Assembly: GCA_029940035.1 (NCBI GenBank)
Contig: JAOZRT010000011.1
Location: 1 to 37,266 of the forward strand
Source: Desulfobacterales bacterium
GTDB taxonomy: Bacteria; Desulfobacterota; Desulfobacteria; Desulfobacterales; B30-G6
DNA length: 37,266 bases
Direction of reading: 5' to 3'
In this document: positions 1 through 37,266 of the stretch, in pieces
How the letters are laid out: the number at the start of each line of letters is the position of its first letter
Position numbering within the stretch: the first letter of the stretch is position 1
Position numbers and translations under genes: made by a program
The notes under the pieces: generated by a model
What the model saw: the letters and a program-made list of their open reading frames with translations, nothing else
Databases searched by the model: none
What the model was told of the DNA's origin: nothing

Positions 1-40
1 ATATATGTTTCTTCTGTAATTTTAACGGAAGTGTGTGATT

Positions 41-1156
41 ATGCAGATTTATGACGTTGTAATTATTGGCGCCGGCCCGGGGGGGCTTGGTTGCGCCATC
101 AAGGCAGTTGCATCCGGCTTGTCGTATGTGCTTCTGGAAAAAGGGCAGAATGTATTTCAGGGGATTGTAGACTCTTACCCGCGCGGCAAGAAAGTTTACC
201 CCACCATCCCCAAAAACAGCAAAGGCCCGTTTCCGATTACAGACCTCGAACCAAGTGCCTCCAACGAGCCGGTGGAGGAGTATGTGGCTAAAATAGACGC
301 ATGTGTGGCGCAACACGGAATCGACATCGCCTTCAATGAAGAGTTTCAAGACATCGCCATGGAAAAGGACGGTTTTACCATCCTAACCAAGGGTAATCGG
401 TATGCTGCCCGGAACGTGGTTCTCGCCTTTGGCAGCAATATTCCCATCGATCTGGGTGTATACGGGGAAGCCAAGACGATTGCCCGGAAACTGGACAACA
501 CCGAGGAGCACATCGGAGCACCAACCCTTGTGCTGGGAGGCGGCAACGCCGCCGCGGATGTCGTCTCGACACTTTCCAAGGCCAAACGTGATGCCGGGGA
601 CCAAACACCCATTTACTGGGGTCACCGTAAAGAACAATTTAAGGTTAACAAAGAAGTAGCCCGCGATTTAGGCGAGGAAATTCTTTTGGGCGGTAACATC
701 AAAATCCTGCTGAGGGCCATCCCCAAAATCGGCGAGGTCGATGAGGAAGGCGTTGACCGGCTGTTGATCCAGACCAGTGAGATTCCGCTGGGAAAGGGCG
801 TAGAATTGCAGCAGGGCATGAGTTTTCCCATGAAGCACGTGATCGCCTGTATCGGAACCCAGGGACCGGCCCCTATTTATGAGCAGCTGAGACTCCAGAT
901 GATTACCTGCACCGAAGGGATTTGTCGTATCGGCAGAGAAGGTGCCAGGCTGATTCTGCTGGATGCCAACTGCCAGACCAGTATCAAAGGCATCTATGCC
1001 ATTGGCGGCGCTATCAGTCCCTCGCATATAGTGGTTGAGGAAAAAGGCAGTTTTCAGGAAGTGAAACATCCCAATCTAATTTTTACCGCCGTTCGGGGTG
1101 CCCAAATCGCCATGGACGACATAGTGAAACGAATGCGTGACCAGCCATCAGCCTAG
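41..1156 (+). CDS. FAD/NAD(P)-dependent oxidoreductase, thioredoxin-reductase-like fold (YpdA-like)
   Basis: A 371-residue two-dinucleotide-fold flavoprotein. The N-terminus carries an FAD-binding GxGxxG (IIGAGPGG, about residues 8-15), and a second Rossmann motif (VLGGGNAAADV) near residue 165 should bind NAD(P)H. The C-terminal part has the typical FAD-closing stretch (GIYAIGGA). No CxxC redox pair is visible, so it is not a classical thioredoxin reductase; the YpdA/bacillithiol-disulfide-reductase-like or ferredoxin-NADP reductase-like branches are closer. ATG at 41 is preferred over the in-frame GTG at 35 because GGAAG (27-31) lies 9 bases upstream of it. It converges on the DUF3141 gene, only 23 bases away. 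The substrate cannot be told from the sequence. Confidence 0.85.
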   Translation: MQIYDVVIIGAGPGGLGCAIKAVASGLSYVLLEKGQNVFQGIVDSYPRGKKVYPTIPKNSKGPFPITDLEPSASNEPVEEYVAKIDACVAQHGIDIAFNEEFQDIAMEKDGFTILTKGNRYAARNVVLAFGSNIPIDLGVYGEAKTIARKLDNTEEHIGAPTLVLGGGNAAADVVSTLSKAKRDAGDQTPIYWGHRKEQFKVNKEVARDLGEEILLGGNIKILLRAIPKIGEVDEEGVDRLLIQTSEIPLGKGVELQQGMSFPMKHVIACIGTQGPAPIYEQLRLQMITCTEGICRIGREGARLILLDANCQTSIKGIYAIGGAISPSHIVVEEKGSFQEVKHPNLIFTAVRGAQIAMDDIVKRMRDQPSA

Positions 1157-1179
1157 CCGGCGAAACTAAAGGGAACTAA

Positions 1180-3381
1180 TCACTCGGTTGAATCTGCGGA
1201 TGATGGGCGTGAAATATTCAGGACTTCCTGAATCGCCTCCCAACGCTTCTGCACGACCGGTTCCAGTGCTTTGCCTTTGGGGAAGATGCCCCGGGCAATG
1301 GCCAGGGCCGCCCGGCGGTCGGAAGGATCCGGCAACAGGGCCGTCAGGGTCTTTATGGCCCGCTCCGGGTCATTGGCGAGCATACAGGCCTGTTTTTTAA
1401 CCGCTTGGTCCAATTCGGCTGATACCAGTTTGTTCAAGCGCTCGTCCTTACCGGAAATATCCCGAAAGGCCTTGAGCACGCTTCGGTCAGTGCTGCCGCC
1501 GGCGTGGGCCAGGGCGCTCACCATGCGCACAACGCCTTCCGCAAACCCGCCGCGCTCCATCTCTTCCAGCCACTCTCCTTTGCAGGACCCTTGTTCCGCA
1601 CTTTTATCGGCCTTTTCGTCGTTGAACCAGTGCTTCAGCCACGGGTTGCCGAAAACAGACTGAAACCACAGCTCCTGGGACAGGTCTCTGGCCTCCCGTA
1701 CTAAATCGAGGGTGTTGCTGATGCTGTCTGATATTTTTTTCTCGACAGCAACAAAGGGATTGTCTTCAGCTACCTTGCTGCGGTTTTTGCGAGCCTCTTC
1801 AGCCAGGGGTTCAAACGGCGCCATCCAGGGGCTGAGATCGGAAAACATGTATTTGGTAACCCTTAGGGGGTGGATCTGACGAATGGCTTCGGCCGAAGCC
1901 TCGTTTACAAAGGCCCGCACAAAGGGGCGCACAAACAGCCGGTAGAAATCGTTGTTGGCATTGGAAAGTGCTGAAACCGCGGCAAACGAAAATCTGTCAT
2001 CCACATCGTCGTCCAGAGCCTGGATGTCAGCCATGTCACGCGCCTCAAAGCGGACGTCGTGCAAGTTGTTTTCGCCGCCTTCTTCCCCATTCTCCTCAAT
2101 GATCATTTCATAAAGGCCGGGGGCGAGCAAATCTGCCTGGTCGATACTGGATATCATTTCCTTGTGCTCTTTTCTGGAGACCGGGCCGGAAACAAAGATT
2201 CCCAGGTGCCCGATGGTTTCATGCACCATGTAGATGATGACCCGTTTCTGCCGGCGGATTTCATCCACTGATTTCCAGGTTGCGGGAATCCAGTTCAGGG
2301 CCTGCTGGGGCGGGGTGATATTGTCCCCCTGGGAAGCAAACACAAACACGGGACCCTGAAGGTTTTTAAGGTCGATGTCCTGGTTGTGCATCTTGATCCT
2401 GCCATTTTCAAGCCGGTTGCCGACAAACAGCTCGTCCACGATAAAATGAATCTCTTCGCCGGTCAGTTTGAAAAATCCATTCCACCATTTTTCAAATTCG
2501 AGGTAGCGTTCTTCCTCGGCGTCGATATTGGCCCACAAATGGTACTGCTTGTCCCACAGGGTCCTGGAAAGATTGAGGTCTTCGAACCCCGCCAGCAGGT
2601 TGGCACCGTCGAACATGCCGTTGCCGAGATCACTCCAGAGGCTCGCCATCCACACCCCGCCGGTCCAACCGCCTTTGTAGCGCATGGGGTTTTTACCGGC
2701 CACGCCGGCCCAGAAAGAAAGGGGCGCGCCGTTTAGAATGACGGGGCCCACTTTGTCGGGATGCAGGGCCCCCAGTATGGCGACGGCCCAACCGGCCTGG
2801 CAGTTGCCGATGATGATCGGCTTGCGGGCTTTGGGATGTTGTTCCGTGACCTTTTCCACAAATCGCGATAGGGTTTTCTGCGCATCCGGCAGCGTCTGCC
2901 CGGGAACCGGGTCCGGTGTAAACAGGACGAAATAGACCGGGTGCCCCTGGTTGAGGGCCATGCCTATTTGGGAATCCTGCTTGAACCCCCCGATGCCCGG
3001 TCCGCCGCCGGCACGCGGGTCGAGAATTATCACAGGCCGTTTGACAGTCGATGCATTGAGGGCGTTTTTCGGCAGCCGGCGGTTTTCCGTGCCCGGGTGC
3101 TGATTCAAATCGTCTGATTTGCGACGGTCACGGATACGGGCCAGTTTGTAATTGGTTGACGGCTGCAGGTCCTGCCCGTCAAGGAGGATGTCATAGTCAA
3201 AATTCAACACCGGCGGCATGCCCTGCCGGTTGTGCTCCAGATAGTTGTTGCCACGTTTTCGTAAAATATCCATGTAGATGAGGCTGCGCTGCCAGAAGTC
3301 GGTGCCATAGGCCAGGGCGTCGTTCGTCCAGCTGAGAATATCATTATATTTTTCAGGTGAGTTGTCGGTTGTTGTGGTCAT
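1180..3381 (-). CDS. DUF3141 family PhaC-like alpha/beta hydrolase
   Basis: A 733-residue protein of the DUF3141 family, members of which are often loosely called poly(3-hydroxyalkanoate) synthetases. The alpha/beta-hydrolase core spans about residues 115-400. It has a lipase-box-like GNCQAG with Cys194 as probable nucleophile, an Asp in GDNITPP (Asp353) and a His in IGHLGIF (His392), the same order and spacing style as the Cys-Asp-His triad of PHA synthases. The stretch VDELFVGNRLENG...IDLKNLQGPV before the Asp also resembles PhaC. The C-terminal 330 residues are helical and unlike PhaC. ATG at 3381 is preceded by GAGGTGATAG. It lies just downstream of phaR in the same direction, which supports a role in PHA metabolism. 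Whether it polymerises, degrades or transfers acyl groups is not known. Confidence 0.85.
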   Translation of the reverse strand: MTTTTDNSPEKYNDILSWTNDALAYGTDFWQRSLIYMDILRKRGNNYLEHNRQGMPPVLNFDYDILLDGQDLQPSTNYKLARIRDRRKSDDLNQHPGTENRRLPKNALNASTVKRPVIILDPRAGGGPGIGGFKQDSQIGMALNQGHPVYFVLFTPDPVPGQTLPDAQKTLSRFVEKVTEQHPKARKPIIIGNCQAGWAVAILGALHPDKVGPVILNGAPLSFWAGVAGKNPMRYKGGWTGGVWMASLWSDLGNGMFDGANLLAGFEDLNLSRTLWDKQYHLWANIDAEEERYLEFEKWWNGFFKLTGEEIHFIVDELFVGNRLENGRIKMHNQDIDLKNLQGPVFVFASQGDNITPPQQALNWIPATWKSVDEIRRQKRVIIYMVHETIGHLGIFVSGPVSRKEHKEMISSIDQADLLAPGLYEMIIEENGEEGGENNLHDVRFEARDMADIQALDDDVDDRFSFAAVSALSNANNDFYRLFVRPFVRAFVNEASAEAIRQIHPLRVTKYMFSDLSPWMAPFEPLAEEARKNRSKVAEDNPFVAVEKKISDSISNTLDLVREARDLSQELWFQSVFGNPWLKHWFNDEKADKSAEQGSCKGEWLEEMERGGFAEGVVRMVSALAHAGGSTDRSVLKAFRDISGKDERLNKLVSAELDQAVKKQACMLANDPERAIKTLTALLPDPSDRRAALAIARGIFPKGKALEPVVQKRWEAIQEVLNISRPSSADSTE

Positions 3382-3400
3382 CTATCACCTCGTTTTGCTT

Positions 3401-3437
3401 CAATCCCCCATTCCGCAATCCGCATTCCGGAATTGGG
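3401..3437. repeat. Short tandem-like repeat of ATTCCGCA/ATCCGCATTCCG units
   Basis: The 59-base spacer between phaR and the DUF3141 gene holds overlapping near-copies of ATTCCGCA and ATCCGCATTCC ending in GGAATTGGG. It is low-complexity, non-coding sequence between two co-directional genes. Its origin is unclear. Confidence 0.5.
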
Positions 3438-3440
3438 TCT

Positions 3441-3941
3441 TCATTGATCCGTTGGTTTCTTTTCAGTTTCCGTCGGCTTTTCGTTTTCCGATGTATTACC
3501 TTGAGACGGCATGAACATCTGCATAAAGGACTGCATGGTTGCCGGGCCTTCCATCATATTGGGCATCACTTTGCCCATATCCGTGCCCACCTCCAGCCAC
3601 TTGCTGAATTGGTCATCAAAGGCCTTTTTATATTCCAGGTAGTTTTGAATGGTTTTCTGGAAATACTTGTCGAAAAAATCACTGAGCACCCCGTCACCGT
3701 GCTGGATAATGAGGTGCAGCACCGGCACCGGGAGGAGGATGTTTTTCTTGCGGGCCTCCTCGAGGATGACCTGGGTCAGGATGAGGGCGGTGACGTCCTC
3801 TTTGGTGGCCGCGTCGATTATTTCAACCTGGTTACCGGATTTTATCAGCCCGGTAACATCCTCCAGGGTCACATAACAGCTGTTGCGCGTGTCGTACAGT
3901 CGCCGGTTGCTGTATTTTTTCAATATGATTTTATCATCCAT
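3441..3941 (-). CDS. phaR: Polyhydroxyalkanoate synthesis regulator PhaR
   Basis: A 166-residue protein with the characteristic PHB/PHA accumulation regulator N-terminal DNA-binding domain (about residues 5-65), including KKYSNRRLYDT at residues 8-18 and YVTLEDV. The C-terminal half is charged and Met-rich, ending in a Glu/Lys/Thr-rich tail. PhaR proteins repress phasin and PHA genes and are released when they bind nascent PHA granules. The start at 3941 is chosen over an in-frame ATG at 3998 because the family begins with this motif and GGAG lies about 10 bases upstream. It is divergent from the phasin-like genes and probably co-transcribed with the DUF3141 gene. Confidence 0.92.
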   Translation of the reverse strand: MDDKIILKKYSNRRLYDTRNSCYVTLEDVTGLIKSGNQVEIIDAATKEDVTALILTQVILEEARKKNILLPVPVLHLIIQHGDGVLSDFFDKYFQKTIQNYLEYKKAFDDQFSKWLEVGTDMGKVMPNMMEGPATMQSFMQMFMPSQGNTSENEKPTETEKKPTDQ

Positions 3942-4082
3942 ACAATTTTTTCTCCATGGTGTTGCCTCCAACTCGGCCCAATAGTATAAGCACTGCAAAA
4001 TGCTGTCATTGGGTTGGATGGAAAATATTTATAAGTTTATAATATGTATTGAAAATTAAATTACAACCTTGGTCCATAAAAA

Positions 4083-4099
4083 ATTGTGCAATGCACAAT
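4083..4099. promoter_or_regulatory. Candidate PhaR operator (TGC-N3-GCA dyad)
   Basis: The sequence shows a perfect 7-bp-arm dyad ATTGTGC-AAT-GCACAAT in the phaR/phasin divergent spacer, 7 bases upstream of a candidate -35 box. PhaR regulators studied in other proteobacteria recognise TGC-rich dyads such as TGC-N3-GCA. Assigning it to PhaR is inference from motif and position. Confidence 0.55.
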
Positions 4100-4106
4100 A
4101 ATTGTG

Positions 4107-4134
4107 TTGACAAGCAGAATTTCGAGCCTATGTT
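4107..4134 (+). promoter_or_regulatory. Candidate sigma-70 promoter for the phasin-like genes
   Basis: TTGACA (4107-4112), a 16-base spacer and TATGTT (4129-4134) lie upstream of the first phasin-like gene and directly downstream of the dyad at 4083-4099. The -35 is perfect and the -10 matches 4 of 6. Confidence 0.5.
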
Positions 4135-4160
4135 TGAGGGTAATTCAGCTCGGGAAACCC

Positions 4161-4188
4161 TTTTCCGGGCAGGCAGGCAACCGGAAAA
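4161..4188 (+). promoter_or_regulatory. Leader stem-loop TTTTCCGG/CCGGAAAA
   Basis: A perfect 8-bp inverted repeat with a 12-base loop (GCAGGCAGGCAA) sits between the candidate promoter and the phasin-like start codon at 4228. There is no U-tract after it, so an mRNA stability or leader structure is likelier than a terminator. Confidence 0.4.
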
Positions 4189-4227
4189 CAGAAAATCATG
4201 TTTCCATAAAAGATAAAGGAGTATACC

Positions 4228-4500
4228 ATGAAAAATACAGATTTTGCCAAACAAATACTTGACTGGAACAAAACGGTTCTGAACAGTAGCTTAAATTTAT
4301 TTGAAAAATTTCAGGAGTATGGAGAAAAAACAGCCGGGTCGTTGGTGGAGCAGGCACCCTGGGGGGCCGAGGAAGGCAAAAAAGCCATGAATCAGTGGAG
4401 CGGCAACCGGAAAAAAGGCCTCAAAGCGTTCAAGGAGAGCATGACTTTGGGTTTCAAACAGGCCGAGGGGCTTTGTGCAGTTGCAAAATCCGCAAAATAA
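4228..4500 (+). CDS. Phasin-like small helical protein 1
   Basis: A 90-residue amphipathic-helical, Lys-rich protein starting MKNTDFAKQILDWNKTVLN. The central segment SLVEQAPWGAEEGKKAMNQW is closely paralleled in the next gene (LLIQADWLPEEGKKAVKDW), so the two are paralogues. Size, composition, position opposite phaR and location before phaJ fit a short phasin that coats PHA granules and shields them from the cytoplasm. A strong AAAGGAG lies 6 bases before the ATG. The protein is shorter than canonical phasins (about 110-190 residues), so the family call rests mainly on context. Confidence 0.7.
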   Translation: MKNTDFAKQILDWNKTVLNSSLNLFEKFQEYGEKTAGSLVEQAPWGAEEGKKAMNQWSGNRKKGLKAFKESMTLGFKQAEGLCAVAKSAK

Positions 4501-4627
4501 TATATCTCTCCCAGAGCTTCAGGGAGCGTATATTGCTGTAATCTAATAAAAATCACATTCAGCAGTCTCTAATGAAGTGGGCGAGAGAAACATTTTTTTG
4601 GTCTGCTCAGGTGAAAGGAGGAACAAA

Positions 4628-4879
4628 ATGGATCAGAAACAGGCGTTCAAGCAGATGGTGGAGTTCAACAAAGGCGCTTTCAACAATGCCTTCAATGCCA
4701 TGGTAATGGTGCAGGATCAGAACGAAACCCTGGCCAACACCCTTTTAATCCAGGCGGATTGGCTGCCGGAAGAGGGGAAAAAAGCGGTCAAGGATTGGGT
4801 GGAAGCTTTTAAAAAGGGCCGTGAAGAGTATAAGAAGGCCGTGGATGAAGCCTTCAAAAAGGTAGAGGGATACCTATGA
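4628..4879 (+). CDS. Phasin-like small helical protein 2
   Basis: An 83-residue protein, all helix-favouring and rich in Lys, Glu, Phe and Ala, paralogous to the gene at 4228. ATG 4628 is chosen over an upstream in-frame ATG at 4577 because GAAAGGAGGAAC immediately precedes it. Its stop overlaps the phaJ start (ATGA at 4876-4879), so translation is probably coupled to the hydratase. A granule-surface role is inferred from the paralogue, the phaJ coupling and the nearby phaR. Confidence 0.7.
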   Translation: MDQKQAFKQMVEFNKGAFNNAFNAMVMVQDQNETLANTLLIQADWLPEEGKKAVKDWVEAFKKGREEYKKAVDEAFKKVEGYL

Positions 4880-5301
4880 TCGGCAGAACATTTGATGAGC
4901 TCGAGGTCGGGGACAGTTCTGAATTTTCAAAAACCATCTCCGAGGCGGATGTTTACATGTATGCCGGCATTTCAGGTGACCTGAACCCGGCCCATATCAA
5001 TGAAGTGTATGCCCAGGGCACCTTTTTCAAGAACCGGATCGCCCACGGCATGCTGACCGCCAGTTTCATTTCAGCGGTCATCGGTATGCAGCTCCCCGGG
5101 CCGGGAACCATCTACATGGGCCAGACGCTCGAATTTCTGGCCCCGGTGCGCATCAACGATACGGTGACTGCCAAGGTCGAGGTTCTGGAGAAAATTGATG
5201 ACAAAAAGCGGGTCAGGCTGGCCACCACCTGCATCAATCAGGACGGCACCAAGCTGATTTCAGGAGAGGCCCTGGTGAGTCCGCCCAGGCCGGCAACTTG
5301 A
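4876..5301 (+). CDS. phaJ: MaoC-family (R)-specific enoyl-CoA hydratase
   Basis: A 141-residue single hot-dog-fold protein. The catalytic dyad motif SGDLNPAH (Asp35 and His40, spaced as in Aeromonas PhaJ) and RIAHGML are present. PhaJ enzymes hydrate trans-2-enoyl-CoA from beta-oxidation to (R)-3-hydroxyacyl-CoA, the monomer for PHA synthesis. It overlaps the second phasin-like gene by 4 bases and ends 17 bases from the convergent CBS gene. A general MaoC dehydratase is the alternative, but the PHA context favours phaJ. Confidence 0.87.
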   Translation: MIGRTFDELEVGDSSEFSKTISEADVYMYAGISGDLNPAHINEVYAQGTFFKNRIAHGMLTASFISAVIGMQLPGPGTIYMGQTLEFLAPVRINDTVTAKVEVLEKIDDKKRVRLATTCINQDGTKLISGEALVSPPRPAT

Positions 5302-5326
5302 ATGAAATTTGGTGACTTTCATTTTT
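5301..5326 (+). terminator. Weak hairpin with T-run between phaJ and the CBS gene
   Basis: AATGAAA (5301-5307) and TTTCATT (5317-5323) form a 7-bp stem with a 9-base loop followed by TTT. It overlaps the phaJ stop and the 3' end of the convergent CBS gene. The stem is AT-rich and weak. Confidence 0.35.
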
Positions 5327-5783
5327 CAGGTGTCCATTTCCAGTTTTCATAGTAGTCCCAGCTCACCATGGAATTGAGCTGCCGCAGCTCGGCATCCTTA
5401 TCATGAATGACACACTTCATTACATCGCCGCCGGAAATCATTCCAATGTATTCGCCATTTTCTTCAATCAGAAGATGGCGAATACGACGGCCCAGAAATT
5501 TGTCCATGAGGTTGTACACCGTGTCCGTGTGCGGGGCTGAAACCAGGTCGGTGGTCATGTAGTCGTCGATCAGGCCGGTTTTGGCGTCAAAGCCCTCGGT
5601 CAGGGCGTTGCGCATGAGATCCCGTTCCGTCCAGATACCCACGACTGCTTTATCGCGCGTCACGAGAATGGCCCCGACGCGTCGTTCGTTCATTTTTTTC
5701 AATGTGTTGTAGACCGTCGTTCCCGCGGGTACGGTGACCAGCCCGCCGGTCTTATCCCCTAGCATGTCCTTGGCTGTTTCCAT
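5319..5783 (-). CDS. Tandem CBS-domain protein
   Basis: A 154-residue protein made of two CBS motifs and little else: the first about residues 8-65 (VPAGTTVYNTLKKMNERRVGAILV...GIWTERDLMRN, abridged) and the second about 70-130 (DTVYNLMDKFLGRRIRHLLI...GMISGGDVMK). CBS pairs bind adenine nucleotides and act as energy or ionic sensors. The C-terminus is aromatic-rich (SWDYYENWKW), which is unusual and may be a partner-binding tail. ATG 5783 is chosen over GTG 5789 because GAGG precedes it by 5 bases. The partner is unknown. Confidence 0.85.
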   Translation of the reverse strand: METAKDMLGDKTGGLVTVPAGTTVYNTLKKMNERRVGAILVTRDKAVVGIWTERDLMRNALTEGFDAKTGLIDDYMTTDLVSAPHTDTVYNLMDKFLGRRIRHLLIEENGEYIGMISGGDVMKCVIHDKDAELRQLNSMVSWDYYENWKWTPEK

Positions 5784-5825
5784 ATTCACCTCGCTAAGCG
5801 GTTATTCATTCAGGAATAAATTATC

Positions 5826-5860
5826 ATCATAACTGTTGTCATACATATTCCGTTTCCACC
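5826..5860. repeat. Dispersed intergenic element, copy A
   Basis: The core GTTGTCATACATATTCCG followed by TTTCCACC resembles copy D upstream of fliL and copy E beside flhA. It lies about 50 bases upstream of the CBS gene start, in the same orientation relative to the gene as copies B, C and D. Confidence 0.5.
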
Positions 5861-6171
5861 CTCTGCCTCTTAGTATTCGAAACCCTATTATTACCAACGC
5901 TAAAACAGGAACAAATAGGAGCGACGAAGTCGCGTTTCATAAAAGCGTGGAACACGATTTTATTTTAAGTGTCGGCGAACTGTTTCTCCAGCATGATTTT
6001 CAGAATGGTTCTGTCGGTTTCTATTAAAATTATACATGAATGAGGGAATTTGCAAGTGCGGGGATGGAATCCCGCAGATTTGTGCAAGATCCAGAAGGTA
6101 GCAGGAGGCGCATGTGATAATTCTACATATAGTTGCCTCAGAGCCATTTCTATGTGCTATAGTGAGAAATT

Positions 6172-6223
6172 AGCTCATAGGCCATAGCTCATAGCCTGCT
6201 ATCACCCATCAGCTACGAGCTAT
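6172..6223. repeat. AGCTCATAG direct repeats and inverted repeat after the dehydrogenase gene
   Basis: AGCTCATAG occurs at 6172-6180 and 6185-6193. CATAGCTCATAGC (6182-6194) pairs with GCTACGAGCTATG (6211-6223) as a 13-bp stem with one mismatch. It lies 17 bases beyond the stop of the leftward dehydrogenase gene and may act as a transcription end or mRNA 3' structure, though no U-tract follows. Confidence 0.5.
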
Positions 6224-6239
6224 GACCTGCCTCTCGGTC

Positions 6240-7115
6240 CTATTTGATTCCCGACAATTCCCTGATGGTCCTGGCAATGGCAGACACATCCTCGTCACCA
6301 AATCCCCGGCCGATGAGCCCGGTTTCCATCTGGTCCACCAGTGCCGTTGACGGCAGGGCGACCCCCAGTTCCCGTCCAGCTTCCAGGGCGATTTTAAGAT
6401 CCTTGTGGTGCAGTCTCACCCGGAAGCCGAGGGGGTAGGTGTTGTCGACCATGTTTCCGGACCGGTTGTCCAGGACCCATGATCCCGCGGCCCCTCCGCC
6501 GATGGCCTGGGCCACTTGCTTGGCGTCCAGCCCGGCCTTCATACCCAGGACCATGCCTTCGGCCACGCCCAGATAGGTGGCGGCGAGGATGGTCTGGTTG
6601 ATGGCCTTGGTGATCTGGCCGGCCCCTATGGGTCCCAGAAGGGTGATGGTCTTCCCCATGGTTTCGAGCACCGGGAGGGCGCGTTGGAATATGGCCTCGT
6701 CACCCCCGGCCATGATGGCCAGCGTCCCCAGTTGGGCGCCTTCGGAACCGCCCGAAACCGGAGCATCTAGCATGTGGATCTCTTTTTTGGCCAGAGCCGC
6801 TGCAATCGTGCGGGTGACTGCCGGGCTGATGGTGGACATGTCCACCACGATGGTTCCCGGCCGGGCGCCGTGCATGGCGCCTTTTTCGCCCAGGATCACC
6901 GCCTCCACATCAGGGGTGTCGCTGACACAGGTGATGACCAGGTCCGCATCTGCCGCAGCCTCCATGGGGGATACGGCGGCCTTGGCGCCCTGCTCCACCA
7001 CAGGGGTTTCCCTTTCCCGGGTACGGTTGTGAACTGTCAGCGCATAACCTGCCTTGAGAATGTTGAGCGCCATGCCGGTACCCATGGTACCCATGCCGAT
7101 GAATGCAATTTTCAT
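6240..7115 (-). CDS. NAD(P)-dependent beta-hydroxyacid dehydrogenase (3-hydroxyisobutyrate dehydrogenase family)
   Basis: A 291-residue protein of normal family length. The N-terminal Rossmann motif is FIGMGTMGTGMA (about 5-16), the substrate-binding signature is DAPVSGGSEGA (about 118-128), and the catalytic Lys lies in GQITKAINQ (about 165-173). The family includes 3-hydroxyisobutyrate dehydrogenase and tartronate-semialdehyde reductase, and also glyoxylate/succinate-semialdehyde reductases; the exact substrate is not decided by visible motifs. AGGAGGC precedes the ATG. It may be co-transcribed with the upstream radical SAM gene, separated by 129 bases. Confidence 0.88.
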   Translation of the reverse strand: MKIAFIGMGTMGTGMALNILKAGYALTVHNRTRERETPVVEQGAKAAVSPMEAAADADLVITCVSDTPDVEAVILGEKGAMHGARPGTIVVDMSTISPAVTRTIAAALAKKEIHMLDAPVSGGSEGAQLGTLAIMAGGDEAIFQRALPVLETMGKTITLLGPIGAGQITKAINQTILAATYLGVAEGMVLGMKAGLDAKQVAQAIGGGAAGSWVLDNRSGNMVDNTYPLGFRVRLHHKDLKIALEAGRELGVALPSTALVDQMETGLIGRGFGDEDVSAIARTIRELSGIK

Positions 7116-7126
7116 AGAAAGCCTCC

Positions 7127-7163
7127 TATACCAGTTGCCATAATTATGTTCCGATTCGACTTC
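7127..7163. repeat. Dispersed intergenic element, copy B
   Basis: It begins TATACCAGTTGCCATAATTA and continues GTTCCGATTCGACTTC. By eye it matches copy C at 20773-20810 at 31 of 38 aligned positions. It lies 12 bases upstream of the dehydrogenase start codon. Confidence 0.6.
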
Positions 7164-7204
7164 AACAGGTAGACGGGATCGATATTTTTTTCAAAAAAGA
7201 TAAC

Positions 7205-7230
7205 TTTGTGTCCTTTGTGCCTTTGTGATT
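7205..7230. repeat. CTTTGTG short tandem repeat
   Basis: Three consecutive near-copies of CTTTGTGnC (CTTTGTGTC, CTTTGTGC, CTTTGTGA) lie just beyond the 3' end of the radical SAM gene. Similar CTTTGTG strings recur in intergenic DNA of many bacteria; the role is unknown. Confidence 0.5.
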
Positions 7231-7244
7231 ACAGATATGCTGCG

Positions 7245-8255
7245 TCAGTTGGCTTCCAGTCCTTCTGCGATGAGGCCCAGGACACGGTTTTTTTCTTCGG
7301 GGAATTTATAGCCTTCATAACTCTGGCTGAAGAGCAGTCTGCCCTGTTGGTCTTGCCAGTAGTTACCCGCGTGATCGAAACAGACCCTCGATGAAAAATC
7401 CAGACTCTCCATCATGGTTTTCAGTTCCAACAACTGCTCCTGCGGCGACTGCCGGGTGAATTCACCCCGGTCGTAGCGGTCGCTTAGGGGCGTGTTGGGT
7501 GCCGGAAAAAATGGACGGGAGCGGATGTAGTGCGGGTTGATTTCGTTCAGGACCGCGGCGGTGTGCCGGGCATGGTTGCCGGCCATTTCCCTGCCGCCCA
7601 GTCCCGGCATCCAGTATTCGGACAACTGGAAACCGGCCTGCATGGCCTTTTGGCCGCCCTTGATGTGGCCCTGGCCGGTGACGCCTTTGTTGATCAGTTT
7701 CAACAGGTCCTCGTCGCCGGTCTCGAGCCCCACGTGCAGCCGGTCCAGGCCGGCCTTGTTGATGGCCTGCAGTTCCTCCGGCTTTTTCTGGGCCAGGGTT
7801 TTGGACCGAGCGTAGGAGGTTACCCTTTTAAGGGAGGGAAAGGTTTGGCGCAAATGTTCCAGAATGTCCACCAGTTGATCGGTTTTCATGATCAGGCTGT
7901 TGGCATCCTGCAGAAAGGCGGTTTTCCCGCCCGACGCCAGCCAGTTGAAGACCATGTTGAACCCGGGGTGGCTGTACAGTTGCGGATTGCGTTCCAGCAG
8001 TTGCAGGGCCGCATCCCGGGTGACCCCGGTCGAGGCCGATGACGGGTCCGACAGTTCCCGGCAGATGTGCGCAATGGTGTCGATGTCCTGTTTCACTTCC
8101 GTTGGCGATCGCAGCGTAAATTTTTCCGTTTTGTACATGGCGCAGAACTCGCAGCGGTTCCAGGGGCAGTTGCGGGTGACGCGGATGAGCAGGGAATGGC
8201 TGCCCCCTTCACTCGGGGGCCGGTACACGCCCACTTCAAAATTACTATTCATCAT
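7245..8255 (-). CDS. Radical SAM protein, CX4CX2C type
   Basis: A 336-residue protein with an N-terminal cluster motif NCPWNRCEFCAMYK. The cysteines are spaced CX4CX2C, a variant of the usual CX3CX2C seen in a subgroup of uncharacterised radical SAM proteins. It should bind a 4Fe-4S cluster and cleave S-adenosylmethionine. Further conserved-looking strings are GLDRLHVGLETGDEDLLKLINKG (abridged in function to the beta5 region) and EYWMPGLGG. The start at 8255 is preferred over an upstream in-frame ATG at 8306 because GGAAG lies 7 bases before it and the family begins near this point. No substrate can be assigned. Confidence 0.85.
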   Translation of the reverse strand: MMNSNFEVGVYRPPSEGGSHSLLIRVTRNCPWNRCEFCAMYKTEKFTLRSPTEVKQDIDTIAHICRELSDPSSASTGVTRDAALQLLERNPQLYSHPGFNMVFNWLASGGKTAFLQDANSLIMKTDQLVDILEHLRQTFPSLKRVTSYARSKTLAQKKPEELQAINKAGLDRLHVGLETGDEDLLKLINKGVTGQGHIKGGQKAMQAGFQLSEYWMPGLGGREMAGNHARHTAAVLNEINPHYIRSRPFFPAPNTPLSDRYDRGEFTRQSPQEQLLELKTMMESLDFSSRVCFDHAGNYWQDQQGRLLFSQSYEGYKFPEEKNRVLGLIAEGLEAN

Positions 8256-8346
8256 CGTTTCTCTTCCTTTGGTTAGCAAGTAAATATATCGATTTTCACG
8301 CACCATAACAAAACCTGGTCGGTTTGACTACCCGTTGTGGTTATTT

Positions 8347-8366
8347 GGGCATGTAATTACATACCC
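8347..8366. promoter_or_regulatory. 20-bp palindrome, operator-like
   Basis: GGGCATGTAATTACATACCC is self-complementary at 18 of 20 positions. It is 92 bases upstream of the radical SAM start. Size and symmetry fit the binding site of a dimeric transcription factor; none is encoded beside it. Confidence 0.45.
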
Positions 8367-8540
8367 AGGCGAAAAATAGTTCCTATGCCCATGTGGCTCG
8401 ATACGGGCAAGAGCACTATATGTGGTTGAAATTGAAAAAAAATTAAAAAATATGATGGGTGGGCATATTTTGTGCAAAAGAGGGGGGTACGCCGGGTGGG
8501 CAGCATGGCGACCGGTATTTGCCAAGAACGGGAGAAATGA

Positions 8541-8828
8541 TTGTCAACCACTATAAAATATAGACAGACGAATGATCCACCGGGATTAGAAGGGTGCCGG
8601 GACCTGGTGCTTTATCAGGCCATCATGCAGCGCATCCGCCCCTCTGTCCACCCGGTCATGAATCAGCGAAAACCAGCGTATTCAGGTGCCGGAACTTTAA
8701 GACGGCAGGATCTGCATCCCGACATTCAGCACCTTTTTAACAAGCTGCATCGCCAAGTCTTTATTCACAATGACTGGTGGTCGGCCGTGTATGCTGAAAA
8801 AGGCATGATCATCGATACGTTAGCCTGA
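8541..8828 (+). CDS. Doubtful small hypothetical protein (TTG start)
   Basis: A 95-codon frame with a possible GGGAG site 6 bases before a TTG. Codons in the middle (GAC CTG GTG ... ATC ATG CAG CGC ATC) look coding-like, but the product, rich in Gln, Arg and His, resembles no family I recognise and the start is non-canonical. It could be a small gene, a remnant or chance. It is not clearly tied to either neighbour. Confidence 0.25.
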   Translation: MSTTIKYRQTNDPPGLEGCRDLVLYQAIMQRIRPSVHPVMNQRKPAYSGAGTLRRQDLHPDIQHLFNKLHRQVFIHNDWWSAVYAEKGMIIDTLA

Positions 8829-8981
8829 TACGCTTCCTTCTTCCGCCATCCTTGCATTGATGTACCATCCCCATTATATCCTTTGTCAGACATAGGTTTT
8901 GATTTACCATCTGGAAGGGATCCGTCCTTCATCCAAATCGGAACGCTATATTGGCGAACGCTCCAGCAAGACAATTTCTGC

Positions 8982-9008
8982 TTAAGTTTCCCATTGAAAA
9001 GCCGATAG
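8982..9008 (+). promoter_or_regulatory. Sigma-28 (FliA) promoter for the HD-GYP/motor operon
   Basis: TTAAGTTT (8982-8989), an 11-base spacer and GCCGATAG (9001-9008) match the FliA consensus TAAAGTTT-N11-GCCGATAA at 14 of 16 positions with exact spacing. The start codon at 9093 is 84 bases downstream. Confidence 0.85.
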
Positions 9009-9092
9009 GACATATAGTGTACAGCCTTGTGAAGGAGTCTTTTCAGGGGGATGGTTTTTGTACGGCCACATCCTTCCGAGCAGGATGATGTT

Positions 9093-10253
9093 ATGAATGT
9101 TTTGATTGTCGATAATGAACCGGATGCCATTAGCGCCTACGAGGAGACGCTGAGCAGCAACAAGTACGATCTTAAACTGGTCTACAATGGTGCTGATGCG
9201 CTGGAACTGATTCAGGCCGAACCCATCGATATTGTCGTAACGGCTTGGAGAATGCAGGAGATGGATGGTATTGAACTTTGCCGTCGTATTTATCAAGGTG
9301 GCTTCAAGAGCAATATATACACCATCCTGATCAGTGACCAGGAAGCCAATGGCGAGCTGATCCGGAGCCTGGGGTCGATAGTCAACGACTATATTCGCAC
9401 ACCCGTCAATCCGATCGATCTCACTGTCCGTCTTGCTATCGGCGCCAGGGTTGTCCGATTGGAGCATCGGATCGAGCGCGACCGGGAAACATTGAAAAAG
9501 GATTACTATCCAACTGTTCGCACGCTGTCCCACCTGGTTAATGTATACGATGATAATCTGGGAGACCATTCCAGGCGCGTGGCCGAAGCGTCTGTCAAGC
9601 TGTCCCGGATGCACCCCGGGGTTCCGGCGGTCGACTATCCAACCATTCAAGCGGCCGGACTGCTCCATGACATCGGCATGGTGTGTGTGCCGGCCAGCAT
9701 CTTGACCAAAAGCCGGACAGAGATGACAGCCGGTGAACGCACTCTTTTTATATCCCACCCGATTCAGGGTGAGAGCATATTAAATGAAAATGAAAAGCTT
9801 CGCCCGGTAGCCGCTCTGGTAAGAATGCACCATGAACAGTACAACGGCAAAGGCTTTCCCGACGCGCTGACAGGAGACCAGGTCCCTTTGTCGGTAAAAA
9901 TCATAACGGCTGTTTCGACATACGACAACCTTGTTCATCGGGGCAAATGCCCCCTGGAAGATGCCCCCACAGAGCTCCAGCGGTTCATCGGCTATCAGAT
10001 CGATCCGGCGCTTTACGACTATCTGATCCGACTCAACACGGATAACATTGCAATCGAGGCCCGAAAAAAATATCAAGAGGTGCGTCTCGAAGGCCTGGTT
10101 GAAGGAATGGTGCTTGCGAGCAACGTGCGTATGAAGGGCGGTGCCATGGCCATGCCTGTTCAAACGTGTATGACCGCGGCCATGATTGATAAGCTTAATC
10201 AATACAACCAAAAGGGATACGTCCCCAACAAATTTTACGTGTATAAACGGTAG
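9093..10253 (+). CDS. HD-GYP-type protein with degenerate receiver domain
   Basis: A 386-residue protein: a CheY-like receiver (about 1-120), a short linker helix (about 120-145) and an HD-GYP domain (about 146-330) with a C-terminal extension. In the receiver, the usual phosphoacceptor Asp is Ala51 (DIVVTAWRMQEMDG) and the conserved Lys position is Thr103 (DYIRTP), so classical phosphorylation is unlikely. The HD-GYP half keeps H159, LLHDIG (His192-Asp193), SHP (His222), RMHHEQ and NGKGFP (GFP instead of GYP). HD-GYP enzymes hydrolyse cyclic di-GMP. ATG 9093 follows AGGA by 7 bases. It is the first gene after a sigma-28 promoter and lies 13 bases before motA, suggesting c-di-GMP-linked control of the motor. 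Confidence 0.85.
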   Translation: MNVLIVDNEPDAISAYEETLSSNKYDLKLVYNGADALELIQAEPIDIVVTAWRMQEMDGIELCRRIYQGGFKSNIYTILISDQEANGELIRSLGSIVNDYIRTPVNPIDLTVRLAIGARVVRLEHRIERDRETLKKDYYPTVRTLSHLVNVYDDNLGDHSRRVAEASVKLSRMHPGVPAVDYPTIQAAGLLHDIGMVCVPASILTKSRTEMTAGERTLFISHPIQGESILNENEKLRPVAALVRMHHEQYNGKGFPDALTGDQVPLSVKIITAVSTYDNLVHRGKCPLEDAPTELQRFIGYQIDPALYDYLIRLNTDNIAIEARKKYQEVRLEGLVEGMVLASNVRMKGGAMAMPVQTCMTAAMIDKLNQYNQKGYVPNKFYVYKR

Positions 10254-10266
10254 GTAGAAAGACCCC

Positions 10267-11055
10267 ATGGATATTGCAACTATTATCGGATTATTTGGCG
10301 GAGCCGCGCTTGTTTTATCAGCCATTGTCATGGGCGGGAGTGCGGTCATATTCATCAACATTCCCGGTGTGTTGATTGTTGTGGGCGGAACACTGGCCGC
10401 CAGTTTCATAAAGTTTTCCCTCCAGGATGTCATCAATTCAATTTCCGTAGGCATGAAGGCCTTTATCTACAAGATAGAGCGCCCGGAAACCATCATTCAG
10501 CAGATGGTTGAATACACCCGGATTGCCAAAAAAGAGGGATTGATTGCCCTTGAAAAAGTAGAGGCCACGGACAAGTTTTCCGCTAAGGCCTTACAGTACC
10601 TTTCCGACGGCTTTGACGAGGGGTTGATCGAGGATATGCTTTACAAGGATATCAACCTGACGATTCAGCGTCACACCACCGGGCAGAATGTTTTTAAGGG
10701 GATGGGGGCGGCCGCGCCGGCTTTCGGGATGATTGGAACCCTGATAGGCCTGGTGCAGATGCTGGCCAACATGTCAGAGCCGGGAGCTATCGGCCCCGCC
10801 ATGGCGGTGGCCCTGCTGACCACCCTATACGGTGCCGTGATTGCAAACCTGGTCTGCCTGCCGCTGGCCGACAAACTGTTTTTGCGGAGCCAGCAGGAAC
10901 GCATCAATAAAAGCATTGTCCTGGAGTCGGCAGTGGGCATCAGCCGGGGCGTGGCTCCCATGGTTCTGGAGGAATCACTCAAGATCTATTTGTCCCCCAA
11001 AGAACGGGAAAAGAACAGCACCATGGAATTGGCTCAGGAGGCATCTGGTGGCTAA
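10267..11055 (+). CDS. motA: Flagellar motor stator protein MotA/PomA
   Basis: A 262-residue four-helix membrane protein: TM1 about 4-24, TM2 about 30-50, a cytoplasmic loop with RIAKKEGLIALE (Arg85, Lys88, Lys89, Glu90, Glu96) that holds the charged residues contacting FliG, then TM3 (GMIGTLIGLVQML) and TM4 (AVALLTTLYGAVIANLV). This length and sequence style resemble PomA of sodium-driven motors more than E. coli MotA (295 residues). It overlaps motB by 8 bases and follows the HD-GYP gene by 13 bases. Confidence 0.93.
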   Translation: MDIATIIGLFGGAALVLSAIVMGGSAVIFINIPGVLIVVGGTLAASFIKFSLQDVINSISVGMKAFIYKIERPETIIQQMVEYTRIAKKEGLIALEKVEATDKFSAKALQYLSDGFDEGLIEDMLYKDINLTIQRHTTGQNVFKGMGAAAPAFGMIGTLIGLVQMLANMSEPGAIGPAMAVALLTTLYGAVIANLVCLPLADKLFLRSQQERINKSIVLESAVGISRGVAPMVLEESLKIYLSPKEREKNSTMELAQEASGG

Positions 11056-11791
11056 GCCGGGCCAGGAACCAGTTGCAGAAGTCGTTGAGGAAGGGGCGCC
11101 CATGTGGATCGTCACTTTTGGCGACCTGATGAGCCTGCTGCTCTGCTTCTTCGTTCTCCTGCTCTCCTTTTCTGAAATGGATCGCCAGAAATACAAGGAG
11201 CTGTCCGGGTCGTTACAGAACGCCTTCGGGGTTCAGCGGGAAAAACAAGTATTTGACAATCCCCAGGGACAGAAAATCGTCGCCAAGGACTTTGATCAGG
11301 AAGCGATAACCTTATCCACGGAAACCGATATTCTCGAGCAGGTCCAGGAAGCGATCCGGGGTAGCTTCGGTCCCTATGCCGATTTGATCGAATTCGATTC
11401 CGATGACGTCCACAAGGTGCGCATCCGGCTGATGGGTGAAAGCACCTTTGATTCAGGCAAGGCAGACATCCGTGCAACCATGAAACCCCTGCTTGGCAAG
11501 ATCGCCGATGTGTTCAATACAAACCAGGAAACCATTATTATCGCCGGGCACACCGACGATATTCCTCTTAAAAAGGGAAGCCAGTTTAAAACCAACCTCC
11601 AGCTTTCCATGGCCCGTGCCGCGTCGGTGGCCGACTTCTTTCTGGCCCAGGGGTTGATTGAGCCCTCACGGATCTCCACCATGGGGTTCGGCCAGTACCG
11701 CCCCATTGACACCAACGATACCCCCGGGGGGCGCAGAAAAAACCGGCGTGTCGAGATTATCCTGGGCGCCATGCCAGCCCCGAACCGATAG
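11048..11791 (+). CDS. motB: Flagellar motor stator protein MotB/PomB
   Basis: A 247-residue protein with one N-terminal TM (about 20-43) carrying the ion-binding Asp26 in WIVTFGDLMSLLLCFFVLL, close to the PomB consensus with Cys in the helix. The periplasmic OmpA-like peptidoglycan-binding domain follows (IIAGHTDDIPL, LSMARAASVADFF, GRRKNRRVEI). The start is GTG at 11048, with CAGGAGG 6 bases upstream and overlapping the end of motA; the reading frame extends further 5' but that part is a shadow of motA. It anchors the stator to the cell wall. Confidence 0.93.
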   Translation: MAKPGQEPVAEVVEEGAPMWIVTFGDLMSLLLCFFVLLLSFSEMDRQKYKELSGSLQNAFGVQREKQVFDNPQGQKIVAKDFDQEAITLSTETDILEQVQEAIRGSFGPYADLIEFDSDDVHKVRIRLMGESTFDSGKADIRATMKPLLGKIADVFNTNQETIIIAGHTDDIPLKKGSQFKTNLQLSMARAASVADFFLAQGLIEPSRISTMGFGQYRPIDTNDTPGGRRKNRRVEIILGAMPAPNR

Positions 11792-11864
11792 GTATTTAAA
11801 AGGCCAAATTCTCAGTGATAGGGCTTTTTGAAAAACTATTGAAACGATTATTGGGAGTATAGAT

Positions 11865-12710
11865 ATGCAGGATAAAAGCTCGCTTTTAAAAAAGCTCAAA
11901 AAGCCCTTGGAATCCGGAAAAATACAGCTGCCCCCCTTTAGCGCAACTGCCATGAAAATCCAACAGGAAGCCACTAAAAAAAACCCCGATACCGACTTGA
12001 TTGAAAAACTCATCATGAGCGATCAGGCGCTCACGACTAAAATTCTTAGAATGGCCAATTCATCCTATTATCAAGGCCTATCCGCAATTAAGACCGTGCG
12101 TAACGCCATCGTGCGCTTAGGCACTCAGGAGGTCTCTAAAATTACCATGATGGTCACGCAGAAAGGACGTTACAAAGCAAAGGATCAGGCTATCAATCAG
12201 CAGATGCGTGAACTCTGGCAACATTCTGTTGGCTGTGCCATTGCTTCTAACTGGATCTGTAGGAAAATTGGTTTCGATCGACCGCCTCAAGAAGTTTTTT
12301 TTGCTGGCTTGCTTCACGATGTGGGCAAACTGTTTATGCTGACGATGCTGGACAGAATTAAATTAACATACGAACAACCCACTCAGTTTTCGGAGGCTTT
12401 TATACTTGAACTTGTCAATGGTTCACTGCATACAGTATATGGTTATAAACTACTGAAAAAATGGAACCTGCCTTTAAAATATTGTGAAATTACGCAAAAT
12501 CATCATTCAGAAGTGCTCGACAAGGATGATATTTTTCTTATGGCGGTTCAATTGGGCAATAAAGCCTGCAACAACCTAAACATTGGATTACGCGAGAAGC
12601 CACCAATCCCACTGACTGAGACGGAACAATTCCATCTGCTGGGGCTTTCTCAAATCGATATGGCTGAACTGGAAATAAAGCTCGCAGACTCAAAAATGCT
12701 TACCAAATAA
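11865..12710 (+). CDS. HDOD domain signalling protein
   Basis: A 281-residue single-domain HDOD protein. IQLPPFSATAMKIQQEA, ILRMANSSYY and AIVRLGTQEV are typical of the N-terminal HDOD helices, and an HD pair is present in GLLHDVGK (His151-Asp152), followed by YGYKLLKKWNLP and a later NHH. Many HDOD proteins have lost the HD pair; this one keeps it. HDOD proteins often act as non-enzymatic signalling adaptors for motility. Codon use is visibly more AT-rich than in motAB or the flagellar genes. It lies 73 bases after motB with GGGAG before the ATG, so it may be in the same transcript. Confidence 0.87.
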   Translation: MQDKSSLLKKLKKPLESGKIQLPPFSATAMKIQQEATKKNPDTDLIEKLIMSDQALTTKILRMANSSYYQGLSAIKTVRNAIVRLGTQEVSKITMMVTQKGRYKAKDQAINQQMRELWQHSVGCAIASNWICRKIGFDRPPQEVFFAGLLHDVGKLFMLTMLDRIKLTYEQPTQFSEAFILELVNGSLHTVYGYKLLKKWNLPLKYCEITQNHHSEVLDKDDIFLMAVQLGNKACNNLNIGLREKPPIPLTETEQFHLLGLSQIDMAELEIKLADSKMLTK

Positions 12711-12742
12711 CAGCCGCCATATGAAATGGCCGTTTGTTATTT
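12705..12742. terminator. Bidirectional terminator between the HDOD gene and the repeat-protein gene
   Basis: AAATAACA (12705-12712) and TGTTATTT (12735-12742) are perfect 8-bp arms, extended inwards by an imperfect GCCGCCAT/ATGGCCGT match. A-rich and T-rich ends suit termination in both directions. It overlaps the stops of the two convergent genes. Confidence 0.65.
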
Positions 12743-13261
12743 CGGCCGCATGTCGGGTGACGGGAAGGAGGGCTTGCGGTGGTTGCGGGGAAGGCGGTGA
12801 TGGGGGGTGACCCAGATTCCCATGTTGTCGAGAACCCGCAGCGCATTTGTATAGGTCTGCTGATTTTTATCGGTGGCGGCAACCGTAATAATGGCGCGAA
12901 TGGTTTCCTCGTTGAATCCGGCTTCCTTGAGGGTTACCAGATCCTCCACAGACCCGACCTGAAGGCCTTTCGGGCCAATTTCATAAACCACGCTTTGGTC
13001 GGTGTCCGCGAACGAGAGGGATTTGATGAGCGCACGCAGGGTCTCCTCTTCAATACCGGCCGCTTTCATGTCGACGATTTCGTCGACGGTCAGGGAAGCG
13101 GTTTCAATGCTTTTTTCCCGGATCATAAGCTGTAGGGTTTCATCACTGACGCCTGCTTGTTTCAAGCGGATGATCTGATCGCCGTCCATGGCCACCGCCG
13201 TGGCGGCCATGTGGAGGAAACAAAAGATAAAAGCAATAATAATGAGTCGAATGGTATTCAT
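12737..13261 (-). CDS. Secreted triple-repeat protein, unknown function
   Basis: A 174-residue protein that I do not recognise. It starts with a signal peptide (hydrophobic about residues 4-22, cleavage probably near ATAVA-MDG). It then holds three copies of a 19-residue helical unit with the pattern LKxAGhxEETLxxhI: about 29-47 (LKQAGVSDETLQLMI), 61-79 (MKAAGIEEETLRALI) and 107-125 (LKEAGFNEETIRAII). The tail is basic, Pro- and His-rich. Its start codon is 3 bases after the flgL stop, so it should be the last gene of the sigma-28 flgM-N-K-L transcript. A periplasmic or cell-surface role linked to flagellar assembly is possible but is inference. Confidence 0.75.
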   Translation of the reverse strand: MNTIRLIIIAFIFCFLHMAATAVAMDGDQIIRLKQAGVSDETLQLMIREKSIETASLTVDEIVDMKAAGIEEETLRALIKSLSFADTDQSVVYEIGPKGLQVGSVEDLVTLKEAGFNEETIRAIITVAATDKNQQTYTNALRVLDNMGIWVTPHHRLPRNHRKPSFPSPDMRPK

Positions 13262-13264
13262 GCG

Positions 13265-14131
13265 CTACCGTAGAAAGGTGAGTAAGCTGGGCTGCAGCAG
13301 GTTGGCTGCAGCACTGAGGGCGGCTTCATAAACAGTGTTGTAGGTCTGCAACTCCATGATTGCGGCCGCCGGGTCCGCCAGTTCCATGTCTGCAAGATTC
13401 TTTTCGATGTTCAGCGAAAAACGGGACAAATAGCTGCGGCTGGCTTCCATTTGATCCCGGGCCCCTCCGATTTCAGCTCGAACGGTTTGCAGGTGTTCCA
13501 TAAAACGATCCAGGGAGGCTGCCTGGGTGTTGATTTGGCCGAGGTCACCCGTTTCAAGGGCTGTCTGCAAGTTTTCCAGGATGGTAAATATATCCTCGGT
13601 GTCAACAAAAACAGTAGCGCCATCCGCCTGGAGGGTAACTTCCACAGCCTGGCCCACGCGTACGCGAAAGGCACCGTCGTCGCCGATATAGGCGCCGTCG
13701 TCCAGAAAAGGCGCTGTATCCACCTGGTGGCCGGCAAAAAGATAATTATCCCCCAGACGCTGGTTGGCCAATTGGATGATCTGGTCGCGTATCAGGGCCA
13801 CATCAGCCGCAGTGGCGGCTTGTAACTGGGGATCCTGGCCTGTGCCGGAGGCGATGCCCCTGGCCCGTTCTATAAAATCACTCACCGTGTCAAGGGTTGT
13901 CCCGAGAGCCTGTAGGTGCAGTCCGGCCTGGTCGATATTGCGCTGGTACTGTTCCAGTGACGAGAGAAGCTGGCGTGCGTCTAGGATGGCGGTCATGGTC
14001 TGCGGATCATCGGAAGGTCTGCTGATCAGCTTGCCGGTTGAAGCCACCCTCTGGGCGTTCCGGATCTGCTCGGCCTGCTGTCTCAGGTTGCCGAGTACAG
14101 AATTTGTTGCCTGTTGATGAGTAATGCGCAA
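13265..14131 (-). CDS. flgL: Flagellar hook-filament junction protein FlgL (HAP3)
   Basis: A 288-residue flagellin-like protein. The N-terminal helix carries MRITHQQATNSVLGNLRQ and GKLISRPSDDP, typical of FlgL/flagellin D0-D1, and the C-terminal coiled region ends ALSAAANLLQPSLLTFLR. FlgL sits between FlgK and the filament and is exported by the flagellar type III system. It lies 32 bases after flgK in the sigma-28 transcript. Length is normal for the family. Confidence 0.92.
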   Translation of the reverse strand: MRITHQQATNSVLGNLRQQAEQIRNAQRVASTGKLISRPSDDPQTMTAILDARQLLSSLEQYQRNIDQAGLHLQALGTTLDTVSDFIERARGIASGTGQDPQLQAATAADVALIRDQIIQLANQRLGDNYLFAGHQVDTAPFLDDGAYIGDDGAFRVRVGQAVEVTLQADGATVFVDTEDIFTILENLQTALETGDLGQINTQAASLDRFMEHLQTVRAEIGGARDQMEASRSYLSRFSLNIEKNLADMELADPAAAIMELQTYNTVYEAALSAAANLLQPSLLTFLR

Positions 14132-14163
14132 AAGGTCACCCCCGACGCCTGCAGCGGCATCGT

Positions 14164-15540
14164 TTAGATCATTTGAATGACGGTTTCCAGCATTTCGTCG
14201 GCCACGTTGATGAGCTGGGCCGCGGCTTCGAACGCGTGCTGGTATTGGATGAGCCTGACCATCTCCTCATCCAGGGAAACACCGGAAATTGACTCGCGAT
14301 AGGCCACCAGGCCGGCGGACACGTCATGCTGGTGGCTTGCATTCAGGTTGGCTGTCTGCAGATCGCCGCCGATGTCGCTGACCAGGGACGTGTAGTACTG
14401 CCCGAAATTCGTTGTCCCTCCGTTCATGAGGGCAGCTGATTGCAATGCTGAAATGGCCAGCGCTGCGCCATTGCCGCCAGGAACACTTTCAGAGGGTCCT
14501 GCAGCGGCGATTTTATCCGGATCATTCAATATGGCGGTGTTGACAGTGATGTCCGCGGCCGTGGAACCTGTAAAAAAAGCATTTTGAGTGCCGTCAAGGG
14601 CGCGGCCGTTGGTGTGGACCGCGTTGACTTCGGTTATCATTCCGCCGGCCAGGCTATCGAGCCGGCCCATGATGTCGGGAATGATCTGATCCCTGACTTC
14701 GAGCAAGCCCTTTAGTTCACCGCTGCCGATCTGATCTGTGATTACCGTCTCATTACCCTGGCCGTCCACCCAGACGATGGCGTCCTGGAAGGGGCCGATG
14801 CCCGGCGGTGCGGTATCCAGCTCCATAAACCGGGTGTTTTCCACCAGGGGGTTTCCCGAGGCAAGGGTGACGGACAGGGTTCCATCTTCTTGTTCGTGGG
14901 CTGTCACGTCAACCTTTTCGGCAAGCTCTTTGAGCAGTTGCAGGCGTGCGTCTTTCAGGGCGTTGGTCTCACTCCCTGCTAGGTCGCCCTGGCGGATGCG
15001 TCCATTGAGTTCCGCCAGTTGGCCTGCGATGGCGTTGATACTGTCAATGGTATGTTTAATGGTGGTATTGGCTTGCTGTTGAAGCTGGCTGAGATTGGCG
15101 GAGAGCCCGTTGAAAAGAGTGGTCAGCTCCCGGCTGCGGGCCAGCAGCTGGTTTCGCTCCACCGGTCCGGAGGGGAGGTTGGACAAATCCATCCAGGCGT
15201 TCCAGAATGCGTTGAGACGCTGGCTCAACCCTGTCCCCGAGGACTCATCAAACAGAATCTCAATTCTTTCCAGACCACTCTGCTGGCTGTTCCACCTACC
15301 GGTGGCTTGAATGGCCGAGGTGATCTGGGCTTCCAGATAACGGTCGTAAACCCGCCCGATGTCAACCCCCACGATACCTTGTGAAAGTGACGTGGGCCCC
15401 TGGTTTGAAAAGGTTACCCGCTGCCGGGTGTAGCCCTGGGTATCGGCATTGGCAATGTTCCTGCCGGTGATGTCGATGGCCTTTTGCTGGGCAAGGAGTG
15501 CCGTGCGGCCGATATCCAGTATATTGGAAATGTTTGTCAT
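14164..15540 (-). CDS. flgK: Flagellar hook-associated protein FlgK (HAP1)
   Basis: A 458-residue protein with the axial-protein N-terminus (TALLAQQKAIDITGRNIANADTQGYTRQ, abridged) and a C-terminal helix (EEMVRLIQYQHAFEAAAQLI) typical of FlgK. It forms the first junction zone distal to the hook. ATG 15540 is preferred over the in-frame GTG at 15552 because AGG sits 5 bases before it. It follows flgN, its export chaperone gene, by 65 bases. Confidence 0.93.
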   Translation of the reverse strand: MTNISNILDIGRTALLAQQKAIDITGRNIANADTQGYTRQRVTFSNQGPTSLSQGIVGVDIGRVYDRYLEAQITSAIQATGRWNSQQSGLERIEILFDESSGTGLSQRLNAFWNAWMDLSNLPSGPVERNQLLARSRELTTLFNGLSANLSQLQQQANTTIKHTIDSINAIAGQLAELNGRIRQGDLAGSETNALKDARLQLLKELAEKVDVTAHEQEDGTLSVTLASGNPLVENTRFMELDTAPPGIGPFQDAIVWVDGQGNETVITDQIGSGELKGLLEVRDQIIPDIMGRLDSLAGGMITEVNAVHTNGRALDGTQNAFFTGSTAADITVNTAILNDPDKIAAAGPSESVPGGNGAALAISALQSAALMNGGTTNFGQYYTSLVSDIGGDLQTANLNASHQHDVSAGLVAYRESISGVSLDEEMVRLIQYQHAFEAAAQLINVADEMLETVIQMI

Positions 15541-15605
15541 AGGTACCTGCACATCTGTCGGTATTTATTTTGGGGCTATCATTCCCCGGTCAGGGTCCGG
15601 CCGGA

Positions 15606-16106
15606 TTAAATCGTACGGGCCAGGAGCCTGCCGCTTTGGTCCTGCATCGCCAGGCTGCCGTTCTGGTGATAGACCGGATCCGGCGCGAGGTGATTGCTCA
15701 AAAAGGCCATCGAATCGGTTACCAGCCCCTGGGAATGGATGATGAGCGCACGGTTGGTTCGATGCACATCCTTTATTTGGCTGATTGTCGCTGAAAGCTC
15801 ATCACCCAGGGCCGACAATTTGTATGACTGGCGAATATCCACTTTTTCAGCCAGGCGCGTAAGGGTAAGGTCCGCCGCATCCAGGCTGAGCGCTGCGGCA
15901 AGGCCCTCGACGATGCGGTGGCGCTGTTCCTCAAGTATTTTGATTTTCAGGACCAGGTTTTCTTTCTTCTTGGCACTGGTGTTGATGTTTTCCAGATCAA
16001 AATCCAGGAGCGACTGCCGTTCTTCACCATACAAGGCAAGCAAGGAGCGGTACAGGGTTACCGTATCGTCCAAAAGCAGCAGCAGGCTGTTTATCATCTG
16101 TTCCAT
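15606..16106 (-). CDS. flgN: Flagellar export chaperone FlgN
   Basis: A 166-residue, all-helical, coiled-coil protein with the FlgN-like N-terminus (LLLLLDDTVTLYRSLLALYGEERQSLL, abridged) and a heptad-rich centre (KKENLVLKIKILEEQRHRIV). FlgN proteins are cytoplasmic chaperones that hold FlgK and FlgL for export. AGGAGA precedes the ATG by 8 bases. Position between flgM and flgK is the usual one. The family is poorly conserved, so context carries part of the call. Confidence 0.85.
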   Translation of the reverse strand: MEQMINSLLLLLDDTVTLYRSLLALYGEERQSLLDFDLENINTSAKKKENLVLKIKILEEQRHRIVEGLAAALSLDAADLTLTRLAEKVDIRQSYKLSALGDELSATISQIKDVHRTNRALIIHSQGLVTDSMAFLSNHLAPDPVYHQNGSLAMQDQSGRLLARTI

Positions 16107-16184
16107 GTGTGTATCTCCTGCCAGGTAACCCTGCAGTCAAAAAAGCGGCCAGTTGCCGGGCTGGTTCGTGTCTTATCCAAGGGT

Positions 16185-16496
16185 TTAGGACGATTCGTCC
16201 GTAAAAGCTTCTTTCAGCATAACGGCTGCAATTTTGCCGGCATCAACCTGATACGTGCCTGTTTCGAGCTGATTCCGGATCCGGGCAACCTCGTCCTCTC
16301 TGACCTCCGGAAACGAACTGGCAAGTTTTCTGGCCGCCTGGACCTGTTTGGCCCGGGCAGATAGCTCTACTTTGTCACCGTCTGCCTGGCCGGCGAGTGC
16401 CGGCTGATGGACGTCCGGTTTGAGCCGTTTACGGGCATCGATATTTTTAATTAAATTATCCAGGCTGTTATGCGGCTTTTTTCCAGTTATCTCCAT
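16185..16496 (-). CDS. flgM: Anti-sigma-28 factor FlgM
   Basis: A 103-residue protein. The C-terminal half carries the FlgM sigma-28 binding region (KVELSARAKQVQAARKL ... RIRNQLETGTYQVDAGKIA, abridged), and the N-terminal half is polar and disordered-looking. FlgM holds FliA inactive until the hook-basal body is complete, then is secreted through it. AAGGGG precedes the ATG by 8 bases. It is the first gene after a consensus sigma-28 promoter, so FliA and FlgM form a feedback loop. Confidence 0.92.
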   Translation of the reverse strand: MEITGKKPHNSLDNLIKNIDARKRLKPDVHQPALAGQADGDKVELSARAKQVQAARKLASSFPEVREDEVARIRNQLETGTYQVDAGKIAAVMLKEAFTDESS

Positions 16497-16559
16497 GGAG
16501 ATGCCCCTTCTTGCGTACCGGTAAATTGTTGCGGAAATGCACTTTATCCCTTACGGGTA

Positions 16560-16586
16560 TTATCGGCGGATCAGGGAAAAACTTTA
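16560..16586 (-). promoter_or_regulatory. Perfect sigma-28 (FliA) promoter for flgM-flgN-flgK-flgL
   Basis: Read on the minus strand: TAAAGTTT (16586-16579), 11 bases, GCCGATAA (16567-16560). All 16 consensus positions match the enterobacterial FliA promoter with exact spacing. The flgM start is 63 bases downstream. Confidence 0.92.
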
Positions 16587-16610
16587 GCGTAAACTGCTTT
16601 TTTTATGGGT

Positions 16611-16976
16611 TTAATCGGCAATCTCCTCCCTCGAATTTTCACTGAGTCGATTGGCCATCTGCTGCATAAGAAAATCCGCCAGGCCGATACCCTTCTGGGC
16701 TGACAAACGACGGGCTATTTCGATGTCAAACAAAGATGTATACGTTTCCGACTGCATGCTTTTGCCAAGGTATCCGTCATCAGGGATGGTGGCCCGCATC
16801 TCCTTCAACAGCTGATAAAGAAACAGGGATTCAAACTCAGTGCAGGCTTCCTGCAGCGTTTGGCGGTCCCCGCCGCCTTGGGTTTCATCGGCCTTGCCCC
16901 TGGTCGCCGCCTGCGTCCTTTGGCCGGCAACCGCCAGGCTGATGGTTGACCCGGGTATGCCCGGCAGTTCTGTCAT
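16611..16976 (-). CDS. flgJ: Rod-binding protein FlgJ, short form without muramidase
   Basis: A 121-residue protein corresponding only to the N-terminal rod-cap domain of FlgJ (ACTEFESLFLYQLLKEMRATIP, abridged; YTSLFDIEIARRLSAQKGIGLADFL, abridged). The C-terminal peptidoglycan hydrolase domain of enterobacterial FlgJ is absent; such short forms are normal in many deltaproteobacteria, so this is not a truncation. Another enzyme must open the cell wall for the rod. ATG at 16976 overlaps the flgI stop (ATGTGATGA), with GGAG 8 bases upstream. Confidence 0.88.
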   Translation of the reverse strand: MTELPGIPGSTISLAVAGQRTQAATRGKADETQGGGDRQTLQEACTEFESLFLYQLLKEMRATIPDDGYLGKSMQSETYTSLFDIEIARRLSAQKGIGLADFLMQQMANRLSENSREEIAD

Positions 16977-18076
16977 CACATAATCTCCAGTTTGGCAGAC
17001 AATGCCCCGGCCGCCTCGATCGCCTGCAGGATGGAGATCAGATCCCGGGGGGTGATACCCAGTGCGTTCAGGGCCCTGACCACCTCGCCGAGACTCACCC
17101 CGGCCTTAATGATATGCAGCCGGCTGTTCTCCTCTTCGACCTGTACACTGGTATCCGGGGTGACCACTGTCTGGCCAGCGCGTGAGAATGGCAAGGGTTG
17201 GCTTACATCAGCCGATTCCTTGATTTGTATGCTCAAATTGCCGTGGGCGATGGCAATGGTGCTGATTCGGACGTTTTCTCCCATTACCACGGTACCGGTG
17301 CGTTCGTTGATTACGACTTTGGCCTTGTTGTCGGGCGTGACAGATAAGCTTTCCATGTGGGTAATCAGTTGAACGATGTGCTGCTTATGGGATTCCGGAA
17401 TCCGAATCTTGATGGTGCCGGGATTTTGGGTGAAGGCAATGGGCATACCAAAGGCGTCATTGATGGTCTGGCTGACGCGGGAGGCTGTCGTAAAATCCGG
17501 CACGGTCAGGTTCAGCGAAAACTGCCCGTCCGCAATAAAATCGGTTTTAATTTCTCTTTCGATCATGGCCCCCTGGGGAACCCGTCCTACGGTGGGAAAA
17601 TTTTTCTGAACGCCGGCGCCGGCGCCACTGGCCTGAAACCCCCCGGTACTGACCGGTCCCTGGGCCACGGCGTAAACAATGCCGTTTACCGCTTTCAGGG
17701 GAGTTAGCAGCAACGTGCCCCCCTGCAGATTGCTGGCATCACCCAGAGAGCTGACCAGGACGTCTATCCGGTTGCCCACAGAGACATAGGGTGGCATTTC
17801 AGCGGTCACCATTACGGCGGCGACGTTTTCAACCCGGATGGCTTTGGCATCAATGGTCATGCCCATATTTTCGAGCATGGTGACAATGGATTGTCTCGTG
17901 AACAGGGCCTTGGTACCGTCTCCGGAGCCATCTAGCCCGATGACCAGCCCGTATCCAATCAACTGGTTCGACCGGACCCCTTTGATGGAAGCGATGTCCT
18001 TGATCCGGGCGGCATTGGCCATTGATGCCAGTGCCAGCAATAGAATGGGAATGAATAGGTAATGGATTTTTTTCAT
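16976..18076 (-). CDS. flgI: Flagellar P-ring protein FlgI
   Basis: A 366-residue secreted protein. The signal peptide is MKKIHYLFIPILLLALAS with cleavage after ANA, and the mature protein starts ARIKDIASIKGVRSNQLIGY, the family hallmark, followed by GLVIGLDGSGDG. The C-terminus ends with NALGITPRDLISILQAIEAAG. ATG 18076 is chosen because it gives a proper signal peptide; the frame is open further upstream. FlgI forms the periplasmic P-ring, so the cell has an outer membrane and peptidoglycan. It overlaps flgJ. Confidence 0.94.
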   Translation of the reverse strand: MKKIHYLFIPILLLALASMANAARIKDIASIKGVRSNQLIGYGLVIGLDGSGDGTKALFTRQSIVTMLENMGMTIDAKAIRVENVAAVMVTAEMPPYVSVGNRIDVLVSSLGDASNLQGGTLLLTPLKAVNGIVYAVAQGPVSTGGFQASGAGAGVQKNFPTVGRVPQGAMIEREIKTDFIADGQFSLNLTVPDFTTASRVSQTINDAFGMPIAFTQNPGTIKIRIPESHKQHIVQLITHMESLSVTPDNKAKVVINERTGTVVMGENVRISTIAIAHGNLSIQIKESADVSQPLPFSRAGQTVVTPDTSVQVEEENSRLHIIKAGVSLGEVVRALNALGITPRDLISILQAIEAAGALSAKLEIM

Positions 18077-18140
18077 GGCGGTTCTCGAGGCCTCTTCTAA
18101 GGCGAACTTCATGGGTAAAGGTGATGCCAATGACCGCAGT

Positions 18141-18887
18141 TTAAAACGGCCAGAATTTATTGAACAGGCTGGTCATCCAGCCCGGACGCTGTCGATCGTT
18201 GATAACCCCCTTGCCGCTGTATTCGATTTGTGCTTCGGCAACATAGGTGGAAAGGATCTCGTTTCTGGGAGAAATATCTTTGGTTCTGATGACGCCCGAA
18301 AGATAAATGAACTGTTTTTCGTTGTTGATGGTGACTTCCCGGTTGCCCAGAATTCTGAGATTCCCGTTGGGGAGAACTTCGGTTACGTTGGCAGTTATGT
18401 ATGCTGTCAGGTCGCCGCGTCTTTTGGTAGCGCCTTCTCCTTCAAAGTCGCTTTCAAAGCCTGCACTCAGTTCCCCCAGAGGGTTGAACGTCCAATCTGC
18501 GGTCTTGTTTTCCAAACCGAAGAATTTGTCTGTTTTAATGCCGATGGAGGAGTCCCTTCCCGTGGTGGTGGTCGCTTGATTCACGGCACTGGAAGATTCG
18601 ATGATCTTGACGGTTACGATGTCGCCCACGTGTAAGGCCTTTTGACTGACAAAAAGGGTGCCGAAATCACTGTTCTGCTGCCAAAGGGAGTGCTTTGAAT
18701 TTACGGCTGCCGCCTGCGTGGGCAAAGCAGGTGCCGGGGCTTCGGCCGCCGGCAGCGATGCCGGGTGTCCCGCGGCAGTTGGATTGTCCTTGGCCGCCGT
18801 ACTGCATCCCGAAAGCAGGCCAAGCAGGAGGGCACCGATTACCATGTGACAGCAGGATAACTTTTTAAGGGGTGTAATTGTTTGCAT
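18141..18887 (-). CDS. flgH: Flagellar L-ring lipoprotein FlgH
   Basis: A 248-residue lipoprotein with lipobox LLSGC (Cys28), then a Pro/Ala-rich linker (about 30-62) longer than in E. coli FlgH. The conserved body has SLWQQNSDFGTLFVSQKALH, VGDIVTVKI, LPNGNLRILGNREVTIN and VIRTKDISPRNEILSTYVAEA (abridged). FlgH forms the outer-membrane L-ring. It lies between flgA and flgI in the rod/ring operon. Confidence 0.93.
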   Translation of the reverse strand: MQTITPLKKLSCCHMVIGALLLGLLSGCSTAAKDNPTAAGHPASLPAAEAPAPALPTQAAAVNSKHSLWQQNSDFGTLFVSQKALHVGDIVTVKIIESSSAVNQATTTTGRDSSIGIKTDKFFGLENKTADWTFNPLGELSAGFESDFEGEGATKRRGDLTAYITANVTEVLPNGNLRILGNREVTINNEKQFIYLSGVIRTKDISPRNEILSTYVAEAQIEYSGKGVINDRQRPGWMTSLFNKFWPF

Positions 18888-18919
18888 GTCCTTGTGCGTC
18901 CCTTTGTCCTTTAGACCGG

Positions 18920-19933
18920 TTAAAAAATGATCTGAACGGTTTTGGCATCGACAACATAGCCGAAAAGTTCTTTTTTGGTGTCAATGTTCACTATTCTGAT
19001 ACGCTCTCCCTGCTGCCCGTTGCTCTTGGCCTGGCCGAGAGCCGTCACCTGCAGGGCGCCGTTGGCCGCTTTGAGGATGACCACATCGCCCCTTTTTACA
19101 AGCGGCGGCAATTCAACCGTATCGGTGCGCAGGACAGTTCCCGCCAAAAGAGACTTGGTGACCCGGTTACCGATGATGTCCTGGTCGGCAGAGATGGCAT
19201 TCTGGGGAATGTCGGCCACGTTCATGGGAACCCTTTCCACATTTTCCGTGGTGATGCGCTGGTGTCTGCGCATGGCATGTTTAAGCACCACCACCTCCTG
19301 GAGCACTTCCGCCTTGAGCGTGGCCCAGATTTTACGGTAATACATGTTGTCCACGAATACGGATACACCCACGGGGATCGTATTGGAAACTACTGAATTG
19401 GCAGGGAATTTAACACGGTAGGAAACTACGCCGCTGGGAACCACGAGATCTTTCGAAATCAGAATATCCTTGATGACGCCCTGCCTTCCCTGGAAAAGAT
19501 CCACGTTTCGGAGAGCGTCCCTGATGGCGGTTTCAATATTTTCGCGACTGACGTGCGTGCTGCTGCGCACCAGGGTCGTTAAAGCGGTTTGCCTCAAGGC
19601 AACCCGGTGAGCGGGGATACCGTGCTGTTTCAATCGCAGGGTCACGTAGGCGGCATCGATTTGCCGGGATTCTCCAGGTAGTGGTGCGCGGCCCACGACG
19701 AGGGACTCCAGGTCGGCCACCAGTTCAGGATTGCCGCCCTGCACCGTGGCGATATCCCCCAGCCGTACGGGGTCCCTGTCCACCGTGGCCGTTGGCTGCA
19801 TTTGTATGCGTACATCGGTGGTGCTGCCAAACGACTGGCTGCCGATGATCAGCAGCAGAAGCAGCGCGACCGCCATTCCAAGTCCGGGTTTCATAACCCT
19901 TGGGCTATTGTGATGAGCCTTTGATCGCTTCAT
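18920..19933 (-). CDS. flgA: Flagellar P-ring assembly chaperone FlgA
   Basis: A 337-residue periplasmic protein with an N-terminal hydrophobic signal (about 20-35). The C-terminal 140 residues hold a SAF-type domain (RRHQRITTENVERVPMNVAD, PQNAISADQDIIGNRVTKSL) and end with VNIDTKKELFGYVVDAKTVQ. FlgA assists FlgI polymerisation around the rod. It is longer than E. coli FlgA (219 residues), with an extra N-terminal beta-rich segment, as in other deltaproteobacteria. It follows flgG by 25 bases. Confidence 0.9.
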   Translation of the reverse strand: MKRSKAHHNSPRVMKPGLGMAVALLLLLIIGSQSFGSTTDVRIQMQPTATVDRDPVRLGDIATVQGGNPELVADLESLVVGRAPLPGESRQIDAAYVTLRLKQHGIPAHRVALRQTALTTLVRSSTHVSRENIETAIRDALRNVDLFQGRQGVIKDILISKDLVVPSGVVSYRVKFPANSVVSNTIPVGVSVFVDNMYYRKIWATLKAEVLQEVVVLKHAMRRHQRITTENVERVPMNVADIPQNAISADQDIIGNRVTKSLLAGTVLRTDTVELPPLVKRGDVVILKAANGALQVTALGQAKSNGQQGERIRIVNIDTKKELFGYVVDAKTVQIIF

Positions 19934-19958
19934 GATTAAACTCGCTTCCCACTAGTGA

Positions 19959-20747
19959 TTAACGCTTGATATTGTTTGCCATTTGGAGCATTTCATCTGA
20001 GGTTTGAATGACCTTGCTGTTGATTTCGTAGGCTCTTTGGGCCGTGATCATATTGACCATTTCATCCACTACATTGACGTTGCTCATTTCAACATAACCC
20101 TGCGCTATTGTTCCCAGTCCATCCTGACCGGGCGTTCCGATGGTGGCTTCTCCCGAAGAGGAGGTCGGCAGATACAGGTTTCGGCCAATGCTTTGCAAGC
20201 CGGTAGGATTGGTAAACTGAGCCAGCTCGATGCTGCCGATGTCAATGGCTTCCGAAGATCCAGGCTGCAGAACAGAGACCGTGCCATCCGTTCCGATACT
20301 GACGCTGATAACATCACCCGGGATGGAAATTTCAGGGTCCATGATAAAACCGTCGGAGGTAACGATACGGCCCTCGCTGTCCAGTTTGAAGGTCCCGGCG
20401 CGTGAATAGGCCAGTTCCCCATTGGGTTGAAGAATCTGAAAAAAACCGGAACCCTCGATGGCCATATCAAACGGGTTCTGGGTGTGTTGGAAATCGCCCT
20501 GAGTGAACAGCTTCTGGGTTGCCGCCGGGCGGGTGCCGTGCCCGACCTGGATACCGGTGGGGACCTGGGTGGCATTTGAAGACGATGCCCCGGGCACTTT
20601 CAGATTTTCATACAAAAGATCTTGGAAGTCGGCCCGGCTTTTCTTAAATCCGGAAGTGTTTACATTGGCCAGGTTGTTGGCGATCACATCGATGTTCAGG
20701 TTCTGAGCCTGCATCCCCGTGGCCGCTGACCATAAGCTTCTCATCAT
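19959..20747 (-). CDS. flgG: Distal rod protein FlgG
   Basis: A 262-residue axial protein with the standard N-terminus [38 protein letters not shown], the FlgG-specific [10 protein letters not shown], and the C-terminus [20 protein letters not shown]. It builds the distal rod that passes through the P and L rings. GAGGAG lies 9 bases before the ATG. Length is normal. Confidence 0.95.
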
Positions 20748-20772
20748 AATTCATACTCCTCTATCATTCGAT

Positions 20773-20810
20773 TATACCGGTTGTCATAAGTCTGCTCCGA
20801 TACGAGCTTC
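20773..20810. repeat. Dispersed intergenic element, copy C
   Basis: It begins TATACCGGTTGTCATAAGTC and continues TGCTCCGATACGAGCTTC. It is the closest relative of copy B (7127-7163). It lies 26 bases upstream of the flgG start, in the same orientation relative to the gene. Confidence 0.6.
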
Positions 20811-20870
20811 GTATTTATGAAAAATATACCAGTTTATAAACTAGGCCGGCCTAAAAAAAGGTGACAACCG
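20778..20870. repeat. 93-bp unit with 9-bp inverted termini and internal palindromes (MITE-like)
   Basis: The flgF-flgG spacer contains CGGTTGTCA (20778-20786) and its exact reverse complement TGACAACCG (20862-20870). Between them are two adjoining perfect 12-bp palindromes, AGTTTATAAACT (20831-20842) and TAGGCCGGCCTA (20842-20853). No clear target duplication is visible. A small non-autonomous element is one reading; a structured leader is another. Confidence 0.45.
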
Positions 20871-20904
20871 CTATTCAAGTAGCTATAGATGACGCTGATA
20901 GCCA

Positions 20905-21660
20905 TCAAACCACGGATCCAACACCGTCAATCGCCTGTGCATTGACATCATCGAAAGCCTCCAGCACTTTTTGATAGGCTTCGAATACCCTCAATGCCTC
21001 TATCATTTCGACCATGCCCCTGACCGGGTCCACGTTGCCCAACTCGACAAATCCCTGCGCGATTGAAAATGATTCAGACGGCAGTGCGGATGCCTCTCCG
21101 CTCGTGCTGCGGAAGAGTGATTCTCCGACCTTTTCCAGCTGTCCCGGATTGTGGAAGCGGGAAATGCGGAGTTGGTCTACCGGGCTGCCGTCCACAGACA
21201 GATGACCCTCCCCGTCCACGGTAATGATTCCGCTGTCCAACTGGATGGTGCCGCTGTGGCCCAGAACGGGATACCCTTCGGCGGTCGTCAGGTCGCCGTC
21301 CTCCGAAATCATGAAATTGCCTTTGCGGGTGTACTGCACACCGTCGGGGGTTTGTATGTTGAAGAAGCCATCCCCATCGATAGCCAAATCCAGCGGGTTT
21401 CCTGTCTGCTGCAGGGGGCCCTGGGAGAAATTGATATAGTAGTCCATGGAAGGATAACCCAGCAGAACCGGCTCCAGGGATGCACGGGCGGCGGTATCTG
21501 TTTCCAATGGATCGATGGGAACAGCGCCAATGAGTTTGAAGTGCGTCCTTTCCTCCTTGAATCCGGCCGTATGGACATTGGCCAGGTTGTTGGCCAGAAT
21601 GTCCATGCGGTACTGCTGAATCAAGGCGCCGGTGGCTACCTGGTACACGCCATCTGACAT
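20905..21660 (-). CDS. flgF: Flagellar proximal rod protein FlgF
   Basis: A 251-residue rod protein. The N-terminus has VYQVATGALIQQYRMDILAN and NLANVHTAGFKEERTHF, and the C-terminus has VELGNVDPVRGMVEMIEALR, DP being usual for FlgF and its rod relatives. ATG 21660 is favoured over ATG 21666 and upstream in-frame starts because AAGGAG lies 7 bases before it. It heads the rod/ring genes and is preceded by a sigma-54-like element. Length is normal for FlgF. Confidence 0.92.
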   Translation of the reverse strand: MSDGVYQVATGALIQQYRMDILANNLANVHTAGFKEERTHFKLIGAVPIDPLETDTAARASLEPVLLGYPSMDYYINFSQGPLQQTGNPLDLAIDGDGFFNIQTPDGVQYTRKGNFMISEDGDLTTAEGYPVLGHSGTIQLDSGIITVDGEGHLSVDGSPVDQLRISRFHNPGQLEKVGESLFRSTSGEASALPSESFSIAQGFVELGNVDPVRGMVEMIEALRVFEAYQKVLEAFDDVNAQAIDGVGSVV

Positions 21661-21742
21661 GCTCATTCTCCTTTGGTTGTGCACTTTACCGGGCCTGCTC
21701 GCATGGCCCTTATTCGTCGTGTTTCAATTTCACTATCCTGAT

Positions 21743-21758
21743 TGCAAATACTGCGCCA
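21743..21758 (-). promoter_or_regulatory. Sigma-54 promoter upstream of flgF
   Basis: On the minus strand the sequence reads TGGCGCAGTATTTGCA, matching TGGCACG-N4-TTGCA with the invariant GG and GC correctly spaced and only two deviations in the conserved positions. Transcription would start about 70 bases before the flgF start codon. Confidence 0.8.
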
Positions 21759-21821
21759 ATAGTTTCTGTATAAATAATACATTAATATCAAAATGTTAAA
21801 CGGCTTATGCAAGGTATGTCC

Positions 21822-21845
21822 TGCCGGCTGTCGTATAAGCCGGCA
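21822..21845. terminator. GC-rich hairpin after the DUF2802 gene
   Basis: TGCCGGCT (21822-21829) and AGCCGGCA (21838-21845) form a perfect 8-bp stem with an 8-base loop, 54 bases beyond the DUF2802 stop. There is no U-tract on the minus strand, so any termination would be weak or factor-assisted. Confidence 0.45.
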
Positions 21846-21898
21846 AATATTGCCGGGTGGTTCGTTTTTTTGCCTAGCCGCAGCTATAGCGCCGGGTG

Positions 21899-22420
21899 TC
21901 AGCCGCCGGCTTCGATGGCCTCCAACAAGTTTTGATGTGTTCCCCGGTTAAACGGTGCGAGTTGGCAGCTGAGCTTGGCGATCAGATCAATTTCACAGCG
22001 GGGCAGCTCCACCCGGCGTTGGATGATGCCTGGTTCAACACCCCGGGCCGCTAGATGGGCAGCCTGTTGATAGCGGGTTGAAAGCGGGCTGCGGCCTTCG
22101 GATCCGGGGGACGTCCGTTTTTTCAACAGCCGGGCTGGTTCCGCAGAAGGCTTGGTCCCCCGGTCGCTTTCTGAGCGCAGGGTGACGGCTGGCCGGCGTC
22201 TGTTGTTATTTCGGGTTGCCGGCACCCGGACCAATGCCTTTTGAAACTGCTGTTCCACCAGCTGCGAGACCAGTGTTTCGCTGAAAGACGCATTGGGTCG
22301 GCTTGGCTGGCGCCGGTTTCTAAAAATTTGGACACTCAGGCAGCCGATCAGGATCAAACCGCTGCATACCGCTAACAACTGCAGTACGATCAGCCCCATA
22401 TCAAAATCTGTTTTGGACAT
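21899..22420 (-). CDS. DUF2802-like flagellar-operon protein, membrane-anchored
   Basis: A 173-residue protein with one N-terminal TM (about 8-30), a basic linker and a C-terminal helical motif (YQQAAHLAARGVEPGIIQRR ... ELPRCEIDLIAKLS) resembling DUF2802, a family commonly found next to fliA or flhFG in flagellar clusters. The motif looks like a winged or helix-turn-helix-like helical bundle, but its role is unknown. Two adjacent ATGs (22423 and 22420) follow GGAGGT; the second has the better spacing. It ends the fliL-to-fliA transcript. Confidence 0.7.
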   Translation of the reverse strand: MSKTDFDMGLIVLQLLAVCSGLILIGCLSVQIFRNRRQPSRPNASFSETLVSQLVEQQFQKALVRVPATRNNNRRRPAVTLRSESDRGTKPSAEPARLLKKRTSPGSEGRSPLSTRYQQAAHLAARGVEPGIIQRRVELPRCEIDLIAKLSCQLAPFNRGTHQNLLEAIEAGG

Positions 22421-22444
22421 CATACCTCCATTTTCAATATCCGG

Positions 22445-22735
22445 CTAGATGCGGATGTTAATCAAGTTCCCCTGGCGGCCAGCCGGCGGGTCGGCGCCCT
22501 TTTTACGGGAGGGGTTATCAGGCCCCCCTTTAGGGGACAACCGTCCGGAAGGCGATGCCTGAAGATCACGTTTATCAGCTTCCGGTTCTTTCTTGCGGTC
22601 AGGCCGAGGCTGCCCATGCGGATCACGTTTATGTTTTTTCTGACGGTTTTCCAGTTTCTGCCGGGAAACCTGGGCCACTTTGGAACTGGAGAATGTTTTG
22701 GGTGCTGTTCCAGGAAGCCGGATCGGATTTGCCAT
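22445..22735 (-). CDS. Small basic disordered protein after fliA
   Basis: A 96-residue protein rich in Lys, Arg, Pro, Gly and Asp, with no predicted fold beyond a short hydrophobic C-terminus (GNLINIRI). I do not recognise a family. It lies between fliA and the DUF2802 gene in the same direction with small gaps, and a G-rich Shine-Dalgarno-like tract precedes it. Small conserved-position ORFs occur here in other deltaproteobacterial flagellar clusters, from memory rather than comparison. A frame-shifted overlapping frame exists but is less well placed. Confidence 0.55.
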   Translation of the reverse strand: MANPIRLPGTAPKTFSSSKVAQVSRQKLENRQKKHKRDPHGQPRPDRKKEPEADKRDLQASPSGRLSPKGGPDNPSRKKGADPPAGRQGNLINIRI

Positions 22736-22759
22736 TGATTGTCCCCCCCCTTGCTGCTG

Positions 22760-23524
22760 TCAGTCATCGACAATATGCCCCTGTAATCGCAGTTGTTTCC
22801 GCAACCGGAACACAGCTGACGTATGAATCTGTGATACCCTCGATTCCGAAACATCCAGAACCCGGCCTATTTCCTTCATGGTGAGTTCGTCGGCATAATA
22901 CAGCGACACAACCAGCTTTTCCTTTTCAGGCAGTTTTTCGATGGCTTGCCGGAGAGCGGCATGCACATCCTTTAACTGCGTCATTTCAAATGGGTCCACA
23001 GCCTGGTTGCCGGCTATGTCCTTCAGTGCGGACGCCCTGTCTTTCTGGCTGCCAAGGCCCAGGTCTTCCAGGCGCACGAAACTGAGGCAGGCCCTGGCGC
23101 GTATTTCATGAACGTCGTCAAGACCGAGGTCCATGGCCTTTGCCAGGGCCTCATCCGTCACTTCACCATTTAGCTCCTGCTCCAGCCGGGAGTAGGTTTC
23201 TTCGAGTTCCCGCAGATTTCGCCGGGTTTGCCGGCTCAGATAATCTCTTGCCCGCAGCTCACTGATCACTGCGCCGCGAATACGGGTTTGCGCATAGGTC
23301 ATAAAGGTGTTGGCCTGCGTGGCGTCGAATCTTTCCGCTGACTGGATCAGCCCGATAATGCCGCTGTTGACCAGATCCTCCCGATCAACGCTGGGAGGCA
23401 GATGGGCGGCAATCCGCTGCACGATTCTCTGTACCTGGGGGAGATGCTTCATCACCAGTGCATCCCGGTCCGAGAGATCGCCGTCAATCCCATATTCGAT
23501 GTTTATGTTTGCAAATCCAGTCAT
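22760..23524 (-). CDS. fliA: Flagellar sigma factor FliA (sigma-28)
   Basis: A 254-residue sigma-70-family factor lacking region 1. Region 2 has LPPSVDREDLVNSGIIGLIQ and FMTYAQTRIRGAVISELR; region 3 spans about 105-165; region 4 has the helix-turn-helix LTMKEIGRVLDVSESRVSQI. It transcribes late flagellar genes from promoters of the type seen at 16560-16586 and 8982-9008. It starts 3 bases after the flhG stop. FlgM, its inhibitor, is also encoded here. Confidence 0.95.
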   Translation of the reverse strand: MTGFANINIEYGIDGDLSDRDALVMKHLPQVQRIVQRIAAHLPPSVDREDLVNSGIIGLIQSAERFDATQANTFMTYAQTRIRGAVISELRARDYLSRQTRRNLRELEETYSRLEQELNGEVTDEALAKAMDLGLDDVHEIRARACLSFVRLEDLGLGSQKDRASALKDIAGNQAVDPFEMTQLKDVHAALRQAIEKLPEKEKLVVSLYYADELTMKEIGRVLDVSESRVSQIHTSAVFRLRKQLRLQGHIVDD

Positions 23525-23527
23525 GGT

Positions 23528-24382
23528 CTAGTGGGTCGGTCCCGGTAGTGTTTCGTAAATCTGCCTCGCAATGGCCTTGAAGCAATCCGTGGCACTGGAG
23601 TTGGGATAAATGTCGCTGACCATCCTTTGACAGCGGATTCCCTTGGCAATGTTGTCATCTTTTAGAATATGGCCCCTGAGGTGAATGGAGATGTCCAGGA
23701 ACTGATGGGTGACAAGTTGAAGATGGTTGAAAATCTCCTGCGCTTCTTTGGCGCTTTCCGCCTGGTTGACCAGGAGGTTGAAGTCGGCGATATCATACTG
23801 CAGCGAAAGGATCTTCATCAAGGCGTAGGCATCGGTGATGGCGGTCAGGTCCGGCGTTACCACGACGTATACCTCCCGGGCGCTGGCATTGAAAAAAAGA
23901 ACGTTCGAAGATATGCCGGCTGCTGTATCGATGAGGATGGCATCGTAGGCCGCTGCCACGGAAAACATCTGCCCACGGATCGCTTCCAGCTGTGGGGGGG
24001 CCAGGTGGGTCAAGGCCTGAACCCCGGAAGAGGCCGGCAGAATTTTCATATTGCCGGGCCCGTCCACCAGGATGTCGGCAATGCTTTTTTCGTTCGAAAG
24101 GACATGGGAGATGTTGAATTTGGGGGCAATGCCTAGCAGCACATCGAGGTTGCCGAGGCCCAGGTCCGTGTCCACGAGCAGGACTTTTTTCCCCATATTG
24201 CTGAGCAGGTACCCCAGATTGGCAACGATGTTCGTCTTGCCGACCCCTCCCTTTCCACTGCTGACCGCAATAATTTTAGGGGACGTACCCGGTTCGACAT
24301 CCAATGACACGGTGTCATTGGATGATTTTTTCAACTTCCGCTCCTGCAGGTTGATCACATTGGCAGATGAGGTAGATGGCAT
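23528..24382 (-). CDS. flhG: Flagellum number regulator FlhG (MinD-like ATPase)
   Basis: A 284-residue ParA/MinD-type ATPase. The deviant Walker A is SSGKGGVGKTN (about 42-51), followed by VLLVDTDLGLGNLDVLLG and the switch DAILIDTAAGIS. FlhG antagonises FlhF to limit flagellar number. The start at 24382 is chosen because an upstream in-frame ATG at 24463 would overlap flhF by 56 bases; GAG lies about 9 bases before the chosen ATG. It lies between flhF and fliA, the usual order. Confidence 0.92.
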   Translation of the reverse strand: MPSTSSANVINLQERKLKKSSNDTVSLDVEPGTSPKIIAVSSGKGGVGKTNIVANLGYLLSNMGKKVLLVDTDLGLGNLDVLLGIAPKFNISHVLSNEKSIADILVDGPGNMKILPASSGVQALTHLAPPQLEAIRGQMFSVAAAYDAILIDTAAGISSNVLFFNASAREVYVVVTPDLTAITDAYALMKILSLQYDIADFNLLVNQAESAKEAQEIFNHLQLVTHQFLDISIHLRGHILKDDNIAKGIRCQRMVSDIYPNSSATDCFKAIARQIYETLPGPTH

Positions 24383-24407
24383 GGTTTGATCTCTTTCCCT
24401 GGTGGAA

Positions 24408-25682
24408 TCAGCCAATCGATTCCGCCATGTTTGCGTACCCCCCAGGGGTGTTTTCCGGTCCAATGCTGTAGGTCCGGTAGGCCCCGTAGGTCATGGGTAT
24501 GTTTTCCAGTTCATTTTCAAAAGACTGCAGCCGTTCGGCCAGGGTTTCAGGCGCAGCGGTTTTTGTCTGCTTCAGGTTGGTGTCGTTGAATATCATTTTG
24601 AAGAGGGCCCCGGCGTTCATCAAGTGAATGTCGTCGGGGATATCCCTGCCGTTCGTGTAGTAAGAAAGCGGCAGCCCGCTCCTCAAAGACTGGCTGAGAA
24701 TGTTGCCCCGGGTTGTACTTTCATCCACTTTGGTGAACAGCAGGTCCCGGACCGGCAGCGATTTAAAGGCTTTCACCATAATATCCAGGTCGCTGGATTT
24801 GGTGGGGGTACTCAAGACGAGATGAATACGCGGCTGCTCGATGGCCGCCAGCAGTGTTTCCAACCGCTCGAGCTGTTCCCGGTCATGCGGGTTGGCCCCC
24901 CCGGTGTCCACCAGGATGAGACGCTTGCCGGCAAGCTTTTTCAATACCCTGCGCAATGATGCGGGGGATGCCGCCGCCTTGACGGGAATGCCGATGATGC
25001 GGGCATAGGTGGCCAGTTGTGACATGCCGCCAATGCGTTGATCGTCAAGGGTAACCAGTCCCACGGATGATGGTTGCCTCTGGCTGTAAAGGGTTGCTAT
25101 TTTGGCGATGGTCGTTGTTTTGCCGACACCTGTGGGGCCGATGAAAACCTTGGTTTGGGAGGGTCCTCCATGGGGCGCGGTACCGGGTTTTTGGCAAATT
25201 CGATCTTCGACCTGTTTTTTTAGCAGAGCCAGCAAGGTTGCATTCGATATCTGTGCCCGGCGAGCGGCATCCCGGTGGAGGTCTGCCATCAGCTCCCCGG
25301 CGATATCTTGGTCGACGCCGCCTGTCCGCATTTGCTGCTGTACCCAGAACATCTTGTTTACGTACCCCGCGGGCAGCATATGCCTGGAAGTTGGCGCTGC
25401 AATGGGGCGCGAAAAGGTCTGTACCACAGGACGGTGGTTTCCGGTATCATGCCGGCGGTCGTCTGCCGGTGGGCTGGTATGCGTAAGGGATACCGTGTCA
25501 TACGTCTGCGATGTGTCGGTTGCGGCGGTCAGGGTTACTTTTCGCTTTTTCCATTTCCCCAGCAGGCGGGTGGAGGCTTTTTGGGTTTTTACGCCGAGGA
25601 TGACAGCCTCCGGGCCGAACGCTTCCTTGGCGGCCTGCAGGGCTTCGGCCATACTGTTTGCTTCGAAAGTCTTAATCTGCAC
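24408..25682 (-). CDS. flhF: Flagellar SRP-type GTPase FlhF
   Basis: A 424-residue protein: an N-terminal B domain (about 1-100), an N domain (about 105-170) and the SRP-type G domain with P-loop GPTGVGKTT (182-190), TLDDQRIGGMSQL, DTGG (259-262) and TKVD (317-320). FlhF places the flagellum, usually at the pole, and recruits early basal-body parts. It overlaps the end of flhA by 11 bases and precedes flhG. Confidence 0.94.
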   Translation of the reverse strand: MQIKTFEANSMAEALQAAKEAFGPEAVILGVKTQKASTRLLGKWKKRKVTLTAATDTSQTYDTVSLTHTSPPADDRRHDTGNHRPVVQTFSRPIAAPTSRHMLPAGYVNKMFWVQQQMRTGGVDQDIAGELMADLHRDAARRAQISNATLLALLKKQVEDRICQKPGTAPHGGPSQTKVFIGPTGVGKTTTIAKIATLYSQRQPSSVGLVTLDDQRIGGMSQLATYARIIGIPVKAAASPASLRRVLKKLAGKRLILVDTGGANPHDREQLERLETLLAAIEQPRIHLVLSTPTKSSDLDIMVKAFKSLPVRDLLFTKVDESTTRGNILSQSLRSGLPLSYYTNGRDIPDDIHLMNAGALFKMIFNDTNLKQTKTAAPETLAERLQSFENELENIPMTYGAYRTYSIGPENTPGGYANMAESIG

Positions 25683-27774
25683 TTGAAATCTCCACTGTAC
25701 TTAAAGAGCGAACCTGGACGCTATTCAAGATTTCATTGAAGGATAAAACAGATACGCTGGGCAAAAACCGATCAAGAAACTTTTTAAAATGCATTCTGAT
25801 TTCAGACGAACAAAGGATAACCGGTTGTGTCTGCGTTTTGTGAAATTGCTCCAGTTCTTTGGAGAGCGCGTTGATCGTGTTGTGCGCCTGGTCCGGCGGC
25901 AGAGCCAGATAGTCACCCTGCTCCGTATGGTGAATGGATTCGGCAACAAGGGCTTCAACCGACCTCCCCAGCGTAATCGTGACCAGGGACCCCTCCGGTG
26001 ACTGGTGCATTCGCGTAATGGTCCGTGACAATGCCTGGCGGACATGCTCCGTGAGCATGTCGATATTTTTTTGTACGGGTGCCCAGTCGGCCAGGGTTTC
26101 CAATATGGTCAACATGTCGCGGATCGGCACCTTTTCACGCAGCAGATTTTGCAGGACTTTTACCACCGCGCCAAGGGGTAGCAGGTTGGGCACCAGCTCC
26201 TCCACTACTTTGGGATACAGGTTCTTGAAGTTGTCGAGGATTTCCTGTGCTTCCTGCCGTCCAATCAACTCCGGTGCGTGCTGCCGAATGATTTCCGACA
26301 AATGCGTCACGAGAACCGTGGGGGCATTGACCACGGTACAGCCTTTCGACAGAACCGCTTCCTTCTGATCTTCCCGGATCCACTTGGCGGGCAGCCCGTA
26401 CGTCGGTTCCCTGGTGTCGATCCCTTCTATGCGTTCAGGTGCACCGTCCGGTTTCATGGCCAGGTAGTGATGCATCATCAACTCCCCTTTGGCCACTTCA
26501 TTGCCTTTGAGGCTGATGGTGTATTCTCCGGCTTTCAACTGCATGTTGTCCTGAATATGAACGGAGGGGATGATGATGCCTATTTCGTTGGCCATGTGCT
26601 GGCGGACCGCTTTGATGCGATCCAGCAGTTCACCCTTTTGCTCCGGGTCTACCAGCGGTATCAGGCCGTAACCGACATCCAGTGCAAGAGAATCAAGGGG
26701 TTGCAGCAGTTGAGGATTTTCAAGGGCTTCTTCCAATACGTCAGCGGTGCTTTCGTGTTGATCGCCCACGGCACCATCGGCAGGGATATTCTGCCGGACC
26801 CAGAAGGCAGTAAATCCCGCAATTGCCGCCAGGGCAAGGAATGGAATGGTGGGAAGACCCGGGAACAGGCCAATGCCCAGGAGGATGATGGCGGCCAGGC
26901 CGATGGCCCGGGGCTGAAATAGAAGCTGGTAGGCAACGGACAGCCCGAGACTGGAATCCGAGCCGGCCCTGCTGACCACGATACCGGCTGCCGTTGAAAC
27001 GACCAGTGCAGGAATTTGGGTAACGAGCCCGTCTCCCACGGTTAGAAGCGTGTAGGTCTGGGAAGCTTCGGCAAATGACATGCCGTTCTGGAACACACCG
27101 ACACCCAGGCCTGCCACGATGTTGATGAGGGTGATGATAATGCCGGCGATGGCATCGCCCCTGACAAACTTGTTGGCGCCGTCCATGGCACCGTAGTATT
27201 CGGATTCTTGCGCCACCTGGCGTCTTCGGTCCCGCGCTTCCTGCTCGGATATCAGACCGGCATTCAGGTCGGCGTCGATGCTCATCTGTTTGCCGGGCAT
27301 GGCATCCAGGGTGAATCTGGCGGCGACCTCGGCGATGCGTCCGGCACCCTTGGTGATGACGATAAAATTGATAATCACCAGAATCAGAAAAATGATTACG
27401 CCCACAACGTAATTTCCGCCCACGACGACGTTGCCAAAGGACTGGATCACTTTTCCAGCCGCCTGAGACCCCTCGCTTCCGTGCAGCAGAATGATACGCG
27501 TACTGGCCACATTCAGCGCCAGGCGCAGCAGGGTGGCCAGCAGCAGGATGGATGGAAAGGAGGAAAAATCCAGGGGCTTGATGATATACATGCCGACCAG
27601 AAGGATGACCACCGAAAAAGTGATGTTGAATGAGAGCAGAAAGTCGAGCAGGGTGGGCGGAAGGGGAATAATCATCACCACCAGGATACACATGACGGCC
27701 AGACCCATAAAAAGGTCGGCATTTTTTAAAAACAGCGCCAGCCGTGGGGCTTGCGTCAGGGTTGCACTTTCCAT
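25672..27774 (-). CDS. flhA: Flagellar export gate protein FlhA
   Basis: A 700-residue protein of normal length. The N-terminal half has about eight TMs and the FHIPEP signature region (GRIAEVAARFTLDAMPGKQM). The C-terminal half is the cytosolic ring-forming domain that docks chaperone-substrate complexes. It is the proton-coupled gate of the flagellar type III system. It lies 124 bases after flhB, a larger gap than its neighbours, which contains a dispersed element. Confidence 0.95.
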   Translation of the reverse strand: MESATLTQAPRLALFLKNADLFMGLAVMCILVVMIIPLPPTLLDFLLSFNITFSVVILLVGMYIIKPLDFSSFPSILLLATLLRLALNVASTRIILLHGSEGSQAAGKVIQSFGNVVVGGNYVVGVIIFLILVIINFIVITKGAGRIAEVAARFTLDAMPGKQMSIDADLNAGLISEQEARDRRRQVAQESEYYGAMDGANKFVRGDAIAGIIITLINIVAGLGVGVFQNGMSFAEASQTYTLLTVGDGLVTQIPALVVSTAAGIVVSRAGSDSSLGLSVAYQLLFQPRAIGLAAIILLGIGLFPGLPTIPFLALAAIAGFTAFWVRQNIPADGAVGDQHESTADVLEEALENPQLLQPLDSLALDVGYGLIPLVDPEQKGELLDRIKAVRQHMANEIGIIIPSVHIQDNMQLKAGEYTISLKGNEVAKGELMMHHYLAMKPDGAPERIEGIDTREPTYGLPAKWIREDQKEAVLSKGCTVVNAPTVLVTHLSEIIRQHAPELIGRQEAQEILDNFKNLYPKVVEELVPNLLPLGAVVKVLQNLLREKVPIRDMLTILETLADWAPVQKNIDMLTEHVRQALSRTITRMHQSPEGSLVTITLGRSVEALVAESIHHTEQGDYLALPPDQAHNTINALSKELEQFHKTQTQPVILCSSEIRMHFKKFLDRFLPSVSVLSFNEILNSVQVRSLSTVEISSAD

Positions 27775-27865
27775 AGTCCTCTCACATCAACAATTATTGG
27801 GTCATTCTCTTCTGAATAAGGGTGATAGCAATTGCCCCAAAAAAGGTTCCTAATGCCGCTCTATC

Positions 27866-27900
27866 CGGTGTTGAAACGAAATATTTCTGACAACCGCTCT
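27866..27900. repeat. Dispersed intergenic element, copy E (inverted relative to A-D)
   Basis: On the minus strand it reads CGGTTGTCAGAAATATTTCG then TTTCAACACC, aligning with copy A. It directly abuts the flhB stop codon in the flhB-flhA gap. Its orientation relative to the downstream gene is opposite to copies A-D. Confidence 0.4.
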
Positions 27901-28969
27901 ATACATGCTGCCTGCCTTTGAGGCGGTAAACATAGGCCAGCACTTCGGCCACCGCCTTGTACAGCGCCGCAGGAATGGCTTCACCGATCTCGACCGATTG
28001 AAACAGACTCTGCGCCAGCGGCTTCTGTTCCATTACCGGCACGCCGAATTCCCGGGCGATTTCCTTGATGCGGGCGGCAATGTGGCCGGCGCCCTTGGCC
28101 ACGACCTGGGGTGCTTCCATATTTTCCGTGTCGAATTTCAGTGCAATGGCCAGGCGCGTGGGATTGGTAACGACCACGTCGGCGGTGGGAACATCGGCCA
28201 TCATACGCCGTTGTGCCATCTCAAACTGGGCTTTTTTGATCCGCGACTTGATCACGGGGTCGCCTTCGCGGTGTTTCAGCTCTTCCTTGACCTCCTGCTT
28301 GGTCATTTTTAGATCGTTTTCGTACTGCCAGCGCTGATAAGCATAGTCAAGGCCGGCCAGGACCATCAGGGCCAGGCAGGTAAAAAAGCAGATTTTCAGT
28401 GCGGCCTGCCCGGTAAAGGTCATGATGTCGAGAACCTGCAAATGCATTAACCCCGGCAGGAGGTTGAAATACTTGTGCAGGGCCGCATAGGCCACAAGGC
28501 CGATGATGAGGATTTTCAACAGCGCCTTGGCGACTTCCACCACGGACCGCAGGGAAAAAAGGCGCTTTAATCCCTTGAGAGGGTTCAGTTTGGAAAGCTT
28601 GGGCGCCAGGGGTTGCGTGGTAAAGAGAATCCCGAATTGGGAAATATTGGCGGCTATGCCGGTCAGCAGGATGGCAACCAGCAGCGGCAGCAGGATCAAG
28701 ATAATTTTTTCCAGCACCGCGGACATCATCCGGGTAACCGACATGGTGTGCAAATCCAGCAGCAACCCGTTTTGCAGGGCATCCCGCATGAACTCCGCAA
28801 GGTTGACAAACATCTGTCCGCCAATGAAAAAGAAGACACCTGTCGTCATGAAAAGAATCAAAACAGATGGAATCTCCCGGCTGACCGCTACCTGGCCTTT
28901 CTTGCGGGCATCCTCCCTTTTTTTAGGGGTTGCGGGTTCTGTTTTATCCTGATGTCCTTTCTCGGGCAT
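27899..28969 (-). CDS. flhB: Flagellar export switch protein FlhB
   Basis: A 356-residue protein with four TMs (about 33-55, 85-110, 145-170, 185-210) and a C-terminal cytoplasmic domain. FlhB and its homologues normally cleave themselves at NPTH to switch from hook to filament export; here the motif reads NPTR (Asn269-Arg272, codon CGC at 28154-28156). The rest of the region is normal (VPTADVVVTNP, LAIALKF). ATG 28969 is preferred over GTG 28981, which would overlap fliR; a single base separates it from the fliR stop. Confidence 0.95.
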   Translation of the reverse strand: MPEKGHQDKTEPATPKKREDARKKGQVAVSREIPSVLILFMTTGVFFFIGGQMFVNLAEFMRDALQNGLLLDLHTMSVTRMMSAVLEKIILILLPLLVAILLTGIAANISQFGILFTTQPLAPKLSKLNPLKGLKRLFSLRSVVEVAKALLKILIIGLVAYAALHKYFNLLPGLMHLQVLDIMTFTGQAALKICFFTCLALMVLAGLDYAYQRWQYENDLKMTKQEVKEELKHREGDPVIKSRIKKAQFEMAQRRMMADVPTADVVVTNPTRLAIALKFDTENMEAPQVVAKGAGHIAARIKEIAREFGVPVMEQKPLAQSLFQSVEIGEAIPAALYKAVAEVLAYVYRLKGRQHV

Positions 28970-28970
28970 A

Positions 28971-29765
28971 CTAGACACCACCTCGGCAGAGCGCCAGCAG
29001 CAATAGGATTCCCTGGTTTGTTGACGTGAACAACCGGCCCATGAAGGCGGTCATGTGGGGCAGGGCCAGTCCCATAAAAATAAACCCAACCGCAATTTTC
29101 AAAGGCATGGCCACGATGAAGATGTGCATCTGGGGAACCGTCCTGGACATGATCCCCATGGCAACGCTGGTCAGCAGCAGCACGATGATAATGGGGGCTC
29201 CTAATTGTATGGCGATGATGAACATGTGACCGGCCAGTTCCATTATTTTTTCCACCATGGCCTGACGGTAGTGAAAACCCAGGGGCGGAATCAACTTGAA
29301 GCTTTCGAACAAAACCCTGAGCAGCTGATGGTGGGCATTGGTGGCCAAAAAGATCAGCATGGCCAGAATATGGTAGAACTGTGACAGCAGCGGCACCTGC
29401 GCATCACCGGCGGGGTCCATGATGTTGGCTATGGAGAAGGTCATTTGAAAGCCGACAAGCTGCCCGGCCATCTGTATACCGGAAAACATCATCTGGACAG
29501 ACAGCCCGATGGTGATACCGATGGTGACTTCTCCCAGCAGCCTCAGGACCAGGCTCAGAACATTTTCCGTCAGGTTGACATGAAGGCCCTGGAGCAGGGG
29601 CAGCGTGAGCACACTCATGGAAACTGCCAGACCGGCCTTGAAAATCACCGGTATGTTCCGGCTACTGAAAAACGGCAGGACCATCAGCATGGCGCTTATC
29701 CTGAAAAATACCAGGAAGTAGAGCTCCAGTTGGTTAAGGTCGATGTTGAAATTCAGATTTGGCAT
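28971..29765 (-). CDS. fliR: Flagellar export protein FliR
   Basis: A 264-residue membrane protein with about six hydrophobic helices and family strings FFRISAMLMVLPFFSSRNIP and GEVTIGITIGLSVQMMFSGI. FliR joins FliP and FliQ in the export gate helix. It sits between fliQ and flhB, with 25 bases from fliQ. Length is normal. Confidence 0.94.
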   Translation of the reverse strand: MPNLNFNIDLNQLELYFLVFFRISAMLMVLPFFSSRNIPVIFKAGLAVSMSVLTLPLLQGLHVNLTENVLSLVLRLLGEVTIGITIGLSVQMMFSGIQMAGQLVGFQMTFSIANIMDPAGDAQVPLLSQFYHILAMLIFLATNAHHQLLRVLFESFKLIPPLGFHYRQAMVEKIMELAGHMFIIAIQLGAPIIIVLLLTSVAMGIMSRTVPQMHIFIVAMPLKIAVGFIFMGLALPHMTAFMGRLFTSTNQGILLLLALCRGGV

Positions 29766-29790
29766 AAACCCTTGCGGCGATTCCCCGGCC

Positions 29791-30060
29791 TCAGCGTAAG
29801 TACATGGGCAGGTCTTTAAACAGGTTTTCGGTAAACACGACTATCAGGTTCAACATCCATGGAAAAAACACCATTAGCACAACGGCAACACCCAGGATTT
29901 TGGGGACGAAGACCAGCGTCATTTCATTGATCTGCGTTGCCGCTTGAAACATGGAGACGAGTACGCCGATCACCAGTCCGGCCACCAGCATGGGGGCTGC
30001 CAGGAGAACGGCCGTTTTAATGGCCAGGATAAAATAACCTGTTATGAATTCCGGAGACAT
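29791..30060 (-). CDS. fliQ: Flagellar export protein FliQ
   Basis: An 89-residue protein with two TMs (about 15-38 and 52-75) and the conserved LVIGVLVSMFQAATQINEMT. It is a component of the FliPQR export gate. Length is exactly typical. It follows fliP by 16 bases. Confidence 0.95.
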   Translation of the reverse strand: MSPEFITGYFILAIKTAVLLAAPMLVAGLVIGVLVSMFQAATQINEMTLVFVPKILGVAVVLMVFFPWMLNLIVVFTENLFKDLPMYLR

Positions 30061-30076
30061 GCACGTATTCCTTTAA

Positions 30077-30850
30077 TCAAAAAAAACTTTTTACAAGCGA
30101 CCCGACGATCAGGTGCCACCCGTCCGCCAGCACGAACACCATCAGCTTGAACGGCAGGGAAACCATGATGGGCGGCAACATCATCATACCCATGGAGAGC
30201 AGAACACTGGCCACGACCATGTCGATGACCAGAAAGGGGATATACAGCATGAATCCCATTTGAAAAGCGGTCTTCAGTTCGCTGATGATGAACGAAGGTA
30301 TCAGCACGGTAAAGGGCACGTCATCGCTGTTCTGGGGCCGTGGGGTCCTGCTGATGTTCATGAGCAGGGCCAGGTCCTTTTCCCGGGTCTGCCTGAGCAT
30401 GAATTTTTGCAAAGGCTGTATGGCCTGCTTAAGGGCGGTTTCCTGGTCGACCTTTTTTGACAGGTAGGGCTGCAGCGCCTGTTCATTGATGGTGTCCCAG
30501 ACCGGCATCATTATAAAAAAAGTCAGAAAAAGAGAGAGCCCGATGATGATTTGATTCGGGGGCATTTGATTGGTGCCAAGGGCCTGGCGCATCAGTGAGA
30601 GCACTATGGCGATCCTGGTAAAAGAGGTCAGCATCACCAGGATGGCGGGCGCTATCGACAGAACCGTCAACAGCATAAAAATCTGCAGGACCACCGATAT
30701 TTCCTGAGGAGCCTGCATTTTGTCCAGGCGTATATTTATGTAGGCGGGCGATTCGCTTTCTTCCTGGGCCAGCGCTGTCCCCGGTATGCCGGGAACATGC
30801 ATGGCGATGATCAAAAGGAGAATGGATATGAGGGTGTGCCGTGTTTTCAA
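30077..30850 (-). CDS. fliP: Flagellar export protein FliP
   Basis: A 257-residue protein with a cleavable-looking signal peptide (about 1-28, GTALA-QE), then TM helices and the hallmarks LTSFTRIAIVLSLMRQALGT, PSFIISELKTAFQMGF and GMMMLPPIMVSLPFKLM. It is the core subunit of the export gate. Its start overlaps the fliO stop by 4 bases, so the two are probably translationally coupled. Confidence 0.95.
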   Translation of the reverse strand: MKTRHTLISILLLIIAMHVPGIPGTALAQEESESPAYINIRLDKMQAPQEISVVLQIFMLLTVLSIAPAILVMLTSFTRIAIVLSLMRQALGTNQMPPNQIIIGLSLFLTFFIMMPVWDTINEQALQPYLSKKVDQETALKQAIQPLQKFMLRQTREKDLALLMNISRTPRPQNSDDVPFTVLIPSFIISELKTAFQMGFMLYIPFLVIDMVVASVLLSMGMMMLPPIMVSLPFKLMVFVLADGWHLIVGSLVKSFF

Positions 30851-31254
30851 TTCAGTGTCACCTGAGATGCGGATGCGCTTTTGTGGCCTCCCGGGCGGGC
30901 TTTTTTCAGCAGCCGTGAGAATTGGTCGGAAAAACGGGTGGAGGCGCTTTGTGAGACATGGTTGGTGAAGCGTTCCACGCTTTCCTGATCCTCGATTTGC
31001 GTTAATACAGATATACGGTCATGGGTGACGCCCAGAACGAGAATTCTGCCGGCCACCTCAATGGTCGTGATGTTTTTCTTGACCCCGATCGGGGTCCTGT
31101 CGATGACCCTGGCTGATGGGGTGCCCGCTACCATTCCGTCCCGGTGAACCAGGCGCCGCATCAGGTAGAAGCATGCCAGCAGGATGCCCAACACCAGCAG
31201 CAGGGCAGAGAACATTTTCAGGGCAGAGGTGAAGAAGTCTGGATGATAGGTCAT
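30847..31254 (-). CDS. fliO: Flagellar protein FliO
   Basis: A 135-residue protein with one TM (about 12-30) followed by a FliO-like cytoplasmic domain (GVKKNITTIEVAGRILVLGV; THDRISVLTQIED). FliO helps assemble the FliP ring. It overlaps fliN and fliP by 4 bases each. The family is weakly conserved, but the gene order makes this secure. Confidence 0.9.
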   Translation of the reverse strand: MTYHPDFFTSALKMFSALLLVLGILLACFYLMRRLVHRDGMVAGTPSARVIDRTPIGVKKNITTIEVAGRILVLGVTHDRISVLTQIEDQESVERFTNHVSQSASTRFSDQFSRLLKKARPGGHKSASASQVTLN

Positions 31255-31640
31255 CGAAGTCTCTCGACGCGTTCGGCCGGGCTGATGATTTCCGTGATGC
31301 GGATGCCGTATTTTTCATTGACGACAACGACTTCCCCACGGGCAATCAGGCGTTGATTGGCCAGAATATCAAGAGGTTCACCCGCCAGCTTGGACAACTC
31401 GATGACCGAGCCACGTCCCAGTTTCAACAGTTCGTTGATGAGCATCTGGCTGCGGCCGAGTTCCACGGTCAGCATCATGGGGATGTCCAGAACAAAATCC
31501 AGATTTCCCCGCATGGCGCCATCGGCCTGCGGGTTGAGACCCGCCGCTTCCGGTGGGGGCGGGGTGGTCATGGCTGCCTGGTTGGCGGCGGCCTTGCCGG
31601 GTTCAGGGTTCTTGATGTTTTGGCTCATGTCGGTTTCCAT
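31251..31640 (-). CDS. fliN: Flagellar motor switch protein FliN
   Basis: A 129-residue protein with a disordered Pro/Ala-rich N-terminus (about 1-45) and a C-terminal SpoA/surface-presentation domain (LDIPMMLTVELGRSQM, LGRGSVIELSKLAGEPLDIL). FliN lines the lower C-ring and binds FliM and FliH. It overlaps fliO by 4 bases. ATG 31640 is preceded by GGCAGGTAGCAT; an alternative ATG lies at 31628. Confidence 0.94.
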   Translation of the reverse strand: METDMSQNIKNPEPGKAAANQAAMTTPPPPEAAGLNPQADGAMRGNLDFVLDIPMMLTVELGRSQMLINELLKLGRGSVIELSKLAGEPLDILANQRLIARGEVVVVNEKYGIRITEIISPAERVERLR

Positions 31641-31660
31641 ATGCTACCTGCCTTCCTGCT

Positions 31661-32623
31661 TTATTGAATCACTTCGGAAATATGAACCGCGCGGTTTCCC
31701 TTGGCGACACCGGCGATTGCCTGAAATTTTGGTACTGATCCCACACTGACCTTGACCAGGTCCTGGGGACCCTGGTCAAGGGTGATGACATCGTCCTTTT
31801 TTAAATGCAGAATATGTCTTACGGTTTGCGGGCTTTTGCCCAGTTCGGCCGTTACCGTCACCGCCGTCAAATGCAGTTGCTGCTTCAGTTGTTCGGTATG
31901 CATCTGTTTCATGTTATTGGGCTGCAGGTGGTGAGCGGAGAGTTCATTCCGGATAGCCCCCAGCATGTGGTACGGGAAGCAGAGGTGCATTGCGGCGGAA
32001 GTTGTGTTGATGTGGAATTTGTACTGTTTAACCAGGATCCGGTCTGCTTTGTCGGCGATATGCAGGAATTCGGGATTGCTCTCCACTTTTGCCAGGTTCA
32101 TGTGAGTGGCCTGAATCACCTGCCAGGCTTTTTCCAGATCGGCGAGGATGCTCGTGAACAGCCTGCGCATGATACCGGTTTCAACGGCTGTAAAATCATG
32201 CACCTTTTTCGGTGGTTGGCCAATGCCGCCTGCCATGCATTCGATCAGCATGAAAAACAGACGGGGTTCGAAAATGACCAGCCCCTTTCCGTTCAAGGGC
32301 TCCATGGAAAATGTGCCGAACCCGCTCGGGTAAGGGTGGGCCTGCATGATATCGGCAAACGGGATGATGCTGTTGGAGGCCAGTTCGATTTTCAGGCTGG
32401 TTTGCAGCAGGCCTTCGAAGGTATTCTTAAGGCGGCGGATGAATTTTTCGTTCACTTCCTTTAGGGCATCGAACTCTTCCTTCTGGTTCGGATTGGGAGA
32501 GGTGATGTCATAGGATTGCGTCTCAGCCGCAGGCGGTGCATCCGTGTCCAGGTCAACCTCGCCCTTGCCCATGGAATCCAGCAGGGCATCGATTTCTTCC
32601 TGGGATAAAATAGCATTTGACAT
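31661..32623 (-). CDS. fliM: Flagellar motor switch protein FliM
   Basis: A 320-residue protein. The N-terminal peptide ILSQEEIDALLDSM is the CheY-P binding motif, the middle domain contains FTAVETGIMRRLFTSILADL, and the C-terminal SpoA domain ends KGNRAVHISEVIQ. It links chemotaxis signalling to motor direction. It follows fliL by 12 bases. Confidence 0.95.
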   Translation of the reverse strand: MSNAILSQEEIDALLDSMGKGEVDLDTDAPPAAETQSYDITSPNPNQKEEFDALKEVNEKFIRRLKNTFEGLLQTSLKIELASNSIIPFADIMQAHPYPSGFGTFSMEPLNGKGLVIFEPRLFFMLIECMAGGIGQPPKKVHDFTAVETGIMRRLFTSILADLEKAWQVIQATHMNLAKVESNPEFLHIADKADRILVKQYKFHINTTSAAMHLCFPYHMLGAIRNELSAHHLQPNNMKQMHTEQLKQQLHLTAVTVTAELGKSPQTVRHILHLKKDDVITLDQGPQDLVKVSVGSVPKFQAIAGVAKGNRAVHISEVIQ

Positions 32624-32635
32624 GATGCGGGCCCT

Positions 32636-33103
32636 TTACTGGATAACAAAGTCAGTGAAATAAACGCTGGAGATGCAGGGTTTCTTGAAAAAAGTGTTCA
32701 CCCGGTTATGGATATCTTCGCGCAGGGCGATTTTTCCCTCCGTGTCCTTAATATCCACGTACCGCTTCGAGGTAAGTATCATCATGATGCTGTCGCGGAT
32801 TTGGGGGATGCGCTGGCGGATGTCGTTGTTGAAGGATTCGTCGGTGATTTCGAGATCCATTTTGATTTTCAGATATCGGGTACCGTTGTCGCCGGCCAGG
32901 TTGACGATAAAGGATTTCAACGGAAAAATAGGCTTGACCACCAGCTCCTCCACAACGGTTTCATCTGCTTCTGGCACCGGGTCAACGGTAATCTGCCCTT
33001 CCATTTGAGAGATTTTACTCCACATCATAAAAAAGATACCACCCATGAACAGCATCATTACCAATGCGGCCGCGGATAGAATGATCATCAGTTTTTTTGA
33101 CAT
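32636..33103 (-). CDS. fliL: Flagellar basal body protein FliL
   Basis: A 155-residue protein with a single N-terminal TM (about 6-30) and a periplasmic FliL domain (FPLKSFIVNLAGDNGTRYLK, LEITDESFNNDIRQRIPQIR, PCISSVYFTDFVIQ). FliL rings surround the stator and stabilise it. It is the first gene of the long fliL-to-DUF2802 transcript and is preceded by a sigma-54-like element 135 bases upstream. Confidence 0.94.
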   Translation of the reverse strand: MSKKLMIILSAAALVMMLFMGGIFFMMWSKISQMEGQITVDPVPEADETVVEELVVKPIFPLKSFIVNLAGDNGTRYLKIKMDLEITDESFNNDIRQRIPQIRDSIMMILTSKRYVDIKDTEGKIALREDIHNRVNTFFKKPCISSVYFTDFVIQ

Positions 33104-33139
33104 AAGCGTTCAACTCCCCATGAAAAGTTTTTCTGACCA

Positions 33140-33172
33140 TATTGTTTGTCATACACATGTTCCGTTTCACCA
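33140..33172. repeat. Dispersed intergenic element, copy D
   Basis: It contains TTTGTCATACACATGTTCCG followed by TTTCACC, closely matching copy A upstream of the CBS gene, with a two-base difference in spacing. It lies about 40 bases upstream of the fliL start codon, between it and the sigma-54 element. Confidence 0.55.
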
Positions 33173-33237
33173 TCGGGAAGAAATCCTCCCCCTCTTACCC
33201 GGAACGCACTTTCAGACAAACGCCCAAACTTCTTGAC

Positions 33238-33253
33238 TGCATGTAGCATGCCA
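33238..33253 (-). promoter_or_regulatory. Sigma-54 promoter upstream of fliL
   Basis: On the minus strand the sequence reads TGGCATGCTACATGCA. It fits TGGCACG-N4-TTGCA with correct GG/GC spacing and two deviations. The expected start is about 120 bases before the fliL start codon. Confidence 0.7.
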
Positions 33254-33442
33254 AAGAAAAGCCGGAGAATAAAAAAAGACACAAAAGAAAACATCTTCTA
33301 ACTTGTTGATATTATATTGAATATTGTTTGTGTTGTCGGAAGGCGTTACCATAGGGGGGGCAGGGTGGTATGCAGGATGTCTCCGGGGGACGTGTAACCG
33401 TCAATTATCCAATGCATTGTCAAGGAGTTGACACTGCACCAC

Positions 33443-33478
33443 AGGCCTTCCAACGGGCATGCACCCGTTGGAAGGCCT
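33443..33478 (-). terminator. Strong 15-bp hairpin directly after flgE
   Basis: AGGCCTTCCAACGGG (33443-33457) and its exact reverse complement (33464-33478) enclose a 6-base loop, 5 bases beyond the flgE stop. The stem is long and GC-rich but no U-tract follows on the minus strand. It may terminate, attenuate or protect the 3' end of the fliK-flgD-flgE mRNA. Confidence 0.7.
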
Positions 33479-33483
33479 AGTTG

Positions 33484-34707
33484 TTAGCGCTTGATGTTGA
33501 TTAATTCGTTCAAGATCTCATCACTGGTGGTGATTACCCTTGCATTGGCCTGAAATGCCCGTTGCGTGGTAATAAGGCGGACGAATTCGGTTGCCAGGTC
33601 AACGTTGGACATTTCCAATGCATTGGTGCTGAGGCCTCCCATGGTTCCCTCCCCTGGGATACCCCGCAGCACCTGCCCTGAATCAATGGAGGCGCCGTAG
33701 AGGTTACCGCCCAGCTTGGTCAGGCCGGCATAGCTGGGGAAATCGGCCATGGCAAGCTGAAAGAGGTTGCTGATCTGGCCATTTGAATATGCTCCGGAGA
33801 TGATTCCTGATTCGTTGATGTTGATGCTTTGCAGCGTTCCAGCGGAATATCCGTTCTGGTTGGTAAAGGATGTGATGCTGGGCACGGCATGCTGGGTTAC
33901 GGTGCCGTTTGAAGCGGATGTCGCTTCATAGAGATCCCAGGATATGGTTTGGGGGTTGGCGGCACCGGTGGCCCAGTTGACGGTCATGCTCGGATCGGTG
34001 CCGCCTGAACTAAGGCTGCCGTCCGGGTTGAATGTCAGGGTGCCTGTATTGCCGCCGGCCATGGCGCCTGCAGTGGCCGGGACGGAAGCTGCCCAGTCCC
34101 ACTGGTTGGGGGTGGCTGTTTTAGTGAACGTGATACTGAGGGGAATGTCATTTCCCAGGGAGTCGTACACGATGAACGAGGTGGAGAATGTTTCACCAGC
34201 GACTGCCGTCGCATCCAGGTTGACACTGGCGGTGAATTCTCCGGTGCTTTGGGCAGGTACGGTGCCACCCAGGGGCACGACCACATCGGTGGTGGCCCCG
34301 CCGACGATGCCGCCCGAAGATATATCCCAGCCCTGCAGGACCAGATTGTCGTTGTTTACGAGCCGGCCGCCGTCATCGAAATGAAAAGCCCCGGCCCGGG
34401 TGTAAAATTCCTGGCCGTTGTCATTGACGATAAAAAAGCCTTTTCCGTTGATGGCCAGATCGGTGCTGTTGCCTGTGGTTTCAAGGGAGCCCTGGCTCCA
34501 GCTGGCATCCAGCCCGGCCACGGTTACGCCCTTGCCCACCTCATTGCCGGTATAGCCCGCGAGCGACTGATTGAGCAGGTTGGCAAAGGAAGGCCGGGAG
34601 CTTTTGAATGCGGTGGTGTTGACATTGGCAATGTTGTCGCCGATGACGGACATGGCCCAGGAGTTGGCGTTGAGGCCGGATATGCCCGCGTATAAAGAAC
34701 CAATCAT
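33484..34707 (-). CDS. flgE: Flagellar hook protein FlgE
   Basis: A 407-residue axial protein. The N-terminus has SLYAGISGLNANSWAMSVIG and DNIANVNTTAFKSSRPSFAN; the centre is the Gly/Thr-rich surface domain; the C-terminus has MSNVDLATEFVRLITTQRAF and ends with a coiled segment. It builds the hook, whose length is set by FliK, encoded just upstream. GGAGGTGAAATT precedes the ATG. Confidence 0.95.
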   Translation of the reverse strand: MIGSLYAGISGLNANSWAMSVIGDNIANVNTTAFKSSRPSFANLLNQSLAGYTGNEVGKGVTVAGLDASWSQGSLETTGNSTDLAINGKGFFIVNDNGQEFYTRAGAFHFDDGGRLVNNDNLVLQGWDISSGGIVGGATTDVVVPLGGTVPAQSTGEFTASVNLDATAVAGETFSTSFIVYDSLGNDIPLSITFTKTATPNQWDWAASVPATAGAMAGGNTGTLTFNPDGSLSSGGTDPSMTVNWATGAANPQTISWDLYEATSASNGTVTQHAVPSITSFTNQNGYSAGTLQSININESGIISGAYSNGQISNLFQLAMADFPSYAGLTKLGGNLYGASIDSGQVLRGIPGEGTMGGLSTNALEMSNVDLATEFVRLITTQRAFQANARVITTSDEILNELINIKR

Positions 34708-34757
34708 AATTTCACCTCCAAAAATTTATTGAAATAGGTTTACATTGAACTGTCGGA

Positions 34758-35432
34758 TTATTGCGAACTGCCGGTGTCCGCCACACGCACGACGGACTGC
34801 ATGGGAATGCTCAAATCATTGACCTGCAGATGGGCTGCGCCCTGGTCGAAAATTACCCCGGAAACAACACCGACCACAAAGGTCTCCGACGATACGTTAT
34901 TTCCGCGGGCATCGCCCGCCAGCACTTCAAACTGGTAACTGCCGTCAGGGACACTGCTGCCGGCATCATTGGTGCCATCCCAGGAAACCAGATGGGTCCC
35001 GGCTTCCCTGGCGCCCGCGGAAATCGTTTTTACGAAATTACCCTGGGCATCATAGATATGCAGCATGGTTTCCGATGCGTCCTGGTTGAGCCCGAAATGG
35101 AGGTCTACGAGAGCGGTATCGGTCTTCTGGACGATGTTGCCAAGGGCCCAGGCTGTTTTTCCAATCATGGCGACCGCCTGGTTGTTGTGCATGGCGGCCT
35201 GGTTGTTTTCCAGGCTACCCAGGTTGTAGTTGACGTTGTAAAGCTGTTCCAGGGAGCTGAACTGCGCCAGTTGGGCGGTAAATTCCGTACTTTCCATCGG
35301 CTTCAGCGGATCCTGGTTCCGCAGCTGGGCCACGAGAAGGTTTAAAAAATCATCCTTGCCCAGAACACTGGTCGGGGATCTTTTATCCTCCATGCTGGGG
35401 ACATTTTGAGTGTTGATTGCCGAGACAGCCAT
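34758..35432 (-). CDS. flgD: Flagellar hook cap / hook assembly protein FlgD
   Basis: A 224-residue protein. The N-terminal part has the FlgD signature LGKDDFLNLLVAQLRNQDPL and ESTEFTAQLAQFSSLEQLYN. The C-terminal part holds a tudor-like and a FlgD-Ig-like beta domain (HLVSWDGTNDAGSSVPDGSY). It caps the growing hook. AAGGAG precedes the ATG. It lies between fliK and flgE. Confidence 0.95.
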   Translation of the reverse strand: MAVSAINTQNVPSMEDKRSPTSVLGKDDFLNLLVAQLRNQDPLKPMESTEFTAQLAQFSSLEQLYNVNYNLGSLENNQAAMHNNQAVAMIGKTAWALGNIVQKTDTALVDLHFGLNQDASETMLHIYDAQGNFVKTISAGAREAGTHLVSWDGTNDAGSSVPDGSYQFEVLAGDARGNNVSSETFVVGVVSGVIFDQGAAHLQVNDLSIPMQSVVRVADTGSSQ

Positions 35433-35456
35433 AGGCTAATTTATCTCCTTTATCCT

Positions 35457-37124
35457 TTATGCAAAATAGTTGATGATGCTTTGCATGCCGTCGGTTGATC
35501 CTGGCACGCCTGAATTTCCCTGGTTTCCGTTGGTTTCGGTTACAGCCATATCAGAAGCGGCACCAGCTCGCCGGTTGGGTTTGCGGGCCGGATCGCGGTG
35601 TTCCTCCCGGGGATTGTCCATATCCTGATCCACGATCACATCGATTTTGTCAATTTCCAGGCCCGAGTTCTGCAGATCCGTTTTCAAGACCAGCAGGTTC
35701 ATTTCGATAAACTCCCTGGCCAGGGGGCTTTCCACTCTGATCTCGACGGAAACCCTTGTCTGCTCGGTAAGCACATTCAAGTGCAGGTGGCCGAGGAAGG
35801 CCGGTTTGATCTGGATCCTGGCCTGGGCCCGGCCATTTTTCTGATGCCAGTACACTTTTTCGATACGGTTACTCAGGGTGCGCATTGCCTGGGTTGCCGA
35901 AGGAGAATCCTCTCCCGGCAGGGCCTGCCCGTTTTCGCCGGCCGGCAACCCTCCGGTTCCGACAGCGCTCCACAGCGGGGGGGCGATGGGCAGCATTGGA
36001 ACATCATCGCGTGCCGGCGCAGCCCCTGTTGTTGAATGTTCCGCCACCACCGGGGCCGGGTTGGGGGGAAGGCCGCCGGTTGGTGCCAGCCGGCTGGTTT
36101 CGGCTGAACTGGCCGGGCCGGCCGCCCGGACAAGGCGAAAGGTGTGCCGTTCGGGAAGCGGAAACCCTGTTTCCGGCGCCTGCTTTTCAGGGAGTCCTGC
36201 AGCCGGTGCCGGTTGTCGCGCGCGGGCATGGGCCTGTTGTTTACTTGTAACCGGACGGTTTTCCGGGGACATGGATCCGGCCGCGTCCGTTGGATGCTGT
36301 GTTTCCGCGTACTGACCGGTCAGCCGGGGCATGACCATCGCCGGGTGGTTTTTTGCCGGTGAAAGCCCGGGAGGCTGGGGCAGGGTGTCAGGGGGCTCCT
36401 GCCAGCCAGGGGGGGGGTGCGCTGCTTGATGGACTCTGGTGTCTTTCACGGGCTCGGGAATAGCGGAGTGGACCCCCGTTGGGCGCTGGGCTCCGGCCGT
36501 GTCCGGTTCGCCATCCTGTAAAGGAGGCGCGGCACTGCCGCTGCCTGCCGCTGTTTTACCCATCTGCCGTTCCACAGGTGATGGGCGGTCTAGCTTTGAA
36601 CCGGCCTTGCCGAGTTGCGTTTCAGGAGCATTCGGTTTTGCCGCAGAAGTGGCTGCCTTTTCGAAAACAGGCAGATCAATCGTGTTGTTAACCGTGGGGG
36701 GCAGGTTTTCCCCGGTCCCTGGTCCGCCCTTTTCCCGGGCCGCGACTGGCGGGGCCGGATTCCCCGACCAAAATTCCGGTCCGGCCGGATTCTGCTTTGC
36801 GCTGGCATCCGGACCTTGCGCTGGCATCGGTTCTGGCTGCTCACCAGGGACGGTCCGGGGCTTTTCATTGTTTTCATTTTCCATGGCTTCCCGGTGCTGG
36901 TCGATTTCCGGCACAAGCAGCGCGGCAACGGGCCGGTTCGCTATAGTGGGGGTTTCCCGGGCAGAAGAATCTTCATGAACGGCAGCAAGGGTTTCCACGG
37001 CGGCCATCCAGGTGTCTTGTCCGGATGGCAACCCGGCTGCTCTTTCTCCTGAAACAGGCCCGGATTCCATGGACAATGGCGTGGTGTCTAACAATAATGG
37101 GGTCATGGTGTTGACTGCTTGCAT
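35457..37124 (-). CDS. fliK: Flagellar hook-length control protein FliK
   Basis: A 555-residue protein. The long N-terminal region (about 1-410) is Pro-, Ala-, Gly- and Glu-rich, probably disordered and serves as the length ruler. The C-terminal Flg_hook domain (about 420-510) contains RIQIKPAFLGHLHLNVL, VSVEIRVESPLAREFIEMNL (20 residues) and LEIDKIDVIVDQ. It should contact FlhB to switch export specificity. It starts 6 bases after the fliJ stop and precedes flgD. Confidence 0.9.
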   Translation of the reverse strand: MQAVNTMTPLLLDTTPLSMESGPVSGERAAGLPSGQDTWMAAVETLAAVHEDSSARETPTIANRPVAALLVPEIDQHREAMENENNEKPRTVPGEQPEPMPAQGPDASAKQNPAGPEFWSGNPAPPVAAREKGGPGTGENLPPTVNNTIDLPVFEKAATSAAKPNAPETQLGKAGSKLDRPSPVERQMGKTAAGSGSAAPPLQDGEPDTAGAQRPTGVHSAIPEPVKDTRVHQAAHPPPGWQEPPDTLPQPPGLSPAKNHPAMVMPRLTGQYAETQHPTDAAGSMSPENRPVTSKQQAHARARQPAPAAGLPEKQAPETGFPLPERHTFRLVRAAGPASSAETSRLAPTGGLPPNPAPVVAEHSTTGAAPARDDVPMLPIAPPLWSAVGTGGLPAGENGQALPGEDSPSATQAMRTLSNRIEKVYWHQKNGRAQARIQIKPAFLGHLHLNVLTEQTRVSVEIRVESPLAREFIEMNLLVLKTDLQNSGLEIDKIDVIVDQDMDNPREEHRDPARKPNRRAGAASDMAVTETNGNQGNSGVPGSTDGMQSIINYFA

Positions 37125-37130
37125 GATTTG

Positions 37131-37266
37131 TTACTCGGTTCCGTTTTTTCTGATTGCTTTGCGGTTGTGTAGTTGAATACCGATTTCGTCCGAAAATTCC
37201 TGCTCCTTCTTCAGGCAGAATTGTTCAAATCGATCCGTGCGGACCTCTTTCAGGCGTTCTATTATT
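37131..37266 (-). CDS. fliJ: Flagellar export protein FliJ, C-terminal end only
   Basis: A partial gene cut by the window edge. The last 44 codons read ...ERLKEVRTDRFEQFCLKK...SDEIGIQLHNRK...GTE-stop (TAA at 37131-37133): a charged, helical, coiled-coil-like tail. Position directly upstream of fliK and the Arg/Lys/Glu-rich helix fit FliJ, the soluble export chaperone that works with the FliI ATPase. The 5' part lies outside the window, so the identification leans on gene order. Confidence 0.7.
   Translation of the reverse strand, partial: IIERLKEVRTDRFEQFCLKKEQEFSDEIGIQLHNRKAIRKNGTE

Follow-up and report, generated by a model that had tools for sequence, protein, structure and literature searches.

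In this work we have analysed a stretch of 37,266 nucleotides from a Desulfobacterales bacterium (the window), in which the stator genes motA and motB are preceded by a gene coding for a receiver (REC) domain joined to a degenerate HD-GYP domain. The reading which we favour, and which we consider rather probable, is that this gene is the first of a sigma-28 stator operon and that its product is a non-catalytic, metal-holding HD-GYP regulator which acts by protein contact and, in the window lineage, independently of phosphorylation. The features on which the analysis is based are listed here; genes are named by homology, and many of the genomes used for comparison are metagenome assemblies.

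8982..9008, plus strand: sigma-28 (FliA-type) promoter, TTAAGTTT-N11-GCCGATAG, 84 nt before the start codon
9093..10253, plus strand: gene for the REC plus degenerate HD-GYP protein (P0001), 386 aa, from the open reading frame, Pfam and alignment
9093..9437, plus strand: pseudo-receiver domain, residues 1-115, with A51 for the acceptor Asp, T103 for Lys and N8 in the acidic pair
9516..10019, plus strand: HD-GYP domain, residues ~142-309, from alignment and fold match to 4r8z/4mcw
10068..10250, plus strand: C-terminal beta/alpha module, residues 326-386, most of which falls within the NosR NCBIfam model
10267..11055, plus strand: motA, downstream in the same operon after a 13-base gap
11048..11791, plus strand: motB, putative start at a GTG overlapping the end of motA

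An in-frame ATG at 9051 is a possible alternative start of the HD-GYP gene; 9093 is the position at which all orthologs align. Pfam recognises Response_reg at residues 3-113 (E 6e-17) and HD_5 at 144-306 (E 9e-24), and the protein is laid out as a receiver (3-113), a long helix, the HD-GYP domain (~142-309) and a C-terminal module of 60 residues. In the AlphaFold model (mean pLDDT 89.4) the N-terminal part matches many receiver domains by fold, and the best solved relatives found by Foldseek are PA4781 (4r8z; TM 0.74, E 6e-10), PmGH (4mcw), PorX and DvhD (9rbz). The HD-GYP fold is thus present, as judged from both HD_5 and the matches to 4r8z and 4mcw.

Loss of the phosphorylation site from the receiver

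A first-pass annotation of the window had described the receiver as lacking both the phosphoacceptor Asp and the conserved Lys, and the alignment of the window protein with 34 orthologs (A1) bears this out. The acceptor column holds Asp and the conserved Lys column holds Lys in 28/28 typical orthologs, whereas the window protein has A51 and T103, and so neither of the two residues by which a phosphorylatable response regulator is recognised. Its acidic pair is D7/N8, the second acidic residue being replaced by Asn, while Ser81 is retained. Could another residue take over as acceptor? No alternative Asp in the acidic pocket was seen in the ortholog alignment, and the neighbouring D46 and D57 were rejected as substitutes, since they are the ordinary beta3 and 'MDG' aspartates which are present in most typical orthologs too. 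A sequencing error at A51 was likewise rejected, because the nearest relative (G001, 74% identical and from another genus of the same family) also has Ala51, together with Met103. Judged by these residues, the usual route of phosphorylation is closed to the window receiver, which is phosphorylation-independent.

The idea that relatives carry the same pseudo-receiver beside motAB held in part. It was found in G001 and in five genomes of genus g98, which belong to another family (f30); in these, the Asp is replaced by Lys, Ala or Thr and the Lys by Ala, Leu, His or Trp. The pseudo-receiver is not the rule among the orthologs, as 28/35 have an intact receiver. This suggests that the receiver of the motA-adjacent HD-GYP family was probably phosphorylatable ancestrally, and by their residues most relatives of the window protein look phospho-controlled.

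Receiver loss arose independently twice. The decisive tree was built from the MotA, MotB and HD-domain sequences without REC; the pseudo-receivers of the window and G001 fall in one group and those of g98 in another, the starred branches force two changes, and a single clade of the seven pseudo-receiver genomes is rejected (p-AU 3.2e-5). With the full-protein tree alone, a single origin of the pseudo-receivers could not be rejected (p-AU 0.51). The g98 receivers erode faster, with 20-31% identity to typical receivers, and four g98 genomes (L095, L097, L104 and L116) have stator genes without the HD-GYP gene directly upstream. Dead receivers and gene-less stators thus occur within one genus, and loss of the receiver followed by loss of the gene is a possible sequence there.

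Is the window gene then simply decaying, with receiver and enzyme both dead and the gene kept on its way out only for the expression of the motAB operon? The g98 erosion and the g98 stators without the gene fit such a course, but we regard it as very improbable for the window lineage, in which the reading frame is open, the invariant HD-GYP positions described below are intact, and the window and G001 proteins, from two genera, are still 68% identical in REC and 78% in HD despite saturated synonymous change (dS saturation also limits dN/dS on REC). Most of the pairs whose receivers are intact show a similar proportion. Because REC is still conserved, the receiver domain of the window lineage appears to have been retained for a purpose other than phosphorylation.

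Catalytic and ligand-binding residues of the HD-GYP domain

PmGH served as the reference for residues, with metal ligands E185, H189, H221, D222, H250, H276, H277 and D305 and catalytic residues D183 and K225 (PMC4159591). In order along the chain (D183 first, D305 last), the window counterparts are D153, N155, H159, H192, D193, M196, H222, H246, H247 and S275. That the metal residues are mostly retained, as the first-pass annotation had it, is correct for six of the eight (H159, H192, D193, H222, H246, H247), the exceptions being E185, now N155, and D305, now S275, which leave the eight-ligand set incomplete. The catalytic set, which had also been described as mostly retained, is not: besides the changes at E185 and D305, the D183/K225 pair is broken, with D153 present and K225 replaced by M196. 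The reading of GFP in place of GYP was right (F255, PmGH Y285), and Phe stands here in 33/35 orthologs. K225 is Met, Leu or Phe in 35/35 and D305 is replaced by Ser or similar in 33/35, whereas 8/8 sampled HD-GYP paralogs of the same order keep both residues. The base- and substrate-binding L10/11 loop (PmGH R314/K317, DvhD R650/Y652) is 4 residues shorter family-wide than in the eight paralogs. On this pattern, the loss of catalytic residues is a property of the whole motA-adjacent family and not of the window protein alone. H189, H250, H276, H277, E278, N, G, P and D308 (PmGH numbering) are invariant in the orthologs, as is the HHE--NG-G(F/Y)P block among all 35, so that constraint on the pocket persists. 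The domain looks like a conserved, metal-holding, non-catalytic module, and we infer from its residues a loss of c-di-GMP phosphodiesterase activity.

The K225A exchange left PmGH without activity, D305A and E185A lowered the activity with some remaining, and Y285A, R314A and K317A had little effect, Y285A and R314A being still active (PMC4159591). These data bear on the proposal, made in the first-pass annotation, of a constitutive c-di-GMP phosphodiesterase, in which the receiver would be frozen in its active state and c-di-GMP would be degraded near the stator, keeping the motor running. Such an enzyme could draw on the six remaining ligands, on D183 and D308 and on the fold of the active PA4781 and PmGH, and PmGH stayed active after exchange of the GYP Tyr or of R314. 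K225, the residue whose exchange was fatal in PmGH, is nevertheless gone from the entire family, usually along with D305 and the R314-bearing loop; E185 is lost too, and the enzymatic residue pattern is retained in the paralogs of the same order but not in the orthologs. We therefore consider a constitutive phosphodiesterase distinctly unlikely. Weak or altered hydrolysis is possible, given the six ligands, D183 and the partial activity of the D305A and E185A forms of PmGH.

It may also be asked whether the dead pocket binds c-di-GMP and signals to the stator, as a functional counterpart of YcgR-type brakes. DvhD, a degenerate HD-GYP protein of the sulfate reducer Desulfovibrio vulgaris and one of the fold matches of the window protein, binds c-di-GMP without cleaving it (PMC13090378), and with matches to 6 GGDEF, 5 HD-GYP and 16 PilZ domains c-di-GMP signalling does exist in the window genome. 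The nucleotide clamp of DvhD consists of the GYP Tyr and of R650 and Y652 in L10/11, whereas the window protein has F255 and the shortened loop; with this loop and with Phe in most of the family, the side chains known to bind the base and the phosphates are absent. We think a receptor of this kind unlikely. The two proteins resemble each other as HD-GYP modules of sulfate reducers that are catalytically dead, the window protein probably so, and DvhD uses its module for signalling, but DvhD is a membrane dCache-PAS-HD-GYP protein in which the HD and HH metal ligands are gone and the nucleotide clamp is kept; the window protein has kept metal ligands and lost the clamp.

The stator operon and its distribution

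The position of the gene 13 bases upstream of motA was confirmed (motA ATG at 10267). The promoter at 8982-9008 has 14/16 matches to TAAAGTTT-N11-GCCGATAA, with 2 mismatches; by chance, 0.22 sites with at most three mismatches are expected per whole window. Besides this site the window has a single match, a perfect TAAAGTTT-N11-GCCGATAA at 16560-16586 on the minus strand, upstream of FlgN-like, FlgK and FlgL genes (named by inspection). A comparable site (at least 12/16) lies upstream of 26/35 orthologs, against 2.2% of shuffled sequences. The window gene thus carries the FliA-type promoter of a flagellar class-III (sigma-28) gene.

Orthologs are found in 35/389 genomes of the order and are well separated by score (at least 498 bits, against 293 for other HD-GYP proteins). 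A class-level search returned genomes of the same order only, and a phylum-level search gave one further ortholog outside it (G464). The adjacency to motAB in relatives, which the first-pass annotation had put forward as a check, is complete: 35/35 orthologs and G464 immediately precede motA-motB and are read from the same strand, and the gap to motA is at most 30 bp in 30/37 stator-adjacent loci. Taken together, the promoter and the conserved adjacency indicate that the HD-GYP gene is most likely a member of the flagellar late-gene regulon and the first gene of the stator operon (HD-GYP gene-motA-motB). With adjacency and flagellar promoter conserved and the receiver lost twice, the setting of the gene is firmer than was stated at first.

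All 35 carriers have a close MotA, and no carrier without one was found among the genomes of the order. A close MotA without the HD-GYP gene occurs in 22 further genomes, most of which have a divergent gene at that position; the HD-GYP gene is therefore not required by the stator. Directly after motB the window has an HDOD-domain gene (11865-12710, plus strand); the G001 locus showed no HDOD match next to motB.

Possible mode of action and related systems

In typical members, a histidine kinase would phosphorylate the receiver and thereby switch the HD-GYP module. This module is probably metal-bound and most likely acts without catalysis, through contact with another protein; its target may be the MotA/MotB stator or else an enzyme or receptor of c-di-GMP that serves the motor. 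The receiver of the window lineage, without Asp and Lys, would serve for interaction and dimerisation, being either fixed or gated in some other manner, and the regulator would be set by expression, a ligand or a partner instead of phosphorylation. We infer both the protein-contact output and the stator as target, and co-transcription is no proof of contact. A sensor role or a direct action on the stator, as suggested in the first-pass annotation, is possible in view of gene order and promoter.

Most of the stator regulators known are PilZ proteins that bind c-di-GMP. The window protein may share with the PilZ brakes of the YcgR type a role as a motor-dedicated regulator, but its fold is unrelated and it has no PilZ domain. 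The finding of a conserved REC/HD-GYP gene that always stands ahead of motAB and is controlled by the flagellar sigma factor suggests another regulatory route in sulfate-reducing bacteria. Searches of the openly accessible literature on HD-GYP with motA, motAB or stator gave no title or abstract describing the motA-adjacent family. More tentatively than the reading above, and with doubt prevailing, we suggest a previously undescribed, stator-dedicated family in Desulfobacterales-type bacteria. Its receiver would pass the signal to an HD-GYP module that holds metal, does not catalyse and gates MotA/MotB; twice the receiver would have been uncoupled from phosphorylation, and the metal site may then have been left to sense redox state or a ligand. 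If this were true, phosphorelay control would be exerted at the stator and not at the switch or through c-di-GMP levels.

The nearest named family by profile is NosR (NCBIfam NF053512; NosR of B. pseudomallei), whose model is matched by all 35 orthologs, the window protein scoring 206.5 bits and so below the curated cut-off of 400. NosR shares the REC domain, the degenerate HD-GYP domain and the C-terminal stretch, but it keeps the acceptor Asp, has the motif HG-GTP and sits in a nosRPK operon, not beside motAB; a protein-contact output has been proposed for it (PMC12570481). HnoD of Shewanella oneidensis, likened here by description and not by sequence, is also a response regulator with a degenerate HD-GYP domain which acts via protein contact; it has no phosphodiesterase activity and inhibits the EAL enzyme HnoB (PMC6335343), though in an NO pathway. 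With phosphodiesterases of the PmGH, PA4781 and RpfG type the window protein has in common the fold, six metal ligands and the G-P of the motif, but it lacks K225, D305, the R314 loop and, like most of its family, the Tyr of GYP. It is more probable that the window-lineage protein is a regulator linked to the motor than that it is an enzyme, and the motA-adjacent family should not be annotated as c-di-GMP phosphodiesterases. The intact receivers, dead receivers and lost genes form a natural series in one stator operon, in which the contribution of phosphorylation can be tested.

In nine f30 genomes (L063, at 7138-11534, L068, L073, L074, L077, L080, L097, L104 and L116) a gene cluster diverges from the stator operon, including genomes that lost the motA-adjacent HD-GYP gene. 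It contains a REC-PAS-histidine-kinase protein (Pfam-checked in L063, 7138-8997, and L097, 2300-4039), which is a candidate for the cognate kinase of typical members, as well as two more REC/HD-GYP regulators in L063 and HDOD in some genomes. A second, distant REC/HD-GYP type lies directly upstream of a different motAB, with 44% MotA identity, in two families, namely in L085 (2228-3544, minus strand) and L086 (4928-6289, minus strand), and has HEIGK/HELGK for HDIGK and FHE for HHE. Another REC/HD-GYP paralog group, in L081, L082, L083 and L084 of family f50, has Tyr for the first metal His, HDIGL, and AVSDY for AD.YD, and by these residues is likely to be non-catalytic as well.
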